DNA of 64,000 bases. It comes from Mesotoga infera. GTDB lineage: Bacteria; Thermotogota; Thermotogae; Petrotogales; Kosmotogaceae. The stretch spans positions 2,852,001 through 2,916,000 of the forward strand of contig NZ_LS974202.1 of the NCBI RefSeq assembly GCF_900157305.1, written 5' to 3'. Under the pieces are notes generated by a model that saw only the letters and a program-made list of their open reading frames with translations, made no database searches and was not told where the DNA came from. Of the stretch, positions 1 to 64,000 are shown in pieces. Within the stretch, counting starts at the first letter, position 1. Each line of letters opens with the position of its first letter. The translations under genes and the position numbers were made by a program.

Positions 1-527
1 CCCTGCAAATCTCTGTTCGTGAAGGATCCCCAGCCGGGAATTCCTCTCCGTCTTATTGCCTGCGCCGTGCAAACGTAAATTTCTCCCAGTTCTCCCCCCT
101 CGATGAACTTCTTTATCGCGAGGGTTTCTCCGCGGAAACGGTAGTTGAAGTTGAAAGAGAGGATTCTCCCTTCTTCCTCTGCGGCTGTCAACATCTGGCG
201 AGCCTCAACCTCGTTCATAGCTGGAGGCTTTTCGCAGAAGACATGGCATTTAGATCTGAGTGCCGCCAGCGACGCGCTGGCATGGAACTTGTTGGTCGTG
301 CAGACCCATACGGCATCCGGGCCCACTCTTGAAAGCATCTCGTTGTAATCTTGGAAGGTAGTTTCAATCAAGAATTTGCCAGCGAGTCTTTCGGCCTTCT
401 CCAAAGCCGTATCGGCAATAGAGACGAGTTCGACTTTGTCTTTCATCTGCGAAAGTACTGGAAGGTGGACTTTTTCCGCAATCTGTCCCGCTCCGATAAA
501 CGCGACACGCAGTTTAGTGGCACCCAT
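1..527 (-). CDS. Gfo/Idh/MocA-family NAD(P)-dependent oxidoreductase, 5' part only
   Basis: The translated 175 residues begin with a Rossmann nucleotide-binding motif (VAFIGAGQIAEK, about residues 8-19) and contain the family hallmark CEKPPA near residue 100, where the Lys-Pro acts in hydride transfer. Members oxidise or reduce sugars, sugar acids and inositols in the cytoplasm; the substrate cannot be told from this part. The gene runs off the left edge, so the C-terminal substrate-binding fold is missing. The start is chosen because a GGGAG ribosome site lies 9 bases before the ATG. It overlaps the end of a small upstream reading frame by 14 bases, so the two may be co-transcribed. Confidence 0.88.
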   Translation of the reverse strand, partial: MGATKLRVAFIGAGQIAEKVHLPVLSQMKDKVELVSIADTALEKAERLAGKFLIETTFQDYNEMLSRVGPDAVWVCTTNKFHASASLAALRSKCHVFCEKPPAMNEVEARQMLTAAEEEGRILSFNFNYRFRGETLAIKKFIEGGELGEIYVCTAQAIRRRGIPGWGSFTNRDLQ

Positions 528-696
528 GGAATCTCACTCCCATTGATGCAATCTGTGAAGAAACGGAGCTTTCCTGTTCGGCGGATTTATCTACCTTAAC
601 AAAAAGCCCTACATGGATCAGCCCTATAAATCTATTCAACTGGCGATCTCTTTTCGAGTTCACGTGAAAAACTTCTGCCAGTGGCTTATCCGGCAT
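514..696 (-). CDS. small unrecognised reading frame upstream of the oxidoreductase (60 aa)
   Basis: I do not recognise this product. It has an excellent ribosome site (AAGGAGG, 8 bases before the ATG) and a TATAAT box about 35 bases upstream of the start, which is why it is listed. It begins MPDKPLAEVF, contains many charged residues, has no membrane segment, and its end overlaps the start of the oxidoreductase. It could be a true small protein, a translational leader for the next gene, or the stump of a larger gene broken by a frameshift. Confidence 0.35.
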   Translation of the reverse strand: MPDKPLAEVFHVNSKRDRQLNRFIGLIHVGLFVKVDKSAEQESSVSSQIASMGVRFHGCH

Positions 697-730
697 CTAT
701 CAAAACCTCCTTCGGTGGAGTTCTTTGATT

Positions 731-784
731 ATTATAATCGATTATCGTTGTTCTGCCTTCGATTCACCGGATTGAAAAATTATA
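731..784 (-). promoter_or_regulatory. leftward promoter region with a 12-base palindrome
   Basis: Two TATAAT boxes face left, at 736-731 and 784-779. The first is about 35 bases before the small reading frame and has no good -35 box. It is overlapped by a perfect 12-base palindrome (ATAATCGATTAT, 734-745), placed as an operator would be for a LacI- or ROK-type sugar regulator. The operator role is inference from position and symmetry only. Confidence 0.4.
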
Positions 785-909
785 AGGCTGAACCGATACA
801 ACAATACAAATAATCGTATGAATAATATTCCCCAAATGCTACAATTTCAACTGAGTGTCTTTTGTCGGTGGTCGAAGGTATTTAGCGCAATTTCAGGGAG
901 GTGCAGGGA

Positions 910-2931
910 ATGAGAAAGAGATCCGGAACGCTGATGTTGTTTGTAATACTACTGGTCGCGTATGTGTTTGCGAACTCCGCTGTAACTAGTCTGTCGAACT
1001 TGAACAACTCACAAAAAGAGGCGACTGACAAGACCGCAGAAGTAAATCGGAGTTACTACTCGCTTCTCGATTTCGATGAAGAAACCGAGTACGAATTTGC
1101 AACCAGGGGGCTTATAGCGGCACCGGAGACCCTTGAATTGAAAGACAGCAACGGACGTGTTGTCTGGAGTCAGAAAGCCTATGAATTTGTCGATGAGTTC
1201 GAGACTATACCGGACACGGTCAATCCCAGTCTTTGGAGAGATACAGTTTTGAACCATAGTTACGGACTTTTCGAGGTCTGTGAGGGTATCTACCAGGTAC
1301 GTGGTTACGATCTTACAAATCTCACGTTGATCGAAACTGAAAGCGGTGGCTGGATAATCTTCGATCCCCTGATGAGTCAAGAATGCACCGAAGCGGCCAT
1401 GAAACTTGTAGAAGAAAATCTCGGCAAGCGACCCGTAATGGCCGTCGTGATAAGCCATCCCCATGTGGATCATTTCGGTGGAATAAGGGGGGTCGTACTG
1501 GAAGAACAGGTTGCAGATAGATCTCTCTCGATCGAAGAGCAGATCTCCTCGGGTAAAGTTCCCATTATCGTTCCAGAAGCTTTCACCGAACACGCCGTGA
1601 GCGAGAACATTTACGCGGGGACCGCCATGGCGAGAAGAGCCACTTATCAGTACGGTGTGTTTCTTGAGAAAGGTGTAAAAGATTCTCTGGCCATGGGTAT
1701 AGGACTTTCACAATCAACAGGAACGCTGACCTTCATCCTGCCCACTCACGAAATAAAAAAGACCGGTGAGAGGATAGTCATCGATGGCGTCGAGATGATA
1801 TTCCAGATGACTCCTGGAACGGAAGCCCCGGCGGAGATGAACACGTATTTTCCCCAGTTCAAAGCCCTTTGGATGGCTGAGAACTGCACCGGAACTCTTC
1901 ATAACCTCTATACACTTCGCGGCGCTCAGGTGCGCGACGGCAACGCCTGGGCCAAGTATATACTGGAGGCAATAGCTCTATTCGGTTCTGAAGCGGAAGT
2001 TACCTTTCAATCACACAACTGGCCTCACTGGGGAAATGATGTCATTATAAGATACATGGAAGACACGGCCGCCGTTTACAAGTTCATACATGATCAGACG
2101 CTCATGTATATAAATCTTGGCTACACTTCCGACGAAATCTCTAATATGATACACCTGCCGGAATACTTCGAAAAAGTCTGGTACACGAGACAATATTACG
2201 GCACCGTCGCACACAACTCCAAGGCCGTTTACCAAAAGTATATGGGCTGGTACGACGCCAATCCTGTGCATTTGAATCCGCTGGATCAGTCGGAAAGAGC
2301 CAGAAAATTCGTCGAATATCTGGGAGATACAGACAGGGTTCTGGAGATGGCCTACAACGATTTCCTGGCCGGAGAGTACCAGTGGGTGGCCGAGATCACC
2401 AATATTCTAGTTTTCGCAGATCCACAGAACACAGCCGCTCGTTATCTATGCGCCGACGCACTCGAGCAATTGGGTTACCAATCGGAATCGGGAACGTGGA
2501 GAAATGCTTACCTTACCGCCGCCCTTGAGTTGCGCGTGGGAAATTTGAAGGACGAATCCAAACTCGCGAAGGGAAGCGCCGATATTCTCCTCAACACGAC
2601 CGTTGAAATGATACTCGATTACATGGGAATACTTATCGATTCGAATGCGGCGCAAGATATAGATATCACCTTTAACCTGATTTTGACCGATTCAAACGAG
2701 AGGTACTTCGTTCACCTTTTCCACGGCGTACTGCTATATTACCCAGATCAGACGCGGGAGTTTGTGGATGCGACTCTGACATGCCCGAAGATCGGTCTCT
2801 TAACCCTTATAAGCAGGAACGAAACGCAGCAGAAGTTGATAATCAAAATTGATGGTGACAGCGATATTCCGATGAAATTGACTCAGGCGATGGTGACACT
2901 GGATAAAACCTTCAATATAGTCGAGCCGTAA
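910..2931 (+). CDS. exported alkyl sulfatase, metallo-beta-lactamase fold
   Basis: Hydrolyses sulfate esters of alkyl alcohols, releasing sulfate and the alcohol. The 673-residue product starts with a signal peptide (MRKRSGTLMLFVILLVAYVFA). The zinc-binding motif HPHVDHFGG sits near residue 183. Further metal and substrate residues are visible in AENCTGTLHNLYTLRGA and in SHNWPHWGN. The C-terminal third matches the dimerisation and SCP2-like domains of SdsA1/BDS1 enzymes, and the overall length is usual for the family. Start: ATG 910 is preferred over GTG 901, because that GTG is part of the GGGAGGTG ribosome site. The gene is isolated, with introns and repeats downstream. It may act on sulfated lipids or detergents outside the cytoplasm. 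Confidence 0.88.
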   Translation: MRKRSGTLMLFVILLVAYVFANSAVTSLSNLNNSQKEATDKTAEVNRSYYSLLDFDEETEYEFATRGLIAAPETLELKDSNGRVVWSQKAYEFVDEFETIPDTVNPSLWRDTVLNHSYGLFEVCEGIYQVRGYDLTNLTLIETESGGWIIFDPLMSQECTEAAMKLVEENLGKRPVMAVVISHPHVDHFGGIRGVVLEEQVADRSLSIEEQISSGKVPIIVPEAFTEHAVSENIYAGTAMARRATYQYGVFLEKGVKDSLAMGIGLSQSTGTLTFILPTHEIKKTGERIVIDGVEMIFQMTPGTEAPAEMNTYFPQFKALWMAENCTGTLHNLYTLRGAQVRDGNAWAKYILEAIALFGSEAEVTFQSHNWPHWGNDVIIRYMEDTAAVYKFIHDQTLMYINLGYTSDEISNMIHLPEYFEKVWYTRQYYGTVAHNSKAVYQKYMGWYDANPVHLNPLDQSERARKFVEYLGDTDRVLEMAYNDFLAGEYQWVAEITNILVFADPQNTAARYLCADALEQLGYQSESGTWRNAYLTAALELRVGNLKDESKLAKGSADILLNTTVEMILDYMGILIDSNAAQDIDITFNLILTDSNERYFVHLFHGVLLYYPDQTREFVDATLTCPKIGLLTLISRNETQQKLIIKIDGDSDIPMKLTQAMVTLDKTFNIVEP

Positions 2932-3026
2932 GACCTGTCACGGCGGGATTCAAGAGCCATAAGGACTGTCATCCAGTGTTGCTCCTCCTATATGTGATCC
3001 CGTTCTCCCCCCTTTCGAAGGATGAT

Positions 3027-3094
3027 CGAGTAGGAGAGGGGCGGAGCCCCTCGTCCTCTCACAGAACCGTGCGTACGGGCCTCGTACACGGCTC
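3027..3094 (-). ncRNA. group II intron domains V and VI, copy 1
   Basis: Domain V runs from 3094 to 3064 with the catalytic AGC triad in AGCCGT. Domain VI follows as a long hairpin with arms GAGGGGC and GCCCCTC. Domain VI carries the branch-point adenosine in typical introns; its exact position is not assigned here. Confidence 0.8.
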
Positions 3095-4376
3095 ATGGAT
3101 CGAGTATCGGATACTTCGACAGGGGATGATAGTACGATGTCATATCGAATAAGTTCATCTCTTCAAAGAACCTGTTGGGAATGGCGTAATTGACTGCTTT
3201 TGTGTGAGAAGAGCGCCATTTGTTCATTCTCAAATTGACTTTCTCTTCCCATCCAGCCCTTCTAAGGACTCTGTTCAGTTTCTTTGTGCTCTTCCACTGG
3301 TGTAGTATGATGGCTCTAAGCCTTCTCCTTATCCAGCTCAAAAGCCCTCTCAAGGTAGATTGTAAGTCTACTATCCTGAAATAGCTGGCAAATCCTCTCA
3401 ACAGTGGATTTAGCTCTTTCACTATTTCCTTTACCGGTGTGCTCTGGTTCCTTCTTGTAAGTCCCTTGACCTTTCCCTTGAACCTTTTCAATCTGGATTT
3501 CTCTATCCCAACTCTCTCGCCTTTTATTTCGAAGCCAAGAAAGTGAAAGCCCTCCTCCAGTGTTGTGATTCTCGTCTTGTTTCTGTTGACCTTGAGCTTC
3601 ATGTCAATCTCCAGTATGTTGATCGCGATTGCCAGAAACTCTCGGGCTTCTTCCTGGGTTTTCGAGAAGATTAATATGTCGTCTGCATATCTGACTATCC
3701 TTATTCCTCTGGCTTTCATCTTCTGGTCGAACTCGTCCAGGTAGATGTTCGCCAGCAGGGGACTTATTACACTACCCTGTGGACTGCCAGTTTCTGTTGC
3801 CTTCCAGACTCCATCTTCCATTACTCCGCTCTTCAGCATTGCGCGTATGAGTTTGAGTATCTTTCCATCACTCACTCTCTCTGCTACGGAGTCTATTATC
3901 TTCTCATGATCCAGAGTGTCGAAACATTTGCTCAGGTCAAGTTCCACTACATTGCACAGACCGTATTTGGATGCAAAAGCTTTCGCCTTCTCCACCGCCT
4001 GCCAGGCATTTCTTCCCTTTCTGTAACCGTAACTGGAGGGATGGAATCTTTCCTCGAATATAGGTTCCAGTATCTCCTTGAGAGATTGTTGTACCACCCT
4101 GTCTCTCACAGCAGGTATTCCCAATTGCCTTGTTTTACCATCTGCTTTTGGGATTTCTACTCTCCTGAGTGGCATGGGCATGTACTCACCGCTCTTGATT
4201 TCTTCGGATAATCTCTCGATTTCTTCGAGGAGTTTCTCCCCGAATGATTTTACGGTTACTCCGTCTATCCCAGGAGCTCCTCTGTTGGAGTTTACCCTGT
4301 GATAGGCTTTCAATAGGTTCTTCTTCGAATAGACTTTGTCGATTAGACTGTAATACTTCATCTCTTTCTCCTGCAT
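3093..4376 (-). CDS. ltrA: group II intron reverse transcriptase/maturase, copy 1
   Basis: Intron-encoded protein that helps the intron RNA fold and splice and copies it into DNA. Reverse-transcriptase blocks are visible: GAPGIDGV, RLGIP-type RQLGIP, SSYGYRKGR, the catalytic YADD and the GSPQGSVISPLLANIYL segment, followed by a maturase domain (RGFASYFR, WIRRRLR). No HNH endonuclease domain follows, which fits class C-like introns that use other DNA ends as primers. ATG 4376 is preferred because GGAAGGG lies 5 bases upstream; an in-frame TTG at 4418 would add 14 residues. The stop codon touches the first bases of domain V. Confidence 0.92.
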   Translation of the reverse strand: MQEKEMKYYSLIDKVYSKKNLLKAYHRVNSNRGAPGIDGVTVKSFGEKLLEEIERLSEEIKSGEYMPMPLRRVEIPKADGKTRQLGIPAVRDRVVQQSLKEILEPIFEERFHPSSYGYRKGRNAWQAVEKAKAFASKYGLCNVVELDLSKCFDTLDHEKIIDSVAERVSDGKILKLIRAMLKSGVMEDGVWKATETGSPQGSVISPLLANIYLDEFDQKMKARGIRIVRYADDILIFSKTQEEAREFLAIAINILEIDMKLKVNRNKTRITTLEEGFHFLGFEIKGERVGIEKSRLKRFKGKVKGLTRRNQSTPVKEIVKELNPLLRGFASYFRIVDLQSTLRGLLSWIRRRLRAIILHQWKSTKKLNRVLRRAGWEEKVNLRMNKWRSSHTKAVNYAIPNRFFEEMNLFDMTSYYHPLSKYPILDP

Positions 4377-4959
4377 GCTCCCTTCCAACAGCTCCAGCCT
4401 CAGATATTGTTGCGACAATTAATGACTGGCTTCTCTACCCTCCCGGGAATATGTACCTTGTCTTTAACTGTCTGACCTAAGTCTCTTCACTGTCTTCCGA
4501 TCACATTTCTTCGATCCTTCTCCCCTTCGCAAGTGATGGAGCCTTTCGACCTCCTCATCACCCCCTTGGCTTATAGCCAAGGTCCCTTCTCCTTTCGGAG
4601 AGGTTCTTCACTACTACGGGTTCATCTGCCATCCTCCTGAGCTTTCCCTTAACTTGGATCTCCTCCTTGCTAACGGTTACCCCTTTCGGACTCATGAGGA
4701 CTTCCCCGGGTAAGATACACCACTTTCATCCGAATCCTGCCATCCGAACCTTTACAGCTGGAGTCAGGGCTTTCCCTTATCTCGCAGGGTTACCCTCTGT
4801 AACGGCCATCTCTGGTTCACTTTCGTTCAGTTCCGGACTTTGCCTCGGGCTTCCTTCAGATTCACCGTTACCAGTGACACCCTTGCCTCTGGCTAATGCT
4901 TCTTTGACTCCCCACATTCGGGTCTTTCACCCTATAGTTGTGTACCATGCCGGGCGCAC

Positions 4960-5155
4960 GAGATTCTGAGTCAAGCTTAGAATGATGGGAAGGAAGAAGG
5001 ACCGTCATCCCGTAATGATCCTATACGGGATCTCGCTCAGAAGAGCCGTCCTTCGTTGTTCGTCCCAGATCATGGACCCGTCCTTCGTGCAGTTCCTCGT
5101 TCCGACGCTGCGAGTCCAGGCTCCTCGTTCCTGGTTCAAGACAGAGGAAAGAGCG
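4960..5155. repeat. palindromic repeat mosaic between the two introns
   Basis: Holds pieces of the dispersed repeats that recur near 7.1-7.6, 35.3-35.8 and 43.7-44.3 kb. Present are a stem-loop with arms ATTCTGAG and CTTAGAAT (4963-4983, the 5' exon of intron 1), a CCCGTA/TACGGG hairpin with GTCATCCC flank (5003-5038), and a TTCCTCGTTCCGACGCTG block (5092-5109). No gene is supported. Short open frames here are by-products of repeat sequence. Confidence 0.8.
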
Positions 5156-5157
5156 AT

Positions 5158-5225
5158 CGAGTAGGAGAGGGGCGGAGCCCCTCGTCCTCTCACAGAACCG
5201 TGCGTACGGGCCTCGTACACGGCTC
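5158..5225 (-). ncRNA. group II intron domains V and VI, copy 2
   Basis: Same sequence as in copy 1: domain V at 5225-5195 with AGCCGT and ACGGTTC arms, and a GC-rich domain VI hairpin down to the 3' splice site. Confidence 0.8.
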
Positions 5226-6507
5226 ATGGATCGAGTATCGGATACTTCGACAGGGGATGATAGTACGATGTCATATCGAATAAGTTCATCTCTTCAAAGA
5301 ACCTGTTGGGAATGGCGTAATTGACTGCTTTTGTGTGAGAAGAGCGCCATTTGTTCATTCTCAAATTGACTTTCTCTTCCCATCCAGCCCTTCTAAGGAC
5401 TCTGTTCAGTTTCTTTGTGCTCTTCCACTGGTGTAGTATGATGGCTCTAAGCCTTCTCCTTATCCAGCTCAAAAGCCCTCTCAAGGTAGATTGTAAGTCT
5501 ACTATCCTGAAATAGCTGGCAAATCCTCTCAACAGTGGATTTAGCTCTTTCACTATTTCCTTTACCGGTGTGCTCTGGTTCCTTCTTGTAAGTCCCTTGA
5601 CCTTTCCCTTGAACCTTTTCAATCTGGATTTCTCTATCCCAACTCTCTCGCCTTTTATTTCGAAGCCAAGAAAGTGAAAGCCCTCCTCCAGTGTTGTGAT
5701 TCTCGTCTTGTTTCTGTTGACCTTGAGCTTCATGTCAATCTCCAGTATGTTGATCGCGATTGCCAGAAACTCTCGGGCTTCTTCCTGGGTTTTCGAGAAG
5801 ATTAATATGTCGTCTGCATATCTGACTATCCTTATTCCTCTGGCTTTCATCTTCTGGTCGAACTCGTCCAGGTAGATGTTCGCCAGCAGGGGACTTATTA
5901 CACTACCCTGTGGACTGCCAGTTTCTGTTGCCTTCCAGACTCCATCTTCCATTACTCCGCTCTTCAGCATTGCGCGTATGAGTTTGAGTATCTTTCCATC
6001 ACTCACTCTCTCTGCTACGGAGTCTATTATCTTCTCATGATCCAGAGTGTCGAAACATTTGCTCAGGTCAAGTTCCACTACATTGCACAGACCGTATTTG
6101 GATGCAAAAGCTTTCGCCTTCTCCACCGCCTGCCAGGCATTTCTTCCCTTTCTGTAACCGTAACTGGAGGGATGGAATCTTTCCTCGAATATAGGTTCCA
6201 GTATCTCCTTGAGAGATTGTTGTACCACCCTGTCTCTCACAGCAGGTATTCCCAATTGCCTTGTTTTACCATCTGCTTTTGGGATTTCTACTCTCCTGAG
6301 TGGCATGGGCATGTACTCACCGCTCTTGATTTCTTCGGATAATCTCTCGATTTCTTCAAGGAGTTTCTCCCCGAATGATTTTACGGTTACTCCGTCTATC
6401 CCAGGAGCTCCTCTGTTGGAGTTTACCCTGTGATAGGCTTTCAATAGGTTCTTCTTCGAATAGACTTTGTCGATTAGACTGTAATACTTCATCTCTTTCT
6501 CCTGCAT
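5224..6507 (-). CDS. ltrA: group II intron reverse transcriptase/maturase, copy 2
   Basis: The protein is identical to copy 1 as far as I can compare; the one base change seen inside the coding region (near 6358) is silent. It keeps YADD, the GSPQGSVISPLL block and the maturase domain, so both introns should encode an active protein. ATG 6507 follows GGAAGGG at 5 bases; TTG 6549 is the longer alternative. An intact reading frame in both copies argues for recent movement or gene conversion. Confidence 0.92.
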   Translation of the reverse strand: MQEKEMKYYSLIDKVYSKKNLLKAYHRVNSNRGAPGIDGVTVKSFGEKLLEEIERLSEEIKSGEYMPMPLRRVEIPKADGKTRQLGIPAVRDRVVQQSLKEILEPIFEERFHPSSYGYRKGRNAWQAVEKAKAFASKYGLCNVVELDLSKCFDTLDHEKIIDSVAERVSDGKILKLIRAMLKSGVMEDGVWKATETGSPQGSVISPLLANIYLDEFDQKMKARGIRIVRYADDILIFSKTQEEAREFLAIAINILEIDMKLKVNRNKTRITTLEEGFHFLGFEIKGERVGIEKSRLKRFKGKVKGLTRRNQSTPVKEIVKELNPLLRGFASYFRIVDLQSTLRGLLSWIRRRLRAIILHQWKSTKKLNRVLRRAGWEEKVNLRMNKWRSSHTKAVNYAIPNRFFEEMNLFDMTSYYHPLSKYPILDP

Positions 6508-7090
6508 GCTCCCTTCCAACAGCTCCAGCCTCAGATATTGTTGCGACAATTAATGACTGGCTTCTCTACCCTTTCGGGAATGTGTACCTTGTCTTTAACT
6601 GTCCAATCTGAATCTCTTCACTGTCTTCCGATCACATTTCTTCGATCCTTCTCCCCTTCGCAAGTGATGGAGCCTTTCGACCTCCTCATCACCCCCTTGG
6701 CTTATAGCCAAGGTCCCTTCTCCTTTCGGAGAGGTTCTTCACTACTACGGGTTCATCTGCCATCCTCCTGAGCTTTCCCTTAACTTGGATCTCCTCCTTG
6801 CTAACGGTTACCCCTTTCGGACTCATGAGGACTTCCCCGGGTAAGATACACCACTTTCATCCGAATCCTGCCATCCGAACCTTTACAGCTGGAGTCAGGG
6901 CTTTCCCTTATCTCGCAGGGTTACCCTCTGTAACGGCCATCTCTGGTTCACTTTCGTTCAGTTCCGGACTTTGCCTCGGGCTTCCTTCAGATTCACCGTT
7001 ACCAGTGACACCCTTGCCTCTGGCTAATGCTTCTTTGACTCCCCACATTCGGGTCTTTCACCCTATAGTTGTGTACCATGCCGGGCGCAC

Positions 7091-7627
7091 TAGATCCCGG
7101 ATCAAGTCCGGCATGACGGGAAAGAGGAAAGACCGCGAAAATAGGGACTGACGGGCTCCTGACGTCTGTCCTGTTTTTCGCGAAGACCGGGATCCTTACT
7201 GAGAGCATGCTAGGATGACCTGAAGGGAAAGCCCGCCCTGATGAGCCTGCCCTGAAATGCTCCTATTCAGGGTTATCCCATAATGCTCCTACTAAGAACC
7301 GTTATAGGTTGTGCGTTGTGCATAAGAGCGAGATGCCGGATCGGGGTCCGACATGACGGGAAGGGAGTAAGACTGTCATCCCGTGTCATCCCGTAGTGCG
7401 CCACTCATGTCATCCCGTAATGTTCCTATACGGGATCTCGTTCTTTTCGTCCGTCTTTAAACAGAGGTAAGAAGAATGAGATCAGAGGTAAGAAGATCAA
7501 AATCCCGCTCTTCTCGCCTCACACCTCTACCCTCTCACCTCTGGTTCCGCTCTCTCCAAGGACGGGTTCACGCTCCGGGACGAAGGACCAAAGACCGCTC
7601 TTCTCGCTCTTTCTAAGGACGGCCACA
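7091..7627. repeat. palindromic repeat mosaic, 0.5 kb
   Basis: No gene is supported. Recognisable modules are: a CCGGAT-CAAG-TCCGGC stem-loop (7094-7120) that is the 5' exon of intron 2; a long imperfect hairpin closed by CGCGAAA and TTTCGCG (7131-7191); another ATGCCGGA-type stem (7333-7360); CCCGTA/TACGGG hairpins with repeated GTCATCCCGT (7375-7441); a GAGGTAAGAAG/CCTCTCACCTCT block (7463-7545); and a GACGGGTTCACGCTC block (7562-7622). The same modules recur, in different order and orientation, at three other places in the window. Confidence 0.85.
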
Positions 7628-8455
7628 TCACCATTTGCCCATCACGGCCACGTTCCAGGTCTTCTCGAAGGCTATGGAAGGGATCTTCCTGTTCAGATTG
7701 GTTCCTACGCCGCCCGTTATGAGCATATTGCCGATTACGACATCGATGCCGCCACCGATTATGAAATCCATATTATTCTCGAGATCTATGTTCATGGAGA
7801 CGCCACCCCTCACCGAGAACATCTTGTTGTAGGTGTATTGGGTAGATAGACCGAAATACCTGATCTCCATTCCATTTCTCGTTCCCAGTTCCAGACCTAT
7901 GACGAAGGGATCGGGAACGAACCTGACACCGGCCAGCACATCAACGGTGTTTTTGTTCGAGCCGCTCGACCAGAGGGTGCTTTCGAAGGCCGCCACATAA
8001 TCCAGTAATATGAAGGCCTTTCCCGATATACCCCCTTTCAACACGAAATCGTAGTCCGTTGCAGTCGCCACGTGCATATTGACTTTCAAGTCGGCACCGT
8101 AAGTGGTCAGAGCGCCCAAATTGCCGGAAATCGTGTAGCTCAGGGAACGCAGACTGGAACCGGGACCGATATCCATGTAGTACTGCAAGGCACCGGCCAT
8201 ATTGTCATCGGAATCTTCGAATAACTGAACGAAGAGATGCCGCTCGTTGACGAGTGGCGAAGCGCTCCTGGTGATCTCCATAAAACTTGTGGAAAAGGCC
8301 GAGTTCACTATTCCGTACAGATCGGAAGGACTGCCATAGCCGGAGTTGAATCCCGTTGATATGACGCCGTTTCCGCCGGTTTGGAGATTGAAAGTATTCA
8401 ATGCCAGAGAAATAACACCGAAAAGCACAAAGAAAAAGACAAGAGACCTCTTCAT
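7628..8455 (-). CDS. exported beta-rich protein, probable outer-sheath beta-barrel
   Basis: Not a family I can name. The 275-residue product starts with a signal peptide (MKRSLVFFFVLFGVISLALN) and continues with alternating hydrophobic and polar residues and many Gly/Asn/Thr turns. It ends in an aromatic residue (MGKW), the pattern of outer-membrane beta-barrels, which in Thermotogota line the toga. The start codon follows the tgt stop codon by 4 bases, with GGGGTG as ribosome site, so it is probably translated with the run of genes upstream. ATG 8455 is chosen; GTG 8458 is directly before it. Confidence 0.6.
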   Translation of the reverse strand: MKRSLVFFFVLFGVISLALNTFNLQTGGNGVISTGFNSGYGSPSDLYGIVNSAFSTSFMEITRSASPLVNERHLFVQLFEDSDDNMAGALQYYMDIGPGSSLRSLSYTISGNLGALTTYGADLKVNMHVATATDYDFVLKGGISGKAFILLDYVAAFESTLWSSGSNKNTVDVLAGVRFVPDPFVIGLELGTRNGMEIRYFGLSTQYTYNKMFSVRGGVSMNIDLENNMDFIIGGGIDVVIGNMLITGGVGTNLNRKIPSIAFEKTWNVAVMGKW

Positions 8456-8459
8456 CACA

Positions 8460-9605
8460 TCACCCCATCCGCTCGCTGGAAAAACTTTCGAGACTATTAC
8501 TCCCGATCAGTCCATTCCTTAAGCACTCGGTTTTGAAATCCATATATCTTTCTTCGGCTATCGCTTCTCGCAGTTCCCTGACGAAATTCATCAGAAAACT
8601 TATGTTGTGATAACTCAACAGGATCTTGCCAAGCATCTCATCTCTGGAGAGGAGATGATGTATGTAAGCCCTGCTGTAAGTCGAGCAAACGGCGCATGAA
8701 CAGTTTTCATCCACTGGAGACCGGTCAAACCTGTTCCTCGCGGCCTTCAGGTTTACCCTTCCCGTCCAGGTCAGGGCCGTGCCATGCCTGCCCATTCTCG
8801 TCGGCAGTACGCAATCGAACATATCTATGCCGTTTTCAACGGCAGCAAGAATTATATCCGGCGAGCCGATCCCCATTAGATACCTGGCTCTATCTGAGGG
8901 AAGAAGATCGACCGAATGAGCGAGTATCCTAGTAGTAACGGAAAACTCCTCTCCCACGCTCAGCCCGCCGAGCGCGAATCCGTTAAAATCCATCGACGTG
9001 ATCTCGGCAGCGCTCCTCTCCCTCAGATCTTCGAAGAAACCGCCCTGAACGATACCGAAAAGCGCCTGCCTGCTTCCCCTGTGCGCTTCTATGCATCGGC
9101 GGGCCCATCGGGTGGTTCTTCCCACTGAGCCTTCTACATACTCTCTCGATGCGTCTGGCTCGACGCACTCGTCAAAGGCCATCGCGATGTCCGAGCCTAT
9201 CGCCCGTTGGATTTCCATCGAGAGTTCGGGAGTCATGAATATCTTGCTGCCATCGAGCGGTGAACGAAATTTCACACCCTCTTCCAGAATCTTCTTATCG
9301 CTTAGTGAAAAGACCTGGAAGCCACCACTGTCGGTCAGGATCGAATGTTGCCAGGACATGAACCGGTGAAGCCCACCGAACTCTCTCAAAACATCCAGGC
9401 CCGGTCTCAGATATAGGTGAAAGGCATTTCCAAGTATGATGCTAGCCTGGAGGGATTCCAGTTGGTTCTGCCAAAGTCCCTTGACGGTTCCGTTCGTTCC
9501 CACCGGCATGAAGACGGGTGTGTCTATCTCACCGTGATCGGTGAACAATCTTCCAAGTCGGGCCTTGCACTCGTTGCTTTTCTTTAATATCTTCAGTTCA
9601 ACCAT
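8460..9605 (-). CDS. tgt: queuine tRNA-ribosyltransferase
   Basis: Exchanges guanine 34 in GUN anticodons for the queuosine precursor preQ1. The 381-residue length is standard. Visible are the active-site Asp in LTDSGGFQVFSL (near residue 92), the substrate motif GGLSVGE, the catalytic Asp in FDCVLPTRMGRHG, and the structural zinc site CSCAVC with a following His. The start overlaps the end of the cyclodeaminase gene by 8 bases, implying coupled translation. No other queuosine genes are seen in the window. Confidence 0.96.
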   Translation of the reverse strand: MVELKILKKSNECKARLGRLFTDHGEIDTPVFMPVGTNGTVKGLWQNQLESLQASIILGNAFHLYLRPGLDVLREFGGLHRFMSWQHSILTDSGGFQVFSLSDKKILEEGVKFRSPLDGSKIFMTPELSMEIQRAIGSDIAMAFDECVEPDASREYVEGSVGRTTRWARRCIEAHRGSRQALFGIVQGGFFEDLRERSAAEITSMDFNGFALGGLSVGEEFSVTTRILAHSVDLLPSDRARYLMGIGSPDIILAAVENGIDMFDCVLPTRMGRHGTALTWTGRVNLKAARNRFDRSPVDENCSCAVCSTYSRAYIHHLLSRDEMLGKILLSYHNISFLMNFVRELREAIAEERYMDFKTECLRNGLIGSNSLESFSSERMG

Positions 9606-10227
9606 TACGTTTTCCGAGTACGTCCATTATTCTGTCATAGGTTGAAGTCATTTGCCTGTCTAGCTGGCTCATCTCATCGGAGATCCAGGCACTGTACTCC
9701 GCGTCCTTCAGGGATTTCATGTTTATCATGACATTTGCGTAGGCGATCTTATAAACTGCCATAAGCAGATAAGCGGCGCTTTCGGCGTCCGAGAGGACGT
9801 TGAGGTTGCCCCATTTGGCCAGTCTTTCTATGCTGATTATTATATTCTTGCATCTTCTTGCCAGATCAAAAGGCACCTCTATTGCGGTCTTTAAGGCTTG
9901 CTGTATCTTCATTTCCCTAGCATTCTTTTCTTCCTCGGTGGCTTTGGGAAGTTTGTAAGCGGACATCACCTGATCGAATGCCTGAATGTCCTTGTTCACC
10001 AGTTCGCAAAGATAAACAGACTCGGCTTCGCAGGTTTCCAGAACTGATTCCATGTGGCCTTCCACATCTTCGTATCCCTTTTTACCTATAGTGAGATTGG
10101 CCACCATAGAACCCAGGGACGCAGCCAGCGCTGCCACCACTGCTCCGACCGCTCCACCGCCCGGTGTCGGACTTTTCTCCGCCACCTTCTTAAGAAAATC
10201 CTTTACAGAAAGAGCGCAAAAATCCAT
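9598..10227 (-). CDS. fchA: formiminotetrahydrofolate cyclodeaminase-like protein
   Basis: Predicted to convert 5-formimino-THF to 5,10-methenyl-THF plus ammonia, a step in one-carbon recovery from histidine or purine breakdown. The glycine-rich segment TPGGGAVGAVVAALAASLG near residue 20 and the all-helical 209-residue layout match the cyclodeaminase half of FTCD and stand-alone FchA. ATG 10227 is chosen because GGGGG lies 7 bases upstream and it follows the deoC stop by one base; an upstream in-frame start would overlap deoC. A folate-linked role fits the purine-degrading operon elsewhere in the window, but no direct link is seen. Confidence 0.85.
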   Translation of the reverse strand: MDFCALSVKDFLKKVAEKSPTPGGGAVGAVVAALAASLGSMVANLTIGKKGYEDVEGHMESVLETCEAESVYLCELVNKDIQAFDQVMSAYKLPKATEEEKNAREMKIQQALKTAIEVPFDLARRCKNIIISIERLAKWGNLNVLSDAESAAYLLMAVYKIAYANVMINMKSLKDAEYSAWISDEMSQLDRQMTSTYDRIMDVLGKRNG

Positions 10228-10228
10228 C

Positions 10229-10978
10229 TCAATATCCCCCTTTATCTCTGGCAATTCCGCCAGTCACTATTTTTATGCCTGAACTGGTGCCTATTCTGTC
10301 GGCTCCTGACTTGATCATGGCTATCGTGTCTTCTCTGGTTCTAATTCCACCCGAAGCCTTCACTCTGCAATGGTCGCCGACGACGAATTTCATCAGCGAA
10401 ACGTCTTCTACCGTCGCACCGCCTGTGGAAAAACCGGTCGATGTTTTGACAAAAGCAGCACCTGCCTCTCTCGAAATAACGCAGGCGGCAATCTTTTCCT
10501 CTTCAGTTAAGAGGCAGTTCTCGAGAATGACTTTGACTATTTTGCCTTTTGCCGATTCTACCACTTCGGATATATCATCATAAACCTTCTGATACTCTCT
10601 GGCCTTAAGCAATCCCACGTTGATTACCATATCGAACTCGTCGGCTCCATTTTCCAGAGCCCACACCGTTTCGGCGCCTTTGGTCATCGTGGCCATCTGT
10701 CCCAGCGGAAAGCCTATAACGACCGTCTTTTTCACGGGCGACCCTTCGAGCGCCTTACTGACGAGCGAGAGATAACCGGTATTGACGCAGACGCTCCAGA
10801 AATTGAACTCTCTGGCCTCCTGACAGAGCCTGACGATCATCTCCTGTGTGGCGTCGGCCTTCAGGAGAGTATGGTCTATGTAACCGGCCAGTTCTATGTC
10901 CTCGTTCACTTCTCTCACGATCGGAGCATAGCTCTCTCTATATCTTGTCATTTCAGATTCTATGATCTTCTCGATCAC
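10229..10978 (-). CDS. deoC: deoxyribose-phosphate aldolase
   Basis: Cleaves 2-deoxyribose-5-phosphate to glyceraldehyde-3-phosphate and acetaldehyde in deoxynucleoside salvage. The Schiff-base Lys is in AFVKTSTGF and the second active-site Lys in VKASGGIRT. DHTLLKADAT near the N-terminus carries the conserved Asp. The length of about 249 residues is usual. GTG 10978 is preferred, with GGGAGTG as its ribosome site; GTG 10987 lies inside that site. It is the first gene of a deoC-fchA-tgt run with gaps of 1 base or overlaps. Confidence 0.95.
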   Translation of the reverse strand: MIEKIIESEMTRYRESYAPIVREVNEDIELAGYIDHTLLKADATQEMIVRLCQEAREFNFWSVCVNTGYLSLVSKALEGSPVKKTVVIGFPLGQMATMTKGAETVWALENGADEFDMVINVGLLKAREYQKVYDDISEVVESAKGKIVKVILENCLLTEEEKIAACVISREAGAAFVKTSTGFSTGGATVEDVSLMKFVVGDHCRVKASGGIRTREDTIAMIKSGADRIGTSSGIKIVTGGIARDKGGY

Positions 10979-11025
10979 TGGAAACACTCCCTTTCACTAT
11001 ATTATGCCATTTCTATACCCTGCAA

Positions 11026-11574
11026 CTACAACCCCAGTTCTGCGGAAATATTTTGCATCGCGCCGAGAGATATGGCAAGAAAATCCTCGAGCGACAGACC
11101 GAGCTCTTCGCAGCTGGCCATCTGTTCTCTACTGGCTCCTCTGGCGAAAGACTTCTCTTTGAATCTATTTAGCAAGAACTCCACATCGACATCGGCCAAT
11201 TTTGCCCCTTTCCGTATGAGGACGGCAGCCACGATGAAGCCCGTTACAGGATCGGCCGCGTAGATGGCCTTCTCGATCAGTGACTGCCTTTCTTTTCTCT
11301 CGCAGTGGGCGAGGATGGCATCCTTTATCTCGGTTGAAACATCCTCGTTGGCGAGCATCTCGACGGTCTTCAAAGCGTGTTCTTCAAAGCGGTCTTTGGT
11401 GAGTTCGTAGTCGAGATCGTGGAGCAGACCGGCTATCCCCCAACTGTCCGTGTCCTGACCCAGCTTTACGGCCAGCGCGCGCATCACCGCCTCGGTGGCT
11501 ATCACGTGCTTAACCAGGTTTTTCGATTTCAAATGTTCCTCTACCAGACTATAAGCTCTTTCTCTGGAAATCAT
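11026..11574 (-). CDS. HD-domain metal-dependent hydrolase
   Basis: 182 residues with the HD signature: His at HVIATE (near residue 23), HDLD near residue 52 and a downstream Asp in AADPV. This small HDIG-type family binds two metals and hydrolyses phosphate esters, possibly nucleotides; the substrate is unknown. A GGAGGTGGGCG ribosome site precedes ATG 11574. The start lies inside the end of radC (26-base overlap), so it belongs to the same operon. Confidence 0.85.
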   Translation of the reverse strand: MISRERAYSLVEEHLKSKNLVKHVIATEAVMRALAVKLGQDTDSWGIAGLLHDLDYELTKDRFEEHALKTVEMLANEDVSTEIKDAILAHCERKERQSLIEKAIYAADPVTGFIVAAVLIRKGAKLADVDVEFLLNRFKEKSFARGASREQMASCEELGLSLEDFLAISLGAMQNISAELGL

Positions 11575-12250
11575 CGCCCACCTCCGTGTAAAATACCCTT
11601 CCCGCCATAAAGCTGAAAAAGCTGCCTTTCCCTACAATTATATGATCCAGGAGCTTTATGCCCAAAGTTTCTCCCGCTTCTTTTATTCTATCTGTTATAT
11701 TACCATCTTCCTTACTGGGACTGGGATCTCCCGACGGATGATTATGCACGAGAATGATCGCGGCCGCCATTCTGCTGATGGCAGGTTTGAAAACTTCGCG
11801 TGGATGCAGGAGCGAAGAGTCGAGTATTCCCACGCTGACTGTGTTTAGACCACAATAATTCAACCTGGTATCTAGCGAGATCACCCTGACCGTTTCTCTG
11901 TCCAGCAGTGTCATATCGTGGCAGAGATAATAGACGCTTTCCGGTTCGTCGAGTTTCATCCGGGTCTTTTTTGACATCTCTCTGAAAACCCTGTGCCCCA
12001 ACTCCAGGGAGGCCTTGAAGAGAACGGCCTTGGCCAGACCCATTCCCTTCACGTTCATAACTTCCCTCACGTCGGCGCAGAGCAGAGCCGTGAGCGATCC
12101 GTAGCGGTTCAGGAGTTCTTTGCTGAATTCCATTACACCCTTTCCTTTTACCCCAGTTCTCAAAAGGATGGCCACGAGTTCTTCGTTCGTGAGCCTTTCT
12201 GCCCCGAGCTCGAGAAGTTTCTCTCTGGGCATCAGTACCGTGTCTTCCAA
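11549..12250 (-). CDS. radC: RadC-family JAB/MPN domain protein
   Basis: An N-terminal helix-hairpin-helix part (LTNEELVAILLRTG, GMGLAKA) is followed by a JAB/MPN metalloprotease-like domain with the zinc motif HNHPSGDPSPSKED near residue 180. The family is often called DNA repair protein RadC, but its real role is unsettled. The start is TTG 12250, directly after the maf stop, with GAGAGGTGA as ribosome site; ATG 12232 is the alternative. Genes on both sides run in the same direction with no space. Confidence 0.92.
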   Translation of the reverse strand: MEDTVLMPREKLLELGAERLTNEELVAILLRTGVKGKGVMEFSKELLNRYGSLTALLCADVREVMNVKGMGLAKAVLFKASLELGHRVFREMSKKTRMKLDEPESVYYLCHDMTLLDRETVRVISLDTRLNYCGLNTVSVGILDSSLLHPREVFKPAISRMAAAIILVHNHPSGDPSPSKEDGNITDRIKEAGETLGIKLLDHIIVGKGSFFSFMAGRVFYTEVGDDFQRKSL

Positions 12251-12814
12251 CTAGATCACCTCTCTGGTATGTAGTTCCTGCCACAATCTACCGATGGGCA
12301 ACCCCATTACATTGTAATAATCCCCGTTTATGCTTTCGGTGAAAAGAGCGCCGTAGTCCTGTATGCCATATGCACCTGCCTTGTCGAGGGGGATTCCTGT
12401 CTGAACGTATTCCCCTATCAGCTTTAACGGAATTCGGCGAAATTTGACTGCGGTTCTTTCTATAAAACTGAAGTTCCATCGACGCTCGAGCACAGACACT
12501 GCCGTGAAGACATAATGCATCTTTTCGGAGAGCCTCACCAGCATCTCAAAAGCCTCATCCTTCGACGAGGGTTTTCCCATGACGGTGTTCTCGAGCACCA
12601 CGACCGTGTCGGCCCCTATGACCACTGCATCTGGATATCTTTCGTAAACGTTCCGCGCCTTTCTGAAAGAGAGGTCCGCCAGTTCCTCCGGGTCGAAAGA
12701 GGTGGAAAGCGCTTCCTTCACTCCGATGGGTGGGATGGTCTCGAATGTAACTCTGAGGAGTTGCAGCAATTCTTTTCGGCGGGGCGAAGATGAGGCCAGT
12801 ATCAGTCGAACCAT
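12251..12814 (-). CDS. maf: Maf family nucleoside triphosphate pyrophosphatase
   Basis: Hydrolyses non-standard or modified NTPs (dTTP, UTP or m7GTP classes) to the monophosphate and PPi. SSSPRRKELL at residues 8-17 and the central GADTVV are the family signatures. IPLDKAGAYGIQ near the C-terminus points to the dTTP/UTP (YhdE-like) branch. 187 residues is typical. The start overlaps the Gx gene by 13 bases. Confidence 0.95.
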   Translation of the reverse strand: MVRLILASSSPRRKELLQLLRVTFETIPPIGVKEALSTSFDPEELADLSFRKARNVYERYPDAVVIGADTVVVLENTVMGKPSSKDEAFEMLVRLSEKMHYVFTAVSVLERRWNFSFIERTAVKFRRIPLKLIGEYVQTGIPLDKAGAYGIQDYGALFTESINGDYYNVMGLPIGRLWQELHTREVI

Positions 12815-13335
12815 ATGGTATCACCTATTCTTCTAATCACTTCGTGTGCAATGTAAGCGTTTATGAGAGCCGAGATCGAGCCCAACAGAAGCATATAAGG
12901 ATAGAGGTAGAGTATCTCCCCGCTCCTCACTATAAGCCAGGCGGCGACGAAGAGCTGCACGAGGTTGCTCACCGCGGCCCCGGCAAGACTGACACCGGCC
13001 ATGCCGAAGAGTCGGCTTCTGGAGAGGAGCCACATCAGGAGAGCCGAGGCGACTATTCCGGATATCCCCATTATGAAACCCGGCGTACCCAGACGACCTG
13101 TGAGAAGTCCACCGACAACCGTCTTTCCTATGGCAAGGTATAGAGTATCGCGCAGAGAGAGACCATTGACGGCCAGCAGAAGCACGAAGTTCGAGAAGCC
13201 CCATCTCCCGCCTGGGACAGGCAGTGGAAAGGGTATTAAACTTTCAAGAAGGTACATCACCGAACCAATAGCTACCAGCATGGAAAGCGTCGTTATTCTC
13301 TTTGCGGTTTGAGCGTCTGAATCACGATTTATCAT
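12802..13335 (-). CDS. Gx transporter family membrane protein (heptaprenyl diphosphate synthase component I domain)
   Basis: About five hydrophobic segments and the motif GGRWGFSNF place it in the Gx/Hpre_diP_synt_I family (PF07456). These small membrane proteins occur beside a NusG-II protein and ApbE, as here, and are thought to act in flavin- or quinone-linked electron transfer or cofactor supply rather than as a synthase. ATG 13335 with GGTGG upstream is preferred over GTG 13368. The gene follows the NusG-II gene by about 60 bases. Confidence 0.85.
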   Translation of the reverse strand: MINRDSDAQTAKRITTLSMLVAIGSVMYLLESLIPFPLPVPGGRWGFSNFVLLLAVNGLSLRDTLYLAIGKTVVGGLLTGRLGTPGFIMGISGIVASALLMWLLSRSRLFGMAGVSLAGAAVSNLVQLFVAAWLIVRSGEILYLYPYMLLLGSISALINAYIAHEVIRRIGDTIWFD

Positions 13336-13398
13336 AGCCCGTCCACCGTTCAGATTATCCAGTCGCACCGTGCACTGGCCTGCCTCTGTCCTTTCTCT

Positions 13399-13746
13399 TC
13401 ACTGAGTTATCGCATCGAGCTGCGTGTAGCCGGCCGGAATCTTTATCAAGATTCTGTTGGGAATGCAGACAATCGGCATTCCAGGTCTGTCTATGGCTCC
13501 CTGGTTCACGCAGATCCTGTCGGGGCAGTCGGAATCGACAACCGAGATTCTGCCACCGCTCACGGCGATTTTCATGCCCTCCAGGCTGAACTGCGAATCC
13601 ACGCGAAGATCAACCGTCATCACCAGCCGTCCATCGTGGTAGATCTCAGCTATCGTGGCCAATTGTCTGCGGGGAATGAAGAGTATGATCGACGTCAGGA
13701 TCAGTATGACGATAATCAGCCAGTCCAATTTGCCTAAAAACCTCAT
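13399..13746 (-). CDS. NusG domain II-containing membrane-anchored protein
   Basis: 115 residues with one N-terminal membrane segment (LDWLIIVILILTSIILFI) and an outside NusG-II-like beta domain (PF07009), including the paired Cys of SDCPDRICV. Such proteins are found with ApbE and the Gx family in anaerobes and are presumed accessory to flavin-linked membrane electron transfer. It overlaps apbE by 4 bases. Unlike transcription factor NusG it has no NGN domain. Confidence 0.85.
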   Translation of the reverse strand: MRFLGKLDWLIIVILILTSIILFIPRRQLATIAEIYHDGRLVMTVDLRVDSQFSLEGMKIAVSGGRISVVDSDCPDRICVNQGAIDRPGMPIVCIPNRILIKIPAGYTQLDAITQ

Positions 13747-14792
13747 TTCTGCTGATATACCTCGAATCCCGGTGATTTGAAGGTGCTCCTGTCCTCCATC
13801 ACCAGAAAGACGAGCGTGCCGTATCTGGGAAGAAAGGTTATCCCAGGATCTTTACCCATCACGAAGGCCGCTGTCGCGTAGGCGTCGGCGAGCATCGCGC
13901 TTTTGTTTATCACCGTGGCGCTTATCACCCCGCTCCTAGAAGGGTTGCCCGTTTTCGGGTCGAGTATGTGGTGATACCTTATGCCATCGACAATAAAAAA
14001 CCTTTCGTAGTCACCAGAAGTGGCGACGGCGCCATCGTAGAGATATATGTACTCTATCACATCCTGTACGCTCTTCCCTCTCGGATCGCGTATTCCGACT
14101 ATCCAGGGCCTGTCTCCGTATTTGGGTCCGATCACGCCGATATCGCCACCGGCGTCTATGAAGCCTGTGGCTTGAGGATCGAGCGATTTTATTCTGGCAA
14201 TCGCCAGATCCACTGCGTAACCTTTGGCGATACCGCCCAAATCCAGTGTGAGTCCTTCGGGTAGCCTGACGGCCATCTCGTTTTCGTCAAGCTCCACTCT
14301 CCGGTAACCGGTCTTCGCGAGCGCCGAGGCTATTTCACTGTCGAGGGGAACTCTCTTTTCGGAGTCGGCGTCGTCGAAACCCCAGAGGGCGGTCAACGTG
14401 AAGAGCGTCGGATCGAATGCACCACCGGTGTTTTCCGCAACTTCCAGCGCCGACTTGACGAGAAACACCGTCTCCTGGTCGAGATCATCGGCCTGGCCGG
14501 TCGCATTCAGTCGGGCGATCGTACCCGAGCCCCTGCTGCCGAACTTTTCGTCGATCCTGGCTATTTCTTTCATGGCCGCATCGGCCAGCACCACCGGTGA
14601 GATTGTTTTCGAGCCGACTCTCACCGTTACGTAGGTTCCAAGATAGTAACCGGTCCTGTCGTAGTACTCGACCGGCTTTTCCCTGAGGAAGAGGTAAGTC
14701 AGGATCGCGGCCGCCGCGATCAGAAGGATTCCATAGAAGAAGATTCTGCCCTTTAAAAAACTAGCGATATTTCTTTTTGACAACTGGTGCAC
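13743..14792 (-). CDS. apbE: FAD:protein FMN transferase
   Basis: Transfers FMN from FAD to a Thr of target proteins such as Rnf or Nqr subunits, outside the membrane. An N-terminal membrane segment (FYGILLIAAAAILTYLF) acts as anchor or signal. GGIAKGYAVD and DAGGDIGVIG bind FAD, and HHILDPKTGNPS carries metal-linked residues. 349 residues is usual. The GTG start at 14792 lies in the end of the radical-SAM gene (40-base overlap). No flavinylated target gene is in the window. Confidence 0.93.
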   Translation of the reverse strand: MHQLSKRNIASFLKGRIFFYGILLIAAAAILTYLFLREKPVEYYDRTGYYLGTYVTVRVGSKTISPVVLADAAMKEIARIDEKFGSRGSGTIARLNATGQADDLDQETVFLVKSALEVAENTGGAFDPTLFTLTALWGFDDADSEKRVPLDSEIASALAKTGYRRVELDENEMAVRLPEGLTLDLGGIAKGYAVDLAIARIKSLDPQATGFIDAGGDIGVIGPKYGDRPWIVGIRDPRGKSVQDVIEYIYLYDGAVATSGDYERFFIVDGIRYHHILDPKTGNPSRSGVISATVINKSAMLADAYATAAFVMGKDPGITFLPRYGTLVFLVMEDRSTFKSPGFEVYQQK

Positions 14793-15748
14793 CTGCCTTT
14801 TTCATCCACTCCACTCACGATAACATTATAGCCCCTTCTCTCTATGAGCAGGTTTCCGCAGTCGGGACAAAATGTATCGCTATATCCTTCGAGCACAACG
14901 TTGCCCACGTAAACGTAGTTCAGGTGTTTCTTCGCTTTCGAAGCCAGTTCTATCAGCGATTCGACCTGCGTTGCGGGGACTGTGTAGTGGTAATTGGGAA
15001 AGTATCTGTTTATATGGAGCGGTATGTCCGGCGACAGGCTCTTTATCCACAGCGCCTCTTCTTCCATCTCTTCAAGATTGTCGTTCTTCCCCGGTATGAT
15101 AAGGGTGGTGAGTTCGATATGCACACCGGATTTTATGGCAATCTCGATGGACCGCAGAACGTTTGCCTTCTCGGTTCCTATTTCCTTTCTGTAGAAATCG
15201 TCGTTCCAGCCTTTTATATCTATGTTCATCGCTCTCATCGATTGGGAAAGGAGCTCCATGGGCTCTCTCTCGATAACGCCGTTGGTGACGAGTACACTGT
15301 ATATTCCCTCTTTGGATGCGGCACGTGATGTGTCGAGAATGAATTCGAAAGAGACCACAGGCTCGTTGTAGGTGAAAGCGATCCCTTTGGATTTTCTTTC
15401 AGTAGCTATCTGGATCAGCTGCTGGGGCATGACATGCTTGATCACCTTCGGTCTATCCTTGGAAATCTCCCAGTTTTGGCAGAATTCGCAGCTCAAATTA
15501 CAGCCCCAGGAACCGACGGAGAGGATCGTCTCTCCCGGAAAGAAGTGAAAGAGCGGCTTCTTTTCTATCGGGTCTATGGCGATCGAGGTCAGCTGCCCGT
15601 AGTTCAAGGAGTACAGCATTCCGTCCACGTTTCTCCTGGTCTTGCAGAAGCCGACTTCTCCCTGCTTTATTACGCAGTGGCGTGGACACAGAAGACATTG
15701 GAGAGTACTCCCTTCGTCGTACTCGTCGAAATATACGGCCGGTTTCAC
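14753..15748 (-). CDS. amrS: AmmeMemoRadiSam system radical SAM enzyme
   Basis: The radical-SAM cluster motif is in GCNLSCEFCQNW (CxxxCxxC). An N-terminal Cys group (CLLCPRHC, FCKTR) and a C-terminal CPDCGN...CTSC zinc-ribbon-like tail are typical of this PflA-like family. The partner AMMECR1 gene lies 21 bases upstream; the third member, the Memo-like protein, is not in the window. The reaction of the system is not firmly known. GTG 15748 is chosen because GAGAGGTGA lies 5 bases before it. Confidence 0.92.
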   Translation of the reverse strand: MKPAVYFDEYDEGSTLQCLLCPRHCVIKQGEVGFCKTRRNVDGMLYSLNYGQLTSIAIDPIEKKPLFHFFPGETILSVGSWGCNLSCEFCQNWEISKDRPKVIKHVMPQQLIQIATERKSKGIAFTYNEPVVSFEFILDTSRAASKEGIYSVLVTNGVIEREPMELLSQSMRAMNIDIKGWNDDFYRKEIGTEKANVLRSIEIAIKSGVHIELTTLIIPGKNDNLEEMEEEALWIKSLSPDIPLHINRYFPNYHYTVPATQVESLIELASKAKKHLNYVYVGNVVLEGYSDTFCPDCGNLLIERRGYNVIVSGVDEKGRCTSCQKEISLVF

Positions 15749-15769
15749 AAAAATCACCTCTCAGGTTAT

Positions 15770-16285
15770 CTAGTGATACCTTTTTACGGTGAATCGATAT
15801 ATTCGGTAACTCTCGCCCTTGCTTATTCCCGCCTTCATGAGAGCGATTCTGAGTTGTTCGTCGACTGTATCTACCCCCTCCAGATCGGGAAGAAGCACGC
15901 CCTTCTTCCAGCCGTGCTGAACGATTACTCCGTATCGCTTTGGATCGAGTTCTTCGGTGGTTGTCGCTTCGGCCTCTCCCAGTACGTCAACGGTTATCAC
16001 GAGTTCGTCGAGCTCTTCTGGCTCGATTGGCGGGAATCTAGGGTCCCGGGTCGCCGAGGACACAGCGTTCTGGAGTATCTCGCTCGCCAGGTTACCTGTT
16101 ACGGGCGAGAGCGTACCTATGCAGCCCCTCAGGGCTCCGTCACTCTTGTGAATCGATACGAAGCACCCGGCCATCATCGTTCTGAGTTCCCGGGAAACCC
16201 ATTCGGGTATGGAGGGAACTCGTCCATTCCTGATGCGCTCTTCAATCGCGTATCTGGCGAGCCTTACCGGTTCAGAGTTTTCCAT
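15770..16285 (-). CDS. amrA: AMMECR1 domain protein (AmmeMemoRadiSam system protein A)
   Basis: The 171-residue AMMECR1 domain shows the conserved core [19 protein letters not shown] (LRGCIG is the signature). AGGAGC precedes ATG 16285 by about 4 bases. It sits between phosphofructokinase (10 bases) and amrS (21 bases) in a leftward run. Its molecular function is unknown; the link to AmrS is from genome context. Confidence 0.93.
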
Positions 16286-16294
16286 ATATGCTCC

Positions 16295-17317
16295 TCAACC
16301 AAAGAATATTTGCGCCAGTTTGTAATATTCGTAAGGAACTAGTTTCTTGGTGGCTATTCCATATTCCAGAGGTATCGACACTATTTCGTTTCCCCTCAGG
16401 GCTACCATTCTACCGAAATCGCCCTTGAGAACCAGCTCCATGGCGCGAACGCCGTATCTGGTACCGAGTAACCTGTCGAAGGCCGTCGGTGTTCCGCCTC
16501 TGAGAAGGTATCCCAAAGCCATCGATCGTGTATCGTATCCAGTCCTCTCTCCTACCACTTCGGCCATATAGTGGGCTATTCCGCCGAGCTTTATGTGGCC
16601 GAAGGCATCTATATGGTTTTTGTCGCCTACGACATTCTCCAGCTCTGTGGGTTTGAAACCCTCGGCCGTGGCGATTATCATGTAACCCTTATCCTTCATC
16701 CTCCTGTTGATATATCCTATTATTTCTTCGATAGTCATGGGATATTCGGGGATCAAGATCAGGTGAGCTCCAGCGGCCAGTCCCGCTTCGAGAGTTATCC
16801 AGCCGGCTTCGCGTCCCATAAGCTCGACGAATATGACCCTTCCGTGGGATTTGGCGGTTGAATGCAGTCTGTCGATCGCATCGGCCCCGACGTTGACGGC
16901 CGTATGGTAGCCGAAGGTGTAGTCGGTGTTGGAAACGTCGTTGTCTATCGTTTTGGGTACGCCGACCGTCCTGTAGCCCATGGAGGCCAGCTTTGCCGTG
17001 ACACTGAGCGTATCGTCGCCACCGATGCCGATTATGACGTCCAGCCCCAGCTTCTTAATATTTTCTTCGAGTTTGGTTCTCATTTCCTCCGACCTGAAGG
17101 GATTTATTCTCGATGTGCCCAGAATAGTTCCGCCGAGGATGTGTATGCCCTCCACATCGTCTCCGGTCAGTTTCATGTACTCTCCCTGAACAAGTCCCTT
17201 CCATCCATGCATGATTCCTATGATTTCTACGTTTTCGGGTGCAGATTTCACTATTCCTCTGATAACCGCGTTCAGTCCAGGGCAGTCCCCGCCACCGGTC
17301 AAAATTCCAATTCGCAT
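16295..17317 (-). CDS. pfp: 6-phosphofructokinase, predicted pyrophosphate-dependent
   Basis: Phosphorylates fructose-6-phosphate in glycolysis. The 340 residues contain GGGDCPGLN, the catalytic TIDND and MGREAGW. In ATP enzymes the donor site reads GGDG and PGTIDND; here it reads GGDD and PKTIDND. An Asp and Lys at these two places are the established mark of PPi use, which makes the step reversible. Length and sequence fit the group III (Amycolatopsis-like) branch. AGGAGG precedes ATG 17317. A TATAAT box facing left is at 17367-17362. Confidence 0.85.
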   Translation of the reverse strand: MRIGILTGGGDCPGLNAVIRGIVKSAPENVEIIGIMHGWKGLVQGEYMKLTGDDVEGIHILGGTILGTSRINPFRSEEMRTKLEENIKKLGLDVIIGIGGDDTLSVTAKLASMGYRTVGVPKTIDNDVSNTDYTFGYHTAVNVGADAIDRLHSTAKSHGRVIFVELMGREAGWITLEAGLAAGAHLILIPEYPMTIEEIIGYINRRMKDKGYMIIATAEGFKPTELENVVGDKNHIDAFGHIKLGGIAHYMAEVVGERTGYDTRSMALGYLLRGGTPTAFDRLLGTRYGVRAMELVLKGDFGRMVALRGNEIVSIPLEYGIATKKLVPYEYYKLAQIFFG

Positions 17318-17357
17318 TGCGAACCTCCTGTTTGAATATATATAACGAAAGACACTG

Positions 17358-17363
17358 TATAAT
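17358..17363 (+). promoter_or_regulatory. -10 box for RNase R gene
   Basis: TATAAT at 17358-17363 faces right, 52 bases before the start of the RNase R gene, preceded directly by TG. The best -35-like sequence, TTGAAT at 17332-17337, is spaced 20 bases away and so is doubtful. The same AT-rich patch has a leftward TATAAT (17367-17362) for the phosphofructokinase gene. Confidence 0.4.
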
Positions 17364-17414
17364 TATAACATAAATGGGTACGAAATTCAGGTAAAAACGA
17401 AAGGAAAGAGGCTA

Positions 17415-19616
17415 ATGAAGCTAACTTTGAAATCACTGCGAACACACTTCAACTCACCCGAATACACTCCCGTGACGCTGAAGAGCCTTGCTCTGCAGCT
17501 GGGAGCAAATGACAAAACTTCGAAAAACGAATTAAAAACCCTGCTCGAAGAGATGACTGGTACAGGTGAGATAGTGCGCGATTCCAGGGGCAGGTACATC
17601 GTTCCCGGAACCAACAACCTGACCGGTATCATCGAGTTCACAAGGCGCGGCCTTGGCGCCTTCGTGATCGAGTCTGGAGGGGAGGAGATCTTCATTCCAC
17701 CTGAAGAGACTGGCTTCGCCATTCATGGAGATACAGTGATGGTGGAGATTACGGGCGATTACAAAGACATCCACAGGGGAAGGGTTATCAAGGTTCTCAA
17801 GCGAAACAAAACAAGAGTCGTGGGAACTTTCAAGACCAGGGGGATCTTCGCCTTCGTCGTACCGGACGATGTGAAGTTAAAGAATGACTTTTACATCCCT
17901 CCGGAGGAATTCAACGGCGCCAAACCCGATGACAAGGTACTGATAAAAATCACCAGATATCCCACGCCGGGCAGAAACCCCGAAGGGTCGGTCGAAAGGG
18001 TTCTCGGCGATTCTAGCGCTCCTGAGGTCGATCTCATGACGGTGATATACCGGCACGATCTTCCCGAACCCGATGAATTCCCTCAGGAAGTGAGCGCACA
18101 GGCGAAGAAGATCTCCCCGACGATCTCGGAAAGAGATCTGAAAGGTCGGAAGGATTTCAGAGGAGAGGTCGTGTACACGATCGACGGCGAAGACGCCAAG
18201 GACTTTGACGACGCTATCTCACTGATCCGTCTGGAAAACGGGAACTACCTGCTAGGAGTGCACATTGCCGACGTCTCGCATTATGTCTTTGAAGGTTCGG
18301 CGATAGACAAGGAGGCCTTCTCGCGGGGAACTTCAGTCTATCTACTCGACACAGTAATTCCGATGCTCCCCTTCGAACTCTCGAACAACATTTGCTCGCT
18401 CAAACCCGACGAAGACAGATTGACGCTTTCTCTGATTATGGAGCTCGATCAACGTGGAAAGCTACTTTCCTCGAAGGTTGAACAGGGTGTTATCCGTTCC
18501 ACAAGACGGCTCACATATACTGAGGTGAACGAGTTTCTCGAGGGCAAAGCCTCTAGAGATTCTCTCGAAAAACTTGAACCGGTTAGCAAGAGCCTCCTTC
18601 TCTCGCACGAACTGGCCAGCAAGCTGCGTGACAACCGCAAGAAGCGCGGTTCGGTGATGGACATATCCTCGCGCGAGGTTAAGATTATCTTCAACGACAA
18701 AGGCCGGGTGCTCGATATCGTGCCCCAGTCGCGTGGGATTTCCGAATGGATCATAGAGGAGTTCATGATACTGGCCAACGAAACGGTGGCCGAACTCTTC
18801 AACAACCGGGGCCTGCCATTCGTATATAGAATCCACGAGGAACCGGACGCCGAGTCGATGATGCAGCTGAAGAACTACCTCGAAGCCCTGGGCATGAACG
18901 TGAAAATCCCGCGCAACGTACAGCCCAAAGCGTTGCAGCAGATACTGGAGAAGACGAAAGACCACCCGCTCCACACCTCGATAGAGAGAGTACTGGTAAG
19001 AGGCATGAAACGCGCCGTCTACTCCGAAAACAATATCGGACACTTCGGTCTGGCCTCACAGGCCTACACCCATTTCACCTCGCCTATAAGGAGGTATCCC
19101 GACCTGGTCGTCCACAGACTGCTGAAGGCTTTCTCCTCCCGTGGAAACGGCGAGCTCACCGACGAACAGAGAGAGTACGAGGAAAAGCTCCCCTCAATAG
19201 CCTCATGGGCTTCGAAAAGGGAGCGCGTCGCCAACGAGGCCGAATGGGATCTGCTAGACATGAAGAAAGTCGAATATATCTCCAACCACATAGGTGAAGT
19301 TTTCCAGGGTGTTATAACCGGTCTCGCAAAATTCGGAATCTTCGTGGAAATAACCGAAAAGATGATATCAGGCCTGGTGCACATATCCACTTTGGACGAC
19401 TATTACGACTTCATAGAAAACCAGAACATACTGGTCGGCAGAAAGAACAAGAGGATCTTCAGGATTGGCGACGATCTTAAAGTTCAGGCGGTCAGGGCTG
19501 ATAAAACGACTATGGAGATAGACTTCAGCATAGTGGAAAAAGAGAAAAAGCCTGTCAAAAAAGTCAGTCACGAACAGAAAAACCGTTCAAAAAAGCCGAA
19601 GAAACACCACAAATGA
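17415..19616 (+). CDS. rnr: ribonuclease R
   Basis: Processive 3'-to-5' exoribonuclease that degrades structured RNA in the cytoplasm. The 733 residues contain an N-terminal winged-helix part, two cold-shock OB folds (about 65-200), the RNB catalytic domain with EDAKDFDDAIS near 259-269, the FTSPIRRYPDLVVHR motif and an S1 domain (about 630-710), followed by a Lys-rich tail. A weak ribosome site (AAAGAGG) precedes the ATG. The gene stands alone and ends in a strong terminator. Confidence 0.96.
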   Translation: MKLTLKSLRTHFNSPEYTPVTLKSLALQLGANDKTSKNELKTLLEEMTGTGEIVRDSRGRYIVPGTNNLTGIIEFTRRGLGAFVIESGGEEIFIPPEETGFAIHGDTVMVEITGDYKDIHRGRVIKVLKRNKTRVVGTFKTRGIFAFVVPDDVKLKNDFYIPPEEFNGAKPDDKVLIKITRYPTPGRNPEGSVERVLGDSSAPEVDLMTVIYRHDLPEPDEFPQEVSAQAKKISPTISERDLKGRKDFRGEVVYTIDGEDAKDFDDAISLIRLENGNYLLGVHIADVSHYVFEGSAIDKEAFSRGTSVYLLDTVIPMLPFELSNNICSLKPDEDRLTLSLIMELDQRGKLLSSKVEQGVIRSTRRLTYTEVNEFLEGKASRDSLEKLEPVSKSLLLSHELASKLRDNRKKRGSVMDISSREVKIIFNDKGRVLDIVPQSRGISEWIIEEFMILANETVAELFNNRGLPFVYRIHEEPDAESMMQLKNYLEALGMNVKIPRNVQPKALQQILEKTKDHPLHTSIERVLVRGMKRAVYSENNIGHFGLASQAYTHFTSPIRRYPDLVVHRLLKAFSSRGNGELTDEQREYEEKLPSIASWASKRERVANEAEWDLLDMKKVEYISNHIGEVFQGVITGLAKFGIFVEITEKMISGLVHISTLDDYYDFIENQNILVGRKNKRIFRIGDDLKVQAVRADKTTMEIDFSIVEKEKKPVKKVSHEQKNRSKKPKKHHK

Positions 19617-19625
19617 ACCGCGAGG

Positions 19626-19656
19626 GAAGGGCGGAAATTGTCCGCCCTTCCTTTTA
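19626..19656 (+). terminator. intrinsic terminator after RNase R gene
   Basis: A 10-base perfect stem GAAGGGCGGA / TCCGCCCTTC with a 5-base loop is followed by CTTTTAT. Confidence 0.92.
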
Positions 19657-19700
19657 TAGATCATGAAAGCTAGCCGAACCCGAAGGATCGGAAAAGCGGT

Positions 19701-20959
19701 TTACTTAACGAAAAAAGCCACCAGCGCGATACTCATGGCCGGAAATGAGTATTTCCATTCCGGACTGAAGAGATAAACGCCGTATTCTTCAACCGTGTAC
19801 CAGCCGGTAAAAGTGTAAGGCTCGTTCGCTATGGCGACGATCGTCACTATGTCACCCTTCTTGTACTGTCCACAGCCCGAAACCATTCCTCCTTCCGTCG
19901 GAGAGGCCGAAAGAGTAACCTGGTAGGTCGACAGACCGAACCGGGCCAGAGCCGTGAACCCCGCCTGAGGACCGGAGAAAGCGTACTGGGCGATCTCCTC
20001 GTTGCTGAAAGTGTACCAGTGTTCGCCCGTCAGAAGCTGCTCGCCCACAAACCAGTCTTCGTAGCTCAGGCCGTCGGTGGGGGTCACGCCTATCGTCACT
20101 TCGTCTCCGTAGAGATAGGTGCCTCCACCGGTCGTGATTCCGGCGTCAGTCGGCGTTACCGTGAGCGTGACATCGAAGGGGAGAGGCGAGAATTTGTGCA
20201 TCCATGTGGTGTCCGTGACACCCAGTGTCAGGAAATCGGTGGCGTTGAAATTGTACACCGGATTCGGACTGATCAGCTCTCCCTGGTTGTACCAGCCGCC
20301 GTTACCGTAACCCGTGTATGGAACTGCCCCCAGCTCCACCGGATCGTCCCAGTAGTACTTACCACCGCCCGTAACCTCTCCGCTGCCGGTAGGTGTGGCG
20401 ACGACAGTGACTTCGAGAGTCTTGGGATCGAATTCCACCTTGAAATCCAGATCGAAAGCTTCCTGAGTCTCGAAGTAATCTTTCGTGTTGAAGGAAAAGA
20501 CCGGAGTGGACGCCACCAGTGCATCGTTTCTGTACCAGCCTTCGAGATTGAACGGGAGATTGGGCATGGCGGTCAATGTAACGGGCTCGTCGTAATCGTA
20601 GATCCCCTCTCCCATTACGGTTCCGCCTTCGGGTGGGACAATGTTAACCGCGATGACGACCTTTTGCTTTTCAAAGTGAGCCACGATTTCCTTGGACTGA
20701 TTCATTTTTATGGTGGCGTGCTCATTGGTTCCAGAATGGTCTCCCGTCCATTGAGTGAATTTCCACCCCTCGTCGGGAACTGCTTCCAGCGAAACCGTCT
20801 CGTTGAATTTGTACTTGTCCTTTTCGGGAGTAACGACGACCGAGCCGTTGCCCTCGTGCAACACAGTGAGTACATAACTTGCAGGTTTGCTCAAATACTC
20901 ATATGCTCCAAAACAACGATCAACGCCAATGCTATCAACAACGGAATAACCTTCTTCAT
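19701..20959 (-). pseudogene. secreted InlB/Flg_new_2-type repeat protein, signal peptide out of frame
   Basis: The body consists of about five copies of the roughly 70-residue 'bacterial repeat' domain seen in surface proteins (phrases such as YTLTV-like VTPTDAGI, GGGTYLYGD, GWYTVEE, PAMSIALVAFF). In the body's own frame the N-terminus is not a signal sequence. One base out of frame, ATG 20959 has an ideal AAGGAGGG ribosome site and encodes MKKVIPLLIALALIVV, a clear signal peptide, then stops. One extra T in the four-base T run at 20913-20910 would join the two frames. It is therefore a real frameshift, or a missing base in the sequence. Function: probably surface adhesion or sheath structure; inference only. 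Confidence 0.7.
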
Positions 20960-21322
20960 TCAATAGCCCTCCTTCAGCATAAAATGCCTGTTCCTGCATT
21001 CACCTGTGCTGACAAAAAACTCTGGGCTGAGACAAAGAGTGGGTTATGACAAGACTCACAGAGCGACTGTTTCGACAGACCCCTTCACAGAAGTGGATAG
21101 AACGATTCTAGCAGTTATTAAGTTCATAGCAATGCAAAATCTCTACATATCTCTGAAGAAAAGAGTTGAGTTTCTCTTTTATCGCGTTTTGGTCCTGAAG
21201 CATTCCTGCCCCGGATATTTTACTATCGTTCCTGAACACTCCTGGATGCAAGATGTTTTAGCCCCACCGGCCCTCGTAGGCTATAACGACGGATTGGACT
21301 TATCTTGCATCCCCTGCCTGTC
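20960..21322. other. non-coding stretch, no supported feature
   Basis: About 360 bases between the repeat-domain gene and a cut-off deacylase fragment. I see no gene, terminator or known repeat. It probably contains eroded 3' remains of the deacylase gene, whose reading frame stops abruptly at 21323. Confidence 0.5.
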
Positions 21323-21619
21323 TTATTCTAACAAACAGTGTTCTACTATCGCGTTTTCTATGAATATTGTCGCCGCCACGGTGCCCGCAATCTCCATGGC
21401 GTGGGTACCACCCATCAGAAGGAAGGTCGGTCCGGGGTTTCCGCTATCCATGAAATAGACTAGCGTGTCCATATTGGTGCCTTTGAGCGGTTCGAAGTAA
21501 TCTGAAAGCCACTTCGTTTCAGTGACCCCGTAACCCGGCCGGATATCGGGCCTGAAGAAGGTCGCCAACGATAGCGACGCAACTATCAGTATCAGCAATA
21601 TTGAAGGCAATTTTCTCAT
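21323..21619 (-). pseudogene. M14/AstE-AspA family deacylase, N-terminal fragment
   Basis: The 98 residues start with a signal-like membrane segment (LPSILLILIVASLSLATFF), followed by SDYFEPLKGT and the zinc motif GGTHAMEIAG (normally GGTHGNEIAG). The product then ends after about a quarter of the usual length, so the rest of the zinc site and the catalytic Glu are missing. The motif itself has drifted (AM in place of GN). It lies about 50 bases after the remains of a transpeptidase gene that has also decayed. Confidence 0.75.
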
Positions 21620-21667
21620 TTTGCAGTATCTCCGTTCATAGCCGAAACTCTCGTCATGTTTAGTATT

Positions 21668-22839
21668 TTATCTCTGAGAACTCAAAACTCCGGCTTCGGC
21701 CAGCAGAGCCTCGACGTAAGAGTCCGTGTTTTCAAAGAGATGGGGTTTGCCTACATAGTCGGTGTAGTAAAGGGCGCTGTCGAGAGCCTGATTGAGATCG
21801 ATGTTCATGAACCTGGTTTTGGAGTATTCTTTGCTGATCAGGGTTTCTACGGGTACATAAACATAAGCCGGATCGCGCTGTAAGATAGTAGGTCGATCAT
21901 TGCGAACGTGAGCGCCTGATTTATAATATTTATCACCAGCGGATCGTCCCAGGTAAACGCCGAGAGGTTGAAATGCTCGAGTATGTTCAGAGTCTCCAGC
22001 AAATATGGTCCACCTACTACCGGTATGCTCGGCACGAAGAGGTCGTATCCTCTGTAAGTTCCGTGAAGCGGAGTTTTTACGAGCGCCCTGTAATTGACGA
22101 GATCACTCTTCCTCAGCAGGCCGCCCTTGGACTGCATCAGAGCATCGATTTTGTTGGCGAGCGCTCCGTTATAAAAGGCCTGCGGACCATTCTCGGCAAG
22201 ATACTTGTAGGTTTCCGCCAGTTCAGGATTGGTGGCTATATCACCGGCTTCCCAGGCGAAAAGACCATCTTTCAGGAAACCGGGGGCGTTTTCGAGCAGA
22301 ACATCGTAGCTGCCGCCACACGTTGAGGCGAAAGTGTAGTTGACTTCGAAGCCTTCGCTCGCGAGTCTTATCGCAGGCGCTATCAATTCTGCAAATGGGA
22401 GAGAACCTCCATAAAGCCATAGTTCAATGATGCCGGCAAGAACACCCGGCGTACAGATGCTCAATGGCCCGGTCCTGAAATCAGAAGCCTTCAAACCCAG
22501 TTCAGCCGCTCTAGCGATAGAGGCAAGTCCCGGTGCCGAACTTCTGAAGTCAACGGCAATCTTTTCTCCTTTGAAGGAAACCACCGCGTAACCCTCTCCA
22601 CCGATTCCCGAAGCGTAAGGCCCAACTACCCCTAGCGCAAGACTGACGGCGATCGCTGCATCGATGGCATTTCCACCTTTCTCGAGAATCTCCGCGCCAG
22701 CCGCTGCGGCGTACGGGTTTCCGGCAGCGACCATGCCGGTATTTGAAGCCTGCAGCTTTCCTACACTCGCGGTAATTACCGAAAAGCTGATTCCTACAAG
22801 CAATAACAGATAGAAGAAAGCAAGAATGATTCTTTTCAT
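21668..22839 (-). pseudogene. ggt: gamma-glutamyltranspeptidase, frameshifted and lacking the catalytic subunit
   Basis: ATG 22839 (GGGAG at 7 bases) opens a signal peptide and the large subunit (GMVAAGNPYAAAAGAEIL, GGNAIDAAIA, GIGGEGYAV). Near 21895 the frame shifts: the matching sequence continues in another frame as DRPTILQRDPAYV, VPVETLISKEY and ends at 21668. One inserted base would restore reading. The small subunit with the self-cleaving Thr and the nucleophile is absent, so even a repaired frame would be inactive. Next to it lies another cut-off gene, so this is a decaying region. Confidence 0.8.
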
Positions 22840-23052
22840 GCAATAACTCCCAAATGGCTTATCCACCGCAATCAAGCGATGGTTGAAAAAGAAAGTGGTT
22901 CGACGAGTCTCGACTGTTGAATTAATTATATGACTTAAGAATTGGAAAAGCGAACAATTTAGTTCTTTTTTTAATCAAAGAGCACAGTGTTTTCGGCGAA
23001 AATTTAGAGAGACAGCCTTCTGACCAAAAATCCCGGTCTTTCGTCCTTTCCG

Positions 23053-24414
23053 TCATGCCGGACTCGTTTCAAGTAGTTTTGCCGATATTTGGTTCTGCCT
23101 TTTTATGAGTTCGGGTAGATCGCTATCTATGATTCTCCCATTCTGTACGCGCACTTTGCCGTTAATCATGACGAAGTCGCTCCCATGAGGATCGCAGAGA
23201 ACGAGCGAGGCAACTGGGTCGGAGAGCCCGCCTGCCATAGAAAGGGTGTCTAACCTGAAAGCGGCGATATCGGCGGCCTTTCCCTTTTCGATCGATCCGG
23301 TGAAGTCGTCCATTCTCAGGACTTTCGCGCCGCCGAGCGTGGCGAATTCGAGGACATCTCTCGGAGAGAGCGCGTCGGCTCCCTTCAAAACCCTTTGGAG
23401 CATCAGGGCGTTTCTAATTTCTAGCAGCATGTTTCCCGAGTCGTTCGAAGAGCTGCCGTCCACTGCCAGACCTATTCTCATGCCGGCCGCCTTCATCTCT
23501 TTTACCGGCGCTATTCCCGAACCGAGGCGCATGTTGGAAGTCGGACAGTGGGCCATTCCACAGTCGTTTTCAACCAGCTTCGATATATCTTTTTCATTGA
23601 GCCACACCAGGTGAGCGAACCAGGCACGCCGGTTAAGCCAGCCGACCTTCTCCATGTAATCTACAGGTCGCAGGCCTTTCTTCTGTATGCAGAAATCATC
23701 TTCGTCTTTCGTTTCGGCCAGGTGAGTGTGCAAGAGCACGTCGTACTTTTCGGCCAATTGGGCCGTCGCGATCATCGATTCTCCGGTGACCGAGAAGGGA
23801 GAACACGGGGCCAGCGCTATTCTTATCATCGCGTTCCTCCGCCTGTCGTGGTACTTTTCGATCAGGCGCACGGAGTCTTCGATTATCTTTCTTTCGCTCT
23901 GGACCACTGAATCGGGAGGGAGTCCTCCATCCTTCCTGGAGAGAGACATCGAGCCACGGGTGGGATGGAATCTGACGCCGGTCTCTTTCGCCGCTTCAAT
24001 TTCACTATCGATGAAGCCTTCCCTGCCGGCCGGGTGGAGGTAGAGCATATCGGTGGTGGTAGTGACGCCGGAGGCCATCATCTCGTATATGGCTATCTTC
24101 GAGCTCACGAAGATGGCTTCTCCGTCGAGTTTCTTCCACTTTTCGTAGAGAAAGACAAGCCAGTCGAACAGCTTGGCCGAAGCGACTTCTTTGACGCTGC
24201 GAAAGAGTGACTGGTAGAAATGATGGTGTGTGTTTACAAAGCCGGGAGTCACTATGTGCCCTTTGAGGTCGATTTCTACCTCGCCCGCTGGACCGATCCC
24301 CACGCCGACCTTCTCGATCACTCCATCCACGATTACTATATAGGCGTCTCTCAGCTCTTCCCTTTTTTCGTTCATGGTAACGAGATAGTCTATGTTTTTC
24401 AGTACCGTTTTCAA
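23053..24414 (-). CDS. 8-oxoguanine deaminase-like amidohydrolase
   Basis: Predicted to deaminate 8-oxoguanine to urate in the cytoplasm. 453 residues; metal ligands in PGFVNTHHHFYQ (near 60), HTHLAE, and the Asp in AVDGSSSNDSGNML. The phrases FDWLVFLY, LEIRNAL, ATLGGAKVL and LSDPVASLVLCDP are typical of the 8-oxoguanine deaminase branch rather than of cytosine or SAH deaminases. The TTG start at 24414 has GGAGGTG upstream. The last codons and stop (CCGGCATGA) match the palindromic repeat found elsewhere in the window, so the C-terminus may have been reset by a repeat. Its product is the likely input of the purine operon at 45-58 kb. Confidence 0.82.
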   Translation of the reverse strand: MKTVLKNIDYLVTMNEKREELRDAYIVIVDGVIEKVGVGIGPAGEVEIDLKGHIVTPGFVNTHHHFYQSLFRSVKEVASAKLFDWLVFLYEKWKKLDGEAIFVSSKIAIYEMMASGVTTTTDMLYLHPAGREGFIDSEIEAAKETGVRFHPTRGSMSLSRKDGGLPPDSVVQSERKIIEDSVRLIEKYHDRRRNAMIRIALAPCSPFSVTGESMIATAQLAEKYDVLLHTHLAETKDEDDFCIQKKGLRPVDYMEKVGWLNRRAWFAHLVWLNEKDISKLVENDCGMAHCPTSNMRLGSGIAPVKEMKAAGMRIGLAVDGSSSNDSGNMLLEIRNALMLQRVLKGADALSPRDVLEFATLGGAKVLRMDDFTGSIEKGKAADIAAFRLDTLSMAGGLSDPVASLVLCDPHGSDFVMINGKVRVQNGRIIDSDLPELIKRQNQISAKLLETSPA

Positions 24415-24446
24415 AATTCACACCTCCGTTCAGTGGATATAAGATT

Positions 24447-27278
24447 TCAACCTCCGGCCTCTTCGCCGAGTCGGATAACCTTTTGTGCCATCTCGGAAAA
24501 GACATCGTCGTGTGTGACTATTATAGCCTGATCGAGTTCGCCGAAAAGTTCCCTCATGGATTGCGCCAGAAGTTCCTTTCTCTCCCTGTCGAGATTGGAA
24601 GTGGGCTCGTCGAAGATGGCGAGTCTCGCCCCGCTCAAAACGTTTGTCATTGCCGCCCTCAGGCAGAGTGAGACCAGCACCTGTTCGCCGCCCGATAAGT
24701 TCGAAAAGCTTCTCAAACTCGCCCCCGCCTCGCCGGGAGATTTCAGGAAAACCTCGTAATCTTCGTTCCAGATGATCGACTCTTCAATTCCGGAGATCTT
24801 CCTGTAATCGGCCGTGGCCTTCTTCTCTATGCTGTCCCTGAAACCCGCGGTTATCTTCTCGCCCGTGAGGTTCAGGTTCTCTCGCATCTTTTCAGCGAGC
24901 GAAATCTTTCTCTCTATCAATGCCCTTCGCTCTTTCAATTCTTTCAGGCGTTTTTCGTGTTGGCCTATTCTGTCGAGCTCCATTTCCATGTAATCGAGGT
25001 CTTTCTTCATGGAAGTCACTTCGTCGCGTCTGGATTTTTGGACCTCCTGCATCTCTTCGTATTCTCTCGCGATTTCCTTAAGTTTAGATCCGTCGAAGCT
25101 CCTGCGTAGTTCGAGAAGCTCGCGTCTCAACAAACCTATCCTCTTTGATTTCTCCCTGCAGAGCTCCAGCGACTGGCCGAAGTTCGCCGTGTATTCTTCG
25201 AGGTAGCCGGCCAAAATAGAGTTTTTGTTGTATTCGTCATAATCGATTTTGTGAGAGTTCATCTCGCTTCTCGTCTCTTCGAGGGCGAGGGCCACATCCG
25301 GAAGGATGCGAAGCCGGCTCTCGAAAACGTCGATCTCTCTTTGCATCTTTTGGATCTCCAGGGCAAGCTCTCCTCCGGCTGAGACCAGCTCCTTCAGCTC
25401 TCTATCCGACTCGTCTTCCAGAGTGGTTCCCTTCTCCAGTTCCCTGTCAATATCTGCCAGAGTCTTTTCGGACAGGCGGACTTCGCTTTTGGCCGTCTCG
25501 ACGGCCGTGATGGCCTCTCTCGTCTCGTCTTCTAGAGTTTCAAACATCTCTTCAAGAGTTCCGGTTCCGTTCAAGACCGTTTCTATCTGCCTTCTAGATT
25601 TCTCGAGTCGCTCCAGAGATTTTTTCAGCTTCTCTCGAAGGGCCTGCAGTTCTCCGGTCGCCTGCGCTTTCAGTTCACAGTCGCGCTCCAGTCTGGCCCT
25701 GTCTTTCTTCAGTTCATCCAGCGATTGACGGCTTCCTTTGAGCTCCTCAATCTCTCGATCGATCTTTTCGGCGCTCTCTTCCAGCTCCCGTATCATTCTC
25801 TCCAGACTCTCGCCGTAATTCTTTCTCTCCAATATGTTCTTACAACTTTCGTTTAGTAAGGGGCAGATACCACCGGAGAGAGAATCGATAGATTCTTCGA
25901 GGGCCTTCAGTCTGGCCGAGATGCCAGCCCTTGACGATAGCAGCGATTCGAGCCGTGCGATGTTTTCCTGAAGCGACTTCTCCTGCGCATCCAGCGCTTC
26001 GAGCCGCTCCTGTGGATCTGGTTGGGCTGTTAGACTATCGCTCTGGCGTTTTATCATCGCTTCGAGTTCGATGCGCTCGCGCCCGGCCTTTTCGTATTCA
26101 TCTTTCAGCACTTTCACGGCGGCTTTTTTGTCGTATTTGGCCTGAAGGAACAATTCCCGTTCTCTTAACAGTCTCCGTTTTTCCTCGAGATCGCCGTAAT
26201 GTTCCTTTCTCATCTCTCTCAGAGTTTTCAGCGACTCGAAGATCTCGCCCTTTCGTTTCTCAGTCGCCGCGATTCTTTCCTGCAATCTGGCCTGTTCCGT
26301 GGTTTTTTCCGCCAGCTTTTTGCCGATTTCGACCGTTTCTCTGGAGACGGCATCGAGCTCTTTTTTTTGCTCTTCCAGCTCCCTCTCCCTGCCCAAGAGT
26401 TCGTTGTATTTTTCGTGGCCCTTGAAGGATCTGGCGGTTATCTCGCGGGCCATCGAGGATGTTTTGAGCTGTCTGTACCTTTCTTTAAGCCTTCTTGCCT
26501 CTTCGATAAGGTCTTTCAACATTATCGAGAGCTTCTCAACAGCCGAATCTATCTCTCTTTCTTTGGATCGAAGGGCTTCAAGCACGGTTTTTCTGCCAGC
26601 GATTTCTCTTTCTAACTCTTCCAGTTTTTTCAGGTTGTTCTCAAGCTCCGCGAGTTTTGCTTCACGTTTTCTCTCGAGTTCGGATTTCTTTTCCACGATC
26701 GTTCCCGTGAGCAAAATCTCTCCGTCTATGAGGGCTGTCTCCGACTTGAGACCGGAGAGGTACTCTTTCATGTAATCGGTCGCGATACGTCTGTACAGGT
26801 CAACTTGAAAGACGCGGTTGAAATACTCTCTTCGCGGCGCGGGGCTTCCGAGGAACTGCTCCGCGATTCTATTTTGAAATGCGACGATGACGTTTTCGAA
26901 AGTTTTGGCGATATCGCCCTGGAGGTTGCAGATGGTCTTCACCTTTTCTATCACGGAATCTCTACCCCTGGCCACGAGCAGATCACCCTGCCACAGCTCG
27001 TGGTTCGAGGTGCTGCCGAATATCTTTTCTGCTCTGTACTGGTTCCCATCGTCGGCGAGAAAGGTCACACTGACCCTGGCTCTATTTCTTTCCCACATTA
27101 TCGCGTCTTCCTGCCGGTCTCTGAGACCTCCGCCGAAAAGTGCAAGCCCGATCGCCTCTATGATCGAGGATTTGCCCGAGCCGTTGTGACCGAGTATAAG
27201 GTTGACGCCCCTGTCGAATTCGTACTGGGAGTTTTCGTGGTTTCTGAAGTTCTCCAGTTCTACGCTGAGCAGCTTCAA
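24447..27278 (-). CDS. sbcC: SbcC/Rad50-type ATPase, nuclease complex subunit
   Basis: Partner of SbcD in a DNA end- and hairpin-cleaving complex. 943 residues: Walker A GHNGSGKSS near 30-38, long coiled coils rich in Glu, Lys and Arg, an apex near 471, and a C-terminal half with LSGGEQVLVSLCLRAA and IFDEPTSNLD. The apex reads CPLLNESC, with six residues between the two Cys, instead of the usual CxxC zinc hook. The TTG start overlaps the sbcD stop by 4 bases (TTGA). Confidence 0.95.
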   Translation of the reverse strand: MKLLSVELENFRNHENSQYEFDRGVNLILGHNGSGKSSIIEAIGLALFGGGLRDRQEDAIMWERNRARVSVTFLADDGNQYRAEKIFGSTSNHELWQGDLLVARGRDSVIEKVKTICNLQGDIAKTFENVIVAFQNRIAEQFLGSPAPRREYFNRVFQVDLYRRIATDYMKEYLSGLKSETALIDGEILLTGTIVEKKSELERKREAKLAELENNLKKLEELEREIAGRKTVLEALRSKEREIDSAVEKLSIMLKDLIEEARRLKERYRQLKTSSMAREITARSFKGHEKYNELLGRERELEEQKKELDAVSRETVEIGKKLAEKTTEQARLQERIAATEKRKGEIFESLKTLREMRKEHYGDLEEKRRLLRERELFLQAKYDKKAAVKVLKDEYEKAGRERIELEAMIKRQSDSLTAQPDPQERLEALDAQEKSLQENIARLESLLSSRAGISARLKALEESIDSLSGGICPLLNESCKNILERKNYGESLERMIRELEESAEKIDREIEELKGSRQSLDELKKDRARLERDCELKAQATGELQALREKLKKSLERLEKSRRQIETVLNGTGTLEEMFETLEDETREAITAVETAKSEVRLSEKTLADIDRELEKGTTLEDESDRELKELVSAGGELALEIQKMQREIDVFESRLRILPDVALALEETRSEMNSHKIDYDEYNKNSILAGYLEEYTANFGQSLELCREKSKRIGLLRRELLELRRSFDGSKLKEIAREYEEMQEVQKSRRDEVTSMKKDLDYMEMELDRIGQHEKRLKELKERRALIERKISLAEKMRENLNLTGEKITAGFRDSIEKKATADYRKISGIEESIIWNEDYEVFLKSPGEAGASLRSFSNLSGGEQVLVSLCLRAAMTNVLSGARLAIFDEPTSNLDRERKELLAQSMRELFGELDQAIIVTHDDVFSEMAQKVIRLGEEAGG

Positions 27279-28450
27279 GAAAGCTCACCCGCCAATCCCT
27301 CGAGGAAGATATCCAGAGTCTCTTTGAACTGGTCGTACCGTCCTTCTTGCTGAGATTGCTTCAGAGAATCGATCAGTCTTACAAGCGAGTCGCCCTTCGC
27401 GCCTAGCTCTCTCCATTCTCTGGAGTTCGTCAGCACTTCGCGTTCGATCTCCCTCGCGCCCATCGAGCGAAACCCTTCGAGCGAGACGGGAAGATCCCTT
27501 CTTTTCACGCGAAGGAAGGATTTGAGCGCTCCCTTCTCTTCCAGTCTTCTTTCGATCTTCTCGGTGTACAGTACCGAGTCGCCCGGTACGGTGACCGTGA
27601 GCAGGACGAGCGAACCTGCGTGTATGTCCAGCCCTTCGACGAAACCGTTCAGTCGATCCACGGTCGGCTCTTCGTCAATGTCACAGGCGAACTCCTGTCT
27701 CTCCCTTCGCGAGGAGGCGTGAAACTCCACCTTTCCCTTAAGCGTGTCGAATACGTTGAATCCTTTCTCGCCGCTTTCCCATACATCCCAGTATTCGGGT
27801 GAACCGGGCACGTGAAAGAAGGGTTCTCCCTCAGGGAAACTGGCCCTCGCGTGAAGATGGCCTCCGGCAACATACAGAACCTTTTCCCCGAGCGCCTCGA
27901 TCTTCTCCAGTGTAGCCAGCCCCGGTATGAAGTCGTTCTTTCCCGGCGCCGAATGGACGAGCACTACGTTGTTCCTGCCCTCAAGCCTTTCGGCCAGTTC
28001 CGATAGCAGTTCGTCCACGAGAAAGCCGGGATAACCCAGACCAAAGAAGCTGATACCTCCGGTTTCGAAACATGGAAATGTGTAGCCCCTTCCGTCGTGA
28101 AAGGGCGCGAGAAACTTCAGGTAGCCTGTCTTCTCCAGAAAGAGCAGCCAAGATTCACCGGTGTTGAAACATTTGTCGTGGTTGCCTTCGATCACGATCA
28201 CTTCTATCGAAGCTTCTCTGAGCCTGCCCAGCATCTGCTGGGTTCTGGCCAGTGTATCGGGATTAATATCCTTTCTATCGAAAAGGTCTCCGCTCACCAG
28301 AAAAATATCTATCGCCCCCGACAGAGCGTAATCGACGATGTTTTCGAAGGATTTGAAGTAGTCCTCGTAACGGGCCATCGAGTATGTGCTGCCCGGAGAA
28401 CCTATCGGCCTCCTGCCGAGATGGATATCCGAACAGTGTAGTATTCTCAA
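27275..28450 (-). CDS. sbcD: SbcD/Mre11-type exonuclease subunit
   Basis: Calcineurin-like phosphoesterase that cuts DNA ends together with SbcC. 391 residues with CSDIHLG at 7-13, SGDLFDRKD, GNHDK and HLHARASF metal-binding motifs in the proper order, then a C-terminal capping and SbcC-binding region. It heads the two-gene sbcDC unit. Confidence 0.95.
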   Translation of the reverse strand: MRILHCSDIHLGRRPIGSPGSTYSMARYEDYFKSFENIVDYALSGAIDIFLVSGDLFDRKDINPDTLARTQQMLGRLREASIEVIVIEGNHDKCFNTGESWLLFLEKTGYLKFLAPFHDGRGYTFPCFETGGISFFGLGYPGFLVDELLSELAERLEGRNNVVLVHSAPGKNDFIPGLATLEKIEALGEKVLYVAGGHLHARASFPEGEPFFHVPGSPEYWDVWESGEKGFNVFDTLKGKVEFHASSRRERQEFACDIDEEPTVDRLNGFVEGLDIHAGSLVLLTVTVPGDSVLYTEKIERRLEEKGALKSFLRVKRRDLPVSLEGFRSMGAREIEREVLTNSREWRELGAKGDSLVRLIDSLKQSQQEGRYDQFKETLDIFLEGLAGELS

Positions 28451-28643
28451 TGAATTACCACCTCCAAGACAATATTACTATAACTTCCCGCGCTAATTGA
28501 GAGATATCAAACAATCGACGGTCGATGGAGTCTTTCGTGAGGCTGATGATAGAATCTTCATATGCGATGAATTCCTGCAATTGTGCCCTTCGTGTTCTGA
28601 AGGAAGATTGGGGGGCTAGCGATCCGGAGAGCGCGGATTTTGA

Positions 28644-29075
28644 ATGGAGGTGAGTGCAACGAAGTCATTCAGGAAGGAACTGTATTTCAACACTGAGACC
28701 AGGAGAAAGATCATAAACATCACCCCTCAGGTAGAACTGGCCTTGAAAGAGAGCGGTGTGAAAGAGGGCCTCGTGCTGGTGAACGCCATGCACATAACGG
28801 CAAGCGTCTTCATTAACGATGACGAGCCCGGGCTGCACCAGGATTTCGAGAAATGGCTCGAAGGCCTGGCGCCAGAGAGACCGTATTCACAGTACGCCCA
28901 CAACGGGTTCGAAGACAACGCCGACGCCCACCTGAAAAGAACCATCATGGGCAGAGAGGTGGTGGTAGCCATAACCGGCGGAGAGCTGGATTTCGGCCCC
29001 TGGGAGAGGATATTCTACTACGAGTTTGATGGAAAGAGAAAGAAAAGGGTGCTTATAAAGATAATAGGAGAATGA
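28644..29075 (+). CDS. yjbQ: YjbQ family protein (UPF0047)
   Basis: 143 residues with the conserved [15 protein letters not shown] and the [28 protein letters not shown] segment. The family has weak thiamine-phosphate synthase activity in tests, but its true role is unknown. ATG 28644 is used; a GGAGGTGA directly after it could serve a start at codon 3 less well. The 190 bases upstream contain no clear promoter. Confidence 0.92.
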
Positions 29076-29159
29076 CTCACCTGGGGGAGTTTTTCGAAGA
29101 CTACTGCAGATAAAGCCACTTAAACAACCCCAAACATACCTGTGGTTCGTTGTAGGCTT

Positions 29160-29188
29160 TTGACTTGAGATAGTATGAATGTTATGTT
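29160..29188 (+). promoter_or_regulatory. promoter of the DUF6573-like gene
   Basis: TTGACT (29160-29165), a 17-base spacer and TATGTT (29183-29188). The predicted transcript starts about 20 bases before ATG 29217, which supports that start over the upstream ATG at 29175. Confidence 0.5.
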
Positions 29189-29216
29189 TAAAGTGACAAC
29201 TAACTGGAGGTGCTGT

Positions 29217-29594
29217 ATGAGCAGCGGAGAGGTGCCAGATCGCTCTCGGTTTTTCACCCGGCTGGATATGGGTATGGTCGATGCTTCACCTATCGCCAGA
29301 GATAACGGTATAAAACTTCCCGTAATTCTTACCGAAAAACTCTGGAATGAAGTCGTACAGACCGACGAAGATTCGAGGCTATACGGCCAGAAAGAAGAGA
29401 AGAGGCTCGCCAGTCTTTTGAGGACTTTGAAGATGGAGCTTATAAAGTGCAGGGCGAAAGATCTTTCGTTCACGTTCATCGCATGCAAAGGATCCGGCTC
29501 GACCATTTGCAGACTTTTAAAGGCCACCTACAGGGAAGACAAATCCGGAAAACTTTATCTAGTTTTAAGTGTTGAAGGTGAGAAAATAAGCTGA
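29217..29594 (+). CDS. DUF6573-like protein of unknown function
   Basis: The 125 residues match the general pattern of DUF6573 proteins: FTRLDMGMVDASPIARDNG near the start, then IKLPVILTEKLW and a C-terminal beta segment. The family has no known function and is often seen on mobile DNA. TGGAGGTG lies 5 bases before ATG 29217. The gene stands alone between a promoter and a terminator. Confidence 0.65.
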   Translation: MSSGEVPDRSRFFTRLDMGMVDASPIARDNGIKLPVILTEKLWNEVVQTDEDSRLYGQKEEKRLASLLRTLKMELIKCRAKDLSFTFIACKGSGSTICRLLKATYREDKSGKLYLVLSVEGEKIS

Positions 29595-29610
29595 ATCTTA
29601 AGAGTTTCAT

Positions 29611-29646
29611 AAAAAGGGGGCACTTCCGGTAGCTCCCTTTTTTGTT
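29611..29646 (+). terminator. intrinsic terminator after the DUF6573-like gene
   Basis: Stem AAGGGGGC... with ...GCTCCCTT, loop ACTTCCGGTA, followed by a run of T. Confidence 0.75.
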
Positions 29647-29682
29647 AGAATAAAAGAAAGGTTTTTTTCCGGGAGGTTTACA

Positions 29683-31056
29683 ATGGAGTTTTTTGCGAAA
29701 GAAGAGACCGGTAAAGATTTGCTATTGAAGTCACTCGAGAACAAAACCTTACCCCGCGCGCCGTGGGTCCCCTTCGCAGGCGTGCATGCCGGTAAACTCA
29801 AAGGCTATACCGCCAAAGAGGTCCTTAACGACGTCGATAAACTGGTTCAATCTTTACTTGAAGTCAACAGACTCTACAGACCTGACGGCCAGCCGGTGGT
29901 TTTCGATCTCCAGCTGGAAGCGGAAGCGCTGGGTTGCGATCTGGTCTGGAGCGACGTCAATCCTCCTTCGGTCAGCGGCCATCCCTTGAAGAAAAGCCGG
30001 GAAATACCGGGCCTTCTCCCGGACGAAAGTTCGGGGAGGATTCCTCTGGTGCTGGACGCCATGAGAGAGATGAAGAGGGAGGTAGGCCATCACACCGCCC
30101 TGTTCGGGCTTGTTTGTGGTCCTTTGACGCTCGCTTCGCATCTGCGTGGAGCGGATTTCTTCATGGACATCATTGAAGAGCCGCAGTACGCTCAGGACCT
30201 GCTCTCATATACCAGCGAAGTTTGCGAGCGCATGGCCGGGATGTACATCGAGGCCGGAATGGACATCGTCGCCTTCGTCGATCCCATGGTTTCGCAGATC
30301 TCTCCACGTCATTTTAAAAGATACCTGAGCGGCCCCTTTTCTGGGCTTTTCAATTTTGTGAGGCAGAACGGGGCGAAGAGTTCTTTCTTCGTATGCGGAG
30401 ACGCCACGAAGAACATCGAAGTGATGTGCCAGACCAGGCCGGATTCCTTATTCGTAGATGAGAACATCGATCTGGAGAGCGCGAAGAAAATCACCGATAG
30501 TTACGGGGTGGTTATAGGTGGCAACATCCCCCTTACGACCACGATGCTTTACGGAAACCAGAAGGATAACATGAAGTACGTGATAGAGCTTTTGGAGAGA
30601 CTGGGAACCAGGAACTACATAGTGGCTCCGGGATGCGACATGCCATACAATGTGCCTGTCGAAAACGGCATCGCCATACAACAGGCAATAAGGGACGTCG
30701 AAAGGGTGAAAGCGATTCTCAAAGACTACGAAGCTGAGGAGGAGGAAGTAGAGATCGACCTCCCCGATTACGAACATCTCGAAAAGCCGCTTATCGAGGT
30801 CTTCACACTGGATTCGGACACCTGCGCCGCCTGCACTTACATGATGAGCGTAGCGAAGCTCGCGCTCGAAGAGTTCAAAGACAGAGTGGACGTTGTGGAA
30901 TACAAATTCACGGTTCGCGAAAACATTCAGAGAATAAAGAAGATGGGGGTGAAGAACCTCCCTTCCATCTATATCAACGGGCGGTTGAAGTACTCATCTA
31001 TAATTCCTGACAGGAGGGAATTCTTCAGTGAAATTAAAAAAATCCTCAGTTCCTGA
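29683..31056 (+). CDS. uroporphyrinogen decarboxylase-fold methyltransferase fused to a thioredoxin-like domain
   Basis: 457 residues. Residues 1 to about 350 form a URO-D/MtaA-type barrel. FVCGDATKNI and APGCDMPYNVP have the Cys that in MtaA-like enzymes bind zinc for corrinoid or thiol methyl transfer. After an acidic linker (EAEEEEVEID) comes a thioredoxin-like domain of about 85 residues with a TCAAC redox motif and a cis-Pro in NLPSIY. A haem role is unlikely given these Cys. The ribosome site is GGGAGG. The CobW-type gene overlaps by 29 bases. No corrinoid protein gene is nearby, so the methyl donor is unknown. Confidence 0.8.
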   Translation: MEFFAKEETGKDLLLKSLENKTLPRAPWVPFAGVHAGKLKGYTAKEVLNDVDKLVQSLLEVNRLYRPDGQPVVFDLQLEAEALGCDLVWSDVNPPSVSGHPLKKSREIPGLLPDESSGRIPLVLDAMREMKREVGHHTALFGLVCGPLTLASHLRGADFFMDIIEEPQYAQDLLSYTSEVCERMAGMYIEAGMDIVAFVDPMVSQISPRHFKRYLSGPFSGLFNFVRQNGAKSSFFVCGDATKNIEVMCQTRPDSLFVDENIDLESAKKITDSYGVVIGGNIPLTTTMLYGNQKDNMKYVIELLERLGTRNYIVAPGCDMPYNVPVENGIAIQQAIRDVERVKAILKDYEAEEEEVEIDLPDYEHLEKPLIEVFTLDSDTCAACTYMMSVAKLALEEFKDRVDVVEYKFTVRENIQRIKKMGVKNLPSIYINGRLKYSSIIPDRREFFSEIKKILSS

Positions 31057-31939
31057 GCTGGTTCTTGTAACGGGTTTTCTTGGGTCGGGAAAGACTACTT
31101 TTCTTAAAGTCCTGATGTCGCAGTACCACGATGCCCTTAAAGGCGTCATAATAAACGACTTCGGAAAGGTGGCTATCGACGGATCGCTCTTGGATAAAGA
31201 GGGAATCTTCAAAGAAGAAATCTCCGGAGGCTCGATTTTCTGCACCTGCAGGGAGAACGAGTTTGTGGAAGCTCTCAAGTGCATGATCAAAGAGGGGCCG
31301 GATATCATCTTTGTGGAGACTTCTGGCATGTCCGACCCGTCCGGTATCGAAAAGCTCCTTCCGATCGCCGGAAAGGTCGAGTTCGTCTGTGGCTACTGCG
31401 TGGTGGATGCTTCAAGATTCCTGGCCCTCAGCGATATCTTCTCGGTGGTCGAGAAACAGGTCGCCTCGTCCGACGTCGTGATAATCAACAAAGTGGACAG
31501 GGTAAGTGTGGGAGAACTGGAGAGAATAAAACAGGAAATATCCACGATAGGGAATATGCCTCAATACGAGGCCAGGTACGGAGTGACCAGGAAGCCCGTT
31601 CCCTTCTTCAAAAGGAAAAAGGAAGTGGCGGAATCGGAGAACAGCCCCAATAACCGGCCAAAATCCCTCCTTATAGAATGGGAAGGCGAAGTTACCATCG
31701 AGAAGTTGAGGGACTTTGTAGAAGAGATCCTCGGTTCTGCTTTGAGAGTGAAGGGCTTTTGCAGAACCGAATCCGGTCTCGTTCTCGTGAACGGTGTGGG
31801 CTCGTCGGTGGAGATAACACTGGCCGATAACGCAAAGGCAACGGGGCTTTCGATCATATCCGAGCGGAACAAACCGGTTTTGAAGACCATAAAAGACGCC
31901 TGGGAGAGGCTCTTCAACACCGAAATAAAAATCACCTGA
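31028..31939 (+). CDS. CobW/COG0523-family G3E GTPase
   Basis: 303 residues with Walker A GFLGSGKTT at 17-25, the metal-site region GGSIFCTCRENE (CTC in place of the common CxCC), Walker B-like IIFVETSGMSDP and the guanine motif NKVD. Such proteins insert metals (Zn, Co) or cobalamin into partners. GTG 31028 has GGAGGG upstream and lies inside the end of the URO-D fusion gene. Tight coupling suggests it loads the metal or corrinoid of that enzyme, which is inference. Confidence 0.88.
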   Translation: MKLKKSSVPELVLVTGFLGSGKTTFLKVLMSQYHDALKGVIINDFGKVAIDGSLLDKEGIFKEEISGGSIFCTCRENEFVEALKCMIKEGPDIIFVETSGMSDPSGIEKLLPIAGKVEFVCGYCVVDASRFLALSDIFSVVEKQVASSDVVIINKVDRVSVGELERIKQEISTIGNMPQYEARYGVTRKPVPFFKRKKEVAESENSPNNRPKSLLIEWEGEVTIEKLRDFVEEILGSALRVKGFCRTESGLVLVNGVGSSVEITLADNAKATGLSIISERNKPVLKTIKDAWERLFNTEIKIT

Positions 31940-31984
31940 TGCATTGTTTACAGTAAGTTTGCATTGTCGAAAGCAGCCGTGAGT

Positions 31985-31990
31985 TATAAT
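31985..31990 (+). promoter_or_regulatory. -10 box of the metQNI leader
   Basis: TATAAT at 31985-31990. TTGTCG at 31964-31969 is the only nearby -35-like sequence, with a short 15-base spacer. Transcription would begin near 31997, about 22 bases before the leader peptide start. Confidence 0.5.
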
Positions 31991-32018
31991 CTCTCAAACG
32001 AACTGTCGGGGGAAACCT

Positions 32019-32096
32019 ATGGATTTTAAAGCAGTCGGCGGGAAGAAAATATCTATGATGATGTACGGCAACGCCCTTGTTTCTTCGGGTGCTTAG
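32019..32096 (+). CDS. methionine leader peptide (25 aa) of the metQNI attenuator
   Basis: ATG 32019 has GGGGG 6 bases upstream (32008-32012) and opens a 25-codon frame ending in TAG at 32094. Codons 13-15 (32055-32063) are three ATG in a row, in front of an intrinsic terminator and the genes of a methionine-type ABC transporter. A run of codons for the amino acid controlled by the operon is the mark of leader-peptide attenuation, as in trp and his operons. The peptide has no other recognisable feature. Confidence 0.72.
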   Translation: MDFKAVGGKKISMMMYGNALVSSGA

Positions 32097-32148
32097 CTGT
32101 ACCTGGAAAAATAGAAACGGGGCGTCTCAAAAGAGACGCCCTTTTTTT
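32071..32148 (+). promoter_or_regulatory. transcription attenuator: antiterminator and terminator before metQ
   Basis: The terminator is GGGCGTCTC (32120-32128), loop AAAA, GAGACGCCC (32133-32141) and seven T. Its left arm can instead pair with the end of the leader peptide frame: ACGCCC (32071-32076) with GGGCGT (32120-32125), and GTTTC (32079-32083) with GAAAC (32114-32118). That gives an 11-pair antiterminator separated by a small internal loop. A third alternative, GAAGAAA (32042-32048) with TTTCTTC (32080-32086), would block the antiterminator. A ribosome waiting at the Met codons would cover 32042-32048 but leave 32071-32083 free, so low charged Met-tRNA would allow read-through. Confidence 0.72.
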
Positions 32149-32166
32149 ATATCGGGAGGGATTTGT

Positions 32167-32946
32167 ATGAAGAAACTGCTGCTGGTATTGGTTCTACTGG
32201 GTTTAGTTTTGGCCTTCGGGGCGGAAAAGATCAAAGTCGGGGCGACTCCCGTTCCTCACGCAGAGATACTGGAGATAGTGAAAGGGGATCTGGCGGCCCT
32301 CGGGTACGAGCTCGAGATAGTCGTGTTCAACGACTACGTGCTTCCGAACATAGCGCTCTCTACGGGGGAGCTGAGCGCCAATTACTTCCAGCACGTGCCG
32401 TACCTGGTCTCCTTCACTACCCAGAGGGGAATCAAGGGACTGATATCCGTTAAAGCGATTCACGTTGAGCCAATGGGCTTCTTTCTGAAGAAACCTCTGG
32501 AGAGCCTGGAGGCGGGCGACAAGATCGCCATTCCGAATGACCCCACCAACGAGGGGCGCGCGCTGATACTTCTCCACAACAACGGTTTGATTCAACTTAA
32601 AGACCCCACAAAGCTGGAATCTACGGTGCGCGACATCGAGAGCAACCCGAGAAAACTCGATTTTGTCGAAATCGAAGCCGGCTTCATTCCAAGGGTTTAC
32701 ACTGATGACAAAACCGTGGTTGGCGCCGTGATCAACACGAACTACGCCTTGACGATTAACCTCAACGCGACCAAAGACGCCGAATTCATCGAAGGTGCTG
32801 AATCCCCGTACGCAAACATCATAACGATCCGCGAGGCCGATAAAGACAAGGACTGGGTCAAGGCGCTCGTGAGCGTGTTGACCACGGAGAAAGTGAGAAA
32901 CTTCATCAACGAGAAGTACGGCGGAGCGGTAGTGCCGGTATTCTGA
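32167..32946 (+). CDS. metQ: methionine-type ABC transporter substrate-binding protein
   Basis: Captures methionine (or a related compound) outside the membrane for MetN/MetI. 260 residues with signal peptide MKKLLLVLVLLGLVLAFG and the NlpA/MetQ phrases KVGATPVPHAEIL, NYFQHVPYL and AIPNDPTNEGRALILL. It lacks the lipobox Cys of most MetQ proteins, so it should be free or bound through its signal segment. GGGAGGG precedes ATG 32167. It follows the attenuator terminator by about 19 bases and starts the metQNI operon. Confidence 0.93.
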   Translation: MKKLLLVLVLLGLVLAFGAEKIKVGATPVPHAEILEIVKGDLAALGYELEIVVFNDYVLPNIALSTGELSANYFQHVPYLVSFTTQRGIKGLISVKAIHVEPMGFFLKKPLESLEAGDKIAIPNDPTNEGRALILLHNNGLIQLKDPTKLESTVRDIESNPRKLDFVEIEAGFIPRVYTDDKTVVGAVINTNYALTINLNATKDAEFIEGAESPYANIITIREADKDKDWVKALVSVLTTEKVRNFINEKYGGAVVPVF

Positions 32947-32960
32947 GAGGGGAAGTAGCG

Positions 32961-33950
32961 TTGATCCTGGCAGTCAAAAACCTGAACCTTTCTTTCGAAG
33001 ACAGGACCGGGAGAAGAAAGATCCTGGACGATGTGAGCTTTTCGGTGGAAGAAGGCCAGATCGTCGGCATAGTCGGACTTTCCGGGGCGGGGAAAACTTC
33101 TCTGCTCCGGACGCTCAACCTTCTTCAGCCGGTTGACAGCGGCGAGATATTCTTCGATGGAAAGAACATAGTCAATTTGAAAGATGATGAGATAAGAAAG
33201 ATGCGCAAGAAGATCGGCGTCGTTTTCCAGAGCTTCAACCTCTTCAGAAACCGGACGGTATCGCAGAACATAGCCTTCCCCCTGAAAATACAGGGGCTGA
33301 CAGGCAGGGAAGTGAAAGAGAAGGTCGAAAAGATCTCCGGCGAGCTCGGCCTCGATCACAGGATACAGGCCTACCCCTCTCAACTGTCCGGAGGAGAGCA
33401 GCAGAGGGCCGCAATAGCCAGGGCGCTAGTCATGGATCCAAAGATGATACTTCTGGATGAACCGACCTCGGCCCTCGATCCCAAGACAACCGGCAGGTTA
33501 CTGGATCTGGTCGTTGAACTCAACCAAAAGCATAGAATCACCTTTGTCGTAGTTACACACGACATGGATGTGATAAAAAGAACCTGCGATAAAGTCGCCT
33601 ACCTCGAAAACGGCAGATTGAAGTTCTTCGGACCGGCCCACGAATTCTTCGTGAAAGTCGAAAAAAACGAAGTCAGGGATTTTGGAACACCGCTCGAACT
33701 GGATAGAAAAGCGGTAGAACATAAAGGCAAGATAATACGGGTCCTCTTCTGGGGGAAGAAGACGCACGAAGCGGTCATGTGGAAAGTCGCCAGGGAACTT
33801 GATGTCTCGGTCAACATACTGTACGGCAAAATCGAAGAATTGAAGCACGGGCCCTTCGGTGCTATGATAATCGGTATTGAGGGTGAACAGCAGGACCTGT
33901 TCATCCAGCGCCTCAGGGAGTCGGTCTACTCGCTAGAGGAGGTTGAATAA
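32961..33950 (+). CDS. metN: methionine-type ABC transporter ATP-binding protein
   Basis: Energises uptake with MetQ and MetI. 329 residues: Walker A GLSGAGKTS, Q-loop FQSFNLF, signature LSGGEQQR, Walker B MILLDEPTSALD and the His of VVTHDMD. The last 80 residues form the NIL domain (IIRVLFWGKK...) that senses methionine and shuts the transporter off in known MetNI systems. TTG start with GAGAGGGGAAG upstream. Its stop shares one base with the metI start. Confidence 0.95.
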   Translation: MILAVKNLNLSFEDRTGRRKILDDVSFSVEEGQIVGIVGLSGAGKTSLLRTLNLLQPVDSGEIFFDGKNIVNLKDDEIRKMRKKIGVVFQSFNLFRNRTVSQNIAFPLKIQGLTGREVKEKVEKISGELGLDHRIQAYPSQLSGGEQQRAAIARALVMDPKMILLDEPTSALDPKTTGRLLDLVVELNQKHRITFVVVTHDMDVIKRTCDKVAYLENGRLKFFGPAHEFFVKVEKNEVRDFGTPLELDRKAVEHKGKIIRVLFWGKKTHEAVMWKVARELDVSVNILYGKIEELKHGPFGAMIIGIEGEQQDLFIQRLRESVYSLEEVE

Positions 33951-34582
33951 TGGCCGGTGAGATACTGAAAGCCACGCTTGAGACACTCTATATGGTTCTG
34001 GTCTCCGGTTTTCTCGCGACTCTCTTTGGAATACCCCTCGGAGTGGTTCTCTTCCTGCTCTCGAGATCCAAGAAGTGGCGGAGACTCTACATAGTGTTCG
34101 ATCTGTTTGTTAACGTCTTCCGCTCAATTCCCTTCATAATACTGGTTCTGCTTTTGATTCCCGTCACGAAAAACGTCATGGGTACAATCATAGGGCCGAA
34201 CGCCGCGATCTTCAACCTAACGATAGCCGCTATCCCTTTCATGGCAAGGCTTTCAGAGAACTCCTTCAACGGAGTTCCACGCGGGATTATAGATTCTTCC
34301 GATTCCATGGGACTCAACAGATCGCAGTTTATATTCAGAGTTCTGATTCCCGAAACGCTACCAGAGCAAATAGGAAATATCACCGTGCTTCTGATCAACC
34401 TCGTGACCTACACCGCAATAGCGGGAGCCGTCGGAGCTGGCGGTCTTGGACAGCTGGCCATAAACTACGGTTACTACAGGTTCCAGTGGGACGTGGTACT
34501 GTACGCGGTAATAGTACTGGTGAGCATAAGTCAGGTACTGCAATTCACTGGGGGAAGACTCTCCAGACTATTGAGGAGATGA
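33950..34582 (+). CDS. metI: methionine-type ABC transporter permease
   Basis: 210 residues with five hydrophobic segments and the ATPase-contact loop (DSSDSMGLNRSQFIFRVLIPE). GAVGAGGLGQLAINYGYYRF is typical of MetI. It completes metQNI and is followed by a modest terminator. Confidence 0.95.
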   Translation: MAGEILKATLETLYMVLVSGFLATLFGIPLGVVLFLLSRSKKWRRLYIVFDLFVNVFRSIPFIILVLLLIPVTKNVMGTIIGPNAAIFNLTIAAIPFMARLSENSFNGVPRGIIDSSDSMGLNRSQFIFRVLIPETLPEQIGNITVLLINLVTYTAIAGAVGAGGLGQLAINYGYYRFQWDVVLYAVIVLVSISQVLQFTGGRLSRLLRR

Positions 34583-34644
34583 AGGCGCGACACGAAAGAC
34601 AAATATGAACAGCGAGTTCGTCGAACTCAAAGCATAACAAAAGA

Positions 34645-34670
34645 CGCTCTCCCCGGCAAGAGCGCTCTTT
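34645..34670 (+). terminator. probable terminator after metI
   Basis: Stem CGCTCT / AGAGCG with loop CCCCGGCA, followed by CTCTTTTC. The stem is short (6 pairs), so it may be leaky. Confidence 0.5.
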
Positions 34671-34713
34671 TCGTTCTGGAATCCCAGCAAGATGCCGAAG
34701 AGAGGTGATACAA

Positions 34714-35319
34714 ATGCGAAAGGCACTTCTGGTTGTCGATGTTCAAAACGACTTCTACGAGACCGGTTCTCTGCCCGTGAAAGGAGCAAGCCAGATAAAC
34801 AAAGTGATTAACAGAGCCATGAGAGACCCCGTATATACGATACTTGCAGGCCAGGACTGGCACCCCTCAAACCACATGAGTTTCGCGGCGAACCACAGAA
34901 AAGAGCCTTTCACGCCGTTCGACAACAAAAAGGGCATCGGACCCGTTCTCTGGCCTGTCCACTGTATGCAGGGAACGCCCGGAGCCGAATTTCACCCGGA
35001 TATAGAGAGCAACCGGTTTGACTACATAGTGAGAAAGGGGACACATCCGGGAGTAGATAGCTACTCGATCTTCAGAGAAAACGACGGAACGAATCTGGGA
35101 ACGGCCGGGCTGCTAAAGGCTCTAGGCATTGAGGAGATAGACATCTGCGGACTCGCTCTCGACTATTGCCTGAAATACACGGTTCACGATGCGCTTTCCT
35201 CCGGCTTCAAGATAAGGGTAATAATAAACGGGACCAAGGGCGTCGAAGCCAACGAAGGAGATGTTCAGAGAACACTGGACGAATTCGAGAGCGCCGGTGT
35301 CGAACTGATAGAAAAATAG
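34714..35319 (+). CDS. pncA: nicotinamidase / isochorismatase-family hydrolase
   Basis: Hydrolyses nicotinamide to nicotinate in NAD salvage. 201 residues with the catalytic triad: Asp in VVDVQNDF, Lys in VRKGT and Cys in GLALDYCLKYT. The metal-site phrase GQDWHPSNHMSF is also present, which separates true nicotinamidases from other isochorismatase relatives. GAGAGGTGA precedes ATG 34714. Confidence 0.93.
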   Translation: MRKALLVVDVQNDFYETGSLPVKGASQINKVINRAMRDPVYTILAGQDWHPSNHMSFAANHRKEPFTPFDNKKGIGPVLWPVHCMQGTPGAEFHPDIESNRFDYIVRKGTHPGVDSYSIFRENDGTNLGTAGLLKALGIEEIDICGLALDYCLKYTVHDALSSGFKIRVIINGTKGVEANEGDVQRTLDEFESAGVELIEK

Positions 35320-35324
35320 ACCGT

Positions 35325-35815
35325 AAAAGGCCACTGCCGGTGGTGAGTGAGAGCGGAGAAAGAGCATCGAGAGTACGCTTCGCTCACGAGAAGGAACGGA
35401 GATGCCGGATCGGTGTCCGGCATGACGGGAAGGAGCAAAGACCGCGAAAATGGGGACTGACGGGCTCCTGACGTCTGTCCACGTTTTTTCGCGAAGACCG
35501 GGCATGACGTGAGGGAGGAAGAACGTGATTCTGGCTAGGAATATGCCAGAATGACGGGAAGGAAGAAGGACCGTCATCCCGCGTCATCCCGTAATGATCC
35601 TATACGGGACTCCGCTCTTTATATACGGGATCTCGCTCTTGCTCTTTCGAGGGAGCGGAGATGCCGGATCGGGGTCCGGCATGACGGGAAGGGAGGAAAG
35701 GACGGGTTTTCTCTCCTCTCTCTCTTCCTCTCGAGTCTTTTACCAAGAACCTGGACGCGCAGCGTCGGAACGAGGAACTGCTCCAAAGACGTCTTCGTTC
35801 ATGAGCATTACCTTC
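35325..35815. repeat. palindromic repeat mosaic, 0.5 kb
   Basis: No gene is supported. It contains two ATGCCGGA/TCCGGCAT stem-loops (35401-35430 and 35661-35690), the CGCGAAAA/TTTTCGCG long hairpin (35441-35502), an ATTCTGGC/GCCAGAAT stem (35527-35560), CCCGTA/TACGGG hairpins with GTCATCCC (35573-35639), and the ACCAAGAACCTGGACGCGC block (35742-35760). Most modules are followed by GACGGGAAGG. Confidence 0.85.
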
Positions 35816-35830
35816 ATGCCGGTTTTCTTA

Positions 35831-36595
35831 TCATACCGGCCTGAGAGTGCCGGCGAAGACCTGCCAGGCGAGAAGACTCTTGGACACCAGACTGAGTATG
35901 ACATAGACATTCTCTCCGAAGAGATAATTCTTCCACGGGCCGATCTTCTTGTACTGGAGGAACATATTTATCGCAAAGCTGTTGAAAAAGACTAGAAACG
36001 TTACGATGATCGCATAGACGAAAGAGGGGAACTGTACGTTCGCCTTACCCAGGGACGTGAAGAGATAGATGAAGACTGCCACCCACGAGACGGCTCCGGC
36101 GATACTGCCGAACACGAAAGAAGTCCAGTTGGTCTTCTCCGTGGTCTGATTATGAAGCTCCATCATGAGGCCGAAGAGATTCATAAGACCGTTCACGGTG
36201 AAGAGGAGCATGAGACTAACTATATCGAGCATCCCGGAAAACATGGCCAGCGCTACTATCATCACCGAAGAGCTGATCGAATACTCGTACCACCTCGCAT
36301 AATTGATGCCCCTCTCGAGATTCCTCGCGTACCACTTGAACCCGAAAGTCGAGACTATGAAATGGGCTATGGACGACATGAAGAGAAAACTGGCTATGAA
36401 GGGGCCCATCCGCAGGTTAAAAAGATTCTCGGTTGCGGGAACGAGCTTCATTATTTCACGATCGAAGGCCAGATAATTCCTCGTGATGGTGAGGGTCGAA
36501 TCGTTGCTCAGGATAAGCATGACAACTCCCTGGATCAGATGCAGAAAGGCCATTATCATGTTGAAGGTGCGGAGCTTTTTGTAGACGTTTTCCAT
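35831..36595 (-). CDS. heliorhodopsin
   Basis: A 254-residue, seven-segment membrane protein. The retinal-binding Lys lies in SLVSKSLLAWQVFAGTLRP (Lys239), a heliorhodopsin signature. The counterion Glu is in RWYEYSISSS (Glu104), and the two inner-pocket His are at 19 (FLHLIQG) and 78 (IAHFI). ERGINYARWYEYS and NLFGLMMELHN are further family phrases. All key residues are present, so the protein should bind retinal. Heliorhodopsins are light sensors or channel/enzyme partners with inverted topology, not pumps in general. AGGGGGAG precedes ATG 36595. GCCGGT/ACCGGC arms (35818-35840) at its end may form a terminator. No retinal-making gene is in the window. Confidence 0.9.
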   Translation of the reverse strand: MENVYKKLRTFNMIMAFLHLIQGVVMLILSNDSTLTITRNYLAFDREIMKLVPATENLFNLRMGPFIASFLFMSSIAHFIVSTFGFKWYARNLERGINYARWYEYSISSSVMIVALAMFSGMLDIVSLMLLFTVNGLMNLFGLMMELHNQTTEKTNWTSFVFGSIAGAVSWVAVFIYLFTSLGKANVQFPSFVYAIIVTFLVFFNSFAINMFLQYKKIGPWKNYLFGENVYVILSLVSKSLLAWQVFAGTLRPV

Positions 36596-36825
36596 ACTTT
36601 CTCCCCCTTTTTTGGTTATCTCTAAATGTTAACACTTTCCGCTCCATTTACGACCCTTTATGGAGACTCTTCACCGGCAGATCGTTCCAGTAAGCTTGAG
36701 CGATTTCCATTGGCTCTCTCACTCTTTTGTGTGCTTTTTCATGCACCTACCCGCTTGCCGGTATATCTCTCAGACACCCGGTAAACTCTTTTTGTAAATG
36801 ACCTGTCCGGACTCTCAAACCGATT

Positions 36826-36854
36826 TTGTTTTTTATCTCCTCAAGTGGTAAAAT
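36826..36854 (+). promoter_or_regulatory. promoter of the NERD-helicase cassette
   Basis: TTGTTT (36826-36831), a 17-base spacer and TAAAAT (36849-36854). The 14 bases ending in the -10 box (TCAAGTGGTAAAAT) differ by one base from those of the promoter at 40907-40934, which suggests shared control. Confidence 0.6.
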
Positions 36855-36883
36855 ATATTTAGCTTATTTAGATGTTCCTTTTC

Positions 36884-36913
36884 CCTCTCGAACCTCTCGA
36901 GAGGAATTTTTTT
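36884..36913 (+). terminator. terminator-like hairpin in the leader of the NERD-helicase cassette
   Basis: Stem CCTCTCG (36884-36890) / CGAGAGG (36898-36904), loop AACCTCT, then AATTTTTTT. It lies about 25 bases after the predicted transcript start and 170 bases before the gene, so it could reduce or control expression. Confidence 0.5.
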
Positions 36914-37001
36914 AAAGGGTTATCCAGCACCTTGAGATTTCCTTTTTTCCCTTCCCCTGTGATAACATTTCTTTGGGCTTGCTTCCTGGTTCTCGGTTTA
37001 T

Positions 37002-37020
37002 TCAACGGTATAACCGTTGA
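37002..37020. promoter_or_regulatory. perfect 8-pair inverted repeat, operator-like
   Basis: TCAACGGT, spacer ATA, ACCGTTGA. It lies 65 bases before the NERD gene. No T run follows, so it is not a terminator. A protein-binding site is inference from symmetry. Confidence 0.35.
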
Positions 37021-37084
37021 TGTTGGAGGTCTTCCTTTTCGAGAACCTCATATTATTATCTTCAAACGGTAACGGAGGGGATTA

Positions 37085-37672
37085 ATGGCTGAGATCGTGT
37101 ATTGCAGTTATCAAAAAGCCGAAGGTGGACCTTCTGATGAAGTAAAAGCATATATCTCAAACTTCTTTCGCGATCGTCTTGACAAAAACTGGATAGTCTA
37201 CATTGAACCATTCTTCAACGGTCAACAACCAGATATTGTACTACTACATCCCGAAAAAGGGATCATGGTCTGGGAAATCGCTCTTTCTTCCGACGATCCT
37301 GGACTTGCCCTAAGAAGGGCCGTCTCTGTGAGAAATGCAATGATCGATCTTTATATTCCAACGCTTGGCGAAAGACTGTATCAAAACAAGTGGTTCATCA
37401 AGGCGCTGAAAGTTGGTTTGTATATTCCTTCCCTTACACGAAAGGAGATAATAAATAAGCTCTCTAGAATCAAAAACAGTCAATACGCCAGCATTATCGG
37501 AAAAGACGGTGTGGAAATGAATCAGGCTCCCTTCGTCTGGAACACTGAGTGTTTCAAAGATATTCCCGAACGTTTGGAACTGGTCGAAGCGCTCAAGACA
37601 TGGCTTAATCCGCCGTATCACAGGTCTGAAATGGGAAAAGCTTTCAACTTTCGAGACATCAGCAGGTTCTAG
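37085..37672 (+). CDS. NERD nuclease-related domain protein, 5' part of a split NERD-helicase
   Basis: 195 residues. WIVYIEPFFNGQQPDIVLLHPEKGIMVWEIALS shows the nuclease-like core of NERD domains (Asp of QQPDIVLL, Glu of VWEIA). The protein ends shortly after ALKTWLNP, where related proteins continue into a UvrD-type helicase. The helicase follows in the -1 frame, and at 37633-37639 the sequence G-GGA-AAA in the reading frame is a legal -1 slip site. The two parts are thus probably one protein (about 590 residues) made by frameshifting, or a gene broken by one missing A. GGAGGGG precedes the start. Confidence 0.78.
   Translation: MAEIVYCSYQKAEGGPSDEVKAYISNFFRDRLDKNWIVYIEPFFNGQQPDIVLLHPEKGIMVWEIALSSDDPGLALRRAVSVRNAMIDLYIPTLGERLYQNKWFIKALKVGLYIPSLTRKEIINKLSRIKNSQYASIIGKDGVEMNQAPFVWNTECFKDIPERLELVEALKTWLNPPYHRSEMGKAFNFRDISRF
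37633..37639 (+). other. slippery heptamer / frameshift point G-GGA-AAA
   Basis: In the NERD frame the bases read ATG-GGA-AAA-GCT. Slipping back one base after AAA gives AGC-TTT-CAA, which leads straight into LSRHQQVLATCRSGHIRVRG and the helicase Walker A motif. A weak GCAGGT/ACTTGC hairpin follows at 37662-37680, further away than usual. One added A in the A run would also restore the frame. Confidence 0.55.
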
Positions 37673-37698
37673 CGACTTGCAGGAGCGGCCATATAAGG

Positions 37699-38862
37699 GT
37701 GAGAGGTGCCGCCGGTTCAGGTAAGACCCTCACTCTGGCACACAGAGCGGCCAATATCGCCGCTACGGGCAAGAAAGTGCTAGTGGTTACTTTCAACATC
37801 ACGATGTGGCATTATATAAGAAAGATAATGGATAGAATCCCGCGGGATTTCGACTTCAAAAATATAGTCTTCACTCATTTCCACGAGTTTTGCTTTAGGG
37901 AACTGCGCAGGATGGGTATTGAAGGAAACTTACATTCTGGCGAAAGCGATGACGATTTCTTCCAGAACAAACTTCCCGGCCTTGTTAAGAAAGCTCTTGA
38001 AAGTGGTAGCAATCCAAGATGGAGAAGAGAGAAGCCCATTTATGATGCAATTCTTATCGACGAAGGTCAGGACTTTTGCTGGAACTGGTATGATTTGCTC
38101 TCATCTTATCTTAGTCCCAATAATGAACTTGTCCTCTTCACAGACTCTCGTCAGAACATATATGGAAGAGAGAGCTGGATAGACGAACCGATGCGAAAAG
38201 TCCAGTTTCGCGGAGCCTGGAATGAGCTCAAAGATTCCTTTAGAATTAAAGGAATACTCGTGGATGAGCTGAATCGATTTGCCGCGCAATACATCGCGAA
38301 GAACACTGAGGATGTTATCGTTGTGTCAGGACAGATCTCTTTGTATAAAGAAATCCTGATATGGGAAGATGTTGCTCAACATGAAGCAAAGGAGGTCTGT
38401 TTTTCAGCCTTTGAATACTTCTTCGACAACAAAGTCTCTCCTTCGGATATCACTATTCTGGTAATGGACAGGAATTTCGGTCTGGATCTTGTGAATGTCT
38501 TCCAACTAAAAGGTATAAACGTCAACCACATATTTGCCCCAGACCCGGAGTATCGGAAACACTTGAAAGAACTATTCTGGATGAAGAATCCGCTCCTCAA
38601 AACATGCACCGTTCATTCGTTCAAAGGTTCGGAATCCAAGTGCGTTATTTTGGTGATACCTGATGAGGGCAACATGGTTTTCAAAAGAGATACAGTCCAC
38701 AGTATTGTCTATACGGGAATATCCAGAGCACTTGACAGCCTGTGCGTTGTAAACTGTTCAGAAACTTATAGAGGATTTGGTAAAGAGTGGAACAGGCTTC
38801 CAATCAAATCCTCGGGAGGGAACTGGCCATTTTTCCGCAAAACAGAGATTATCGAATTCTAA
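37699..38862 (+). CDS. UvrD/Rep-like SF1 helicase, 3' part of a split NERD-helicase
   Basis: 387 residues from the GTG at 37699, though the matching frame begins further upstream at about 37640 (LSRHQQ...). Visible helicase motifs: Walker A GAAGSGKT, motif II LIDEGQDF, motif III-like ELVLFTDSRQNIYG, and motif VI-like YTGISRA near residue 340. The short length lacks the 2B domain of UvrD, as in NERD-fused helicases. By itself the GTG has no ribosome site, which supports translation by frameshift from the NERD part. The DNA is AT-richer than most neighbours. Confidence 0.85.
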   Translation: MRGAAGSGKTLTLAHRAANIAATGKKVLVVTFNITMWHYIRKIMDRIPRDFDFKNIVFTHFHEFCFRELRRMGIEGNLHSGESDDDFFQNKLPGLVKKALESGSNPRWRREKPIYDAILIDEGQDFCWNWYDLLSSYLSPNNELVLFTDSRQNIYGRESWIDEPMRKVQFRGAWNELKDSFRIKGILVDELNRFAAQYIAKNTEDVIVVSGQISLYKEILIWEDVAQHEAKEVCFSAFEYFFDNKVSPSDITILVMDRNFGLDLVNVFQLKGINVNHIFAPDPEYRKHLKELFWMKNPLLKTCTVHSFKGSESKCVILVIPDEGNMVFKRDTVHSIVYTGISRALDSLCVVNCSETYRGFGKEWNRLPIKSSGGNWPFFRKTEIIEF

Positions 38863-38882
38863 TGATTGAAGGGTGAACTGGA

Positions 38883-39749
38883 TTGGATATTACATCTTTT
38901 CTGGAAAGTGTCTTCGCTGATTTTTCTTCTTCTATTAAAAGCGTGGATCGCCTCTGTATTCTAAAAACACTGTCATTCTTGAATTCGAGCACACCAGATT
39001 ACTCCAATCGTATGATTCAGCAGTTGTATCTGCTTAGATACGCGCCGGCATATATATATGAATACGAAGCCTTCTATGAAGCGCTCATGGATCTTGAAGG
39101 ATCTACCTCCTTTCTCAGGATCTTTTCGATTGGTTCCGGTTCCGGCCTTGACTATTACGGTGCATATCGCGCCATTAAAAAGAAAGGACTCCCTCCCGAC
39201 TTCCTTTATTATTCAGGGATCGACGTGATCGATTGGTATTACAGAACAACGCTTAATAATCATAGGTACTACTTCTACAAACAAGACGTGACACGACTAT
39301 ATTCCCTGCCCGACAGATTTATAAATGTCCTGTTCTTTCCGAAATCCATAAGTGAGTTTTCAAACGAATCATTTTCCAGGCTTTTCGAAGTCATATGTAA
39401 CACGGCTTTCTCCCGTGAACAGATCAACATCTGCGCGTCCGTGAGAAGATCACGTCTCGAGGATGATTATAAGAGATTGGTTAAGATCGTGGAATGCCTG
39501 CTGCTGAAAGGAGATTACACGCTTGATTTGACGCACAATTCTCTAGAAGATAATGTTCAGGGTGAAAGTATCTTTTACCCCGAAGACATTTTTCATTTCT
39601 TGTCGAATCTGAGAGATTACTGTCCTGCATATAGACGGCGTATATGTAGAGGCGAAAGAGACTGTGATACACTCAATCGGAAACCCATGAAAGATACAGG
39701 CTATCGGCAATACTGGATAATTAGACTCGTGAGAAAGGAAAGAAACTAG
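38883..39749 (+). CDS. predicted class I SAM-dependent methyltransferase-like protein
   Basis: 288 residues; not a named family to me. LRIFSIGSGSGLDYYGAYRAI near residue 78 matches the glycine-rich SAM motif I of Rossmann methyltransferases, followed by an acidic strand end (YYSGIDVIDW) at the right distance. The C-terminus has several Cys (CPAYRRRICRGERDC) that could bind metal. The start is a TTG with AAGGGTGA upstream. It lies 20 bases after the helicase and 1 base before the DUF1848 gene, so the three form one operon. The substrate is unknown. Confidence 0.6.
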   Translation: MDITSFLESVFADFSSSIKSVDRLCILKTLSFLNSSTPDYSNRMIQQLYLLRYAPAYIYEYEAFYEALMDLEGSTSFLRIFSIGSGSGLDYYGAYRAIKKKGLPPDFLYYSGIDVIDWYYRTTLNNHRYYFYKQDVTRLYSLPDRFINVLFFPKSISEFSNESFSRLFEVICNTAFSREQINICASVRRSRLEDDYKRLVKIVECLLLKGDYTLDLTHNSLEDNVQGESIFYPEDIFHFLSNLRDYCPAYRRRICRGERDCDTLNRKPMKDTGYRQYWIIRLVRKERN

Positions 39750-39750
39750 T

Positions 39751-40683
39751 ATGATATTGAGCGTTAGCCGGAGAACCGATATTCCGGCCTTTTACAGCGA
39801 ATGGTTTTTCAACAGGCTCAAAGAGAGGTTCGCTCTTGTCAGAAACCCCATGAACCCTCACCAGATCAGCAGGGTAGATATATCACCCAAAAATATAGAC
39901 TGTATAGTTTTATGGTCGAAGGACCCGGAAAAGATGATCGGTAGACTCGACGAACTCGCCGGCTACACCTATTACTTCCAGTTCACCATAACCCCCTACA
40001 ACAGAGATATAGAGCCCAACCTCAGAGACAAGAGAGAGATTTTCGGGACTTTCGTGAAGCTCTCCGAAATGATCGGCAGGGAGCGCGTAATCTGGAGGTA
40101 TGACCCGGTGATCGTAACGGACAGGTTCACGCTCGAGTGGCATTTGAAGGCCTTCGAATCTATGGCCGGAAAGCTCTGCAAATACACCGACAAGTGCGTT
40201 ATCAGTTTCGTGGACCTTTACAGGAAGATACTTCGCAACATCCGGACAGTCGGGGCGAAGGAGCTGGCGGAGGGGGATTTGCAGGCCCTTGCCGGGGGTT
40301 TCTCGGATATTGCTAAAGCCAACGATCTGGTTCTTGAGAGCTGCTCGGAACTCGTGGATCTGTCGGCATACGGCATTCAACACGGAAGATGCGTTGACGA
40401 CAGGCTCATCTCGAAACTGCTCGGAAGGGAACTGACCGTCTCGAATGACAGAAACCAGCGGGAAGCCTGCGGCTGCGTCGAGAGTGTGGATATAGGAGCC
40501 TACAACACCTGCCCGAACGGCTGTCTTTATTGCTACGCGAATTACAGCAAGAGTACCGTGGATAAGAACCGTCGGGCTTACGATCCCGACTCTCCAATGC
40601 TGTGTGACAGACCCGGAGGAGATGACAGGATAACCATCAGAAAGAAGAAAGAGAGTAAGGATAACCAGACCAAACTTTTCTAG
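39751..40683 (+). CDS. DUF1848 family protein with Cys-rich C-terminus
   Basis: 310 residues. The start MILSVSRRTDIPAFYSEWF and RNPMNPHQISRV are DUF1848 hallmarks. The C-terminal Cys pattern CGCVESVDIGAYNTC with NGCLYCYANYS resembles an iron-sulfur centre of the radical-SAM kind (CxxxCxxC in CPNGCLYC). The family has no established function. Third gene of the cassette, with near-zero spacing. Confidence 0.9.
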   Translation: MILSVSRRTDIPAFYSEWFFNRLKERFALVRNPMNPHQISRVDISPKNIDCIVLWSKDPEKMIGRLDELAGYTYYFQFTITPYNRDIEPNLRDKREIFGTFVKLSEMIGRERVIWRYDPVIVTDRFTLEWHLKAFESMAGKLCKYTDKCVISFVDLYRKILRNIRTVGAKELAEGDLQALAGGFSDIAKANDLVLESCSELVDLSAYGIQHGRCVDDRLISKLLGRELTVSNDRNQREACGCVESVDIGAYNTCPNGCLYCYANYSKSTVDKNRRAYDPDSPMLCDRPGGDDRITIRKKKESKDNQTKLF

Positions 40684-40998
40684 CAACGAGTCTTCGCACA
40701 GGGCATTGACGAGTCAAGTCTATGAAATCATGCGAGGATGCAAGCGCGACGCTCTCTTGTATATAATATACCACTCGTCAGCCAGTGATATGGATCTCTG
40801 CCATCTCATCTTAGGAGAATGTGACTTTTCGATTCGGCGGACGTTAAAAAAGAATTTTACGTTATTAGAACTATCTGGATCTCTATGTCAAACCATTGCC
40901 CGGAGTTTGTTTAGAGAAAATCAAGTGGTACAATCAAAAGATCGATTCACGATTTTCCATTGTTTAAAGCGGAGAAATGCAGGTGTCACGGAGGTTTT
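40684..40998. other. intergenic stretch before the HD-GYP gene
   Basis: About 315 bases that hold one promoter (40907-40934). A 98-codon open frame at 40706 lacks a ribosome site and protein-like composition and is not accepted. Confidence 0.55.
40907..40934 (+). promoter_or_regulatory. promoter of the PAS/HD-GYP gene
   Basis: TTGTTT (40907-40912), a 16-base spacer and TACAAT (40929-40934). TCAAGTGGTACAAT is a near-copy of the promoter at 36826-36854. Confidence 0.6.
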
Positions 40999-43647
40999 AT
41001 GAAGTCTTTTGCCGATCTTGCCAATTATATCGTTGATATGGTATTTGTTTCCGATATGCAAGCCAAAATACTCTATGTAAACGATGCCGTGATAAACACT
41101 TACGGTTTTTCCAGAGAGGATTTGCTTGGCAAGTCCATATTAACCATTCAAAATGAGATTTCAGAGGAATTCTTCAAAGAATTCTGGTCAAAAGCCGCCA
41201 TAGGCACTTCCAGAACGATCGAAAGCCTGCATTATCGTAAAAACGGTGATTCCCTTCCCGTAGAGATACACTCTATTCTGATTGAAGACGATGGCGAAAG
41301 ACTGGTAGTGAGCACTGTAAGAGATATAACGCGACGAAAGCGAGATGAAATGCTTCTTAAAGAGAAGAACCTTCAGCTTCAGGCTCTTGTAGATGCCCCA
41401 ACCGAATCACTGTTTCAGATAGATCCTTCAGGAAGGGTTATAACTGCAAATCAGACTCTCTGCAAAAGGCTTGGTACTGATCTTGAGTCGCTGATCGGTA
41501 AGAATATATATGATTTCGTCCCGCGAGAACTCGCTCAGGCGAGGAAGATTCACGCCGAAGAAGTTCTGAAAACGGGAAAGCCCAGGGTGATCGAGGACCG
41601 GCGAGAGGGAATTGTGCTGAAAACAACTATATACCCGGTATTCGGTCAGGATGGGCGGGTCGAAAGCCTTGTTCTCTTTGCTGAAGATATAACGGCAAGC
41701 AAAAAAGCTGAAGAGGAACTGAAGGAGAGCGAAAGCAGAGTAAGAAAGAAACTCAAGGCGATTCTCGATCCCGAAAGTGAGATTGAGGACCTGGAACTTG
41801 AAGATATATTTGACTTCGAGGCCATTCAGTCTATGATGAACGACTTCTACAGGTTGACGAATATCGGAATGGCGATCATCGACATCCACGGCAAGATACT
41901 TGTTGCCACAGGTTGGCAGGAGATCTGCACAAAGTACCATCGTATGAACCCCGAGACGCTCAGAAACTGTCTTCACAGTGATCTCGAACTCTCCAAAGGC
42001 ATAGTACCGGGAACTTTTAAGCTCTACAAATGCGCCAACAATATGTGGGATATGGCAACTCCGATAATTGTGGGCGATTCTCATCTGGGGAATCTATTTC
42101 TGGGGCAGTTCTTCATTGAAGATGAAAGTCTCGATTACGAACTCTTCCGGAGACAGGCAAGAAAGTATGGTTTCAACGAAGACGAGTATATAAAGGCGCT
42201 TGATAAAGTACCCGTATGGAGCCGGGAAACTATCGATACCGTGATGACCTTCTACTCGAAGTTTGCAAAAATGGTTTCCACTCTCAGTTTTGCAAATATC
42301 AAGCTTGCAAGGACACTCTCTGAAAGAGACGGTCTTCTTCAAACGGTAGAAAAAAAGGAGAGCAAATTCAGAAGATACTTGGAGAGCGCGCCGGATGGAA
42401 TTTTCGTCTCAGATGAGAGAGGAAACTTTACCGATGTTAACGAAGCTTCCAGCAGAATAACCGGATATACGAGAGAAGAGTTGCTGAATATGAACCTGCT
42501 AAAGTTGATCCATCCCGAGAGTCTTGATGATGCCAAAGAACATTTCAGGAAGACTGTCGAGACCGGTGAAGCTGAAGGAATAGTCTCATTTGTAAAGAAG
42601 AATGGCGAGAAGGGCTACTGGAACGTCAGGGCGGTAAGGCTGGACGATACCAGTTTCATAGGATTCGTCAGTGACGTGACCGATCTCTTAATGAGCCAGG
42701 AAGCTCTGAGAAAGTCCGAGGAAGAGAAATCTTTGATACTCAACGCAACCAAAGAAAGTATAGTTTATTACGACAGGGATCTCAGAATAAACTGGATCAA
42801 CAGAGCTATGTCGAAACGTCTGGGTGTTGAAGTCGGCGACCTGATAGGAAAGAAGTGCTTCATGATATGGAAAGCCGGTGAGAAATGCGACGACTGCATA
42901 CTGGAAAAGGTAATTAAAAGCCGCGAGCAGAAAAAAACAGAACTCACCAACGAAATGGGCGAGTACTGGCTTGTGAGGGCCTACCCAGTTATAGGGCCGG
43001 ACGGAGATGTTACGGGTGTTGTAGAAGTCAGTGAAGATATTACCGAGAGAAAGCGTGCTTCAAAAAAGCTGGAAGCGGCCTTCGACGCATTGGTCCGCAT
43101 CGCGTCCGATATAGTTAGTGCAAAAGATCCTTACACGGCCGGCCACCAGAAGAATGTGAGCGATCTGGCCGTGGCCATCGGGAAGAAAATGGGTCTGAAT
43201 GATGAAACTCTTACCTGCCTCAAATTTGCCGGCCTGCTCCATGATATAGGAAAGATTTCGATTCCGTCGGAGATTTTGACGAGACCGGTAAAGCTAAGCA
43301 ATATAGAGTTGAGCCTTATAAAGGAGCATTCGAGAAACGGCTACAACATTCTTAAGGATATAGACCTGCCCTGGCCTATCGCCGATATAGTACTGCAGCA
43401 CCACGAAAGACTCGACGGGTCTGGCTATCCGAACGGTCTGAAAAACGATGAAATAAGGCTTGAATCAAGAATAATAGCGGTTGCCGATGTGGTTGAGGCT
43501 ATAACTTCCCACAGACCTTACAGACAGGCTCTGGGAATCGAGCACGCCCTGAATGAGATAAAGAAAAATTCAGGCATACTGTACGATCCCGCTGTCGTGG
43601 AAGCCTGCGTACAGGTTTTCGAGGACGGTTACCTGCTGACAGTTTAG
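40999..43647 (+). CDS. PAS-PAS-PocR-PAS-PAS-HD-GYP sensor, predicted cyclic-di-GMP phosphodiesterase
   Basis: 882 residues. PAS domains lie at about 3-117 and 127-245. A PocR ligand-sensing domain (about 265-440) has EDIFDFEAIQSMMNDFYRLT and HSDLELSKG. Two more PAS domains follow (about 455-570 and 590-705). An HD-GYP domain (about 715-882) has HDIGKISIP, a following HSRNGY, and HHERLDGSGYP with all metal ligands. HD-GYP enzymes break down cyclic-di-GMP; PocR domains are known to sense small hydrocarbon-like ligands. No membrane segment is seen, so it is cytoplasmic. GGAGG lies 5 bases before ATG 40999, which is preferred over an earlier in-frame start. Confidence 0.9.
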   Translation: MKSFADLANYIVDMVFVSDMQAKILYVNDAVINTYGFSREDLLGKSILTIQNEISEEFFKEFWSKAAIGTSRTIESLHYRKNGDSLPVEIHSILIEDDGERLVVSTVRDITRRKRDEMLLKEKNLQLQALVDAPTESLFQIDPSGRVITANQTLCKRLGTDLESLIGKNIYDFVPRELAQARKIHAEEVLKTGKPRVIEDRREGIVLKTTIYPVFGQDGRVESLVLFAEDITASKKAEEELKESESRVRKKLKAILDPESEIEDLELEDIFDFEAIQSMMNDFYRLTNIGMAIIDIHGKILVATGWQEICTKYHRMNPETLRNCLHSDLELSKGIVPGTFKLYKCANNMWDMATPIIVGDSHLGNLFLGQFFIEDESLDYELFRRQARKYGFNEDEYIKALDKVPVWSRETIDTVMTFYSKFAKMVSTLSFANIKLARTLSERDGLLQTVEKKESKFRRYLESAPDGIFVSDERGNFTDVNEASSRITGYTREELLNMNLLKLIHPESLDDAKEHFRKTVETGEAEGIVSFVKKNGEKGYWNVRAVRLDDTSFIGFVSDVTDLLMSQEALRKSEEEKSLILNATKESIVYYDRDLRINWINRAMSKRLGVEVGDLIGKKCFMIWKAGEKCDDCILEKVIKSREQKKTELTNEMGEYWLVRAYPVIGPDGDVTGVVEVSEDITERKRASKKLEAAFDALVRIASDIVSAKDPYTAGHQKNVSDLAVAIGKKMGLNDETLTCLKFAGLLHDIGKISIPSEILTRPVKLSNIELSLIKEHSRNGYNILKDIDLPWPIADIVLQHHERLDGSGYPNGLKNDEIRLESRIIAVADVVEAITSHRPYRQALGIEHALNEIKKNSGILYDPAVVEACVQVFEDGYLLTV

Positions 43648-43659
43648 CGAAAATTTATG

Positions 43660-44350
43660 CTACTCAAAACTTCAAACTTCCAAAGCACCACCGACTTTTA
43701 CCGGATGGGTTCACCTGCTTCAGAGAGGTCTCTAATACCCGTCAAAAAGACGGACGAGAAGAACGAGAAGAGCCGTCCATCGTCCAAGAGCCTGAACCCG
43801 TCCTTGGGGACCTGAGGCTAGAGGTAAGAGGCGGGAGGTGTGAAGAGCGTGAAGATCTTGATCTTCTTACCTCTGACCTCATACCTCTTACCTCTGTTTA
43901 GAGACGGACTAGAAGAGCGAGATCCCGTATAGGAGCACTACGGGATGACAGTACGGGGACACCACGGGATGACAGTCTTACTCCCTTCCCGTCATTATGA
44001 GCTTGACTCAGAATCACGGTTTTCTAAGGAGTGGATCCCGGATCGGGGTCCAGGATGACAGCCCCTTCGGGTCATCCTGACGTGCTCCCAGTTAGGATCC
44101 CGGTCTTCGCGAAAAATGGGACAGACGTCAGGAGCCCGTCAGTCCCCATTTTCGCGGTCTTTCCTCCCTTCCCGTCATGCCGGACACTGATCCGGCATCC
44201 CCGCTCTTTCCTCTGTCTTGAACCAAGAACGAGGAACCTGAACGCACAGCGTCGGAACGAGAAACTGCTCTTCCAAGGATGGCTTTTTGCTCTTGCGAAC
44301 GAAGAACAAAGCTCCTAGCTCCGCAACGAAAAACCGCTCTTCCGAAGGAC
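43660..44350. repeat. palindromic repeat mosaic, 0.7 kb, with an unoccupied intron target
   Basis: No gene is supported. Modules seen elsewhere appear here, mostly inverted: GACGGACGAGAAG...GAACCCGTCC (43749-43796), the GAGGTAAGAGG/ACCTCTTACC block (43813-43902), CCCGTA/TACGGG with GGGATGACAG (43916-43976), GGATCCCGGATCGGGGTCC (44033-44051), the TTCGCGAAAAA long hairpin (44101-44160), a TGCCGGA/TCCGGCA stem-loop (44171-44200) and the CAAGAACGAGGAACCTGAAC block (44218-44270). The stretch 44171-44270 is the intron-free version of the site that holds intron copy 2. Confidence 0.88.
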
Positions 44351-44355
44351 GGCTC

Positions 44356-45282
44356 TTACACTTTTTCGAAGGAGTTTTTTATCCTGATTTTAACGTCGGA
44401 TTTTTCTCTGCATTCGACGGGAAGAAGTAGCACTACTTCTTGGCCCTCCATTTTTCCGTTGCAAAGGATTCGTTTCGAGTCGTAGGGGCCGCAGTGTTCA
44501 AGCGTTACATAGCTTCCGTTTTCGTCGATCTCGACATCCTGGGGCCTGAAAACTGCACTACCCACCCTGTTGATACCCATGGTCGAAAAGAGTTCCATCA
44601 CAAAGTAAGAGGCTGGACTGGTGTAAATTTCGCGGGGTTCGCCGCTCTGAACGAACACTCCCTCTTTCATGACGTAAATCCGATCGGTTATCGCCAACGC
44701 GTCTTCCGGGTCGTTGAGAACTATCAGTACCGATTCGCCTATAGCCATTAACAAGCGTTTTATCATCGCCCTTAGTTCCGTTCTGATCTTTTTGTCGAGC
44801 CTTTCGAAGGGTTCATCCATGAGGATCAGGTTGAACTTCTTCACCGTCTCGCGAGCGATCGCGGTCAGTTTTTTCATGCCGGCTGGCAGTTCCTTCGGCC
44901 AACGGTCCAGGTAGTCGGTCAGACCGTCGAGTTCGGCCGCCTTTTTCTGCACTTTCTCTTCGGTCTGGGGGTCTTTCTTGATCTTCAGGGGGAAGGCTAT
45001 ATTGTTGTGTGTGTCGAAGTGCGGAAAGAGTGCGTTGTCCTGGAAGACGAAGGCCAGTCCCCTCAGGTGGGGCTCGAGATAAGTGACATCCTTTCCGTCT
45101 ATGAAGACCTGCCCGGTCACGGGCTCCTGAAGACCTGCTATGGTTCTTAGCAGGAGCGTCTTGCCGCATCCGGAAGGTCCTATGAGGCCCACTATCTCTT
45201 TTTTGCCCACGTTCAGATCTACCGGCCCCAGTTCGAAAGTGCCGATTCTGGCTTTCAGGTTCACGACTTTGAGAGTATCCAT
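44356..45282 (-). CDS. ABC transporter ATP-binding protein with degenerate signature and H-loop
   Basis: 308 residues of the MalK/UgpC type with a C-terminal regulatory part. Walker A is GPSGCGKT and Walker B LILMDEPFERLD, both intact. The signature that should read LSGGQ is LPAGM, and the switch His after Walker B is replaced (VLNDPEDAL where VTHDQ is usual). It may therefore hydrolyse ATP poorly or in an unusual way. It is transcribed away from the purine operon from a common 200-base region. It is the only candidate ATPase for the solute-binding protein and permease at 58.3-61.5 kb. GGGGAGGTGA precedes ATG 45282. Confidence 0.82.
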   Translation of the reverse strand: MDTLKVVNLKARIGTFELGPVDLNVGKKEIVGLIGPSGCGKTLLLRTIAGLQEPVTGQVFIDGKDVTYLEPHLRGLAFVFQDNALFPHFDTHNNIAFPLKIKKDPQTEEKVQKKAAELDGLTDYLDRWPKELPAGMKKLTAIARETVKKFNLILMDEPFERLDKKIRTELRAMIKRLLMAIGESVLIVLNDPEDALAITDRIYVMKEGVFVQSGEPREIYTSPASYFVMELFSTMGINRVGSAVFRPQDVEIDENGSYVTLEHCGPYDSKRILCNGKMEGQEVVLLLPVECREKSDVKIRIKNSFEKV

Positions 45283-45433
45283 CAGATCACCTCCCCAAAG
45301 AGATTATAGTACGCTGGCAGTCAATTTCGATAAGAAAGAGAGTCTTTTCCGCAAGCGGGTAAGAGTGTCGCCATATAAGGACGCACAGAACCTTTGCGGG
45401 CTGTTGATAGGGAAGGATGGTCTCTAGCCGTTC

Positions 45434-45462
45434 TTCATACGGCACACAAATCCGGTTATAAT
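45434..45462 (+). promoter_or_regulatory. promoter of the purine-degradation operon
   Basis: TTCATA (45434-45439), a 17-base spacer and TATAAT (45457-45462), 28 bases before the GTG of the ygeY-like gene. I see no riboswitch in the 200 bases between the divergent genes. Confidence 0.55.
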
Positions 45463-45490
45463 AGTAAAAACAATTCAGGGAGCTGATAGC

Positions 45491-46681
45491 GTGAAGGGTA
45501 GTCTTCTATCTAAAGCGGAAAGTTACAGAGACGATCTGGCAAATTTTTTGAGGGATCTGGTGAGTATAAAAAGCTTCTCGGCCGGTGAACGCGAAGCGGT
45601 CGAAAGGATAAGACGGGAAATGGAGAAGGTTGGCTTCGACGAGGTGATAGTCGATGGTCTGGGAAACATCCTCGGCCGGATAGGCAACGGCAAAAAGGTG
45701 ATAGCCATGGATGCCCACATCGACACTGTAGAGGTCGGGAACGAGAAGCTCTGGAAGGTCGATCCCTTCTCGGGAGAGATGAAGGACGGCGTAATATACG
45801 GCAGAGGCGCCTCCGATCAGAAGGCCGGAATGGCCGCCATGGTCTATGGCGCGAAAATTATGATGGAGGAAGGGCTAACGGGTGATTTCACTCTCTATGT
45901 TACGGGGACTGTCATGGAGGAGGACTGCGATGGTCTCTGCTGGAGATACATTATCGAACGCGACGGTATAAGGCCGGACTTCGTGGTCATAACCGAGCCG
46001 ACCAATCTAAACATCTATCGTGGCCATCGCGGCAGAATGGAGCTCCAGATAAGGACGGTGGGCCGTTCCTGTCACGCCAGCGCCCCGGAGAGAGGAGTTA
46101 ACGCGATATACAAAATGGCCAGGATCATAGCCGAAATAGAGAGGCTCAACGAAAGACTGAAAGACGATCGCTTCCTCGGAAAGGGGACGATCGCTGTCAC
46201 GCAGATCTTCTTCAAATCGCCTTCACAGAATGCCGTCGCCGACGAGTGTACGATCCAGCTGGACAGAAGGTTGACAGCCGGAGAGACCAAGGAATCGGTG
46301 GTAGAGGAGTTGAAAGGGGCTATCGCCCTGGCCGGCGAAGAGGCCGAGATAATCGAACTATTCTATGACAGGCCTTCTTACACGGGGCTCTCTTTCCCGG
46401 TCGAGAAGTACTTCCCGACGTGGGTGATGGAGGAGGATTCAGGGATAGTCAGGAAAACTGTCGCCACTTACAGGGAGGTCTTCGGAGCGGACCCGCTGGT
46501 AGATAAATGGACCTTTTCGACGAACGGGATCGCGACTGCCGGGGTCTTCTCGATACCCACTATCGGCTTCGGACCGGCCAACGAGATCTACGCCCATAGT
46601 CCAGACGATCAGTGCCCGGTCGATCATCTCGTCAGGGCGGCGGCGATGTACGCACTATTGCCCTTGAGGCTTTCACAATAG
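45491..46681 (+). CDS. ygeY: YgeY-type M20 family hydrolase
   Basis: 396 residues with the M20 di-metal set: MDAHIDTVEVG, GRGASDQKAGMAAMV, MEEDCDGLC and HSPDDQCPVDHLV. The YgeY branch occurs in selenium-linked and anaerobic purine or urate clusters together with YgeW, as here. It is thought to open or deacylate a carbamoyl-type breakdown product. GTG 45491 has AGGGAG upstream. First gene of the operon. Confidence 0.9.
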   Translation: MKGSLLSKAESYRDDLANFLRDLVSIKSFSAGEREAVERIRREMEKVGFDEVIVDGLGNILGRIGNGKKVIAMDAHIDTVEVGNEKLWKVDPFSGEMKDGVIYGRGASDQKAGMAAMVYGAKIMMEEGLTGDFTLYVTGTVMEEDCDGLCWRYIIERDGIRPDFVVITEPTNLNIYRGHRGRMELQIRTVGRSCHASAPERGVNAIYKMARIIAEIERLNERLKDDRFLGKGTIAVTQIFFKSPSQNAVADECTIQLDRRLTAGETKESVVEELKGAIALAGEEAEIIELFYDRPSYTGLSFPVEKYFPTWVMEEDSGIVRKTVATYREVFGADPLVDKWTFSTNGIATAGVFSIPTIGFGPANEIYAHSPDDQCPVDHLVRAAAMYALLPLRLSQ

Positions 46682-46696
46682 AGCTGGAGGTAAAAT

Positions 46697-47686
46697 ATGA
46701 GCAGCATGCTTAGAGGAAAGGATTTCATAACCACGCAGGATTTCGACAGGACAGAGATCGATCTGATGCTGGACCTGTCCTCGGATCTGAAGAGAAGGTT
46801 CGCGATCAACGAGCCCACTCCCCTACTGCCTTACCAGACCGTCTTTTTGATGTTTTTCGATCAATCGACTCGAACCAGAAACTCCATGGAGGCCGGCATT
46901 ACGCAGTTGGGAGGTCACGCCCACTATCTCGATCCTTCCACGATGCAAACGGCCCACGGAGAGGTTCCCAGAGATACGGCTATGATTCTTTCCAGGTACG
47001 GCCACGCGATAGCCGTGAGACACTGCAAGTTCAAGGCAGGAAACCAGTATTTGAGAACCCTGGCCAGATACTCGGACGTCCCGATACTGAACCTTCAAGA
47101 TGACATCTACCACCCGATGCAGGTGATGGCCGACATGATGACCATTCGCGAACGCTTCGGAACCAATCTCAAAGGGTTGAAGGTAGCCATAACCTGGGCT
47201 TACGCCGAGAGCCATCTGAAGCCTCTTTCAGTTCCACAGTCGCAAATACTCCTCTTTACCAGATACGGGATGGACGTTAGGCTCGCCTATCCTGAAGGCT
47301 TCGATCTAATGCCCGATATCGTGGAGCAGGCGAAGTCGAACGCCCTCGAGAGCGGGGCGAAATTCGAGATCCTTCACGACATGGACGAGGCTTTCAAGGA
47401 CGCTGATATAGTCATTCCAAAGTCCTGGGGCGGTTTTTACGTCTCGGAAAACACGGACGAGATCATGACGGAGGTCAGGAAAAACAGGGACTGGATCTGC
47501 ACACCCGAAAGGATGAAACTGGCCGGCAAGAGAGCCGTTTACATGCACGCGCTTCCGGCCGACAGGGGCAGAGAAGTGGTGGACGAAGTGATAGACGGTC
47601 CGCAATCGATAGTGATAGACGAGGCCGAGAACAGGCTCCACACGGCCAAAGCGATAATGGCCCTGACGATGGGCGGCAGGCCATGA
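46697..47686 (+). CDS. ygeW: knotted carbamoyltransferase YgeW
   Basis: 329 residues of the aspartate/ornithine carbamoyltransferase fold. The carbamoyl-phosphate loop is DQSTRTRNSMEAG (near 53-65); HAHYLDPSTMQTAHGE and the C-terminal HALPADRG are typical of YgeW. Family members are thought to work toward carbamoyl phosphate, from which ATP can be gained, during purine breakdown. GGAGG precedes the ATG; the stop overlaps the next start by 4 bases. Confidence 0.93.
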   Translation: MSSMLRGKDFITTQDFDRTEIDLMLDLSSDLKRRFAINEPTPLLPYQTVFLMFFDQSTRTRNSMEAGITQLGGHAHYLDPSTMQTAHGEVPRDTAMILSRYGHAIAVRHCKFKAGNQYLRTLARYSDVPILNLQDDIYHPMQVMADMMTIRERFGTNLKGLKVAITWAYAESHLKPLSVPQSQILLFTRYGMDVRLAYPEGFDLMPDIVEQAKSNALESGAKFEILHDMDEAFKDADIVIPKSWGGFYVSENTDEIMTEVRKNRDWICTPERMKLAGKRAVYMHALPADRGREVVDEVIDGPQSIVIDEAENRLHTAKAIMALTMGGRP

Positions 47687-49068
47687 TCTACGACCTTGCC
47701 CTGGAGAATGGAACGGTCTGCAACGGGGAGGAGCTCTTCCCGGCAAACGTGTATATCCGGGACGAGGTCATCGAGCTTATAACCGGGCGAAAGATGAAAT
47801 TCCAGGCCAGGCAGTCGTTGGACTGCTCTGGCCTTTATTTGCTTCCCGGTTTCATAGATCCCCACGTTCACTTCGATCTCTTCCTGGGCAAATATACCTC
47901 CCGCGACGATTTCGATTCGGGCTCGGCTCTGGCGCTCAGTGGTGGCGTGACGACAGTAATCGATTTCCTTGATCCCGTGAGAACGCTCGAAAAGTTGAAA
48001 GAGGCCGTTCAGAGGCGAATGAGGTCTTCCAGAACCAGTCGGGTCGATTACGCCTTTCACGTAACTCTTGCAGGCAACCCTGAGTTCACGCCCCGGGCGA
48101 TAGCCGATGCCGCCATAAATCTGGGAATGCCATCGATCAAAGTCTTCACCACTTACAGCGGCTCGGGCAGGAGGACCAACGATGGGACGCTTCTAGAACT
48201 TCTCGCCCTTTCGAGGTCGAAAGGCCTGGTGGTCCTCGCCCACGCAGAAAACGACGAAATAATACTTGCGCGCGAGAGAGAACTGCGGAGAGACCGCGAA
48301 CCGACTCACAGGGATCTGCCGCACCTCCGGCCGGTGATAACCGAGCTCTCGGAGGTGGTGAAACTGATACAGCTATCGAAAAGTGTCGATGGACAGCTCT
48401 ATGTGGTGCACGTCTCCAGTGGAGATACCGTAGAGGCAGTATCATTAATGAATACAGAATGGAAAAATAATTCTGTTCTTGAAACCTGCCCCCAATACCT
48501 GATGTTGAACGACGAGGCCCTCGATGACGAGTCGGGCTTTTTGAACACCTACTGTCCCCCTGCCAGGAGCGAGAGGGAGAGAAGGCTTTTGGTGCGCGGG
48601 CTTCTCGAGGGGAATATTGGATCGATAGGAACCGACCACTGCCCCTTCACAACGCAAGACAAGAGAGAGAGCTTCTCCTCGATACCTTTCGGCACGGGAT
48701 CGCTGGGGCTCTCATTCCCAGTGTTGAACACTCTTTTTGACGGAGATCTCGTGAAGGTGGCGTCGCTCCTATCGATCAACCCGGCCCGGTTGCTCGGTCT
48801 CTACCCGGAAAGGGGAACGATCGTGCCGGGACGGACGGCCGACATAGCGGTAGTGAACAGGGAAAGGTCGTACAACTATTCCAGATCACCTCTAACCCGG
48901 AGCGATCACTCGCTCTTCGAGGGTATGTCGCTGAGGGGAGAGGTGGTGGCGACCGTGATGAGGGGAAGGCTGGCCTTCCACGAGAACAGGGTTTTACTTG
49001 AGGCTGGAAGCGGGAGGTTTATCGAGAGAAAGAGAGTTTTATGGGGGGATCGAAGTGCAGCTGAATAA
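47683..49068 (+). CDS. dihydropyrimidinase / D-hydantoinase family amidohydrolase
   Basis: 461 residues. Metal ligands are in GFIDPHVHFDL (HxH), the carboxylated Lys in SIKVFTTYSG, and His in LAHAEND and YVVHVSSGD; Asp is in GTDHCPF. It hydrolyses a cyclic amide, here probably a hydantoin or imidazolone from urate or xanthine. It corresponds to HyuA of urate clusters. The start is coupled to ygeW (ATGA). Confidence 0.92.
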   Translation: MIYDLALENGTVCNGEELFPANVYIRDEVIELITGRKMKFQARQSLDCSGLYLLPGFIDPHVHFDLFLGKYTSRDDFDSGSALALSGGVTTVIDFLDPVRTLEKLKEAVQRRMRSSRTSRVDYAFHVTLAGNPEFTPRAIADAAINLGMPSIKVFTTYSGSGRRTNDGTLLELLALSRSKGLVVLAHAENDEIILARERELRRDREPTHRDLPHLRPVITELSEVVKLIQLSKSVDGQLYVVHVSSGDTVEAVSLMNTEWKNNSVLETCPQYLMLNDEALDDESGFLNTYCPPARSERERRLLVRGLLEGNIGSIGTDHCPFTTQDKRESFSSIPFGTGSLGLSFPVLNTLFDGDLVKVASLLSINPARLLGLYPERGTIVPGRTADIAVVNRERSYNYSRSPLTRSDHSLFEGMSLRGEVVATVMRGRLAFHENRVLLEAGSGRFIERKRVLWGDRSAAE

Positions 49069-50353
49069 CGTTTCCATATACACCAATGACGGAGAGTTCA
49101 TAGAACGTGGCTACGTGACCATCGAAGGTGGCGAGATAGTCGCGGTGGGGGCGGGAGAGAGAAGGTACGAAGGCGAGAATCTCGATTTTTCTGGCAGACT
49201 CGTTATGCCCTCTTTCGTTAACGCCCACACCCACATTTACTCGACTCTCTCTAGAGGGATGAGACTCTCCCGTTTCAATCCGGGCTCCTTCACCGAACTT
49301 CTGGAGCAGCTATGGTGGCGGCTCGACCGTTCGCTCACGCTGGAAGAGCTGAGGATAAGCGGCTATGTCGCCTCGATAGAATCGCTCAAGAGCGGCGTCA
49401 CGACGCTCTTCGACCACAGCTCCTCGCCAAATGCGATAAACGGCTCGCTGGAGACGATCGCCGGAGCGGTGAACGAGACCGGCCTAAGGTACTGCGGGGC
49501 CTACGAGGTCTCCGACAGGGACGGCACGAAGGCGCGCGATGAGGGTATAAGGGAGAATATGGAGTTTTCGCGCTTCAACACTCCTTTCCGCAGGGGCTTC
49601 TTCGGAATGCACGCTTCGCTGACGCTGTCGAGGGAGACTCTGTCGCTTGTGTCGAAAGAGGTCTCCGGCTCGATCCCGATTCATGTGCATATCGCTGAAG
49701 GGCCGGAAGACCAGGAGAGGAGTCTTTCGCTCTACGACCAGAGAGTGCTGGAGAGATTTCACAGAAGCGGCCTGATGAGTCCGGGCTCTATATACGCCCA
49801 CTGTATCCACACCACGCCCGAAGAGAGAGAGTTGATTCCCAAGACTGGCGGAAATTTAGTGGTGAACGTCCAGTCGAACACGAACAACGGAGTAGGTCTG
49901 CCGGACTGGAAGAGCTTTTTAAGAGAGGGTATCGAAACGGCTATCGGGAACGACGGCTACGGTTTCAACCTCTGCCACGATGTGAGGTTCGCACTTCTTG
50001 CGCCCCATTACCTCTCCAGAGATCCGAGGGTGTCGGGTAGCCAGGACCTGAAAGATACGCTTTTCGGAGCCAATTACCGTCTGGCAACCAGGACTTTCGG
50101 AGCAAATCTCGGAACCGTTCGCGAGGGAAGCGCGGCCGACCTGGTCGTGATCGATTACTCCAGTCCGACGCCGGTAAAGGCCGGGAACTTTCTCGATCAT
50201 TACTTCTTTGGGATCTGTGATAACATTAAGGTTACGGACGTCTTTGTCTCCGGAAGGCATGTACTCTCCGGCGGAAGGGCGACGCTGGTCGATGAAGAAG
50301 AGATCTACTCTGAGGCCAGAAGACTCTCGTTAAATCTATGGAAGAGAATATAG
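49055..50353 (+). CDS. ssnA: SsnA-like amidohydrolase
   Basis: 432 residues. NAHTHIYSTLSRGM, HVHIAEGPEDQ, AHCIHTT and GNDGYGFN carry the metal ligands of the deaminase branch of amidohydrolases. EQLWWRLDRSL is typical of SsnA. SsnA is part of known anaerobic purine and urate clusters, with a substrate not firmly defined. GTG 49055 is chosen (GGGGGGATC upstream); it overlaps the hydantoinase gene by 14 bases. Confidence 0.9.
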   Translation: MQLNNVSIYTNDGEFIERGYVTIEGGEIVAVGAGERRYEGENLDFSGRLVMPSFVNAHTHIYSTLSRGMRLSRFNPGSFTELLEQLWWRLDRSLTLEELRISGYVASIESLKSGVTTLFDHSSSPNAINGSLETIAGAVNETGLRYCGAYEVSDRDGTKARDEGIRENMEFSRFNTPFRRGFFGMHASLTLSRETLSLVSKEVSGSIPIHVHIAEGPEDQERSLSLYDQRVLERFHRSGLMSPGSIYAHCIHTTPEERELIPKTGGNLVVNVQSNTNNGVGLPDWKSFLREGIETAIGNDGYGFNLCHDVRFALLAPHYLSRDPRVSGSQDLKDTLFGANYRLATRTFGANLGTVREGSAADLVVIDYSSPTPVKAGNFLDHYFFGICDNIKVTDVFVSGRHVLSGGRATLVDEEEIYSEARRLSLNLWKRI

Positions 50354-50364
50354 GGGGCGATACT

Positions 50365-51444
50365 GTGGACCTGTCCGCAAGACTCGGCAAACTATCACTC
50401 TCCAATCCCGTGATGCCCGCTTCGGGGCCGCTGACGGGCGACGATAAAAAGATGCTCTCGATAGCCGCATTCGGCGTCGGGGCGATGGTGACCAAGACTA
50501 TCTCCACCGTGGCTGCGAAAGTGCCGCGGCCGTGCATAATCGCCACGAACAGTTACGTCGTCAACACTGAGCTCTGGAGCGAGTTCCCTTACGAAAGATG
50601 GCTCGAAGAATTCATTCCGGCTTTCAGGGGTGAATCAGATCTTCCGCTGATCGTCAGTTTGGGATATTCGCCGAACGATCTCGAAAAGCTGGTGCCCCTT
50701 TTCGATAAATACGCCGACGCCTTCGAGCTATCTACCCATTACGTGGCCGACGATCCATCGCTGATGGAGGAGCTGATATCGGCCGTCAAGAGAAACAGCG
50801 ACCGGCCGGTTTTTTTGAAACTCGACCCTTCCGTGAACGATCCAGCCGTCATGGTACGGGCGATCGAAAAGGCCGGGGGTGATGGCGTGGTGGCCATAAA
50901 CTCGCTCGGCCCGGTCTATCCTTACGACGCCACGCTGAAGCGTTCGCCCATGGGAAGCGGGGACGGCTTCGGTTGGATCAGCGGTCCGGCGATCAAGACG
51001 CTGGCTCTCTCGATGGTCAGAAGAATACGCGAGGTCACCTGCCTCCCCGTTATAGGCGTGGGAGGCATCGCGAGCGCGGGGGACGTGGTCGATTTTTTGA
51101 GCGCCGGTGCCGACGCGGTGCAACTGCTTTCCGGAGCGTTGATAAAGGGAAAGGATATATACTCGAGAATAATCTCCGACCTTCCGAAGGTTCTGGAGAG
51201 CAGGGGCTTTCACAGTGTCGCGGAGGCGGTCTCAAGCGTCCGGCAGCCAGGTCTATCCTTCGAGGTGCGCAATCCGGCGATCGATCACGATAAGTGCACC
51301 AGGTGTGGTCTTTGCGTTTCGGTCTGCCCTTACTTCGCCCTCTCGCTGAACGGGATGGTGGAGGTCGATAGGGAGTCATGTTTCGGTTGCGGGCTCTGTC
51401 AGTCGCGTTGCCCGGTCGGTGCGATCGGGGGTGTGCTGATTTGA
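50365..51444 (+). CDS. PreA-like dihydroorotate/dihydropyrimidine dehydrogenase with two [4Fe-4S] clusters
   Basis: About 359 residues. An FMN-binding barrel comes first (NPVMPASGPLTGD, PVIGVGGIASAGDVVDFLSAGADAVQLLS), then a ferredoxin domain with CTRCGLCVSVCP and CFGCGLCQSRCP. PreA reduces pyrimidine rings with electrons from PreT; no PreT gene is seen. In this operon it may take the place of the AegA/YgfK-type oxidoreductases of other urate clusters, which is inference. GTG 50365 with GGGGG upstream is preferred over ATG 50338, which overlaps ssnA. Confidence 0.87.
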   Translation: MDLSARLGKLSLSNPVMPASGPLTGDDKKMLSIAAFGVGAMVTKTISTVAAKVPRPCIIATNSYVVNTELWSEFPYERWLEEFIPAFRGESDLPLIVSLGYSPNDLEKLVPLFDKYADAFELSTHYVADDPSLMEELISAVKRNSDRPVFLKLDPSVNDPAVMVRAIEKAGGDGVVAINSLGPVYPYDATLKRSPMGSGDGFGWISGPAIKTLALSMVRRIREVTCLPVIGVGGIASAGDVVDFLSAGADAVQLLSGALIKGKDIYSRIISDLPKVLESRGFHSVAEAVSSVRQPGLSFEVRNPAIDHDKCTRCGLCVSVCPYFALSLNGMVEVDRESCFGCGLCQSRCPVGAIGGVLI

Positions 51445-52691
51445 GTAAGTACCGCCTAAGGTGCATAACCTGCTCGCAAGAGTACGACCCGGCGGAGGTG
51501 GAGTACACCTGCCCGGTCTGTGGCGATAGAAAGGGTACGCTGGAAGTGATCTATGATTTCGATATCGTCAGGCGTGAGTATTCGAGAAACAGGTTCGATT
51601 TAGGCAAAAACGGAATCTGGGCCTTCGATTTTCTCCTCCCCTTCGAGGGCGATCATTTCAAGCCGAACCTGCTGGTGGGCAACACTCCGCTTTACAGGTG
51701 CGATAATCTCTCGCGGAAGTACGGGGTAGGAGAAGTGTTCATAAAGGACGATGGAAGAAATCCCACGGCCTCCTTCAAAGACAGGGCAAGCTCGGTGGTC
51801 GTGGCCAAGGCCGTCGAGAAGGGTTACGGAACGGTCTTCTGCGCCTCGACAGGCAACGCCGCGAGTTCTCTCTCGGGCATGGCTGCAGTTTCGGGGCTCG
51901 AGAGCGTCATCTTCGTCCCGGCGACGGCACCACAGGCCAAGCTGACACAGCTCCAGGTTTACGGCTCGAAGGTTCTGGCGATAGAGGACAGCTACGATAG
52001 GGCTTTCGATCTGTCGATGGAGATCGGTCTTTCAAGGGGTTGGTACTGCCGCAACAGTGCCATAAATCCGTATCTGCTGGAAGGGAAAAAGACCTGCGCG
52101 CTCGAGTTGGCCTTTTCGATGATTGGCGGGCTTCCCGATTATGTTTTCGTCTCGGCCGGCGACGGCACGGTTTTATCCAGCTTCCACAAGGGTTTCGACG
52201 ACCTGAGGGAGATGGGAGTGATCGACAGGCTTCCAATCATTGTAGGGGTCCAGGCCTCTGGCGCGGCTGCGATAAAGAAGACTTACGAAGCCGGTTTCCC
52301 CTTCGAGCCGATCGATATTCGGGCCAACTCGGTTGCCGACAGCATCTGCGTGGGCAAGCCGAGGGACGTGGTGAAGGCCTGTTGTTACACGCACAAGAAC
52401 AAAGGTATGTTGATAGATGTTTCCGATAAGGAAATTCTTGAGGGTATAATCGAAATGGCCAGAGAAAGCGGCGTCTTCGCAGAACCAGCCGGTGCGACAG
52501 CCCTGGCCGGGTTCAAGAAGTGCGCGCGGCAGGGCCTGCTGGCCCGTGATAGCAGGGTCGTGGTCGTGGTGACGGGTAACGGTCTCAAAGATCTCAAAAG
52601 CCCTTCGTCGATCATGCCGGAACTTCGCAGGTTATCGCCCGAAAGAGAGGTTATCGAGGAGGCAATAGGTGAAGATCGATTTCAAGCTTAA
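51441..52691 (+). CDS. threonine synthase-like PLP enzyme (fold type II)
   Basis: 416 residues. An N-terminal zinc ribbon (CITCSQEY, CPVCGD), the PLP Lys in NPTASFKDRAS, and the phosphate-binding CASTGNAASSLSGMA. The closest recognisable family is threonine synthase, but the operon has no threonine genes. Urate clusters usually hold YgeX, a fold-II ammonia-lyase acting on 2,3-diaminopropionate, and this enzyme occupies its place. It may thus be a lyase. The TTG start overlaps the previous stop (TTGA), with GGGGGTGTG as ribosome site. Confidence 0.85.
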   Translation: MSKYRLRCITCSQEYDPAEVEYTCPVCGDRKGTLEVIYDFDIVRREYSRNRFDLGKNGIWAFDFLLPFEGDHFKPNLLVGNTPLYRCDNLSRKYGVGEVFIKDDGRNPTASFKDRASSVVVAKAVEKGYGTVFCASTGNAASSLSGMAAVSGLESVIFVPATAPQAKLTQLQVYGSKVLAIEDSYDRAFDLSMEIGLSRGWYCRNSAINPYLLEGKKTCALELAFSMIGGLPDYVFVSAGDGTVLSSFHKGFDDLREMGVIDRLPIIVGVQASGAAAIKKTYEAGFPFEPIDIRANSVADSICVGKPRDVVKACCYTHKNKGMLIDVSDKEILEGIIEMARESGVFAEPAGATALAGFKKCARQGLLARDSRVVVVVTGNGLKDLKSPSSIMPELRRLSPEREVIEEAIGEDRFQA

Positions 52692-53142
52692 TGGTAGGGA
52701 TTACTCTCTGGAAGTGAGAGATGACATGAGGCTGCTGGACTTCCTCAGGGAAGAGCTGAAACTCACCGGAACCAAGGAAGGTTGCGGCGAAGGTGAATGT
52801 GGAGCCTGCACGGTGATAATCGACGGCAAGGCCGTCAACTCCTGCCTGGTTCTTGCGCCGGAAATAGACGGAAAGGAAGTAATTACGGTGGAGGGCCTGG
52901 AAAGAGACGGCCGGCTGCATCCCCTTCAGGAGTCGTTCATAGAAAAGGGGGCCATACAGTGCGGATTCTGCACGCCCGGCATGCTGATGTCGGCCAAGGC
53001 GCTTCTGGACAGAAATCCAGACCCATCTGACGAAGAGATAATGGAGGCCATAGAGGGGAACCTCTGCCGTTGCACGGGCTACTACAAGATAGTGCAGGCT
53101 ATAAGGGCCGCGGCCGAAAAATCGAAAAATGGTGAAGTCTGA
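52669..53142 (+). CDS. xdhC: molybdenum hydroxylase [2Fe-2S] subunit, first copy
   Basis: 157 residues with both cluster motifs of the xanthine dehydrogenase family: GCGEGECGACTV and later CGFCTPGM...CRCTGYYKI. It passes electrons from the molybdenum site to FAD. The GTG start has GAGGAGG upstream and overlaps the PLP gene by 23 bases. A second such subunit is encoded at 55534, so two enzymes or a larger assembly may be formed. Confidence 0.93.
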   Translation: MKIDFKLNGRDYSLEVRDDMRLLDFLREELKLTGTKEGCGEGECGACTVIIDGKAVNSCLVLAPEIDGKEVITVEGLERDGRLHPLQESFIEKGAIQCGFCTPGMLMSAKALLDRNPDPSDEEIMEAIEGNLCRCTGYYKIVQAIRAAAEKSKNGEV

Positions 53143-53713
53143 GAAATCTGAGAACGTTGCGTTGATCCTTCTGGCGGCTGGCACTTCGAGCCGCTTCAAG
53201 TCTGAAAAGCTGACAGCCTTCCTGAAAGGCAAAAGACTTTTGCAGTGGGCGATCGACAGTCTCGGCCCCCTCGAACTGGAAAAGATACTGGTGGTCAAGC
53301 CGGGCTTTCCGCTCGGACTCTTTTCCACCGACGGGTTCAGGGTAGTGGTGAATTACGATTACCGGACGGGAATCGCCTCCAGTGTAAAGGCCGGATTGAA
53401 GAGCATCGATCCACGGTCGGAAGGATTGGTTCTGACGCTGGGCGATATGCCCTACATAGAGCGGAGGGACGTCGAGAGGCTCCTCGCCGAGGCCCCGCGT
53501 GGAAGGGAGATGACGGCCTTCGCTTTTCAGGGCGCAAAAGGCTTTCCCACTTTCGTTCCGCGGGAACTATTCCCCGAGCTTTCAAAGATCGAAGGGGATA
53601 GAGGGGCCTTCGCGCTGGTCAAGGAAGGGATCGCAAATTTCAGATCCATACGGGGAGAGAAACGTCATACGGTGGATATAGATCTTCCGGAGGATATAGA
53701 GGGTAAGTCTTGA
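53129..53713 (+). CDS. mocA: MocA/MobA-like molybdopterin nucleotidyltransferase
   Basis: 194 residues with LLAAGTSSRF (nucleotide binding) and LTLGDMPYI (metal). It adds CMP (or another nucleotide) to molybdopterin, the cofactor form used by the xanthine-dehydrogenase family encoded around it. It overlaps the FeS gene by 14 bases. About 170 bases without a gene follow. Confidence 0.88.
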   Translation: MVKSEKSENVALILLAAGTSSRFKSEKLTAFLKGKRLLQWAIDSLGPLELEKILVVKPGFPLGLFSTDGFRVVVNYDYRTGIASSVKAGLKSIDPRSEGLVLTLGDMPYIERRDVERLLAEAPRGREMTAFAFQGAKGFPTFVPRELFPELSKIEGDRGAFALVKEGIANFRSIRGEKRHTVDIDLPEDIEGKS

Positions 53714-53885
53714 GCGAGAGTGTTGCAGGTTGAGACGGGATAGTCGGCGCTTTTCGGATTCGTGCCCGGGGCGTGGAACAATGCCTATCGATGGTTCTCA
53801 GCGCTCCGATATTACTATGTTTCGTCGGAATCGGCGTCCACGGTGAAATGCGAAAGGGTGGTGGTGGCGTATTTCCTTTAAATTA

Positions 53886-54698
53886 TTGATGCCCGTTGAT
53901 GAGAGAGAACTCAAGAGTATGCTCGACGGCGAAGACTGCAAGATAATGGCCGGCGGGACGGATCTGCTGGTCAGGATAAGGTCGGGCAGGCTCTCCCCGG
54001 CCAGGGTGGTAAGTCTAGCCAGAATGAAGGGCATGGACGATATACTCGATCTGGGCGAGGAGATTTCGATCGGGAGCAGGGTGACGATGAGCGAGCTGCT
54101 CGATTGCGAACTCGTAGCTAACTGCTGTCCGATTCTACCGATGGCCATTCGCGAGATCGGAAGCCCGCAGATAAGGAACAGGGCAACGCTGGCGGGCAAT
54201 CTGGTGAACGCCTCACCCGCAGGGGATTCTATTCTGGCCCTCTACCTCTCGAACGCGACGGTGGTGATCTTTGGTGCGAACGGGGAGCGGAGGGAGAAGG
54301 CTTCTTCCTTTATAAAGGGACCGGGAAAGACAACGCTCTCTAGAGACGAGTACGTCAACGCGATACTGGTCGAAAAGACAGCGGGCTATTTTCCCCAGTT
54401 CTATAAAGTCGGGCAGAGGAGTGCGATGGCGATCGCCGTCGCTTCGGTCGGCTCTTTGATATCCGGCACGAAAATTCGAATGGCCTTCGGCTCGGTTGCG
54501 CCCACAGTGGCCATGCCGGAGAAGGCCTGCGAGTATTTCGAGAAGGCCGGAGAGGAGTTCGACGATCGGGAGTTCACTAGACTGGCCATGCTTGCGATAT
54601 CGCCGATAGACGACGTGAGGGCCAGCGCCTGGTACAGATCGACGGTGGTCAGGAACCTTGTTCAAAGAACTCTAAATGTCTGGAGAAAGAAGGGGTAA
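53886..54698 (+). CDS. xdhB: molybdenum hydroxylase FAD-binding subunit, first copy
   Basis: 270 residues. The FAD motifs are IMAGGTDLLV near residue 20 and IGSPQIRNRATLAGNLVNASPAGD in the middle; the C-terminal CO-dehydrogenase flavoprotein part is present. The start is uncertain: no ribosome site lies before TTG 53886 or ATG 53889, and the frame is open upstream with FKLLMP, which resembles a normal N-terminus, so a few residues may be missing from this prediction. Confidence 0.87.
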   Translation: MMPVDERELKSMLDGEDCKIMAGGTDLLVRIRSGRLSPARVVSLARMKGMDDILDLGEEISIGSRVTMSELLDCELVANCCPILPMAIREIGSPQIRNRATLAGNLVNASPAGDSILALYLSNATVVIFGANGERREKASSFIKGPGKTTLSRDEYVNAILVEKTAGYFPQFYKVGQRSAMAIAVASVGSLISGTKIRMAFGSVAPTVAMPEKACEYFEKAGEEFDDREFTRLAMLAISPIDDVRASAWYRSTVVRNLVQRTLNVWRKKG

Positions 54699-54700
54699 TC

Positions 54701-55537
54701 ATGCTTTCGAACGTAAAAGAGTACTTCAGGCCAAAGACGGTAGAGGAGGCCTTCGAGATAATGGAGGCCGACAGGGAGCATTCGATCTTCCTCTCGGGCG
54801 GCACGATAGTCGCATTGATGGAATCCTCAAGGATAGAAAGGATAATCGATCTTAAAAACCTCAGGTTCGATTCGGTCTCCATCAAAGAGGACGAGATAGT
54901 CGTTGGCGCGACTACCACGGTCGAGGCTTTCAGGAAGGACCCGCTGGTGAGGAAGGAGTTCGGCGATTTCTTCTATGATAGTTTCTCGCTGGTCGGCTCA
55001 TGGCAAATAAGAAACATGGCCACGATTGGCGGCTCGATCGCCCCGAAGCTCGGCTGGTCTGATGTGAGCGCCTGTCTTCTTGCGGCTGGAGCCGGTCTCA
55101 TAGTCTATGGCTCCGATGGTTATAGAAAGATGTTGCTATCGGATTACTTCGCTCTTCCGGCCGGTGAAAAGCCTTTAATAACCCACATAATAATAAAGAA
55201 GGACGGCTGGATATCGGCCTTCGAGAAGTTCTCAAAAACTACCTTCGATATCGCGACCGTGAACGTCGCCTTATCCATCATGCCCGAGAGGGGACGCATA
55301 AAAGCCGCGAGAGTCGTGTGCGGTTCGAGGCCGCAATACCCGATGAGGTTCGATACGATAGAGAGCGCCCTGGAGGAACTGGAGATCAACGATTTAATGC
55401 CCTCCATCGTGCGCAGTCTGGTCTTCGACAACTTCACCGGCGGATCGAACATGCTCGCCTCATTCGAATACAGAAAGCACCTCGCTTCGGTGATGGCGCA
55501 GAAGGCCGCCGAGAAGATAAAGGAGATGGTCATATGA
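54701..55537 (+). CDS. molybdenum hydroxylase FAD-binding subunit, second copy
   Basis: 278 residues. It has FLSGGTIVALMES (AGGT-type loop) and SWQIRNMATIGGSIAPKLGWSD, matching the FAD subunit family but more divergent than its neighbour. AAGGGG precedes the ATG; spacing to the first copy is 2 bases. The pair suggests two related enzymes sharing one molybdenum subunit, or an assembly with extra electron-transfer units. Confidence 0.85.
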   Translation: MLSNVKEYFRPKTVEEAFEIMEADREHSIFLSGGTIVALMESSRIERIIDLKNLRFDSVSIKEDEIVVGATTTVEAFRKDPLVRKEFGDFFYDSFSLVGSWQIRNMATIGGSIAPKLGWSDVSACLLAAGAGLIVYGSDGYRKMLLSDYFALPAGEKPLITHIIIKKDGWISAFEKFSKTTFDIATVNVALSIMPERGRIKAARVVCGSRPQYPMRFDTIESALEELEINDLMPSIVRSLVFDNFTGGSNMLASFEYRKHLASVMAQKAAEKIKEMVI

Positions 55538-56007
55538 AAATAACGCTCGACGTCAACGGAAACCTTCACGAGATCAACATCGATCCGGGCGATTATCTCC
55601 TCGAAGTATTGCGAGATCTCGGCTATAAAAGCGTGAGGAGGAGCTGCCACTCGGCCAGTTGCGGAACCTGCACGGTTCTGGTAGGCGGGAAACCGGTCCT
55701 TTCCTGTTCAACCTTCGCCGCGTCCGTTGATGGCCAGCGCATCGAGACCGTCGAAGGACTTTCACAGGGCGAGAAGCTCCATCCCATACAGGAAGCGATT
55801 CTGGAGGAGGGAGGGGCGCAGTGCGGCTACTGTATACCGGGGATCGTTTTGACTGGCGAGGCGCTCCTGAGGGAGAATCCCGACCCTTCAGACGAAGACA
55901 TAAAGCTGGCCCTGAACGGCAACATCTGTCGGTGTACAGGGTACGAGTCCCAGAACAGGGCGATTAAGAAGGCTGCCGAAGTGATGAGAGGTGACGACTA
56001 TGAGTGA
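55534..56007 (+). CDS. molybdenum hydroxylase [2Fe-2S] subunit, second copy
   Basis: 157 residues with RRSCHSASCGTCTV for the first cluster and CGYCIPGI...CRCTGYESQ for the second. Its start overlaps the FAD gene by 4 bases (ATGA) and its end overlaps the molybdenum subunit by 8. The first-cluster motif (CHSASC) differs from the first copy (CGEGEC), so the copies are not recent duplicates. Confidence 0.93.
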   Translation: MKITLDVNGNLHEINIDPGDYLLEVLRDLGYKSVRRSCHSASCGTCTVLVGGKPVLSCSTFAASVDGQRIETVEGLSQGEKLHPIQEAILEEGGAQCGYCIPGIVLTGEALLRENPDPSDEDIKLALNGNICRCTGYESQNRAIKKAAEVMRGDDYE

Positions 56008-58321
56008 TATGAGTGAAGCCTTTGAAACCGTTGGAAAACCGAAGAAGAAGCTCGACGGCAAGGCCCTCGTAAGGGGAAAACCCGTATATACTCCAGATTA
56101 CGACGTCCCAGGCGCTCTCATCGTGAAACTCTTGCGCTCCCCGTACGCGCACGCGATAATAAAGAGCATAGATGCCGATCGGGCAAGGGCTATCGAGGGT
56201 GTCGTCGCCATTCTGACTCACGAGGACGTAGAAAGGATTCCCTATTCCAGGGCCGGTCAGGGATACCCCGAGCCTTCGCCTTACGACACTTTCCTGCTCG
56301 ACAGGAAGGTGCGCTATGTCGGAGACGCGGTCGCGATCGTGGCGGCTACCTCCGAGAAGGCTGCCTTGAAAGCCCTGAAGTCGATAGATGTCGAATACGA
56401 GCTGCTCGATCCTGTTCTGAACATGGAAGACTCGATGAGAGAAGGGGCACCCGTGATACACGACGAGGAAGACTGCTCGGGAGTCTTCGATAAATCGAGA
56501 AACATCGCGGCGCACTTCGAAATGGAGATAGGAGATGTCGAGGAAACGCTCAACGGTTGCGATTACGTCATCACGAGAACCTACCACCTGGACACCCAGC
56601 TCCACGCCGCACTGGAACCGCACAACGCGGTGACCTACCTCGATCCCGCCGGCAGACTCATTGTGGTGACATCCACGCAGGTTCCCTTTCATTGTCGGCG
56701 CATCCTTTCGAGAATACTGAAGAAACCGATATCGGAAATAAGGGTCATAAAGCCCAGGATCGGCGGTGGCTTCGGCGGAAAGCAGTCGATAATAGCCGAA
56801 CCTTACGCGGCGATGGTGACGCTCAAGACCGGAAGGCCGGCCAGAATAATCTACACCAGAGAAGAGGTCTCGATGGCCTCGAACATACGGCACGAGATGA
56901 AGTACGACATAACCGTGGGAGCCGACGCCAACGGCAGGATAAAGGCTATCTCCATGCGCGGTCTCTCCAACACGGGCGCCTACGGAGAGCACTGTCTGAC
57001 GACTTTCATGGTCTCGGGCTCGAAAACTCTTCCGCTGTACAACAAGGTCGATGCCGTCCATTTCGGCGGGGACGTGGTTTACACAAACCTGCCACCGGCC
57101 GGCGCTTACAGGGGATACGGAGCGCCACAGGGACTATTCGCGCTCGACTGCGCCATAGACGAACTGGCGCACGAATTGAAGATCGACCCGCTTAAATTGA
57201 AGGAGATGAACTCGATCAGGGAGGGGGAGACCTCTCCGATCTTCAAGATAATGGGCGAGGGCCGTGAAGGCGTTCCACAGATAATGAAGAGTTGCAAACT
57301 CCAGGAGTGTATAGATCTGGGAAAGAAAGAGATAGGCTGGGACGAAAAGCGCGGCAGGCGCATGAGAAATGGGAGCAGGGTCAGGGGTGTAGGCTGCGCA
57401 CTGGCCATGCAGGGATCGGGCATACCCAAGGTCGATATGGGCGCCGCTACGTTGAAGATGAACGAAGACGGCTCCTTCAACCTTCTGGTGGGAGCCACCG
57501 ATATAGGCACCGGAAGCGATACCATTCTCGCCCAGATCGCGGCCGAGGTCCTCTCCGTGCCCCTGGAGAAGATAATCGTCTATTCTTCTGATACCGACGT
57601 GACACCCTTCGACGTAGGCGCTTACGCCTCCAGTACCACTTATGTCTCGGGAAACGCGGTGAGGCTGGCGGCCGAAAAGGTGAAAAAACAGATACTCGAG
57701 CTGGCGGCTAACTTCCTGGAGAGGGAGGAAAAGGAGCTGAAGCTCTCGGCCGGAACCGTGACGTGCAGCGATGGAAGCTCGGTTAGCCTCGAGGAGCTCT
57801 GCACCAAACACATGTACACCTTCAATCAGCAACAGATCGCCGCGACGGCCTCCTACGTGGGAGAGGAGTCGCCACCACCCTTCCTGGCCACCTTCGCCGA
57901 GGTCGAGGTCGATACAGAAACCGGCAAAGTTTACCTGATAAACCTCGTCTCTTACGCCGACTGCGGACTGGCACTAAACCCCATCCAGGCCATAGGCCAG
58001 CTCGAGGGCGCCTCGATGCAGGGCATAGGCTGGGCTCTTTATGAGGACATAATATACTCCAGCGGCGGCCGGATGCTCACCAACGATTTCTTCACCTACA
58101 AGGTTCCTTCCCGAATGGATTACGGGAAGCTGACCTGTGGTCTGGTCGAAAGCTACGAACCCACTGGACCGTTCGGGGCAAAAAGTATCGGTGAGATAGG
58201 CATAGATTCGCCGATACCGGCGATCGGGAACGCGATCTTCGACGCCACGGGAATAAGGTTGAGACACGCCCCCTTCAGGAGCGAAAAGATCTTTTTCGAA
58301 ATACTGAATCTGGAGGTATGA
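56000..58321 (+). CDS. xdhA: xanthine dehydrogenase-family molybdenum-binding subunit
   Basis: 773 residues. Molybdopterin-binding motifs are RIGGGFGGKQ, GAYRGYGAPQG and a C-terminal GEIGIDSPIPAI whose Glu fits the catalytic base. It hydroxylates or dehydroxylates a purine-type ring; in urate clusters the equivalent enzyme links urate and xanthine. Whether selenium is used cannot be seen. ATG 56000 with GAGAGGTGA upstream is preferred over GTG 55991. Confidence 0.92.
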   Translation: MSDMSEAFETVGKPKKKLDGKALVRGKPVYTPDYDVPGALIVKLLRSPYAHAIIKSIDADRARAIEGVVAILTHEDVERIPYSRAGQGYPEPSPYDTFLLDRKVRYVGDAVAIVAATSEKAALKALKSIDVEYELLDPVLNMEDSMREGAPVIHDEEDCSGVFDKSRNIAAHFEMEIGDVEETLNGCDYVITRTYHLDTQLHAALEPHNAVTYLDPAGRLIVVTSTQVPFHCRRILSRILKKPISEIRVIKPRIGGGFGGKQSIIAEPYAAMVTLKTGRPARIIYTREEVSMASNIRHEMKYDITVGADANGRIKAISMRGLSNTGAYGEHCLTTFMVSGSKTLPLYNKVDAVHFGGDVVYTNLPPAGAYRGYGAPQGLFALDCAIDELAHELKIDPLKLKEMNSIREGETSPIFKIMGEGREGVPQIMKSCKLQECIDLGKKEIGWDEKRGRRMRNGSRVRGVGCALAMQGSGIPKVDMGAATLKMNEDGSFNLLVGATDIGTGSDTILAQIAAEVLSVPLEKIIVYSSDTDVTPFDVGAYASSTTYVSGNAVRLAAEKVKKQILELAANFLEREEKELKLSAGTVTCSDGSSVSLEELCTKHMYTFNQQQIAATASYVGEESPPPFLATFAEVEVDTETGKVYLINLVSYADCGLALNPIQAIGQLEGASMQGIGWALYEDIIYSSGGRMLTNDFFTYKVPSRMDYGKLTCGLVESYEPTGPFGAKSIGEIGIDSPIPAIGNAIFDATGIRLRHAPFRSEKIFFEILNLEV

Positions 58322-58322
58322 T

Positions 58323-59429
58323 ATGTACAGGTTTATTTGCAGCCTTTTGATACTGACAATCGCCGTTCCCCTGGCAGGGCTGACCGTTTGGGTAAGCTGG
58401 GAAGGCGAGGATTTTTACAGGGAAGTCGCCTCGTCGTTCGAGCGGGAAAAAGGAATAAAGGTCGTACTGGAGTATTTCCCCAAGATCGAGGATAAGCTCG
58501 GGGTCGCTCTCAAGACGGGTGATCTGCCCGATATGGCCCTCGCCAAGGATACTTATTCGGGGAACCTGGGGGCTTCGAAAAGACCACTCGAAATCGCTGC
58601 CGATGACCTGGCAGGTTTCAAAGGGGAGTACCTGGAAGCCTACACTTACGGCGACGCCGTCGTTGCGCTTCCCTTCTACGCCGATGTTCAGGTGGCCTTC
58701 ATAAACAGGTCTGTCTTCGAGAAGGCCGACCTGCCGCTTCCCGAGGAGCTCGACATGGGAGAGCTCGAAACGCTTGTTCAGGAGCTGAAGAAGGTCGTTC
58801 AGTATCCCGTCGCCTTCGATTTCACATCTCCCTACATGATGTTTCCCTATATTTCCGATTCCCCTCCCGTAGGAGAGGACGGAAGGCCGCTCTTGAACGG
58901 CAGGGAACGTGTAGAGGCAGTCGAAGCGATCAAGCGATACTTCGACACCGGCGTGATAAGCAGACTGGAGAGGGCCGCGATGAACGGCCTTTTCAGAAAC
59001 GGGAAGATAGGTATAATGCTCCAGGGCAGTTATATGGCCGAGAAGTTCGCGGCCGCGAATCTTGACTTTGCTATGGTGCCGCTCCCCGACCTGGAAGGCA
59101 GGCAGATAAAAGGCGTCATAGATTCCAAGGGCTTCTTCCTCTTCAAAAAGGAAAGCTACGCGCAGTCCATAGAGTTCGCGAGATACCTGATGGAGAAGAG
59201 CGAAGCCTTCTGCGGGCAGTACAGAAAATATCCGCTCTTCGAAGCGGCCTGGAGCGATCCGGAGCTGGAGAGAATCGTCGAGGGCGGACAGTTCATGCCC
59301 AACGGGCCGGGATACCAGGCGATGCTTTTTGAAGCTTTCGAGCCGGCCCTTCAGGCTATATACGGCGGTAATATGGGTGTCGAGCAGGCATTGAACGGAG
59401 CTCAAGGATACATAGATTCGGCCTGGTGA
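58323..59429 (+). CDS. ABC transporter solute-binding protein (family 1, MalE-like)
   Basis: 368 residues with a signal peptide (MYRFICSLLILTIAVPLAG), no lipobox, and a MalE-like two-lobe sequence (VWVSWEGEDFYREV near the start, VALPFYADVQVAFINRSVF in the middle). This family mostly binds sugars. Placement 1 base after xdhA, with the ribosome site inside xdhA, instead suggests a ligand linked to purine use, such as a nucleoside; that is inference. Confidence 0.9.
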   Translation: MYRFICSLLILTIAVPLAGLTVWVSWEGEDFYREVASSFEREKGIKVVLEYFPKIEDKLGVALKTGDLPDMALAKDTYSGNLGASKRPLEIAADDLAGFKGEYLEAYTYGDAVVALPFYADVQVAFINRSVFEKADLPLPEELDMGELETLVQELKKVVQYPVAFDFTSPYMMFPYISDSPPVGEDGRPLLNGRERVEAVEAIKRYFDTGVISRLERAAMNGLFRNGKIGIMLQGSYMAEKFAAANLDFAMVPLPDLEGRQIKGVIDSKGFFLFKKESYAQSIEFARYLMEKSEAFCGQYRKYPLFEAAWSDPELERIVEGGQFMPNGPGYQAMLFEAFEPALQAIYGGNMGVEQALNGAQGYIDSAW

Positions 59430-59430
59430 G

Positions 59431-61464
59431 ATGCTTCCGGCGCTGTTGGTTATAATTGCTCTGGTCTCGCTGCAGTTCGTGGTCAGAAAGAACTGGACGC
59501 TCGGGCTTCCGGCCTTTCTGATCGTTCTGCTGACAATCGTGGGCCCTGTTCTCTGGGCCCTTTTCATCTCTTTCACCAGTTACGGCGTCTATCAGGAGAG
59601 GCCTATCTTCGTGGGCTTCTATAACTATTCGAAGATACTGCAAGATACAGGCTTCAAACTCTCGCTCAAGTTGACGGTTTTGTGGTCTTTTTTGAGAGCT
59701 TCGCTGGAGATATCGCTATCGTTTCTTCTTGCCCTGAAGCTGAGAAAAAGCTCAAGAACCACAAGGTTGGCGCTGCTATTGCTGGCGCTCGGTTGGTTCG
59801 TCCCCTCCTTTATAACTGTGTCGGGATGGAGGGCCTTCATACAGGGCTACGGTGGCTACTCTCTGCTGAATATCGTTCTGGGAACGGGCGTTGATCTTAC
59901 TCTCAATCCGGTTCAGGCTTTCCTGGCCACACTTCTGGTAAGTGTCTGGCAGTCGATACCCTTTTCAACGATGATAATAGTCGGGATGCTTGGCAGGGTT
60001 TCCGGGGAGCTGGACGATATGATGAGGCTTGACGGCGCTGGTGATTTCGCGGGCGCGACGCTTCTTCTGGGGGAGATACGCCATCTCATGATACCTTACG
60101 CCCTTTTCCAACTGGCAAGAGCAACGAAGGAGTTCACATCGGTCTTTCTCCTTTCGGGCAACGGGCCACTGCTGCCGGAGGGGTTCACACCGCAGACGCT
60201 GGTCGGCTCGACCTCCTTCGCCGGGGTGGTTCTCTTCAGGAAGTTCGCCGCCGTCAAGGATTACGGTCTCCTCTCGGCCTACACAGTCTTCGCAGGGGGC
60301 TTCGCGATTCTGTGGATACTAGGGGCCGTGTTCTCCAGAAACAGCGTCCCTGCGCGCCATAGACAGATCCTCTTCTTGAGCGCCGTGGCGCATCTCTTTC
60401 TGGGAGCCTACACAGGCTGGAGCTTCTGGTTTCTGGTGCCGGTAACGGCCTATTCGCTTCTCCCCTTCACCATACCGCGCCACAGAAGACTTTTCCGCTT
60501 CGCCGTCGGGGCTTCGGTCATCTACGAAGTCGTAATGAATATTGTGAAGATCTCGCTGGAGGGCGTTAGCGGTATAGTGCCGGCCAGTTTCCTCAGCGTT
60601 CCTCTGATTCTCCTTTCGATGAGGTACAGATTTCCACCGATCGACTTCACGCTTCCACGGTGGCTTAAAAGTTCGCTACTGATCCTATCTCTCCTGCCAA
60701 CGATCTTTCTCGTTGCATACATTCTACTTCTCTCTTTCTCGGGTGAGGGAGAGATAATCCCTTCACTGAACGCGCTCACGGTGTCGAATTATCAGCGGGT
60801 CGTAGGCGACGGTCTTTTGAACAGCATCCTCAACACTCTAAAAACGGCCCTCTGGAGCTTCGTGATAATTCTTGGAACAATTACTCCTCTGGCTTATCTC
60901 TTCGCTACCAAGAAAGGCTTGCTCGCGAAGACGACTGCATCGCTGGTGCTGCTGGGAAGCCTCTACACAGGGATGCACACGCTATTGCCACTCTATTTCA
61001 TATTCAGGGGTATAGGTTTGACCGATAGTTTCTTCGGTGTCGCTTTGGTCATTACGGTTCAATCGGCACCTCTGGCCCTGCTAGTTCTCGGAGGCTTTTT
61101 CGCCTCGGTGCCACGTGAATTGAGAGAGATATCGAGAGTCGATGGCCTATCCGGGATCGGCTATCTCTGGAGGGTGCTCTTCCCCCTCTCTCTGCCGGTC
61201 GTTGGCGGAGTTTTGACTTACGTGCTGGTTTCCTGCTGGAGCTCCTTCACGCTGCCCCTGATCATGCTTAACCGGAGCGAAATGATGCCCTTCTCGCTGA
61301 AAGTCTTCTCATACGCCGGCGAGATAAGGAGCTACTACACTTCCTGGAACCTCTTCGCCGCGGCGTCGGTGATCGGTACCGTGCCGCTCCTCCTGCTTTT
61401 CAGGATCGCTAGGTCGATGATTTACAGCCCCGGTCTGGGCGACAGGGGCGTCGGTTACGACTGA
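59431..61464 (+). CDS. fused MalF-MalG type ABC permease
   Basis: 677 residues, about twice the normal length. The first half has the ATPase-contact loop DDMMRLDGAGDFAGATLLL and the second half REISRVDGLSGIGYLWRVLFP, each preceded by about six membrane segments. It is thus one polypeptide replacing the usual two permeases. It starts 1 base after the solute-binding gene. The expected ATPase is the divergent gene at 44356-45282. Confidence 0.9.
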   Translation: MLPALLVIIALVSLQFVVRKNWTLGLPAFLIVLLTIVGPVLWALFISFTSYGVYQERPIFVGFYNYSKILQDTGFKLSLKLTVLWSFLRASLEISLSFLLALKLRKSSRTTRLALLLLALGWFVPSFITVSGWRAFIQGYGGYSLLNIVLGTGVDLTLNPVQAFLATLLVSVWQSIPFSTMIIVGMLGRVSGELDDMMRLDGAGDFAGATLLLGEIRHLMIPYALFQLARATKEFTSVFLLSGNGPLLPEGFTPQTLVGSTSFAGVVLFRKFAAVKDYGLLSAYTVFAGGFAILWILGAVFSRNSVPARHRQILFLSAVAHLFLGAYTGWSFWFLVPVTAYSLLPFTIPRHRRLFRFAVGASVIYEVVMNIVKISLEGVSGIVPASFLSVPLILLSMRYRFPPIDFTLPRWLKSSLLILSLLPTIFLVAYILLLSFSGEGEIIPSLNALTVSNYQRVVGDGLLNSILNTLKTALWSFVIILGTITPLAYLFATKKGLLAKTTASLVLLGSLYTGMHTLLPLYFIFRGIGLTDSFFGVALVITVQSAPLALLVLGGFFASVPRELREISRVDGLSGIGYLWRVLFPLSLPVVGGVLTYVLVSCWSSFTLPLIMLNRSEMMPFSLKVFSYAGEIRSYYTSWNLFAAASVIGTVPLLLLFRIARSMIYSPGLGDRGVGYD

Positions 61465-61499
61465 GTTCTGCGGAGAATCTTTTCAAAGGCTTATTGATT

Positions 61500-61527
61500 T
61501 TGACTCCCGTAGATGGCAAACTATTAA
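61500..61527 (+). promoter_or_regulatory. promoter of the S66 carboxypeptidase gene
   Basis: TTGACT (61500-61505), a 16-base spacer and TATTAA (61522-61527), just before GGAGG and ATG 61555. Confidence 0.5.
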
Positions 61528-61554
61528 GTATAGCTTTAACTGGAGGATACTCTA

Positions 61555-62502
61555 ATGAGAAAGGTCTGGTTGATGATTATGCTGCTCAACTTCTTGCTTC
61601 TCAGCAACTCGCTCTCGGCAGGAGAGATAAGAACGGTCTTCGTGACGGCTCCATCGAGTTTTCCCGACAGGGGCAAACTCGACGCCGGTGTCGCCGCGCT
61701 CAGGAACGCCGGTTTCAGGGTCGTCGTCGGAAGGAGCTGTCAGGTCTCTCTCTCTCCGCGGGAGAAGGCTCAGGAGTTGAATGAAGCCTTCTCGAATCCC
61801 GAGTACGAAGCGATCATAACGGCCAGGGGCGGCTACGGATCGTACAACATTCTCGATTGGCTTGACTGGGAGACTATCGCCGCCAACCCCAAACCATTGG
61901 TGGGTTATAGCGATATAACCGCACTCCTGCTGGCCATCTATTTCAAGACGGGGATCATCACCTATCACGGGCCGATGGTCGCCGTGGAACTTGGAAGCGA
62001 CAACCAGTCGTTGAAGAATATAATGGACCTCTTCAACGGCAACAAGATCATCAGGTTCAACTACGTCTCCATGCCCGTGATACCCGGATCGATGACGGGA
62101 AGATTGATTCCGGCAAACCTTTCGCTCTTCCAGGCGCTCCAGGGCACCGAGTATCTGGGTTCCTTGAAGGACGCGATTCTGGTGCTTGAAGACGTCAGCG
62201 AATCGAAGGAGTCGCTCGAGAGAATGATATGGAACATCGCTCATATAAACGGCTTTTCGTTGCTGCGCGGCGTGATCTTCGCCGGTTTCACCGAGATAAA
62301 GAACGGCGATCTTAACGATATAAAGAGGCTTATAAACGATTACTTTCTCGGCAAAGAAATACCCGTCTGGATCGGCATGCCGAGCTACCACGGGGACTTT
62401 CCAAAGCTCGTGCTTCCCGTGGGCCAGTGGGTGAACGTCGATATGGAGAAGGGAATCATCGAAATACTCGACTCTCCTGCCGACGTGGTGGAAAAGAAAT
62501 AA
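61555..62502 (+). CDS. S66 family LD-carboxypeptidase (MccF/LdcA-like), exported
   Basis: 315 residues with a signal peptide (MRKVWLMIMLLNFLLLSNSLSAG). ARGGYGSYN carries the nucleophile Ser, GYSDITALL follows, and the Glu/His pair is in VLEDVSE and MPSYHGDF. The family cleaves the terminal D-Ala of murein tetrapeptides or peptide-nucleotide conjugates. Export suits peptidoglycan recycling outside the membrane. It converges on trxB across a shared terminator. Confidence 0.9.
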   Translation: MRKVWLMIMLLNFLLLSNSLSAGEIRTVFVTAPSSFPDRGKLDAGVAALRNAGFRVVVGRSCQVSLSPREKAQELNEAFSNPEYEAIITARGGYGSYNILDWLDWETIAANPKPLVGYSDITALLLAIYFKTGIITYHGPMVAVELGSDNQSLKNIMDLFNGNKIIRFNYVSMPVIPGSMTGRLIPANLSLFQALQGTEYLGSLKDAILVLEDVSESKESLERMIWNIAHINGFSLLRGVIFAGFTEIKNGDLNDIKRLINDYFLGKEIPVWIGMPSYHGDFPKLVLPVGQWVNVDMEKGIIEILDSPADVVEKK

Positions 62503-62535
62503 GGGCGCCCTTTGGGCGCCCCTGTATTTATTTTT
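62503..62535. terminator. bidirectional terminator between the S66 gene and trxB
   Basis: GGGCGCCC, loop TTT, GGGCGCCC, then CTGTATTTATTTTT to the right. The leftward side has fewer T. Confidence 0.85.
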
Positions 62536-62539
62536 CCGA

Positions 62540-63499
62540 TCAACCGTTGAAATAGGTCCTGGCCGCGTGGTAAACGGCGATCGCTCCATCGGCTGCCGCC
62601 GTTACTATTTGGCGCACTTCCTTTTCCCTTACGTCGCCAATGGCGTAAACGCCCTTCACTTCGGTCTCCATGTTCGCGTCGGTCAGAATATAGCCGAACC
62701 CGTTCAGCGGCACTTTCCCCTTGAGGAAGCCGCTGTTTGGAAGGAGTCCTATGAAGACGAAAATACCCTCGATCGGTAGTTTCGTGATTTCGCCGGTTTC
62801 CTGATGCCTGATATTTATGGCGCGGACCTGCGTGTCTCCCTCGATCGATTCGACCACCGAGCCAAAGATGTACTCGACCTTTCCGGTAGCGTTCAATTTA
62901 TCCTGGAGAAGTTTATCGGCCGTCAACTTCGGCAGATTCTGAACTATCGTTATCTTCTTGACCATCTTGCTCAGGTATATAGATTCGTCCAGCGCGCTGT
63001 TGCCGCCGCCGATCACGGCGATATGCTTATCGGTGAAGAAGTGACCGTCGCAGGTGGCGCAGTAGCTTATGCCCCTGCCCCTGAAAGTCTCTTCGCCTTC
63101 CACTCCCAGGCTTCTTGGGTTGGAACCGGTAGCCACGATGATCACATTGGAGGCGATTCTTCTGCCGTTGTCGAGGATCACGGCCTTTTCCGGCCCCTCG
63201 AGTTCTACATCCACGACCTCGCCGTAGAAAAACGGCACATCGAAGGCTCTCGCGTGTTCGGCCATCTTTTCACTCAGCTCCATACCGCCGATACTGGTGA
63301 ACCCCGTCCAGTTCTCCACCGCCTGTGTGTTGTTCATCTGGCCTCCGTCGAGCGCCTTTTCTATTATCAGCGGTTTCAAACCCGCCTGCACGGAGTATAT
63401 GGAGGCCGTGATACCACCGGGTCCACCACCGATTATAATTATGTCGTACCTGTCTTCAATTTCCGCTTTTTTTGCACTGCCCAGCTCGAAGAACGACAT
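62540..63499 (-). CDS. trxB: thioredoxin reductase
   Basis: 319 residues: FAD motif IIGGGPGGITAS near 21, redox pair CATC near 150, NADPH motif VIGGGNSALDES, and C-terminal FAD motif GVYAIGDVRE. It keeps thioredoxin- or PDO-type partners reduced. The upstream neighbour, 12 bases away, is a glutaredoxin-like disulfide protein, its probable substrate. GGAGGAG precedes the start. Confidence 0.96.
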   Translation of the reverse strand: MSFFELGSAKKAEIEDRYDIIIIGGGPGGITASIYSVQAGLKPLIIEKALDGGQMNNTQAVENWTGFTSIGGMELSEKMAEHARAFDVPFFYGEVVDVELEGPEKAVILDNGRRIASNVIIVATGSNPRSLGVEGEETFRGRGISYCATCDGHFFTDKHIAVIGGGNSALDESIYLSKMVKKITIVQNLPKLTADKLLQDKLNATGKVEYIFGSVVESIEGDTQVRAINIRHQETGEITKLPIEGIFVFIGLLPNSGFLKGKVPLNGFGYILTDANMETEVKGVYAIGDVREKEVRQIVTAAADGAIAVYHAARTYFNG

Positions 63500-63511
63500 C
63501 TCTTCTCCTCC

Positions 63512-64000
63512 TCAGAGCGCTTTCAATACCTGTTCCACATACTGACCTTCGGGTATGGCTCCGACAAAGGTGACTCTGTCGTTGACAACTATCTGTGGAA
63601 CCGACGAAACACCATACTTCATGGACATCTCCTGGAACTCGTTGGCCTCGATCATGTAAGCCTTGATGTTCTTGTTGGCCATGGCGATGTGGTGGGCCGT
63701 CAATACGGCCCTCGGGCAGTAAGGGCAGGTCGTGGTGACGAAGACCTTTATCTCCACGGGTTTGTCAATGGCCTCTATCTTCTCGAGCGACTCCTTCGAC
63801 AGTTCGGGTTTCGCGCCTTTGGAGAAGGTCACTATATCCTGCAGGAGCGTCCCAAATTCGTGGCCGGCCGGTACACCCAGGAACCTGACTCCCTTGTCGT
63901 CTCCGTCCGGTGTGAGGAGCACTATGCCCGGTGCCAGCTCGATCTCGTACTTGCGTGCCATTTCGGAATCCACGTCGAAGACTTCGTAGGTGAGTTTGCC
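63512..64000 (-). CDS. protein disulfide oxidoreductase (glutaredoxin-like, PDO type), C-terminal part
   Basis: The visible 162 residues run in from the right edge, so the N-terminal thioredoxin fold is largely missing. The active-site motif CPYC lies in TTTCPYCPRAV and the cis-Pro in SVPQIVVND. Two-domain PDO proteins of thermophiles have this layout and are reduced by a TrxB-like enzyme, whose gene follows by 12 bases. Confidence 0.88.
   Translation of the reverse strand, partial: GKLTYEVFDVDSEMARKYEIELAPGIVLLTPDGDDKGVRFLGVPAGHEFGTLLQDIVTFSKGAKPELSKESLEKIEAIDKPVEIKVFVTTTCPYCPRAVLTAHHIAMANKNIKAYMIEANEFQEMSMKYGVSSVPQIVVNDRVTFVGAIPEGQYVEQVLKAL

Follow-up and report, generated by a model that had tools for sequence, protein, structure and literature searches.

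The leader in front of the metQNI operon of Mesotoga infera is very probably a ribosome-mediated transcription attenuator of the trp/his type, predicted from its sequence to sense the charging of elongator tRNA-Met. The original prediction had proposed such a layout for methionine in front of metQNI, and the conservation of the leader in relatives, its RNA folds and the identities of the downstream genes all support it. The genome consists of one contig (2.97 Mb) carrying the 64-kb stretch of DNA analysed here, which we call the window; close relatives in public records belong to Mesotoga and to other Kosmotogaceae/Kosmotogales in the phylum Thermotogota.

Anatomy and predicted folds of the metQNI leader

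The leader occupies the gap between a cobW-like gene, ending at 31939, and metQ, starting at 32167. The features of the leader and of the operon are as follows.

31959-31964, + strand: weak -35 candidate TTGCAT (sequence), with a long spacer to TATAAT
31985-31990, + strand: TATAAT, probable -10 element of the leader promoter (sequence), in the same place in Mesotoga relatives
32019-32096, + strand: predicted leader peptide ORF MDFKAVGGKKISMMMYGNALVSSGA, 25 codons, stop TAG, frame kept in relatives
32055-32063, + strand: putative sensing codons ATG ATG ATG (three Met), with in-frame Met runs in every Thermotogota leader found
32063-32102, + strand: protector hairpin (fold), outer stem GTACGGC (32063-32069) with GCTGTAC (32096-32102)
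32072-32076 with 32087-32091, + strand: inner stem of the protector hairpin (fold), CGCCC with GGGTG
32071-32083, + strand: left arm of the antiterminator, ACGCCCTTGTTTC, pairing with 32114-32125
32114-32125, + strand: right arm of the antiterminator, GAAACGGGGCGT, overlapping the left arm of the terminator
32119-32148, + strand: intrinsic terminator, hairpin 32119-32142 (GGGGCGTCTC-AAAA-GAGACGCCCT, 10 pairs) plus T run, kept in relatives
32167-32946, + strand: metQ, methionine-binding lipoprotein, first gene of the operon (Pfam Lipoprotein_9, 4e-80)
32961-33950, + strand: metN, ABC ATPase with a C-terminal NIL domain (ABC_tran and NIL domains)
33950-34582, + strand: metI, permease (BPD_transp_1; best NCBIfam match MetI PRK10782, below cut-off)

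The 25-codon frame that had been described was present, including its three successive ATG codons. The accompanying claim of a good ribosome site held in part: there is a site about 8-12 nt before the ATG, but it reads GGGGG and is only fair, while relatives carry GAGG or GGAGG in their leaders. Further on, 3′ of the leader terminator, comes the ribosome site of metQ itself. A promoter consensus scanner did not report the TATAAT at 31985-31990, so the leader promoter is a putative one.

Folding of the leader, which had been suggested as a check, gave a structure 4.3 SD below dinucleotide shuffles for the whole leader and revealed three mutually exclusive states, namely protector, antiterminator and terminator. 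The antiterminator duplex has a predicted energy of -20.4 kcal/mol (p = 0.006 against shuffles), and the leader folded up to the 5′ arm of the terminator reaches -28.3 kcal/mol (z = -4.2). The 5′ arm of the protector hairpin (-16.4 kcal/mol, p = 0.017 against shuffles) begins with the final base of the Met codons. The terminator, the antiterminator pairing of 32071-32083 with 32114-32125 and a further complementarity of GAAGAAA (32042-32048) with TTTCTTC (32080-32086) were all located where the original prediction had placed them. The role assigned to the last of these, blocking the antiterminator, did not survive the comparison: judged by eye it is poorly kept in relatives, including L004 and L007, and the 32063-32102 hairpin explains the data better. 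We rejected it as the protector; when no ribosome is present, the antiterminator is probably blocked by the pairing of 32063-32076 with 32087-32102.

When methionine is scarce, the ribosome would stall on one of the Met codons at 32055-32063 and disrupt the protector, leaving 32071-32083 free to pair with 32114-32125; the antiterminator thus formed would block the terminator and metQNI would be transcribed. With ample methionine, the ribosome would reach the stop codon at 32094-32096 and cover much of the left arm, allowing the terminator hairpin (32119-32142) to form. An untranslated leader would form the protector and then the terminator, and the operon would be off. Because the footprint of a ribosome extends about 12 nt 3′ of the codon being translated (PMC4833913), a stall on either of the first two Met codons would leave 32071-32083 free or nearly so; a stall on the third would cost it a few bases. 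Methionine starvation should also limit initiator Met-tRNA and thereby reduce initiation on the leader, favouring the off state. We infer the coupling of transcription and translation, Met-tRNA as the effector and the direction of the response from this anatomy.

Conservation of the leader across Thermotogota and alternative readings

MetQ was found in 30 of the 103 Thermotogota genomes searched, and a Met leader with a terminator precedes metQ at 19 of these 30 loci. The leaders span three families: that of Mesotoga (including G027 and G032), f4 (G011) and f2 (three genera). It had been proposed that relatives be searched for a kept ATG run and kept stems, and both competing stems and the Met run proved to be retained in the three families despite turnover of nearly all other sequence. 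The in-frame runs occur as MMMY, MMMC, MNMIMC, MMMMW, MMM(M)W, MMMPW, MCMPW and MVMC, with differing codon spacing. Nine Mesotoga leaders read MMMYGNALVS(S/P)GA or MMMYSNALVSSGA and, being near-identical 3′ of the Met run, are not independent evidence. Other members of the same family carry MMMYRNALVFPPGG (L034) and MMMCRPLSVLWGVF (L016), the G011 leader is VMNMIMCTSAPQNSPGV (L015), and the third family has MMM(M)WH (L017, L021, L026 and L035), MMMPWCNRFF (L022) and HMCMPWQPTLF (L030 and L031). The N-terminal halves have no evident similarity between genera, and in relatives this part is rewritten as, for example, MTEETFREKNR, MKMNLDRGKNR or MTLRIVYGESRKE, with the start codon in frame every time. 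The sole length difference readable base by base among closely related ORFs is a whole-codon insertion in the L003 leader.

We tested 21 Thermotogota leaders, 17 of metQ and four of the paralog described below, and in every one the left arm of the antiterminator starts 2-9 nt past the final Met codon. Single-leader p values for the antiterminator ranged from 0.002 to 0.09; with one sequence from each of eight lineages, the combined p against dinucleotide shuffles was about 2e-11 for the duplex and about 2e-10 for the folded antiterminator state. The arms differ completely among lineages and nevertheless pair (ACGCCC/GGGCGT, CGGTCTTCTC/GAGAAGGCCG, GTAACCG/CGGTTAC and GCAACCGA/TCGGTTGC). For the protector the combined p was 3e-5 over eight lineages, the hairpin alone being weak in some of them (L016, p = 0.15; L014, p = 0.12). 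Its arms are replaced by other complementary ones in relatives, such as GTGGCAT/ATGCCAC or, at L031, CATGGCAA/TTGCCATG, and at L034 it is built from different pairs. The terminator has pair-keeping changes in L010, L034, L015 and L016. The elements of a ribosome-mediated attenuator are thus all found: an ORF, a run of Met codons, a terminator, an antiterminator arm 3′ of the sensing codons and a protector.

In a scan of both strands of the window for short Met-run ORFs that have a terminator behind them, the metQ leader was the sole match. Across the M. infera genome, the pattern of ATGATG plus a T run gave seven matches, compared with five in a backwards-read control, and the metQ locus was the only leader among them; this screen of the genome is incomplete because the pattern misses the paralog leader. 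Elsewhere in the window, on the minus strand between 3025 and 7008, Rfam matches to group II introns form two pairs (4715-4877 with 6846-7008, and 3025-3096 with 5156-5227) whose members have identical scores and lie 2,131 bases apart, apparently marking a tandem duplicated intron.

The same comparisons bear on other explanations of the leader. A new aptamer riboswitch for methionine or SAM would have the ATG run conserved as RNA sequence and not as codons, and two observations lean that way: ATGATGATGT is nearly invariant within one alignment, and metQ of relatives carries SAM-I riboswitches. Yet the run is broken up elsewhere while staying in frame (ATGAATATGATAATG, ATGTGCATG and ATGGTGATG), a start codon stands in frame in every case, no resemblance to a conserved aptamer core persists from genus to genus and the leader has no Rfam match, all of which makes an aptamer extremely improbable. 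Nascent-peptide arrest, in which the leader peptide inside the ribosome tunnel would itself detect a ligand such as methionine or SAM, would equally fit a leader ORF with alternative hairpins 3′ of it, the arrangement seen with TnaC-like arrest peptides. Such peptides require specific residues at fixed positions, however, and the leader peptide is unconserved between genera beyond its Met codons, so we regard arrest as very improbable.

It is hardly credible that the leader is an ordinary cobW terminator with a short ORF beside it by chance. The terminator does sit in the intergenic region 3′ of cobW, but it ends only about 20 nt before metQ and lies 3′ of the conserved TATAAT, the same layout precedes metQ in relatives with dissimilar upstream sequence, and no other such combination occurs in the window. 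Attenuation at the Met codons gains further support from the distribution of leaders, since a SAM-I riboswitch was never found together with a Met leader at the loci scanned and a second metQ has a Met leader of its own.

Other leaders, riboswitches and known attenuation systems

This second metQ is a stand-alone paralog in the M. infera genome (G000:C1:731823-732599; locus L014, 731823-732762, minus strand) with no metN or metI directly 3′ of it. Its leader is a diverged copy, with a TTG start, a peptide ending in ...GMVMCREAPLL and its own antiterminator and terminator, and leaders of this GMVMC type are also present in three other Mesotoga genomes. At nine further Thermotogota loci, in other genera of the third family, metQ is preceded by a SAM-I riboswitch (RF00162), which resembles the metQNI leader in its position and differs from it in binding SAM directly and in not needing translation. 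The two were never found together at any Met-leader locus scanned, and RF00162 gave no gathering-score match in the window, at the leader loci or in the M. infera genome; G054, a genome with a Met leader, carries a SAM-I riboswitch at another place. L033, whose upstream sequence is shorter than 200 nt, has neither element, and the remaining metQ locus (L032) is cut off. HEARO RNA (RF02033) occurs at L018 (3301-3525) and L129 (1838-2062), near the SAM-I-controlled metQ of G035.

No Rfam family matched the leader, the three matches at E values up to 10 being far below their cut-offs, and the T-box (RF00230) gave no gathering-score match there. The covariance models of the Rfam Trp, His, Leu and Thr leader families gave no match at the leader either; it is therefore no member of these families by sequence, though it would work like them.

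Outside the phylum, we found Met/Cys-rich leaders, such as MRRFENILSMCMCMCRMLLSRASRLTGCMA, at the Clostridia MetQ loci L071, L072, L076 and L097, with an antiterminator arm 4-5 nt past the last Met codon. The antiterminators were significant at L071 (p = 0.004), L072 (p = 0.004) and L076 (p = 0.014) and not at L097 (p = 0.10). In Lachnospiraceae, leaders in which Met and Cys codons alternate (MCMCMC), each with a terminator, occur at these four loci and at L079, L091, L142 and L143; the one at L072 precedes an amino-acid-binding-protein-like gene, and the one at L142 a PLP enzyme, judged by eye to belong to the cystathionine synthase/lyase type. These leaders are possibly joint methionine/cysteine attenuators. 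The exact Met-Cys-Met-Cys-Met-Cys pattern had four matches in the 397 genomes of the family of G103, of which L144 is apparently due to chance. At five other Clostridia loci (L060, L062, L082, L104 and L113), Met-rich short ORFs such as MTKKNMMMEMGMMGMCMCAPK lie about 1.9-2.2 kb 5′ of metQ, and no significant antiterminator was found at any of them. Given the lack of a clear antiterminator, we do not claim these five as attenuators; perhaps another mode of control operates there.

Leader-peptide attenuators for other amino acids are classical. Those described mostly sense Trp, His, Leu, Ile/Val, Thr or Phe and come mostly from Proteobacteria and Actinobacteria; control of methionine genes usually takes other forms. 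The metQNI leader shares with the trp, his, leu and thr attenuators, mainly of Proteobacteria, a short ORF rich in codons for the controlled amino acid, mutually exclusive protector, antiterminator and terminator structures and a logic based on stalling. It differs from them in sensing methionine, if our reading is correct, in controlling a transporter operon, in belonging to Thermotogota and in having no sequence homology to them. Our literature search for methionine leader peptides, outside which lay Lopatovskaya et al. 2010, reportedly a survey of attenuation, found one precedent, metL of Streptomyces lividans. This putative leader was placed before metNIQ of strain TK24 by an RNA-seq reannotation, and it has the same target operon as the Thermotogota leader and likewise has Met codons near the end of its peptide (MSTTSDRTPATEATTTPGARCMCRRMCAF) (PMC8079986). 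It comes from a single genome, has a leaderless start and, according to its authors, is missing a typical terminator, and no comparative support appears in the accessible part of that report (PMC8079986); the metQNI leader, in contrast, has a full terminator and antiterminator kept in many genomes. The expectation that a methionine attenuator would be unusual was thus largely borne out, such control being nearly undocumented, with metL of S. lividans as the one precedent found (PMC8079986).

A 2005 survey of Actinobacteria found no methionine RNA element (PMC1262725), and a 43-family survey of RNA regulons, with 11 Thermotogales genomes in its scope, covered known Rfam families only, with no Met leader among them (PMC3766115). 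The element described in a Proteobacteria methionine survey, before beta-proteobacterial metX/metZ, consists of conserved RNA regions with no leader peptide and is therefore different (PMC4239095). The methionine-specific T-box leaders named for Lactobacillales (PMC3766115) answer to tRNA charging and control methionine genes, as the metQNI leader would, but they have no leader peptide and bind uncharged tRNA themselves. Also comparable is uORFC-8-2 before cysS of Rhodobacterales, a leader-peptide attenuator for a sulphur amino acid that differs in its cysteine codons, its cysS target and its place in Alphaproteobacteria (PMC8632094). By these comparisons the class of mechanism is known, and conservation across the phylum here backs a methionine specificity that is close to undocumented.

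Methionine supply and the meaning of the leader

The best NCBIfam matches of metQ (MetQ/NlpA) and metN (ABC_MetN), like that of metI, fall short of their curated cut-offs; the case for methionine specificity therefore comes from the protein family, the gene order and the leader itself; solved relatives of the metQ product include MetQ structures such as 4yah (2e-50). Searches of the M. infera genome for PF01717 (MetE-type synthase) and PF02574 (S-methyl_trans, MetH-type homocysteine methyltransferase) gave no match, whereas both were found by the same searches in the Thermotoga maritima control. Since the genome has no recognisable MetE- or MetH-type domains, M. infera is likely to depend on methionine uptake. 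It does have PLP enzymes of Cys/Met metabolism. Just 5′ of the leader, a gene for an MtaA/CmuA-type corrinoid methyltransferase with a C-terminal thioredoxin-like domain (29683-31056) is overlapped by the cobW-like gene (31028-31939).

Methionine is an awkward case for attenuation, every leader needing Met-tRNA to start, and a complete Met attenuator kept throughout a phylum suggests that Met-tRNA charging is usable as a signal in bacteria. On balance, we favour the view that attenuation by Met, and Met/Cys, leader peptides is a widespread uncatalogued class that has arisen or spread in Thermotogota and Clostridia, and perhaps Actinobacteria, that swaps with SAM-I before the same transporter gene and that senses the charging of elongator tRNA-Met separately from the initiator. 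Relatives would then form natural pairs of lineages, one reading metQ by Met-tRNA through a leader peptide and the other by SAM through a riboswitch, and such pairs would allow a direct test of what each signal is good for.
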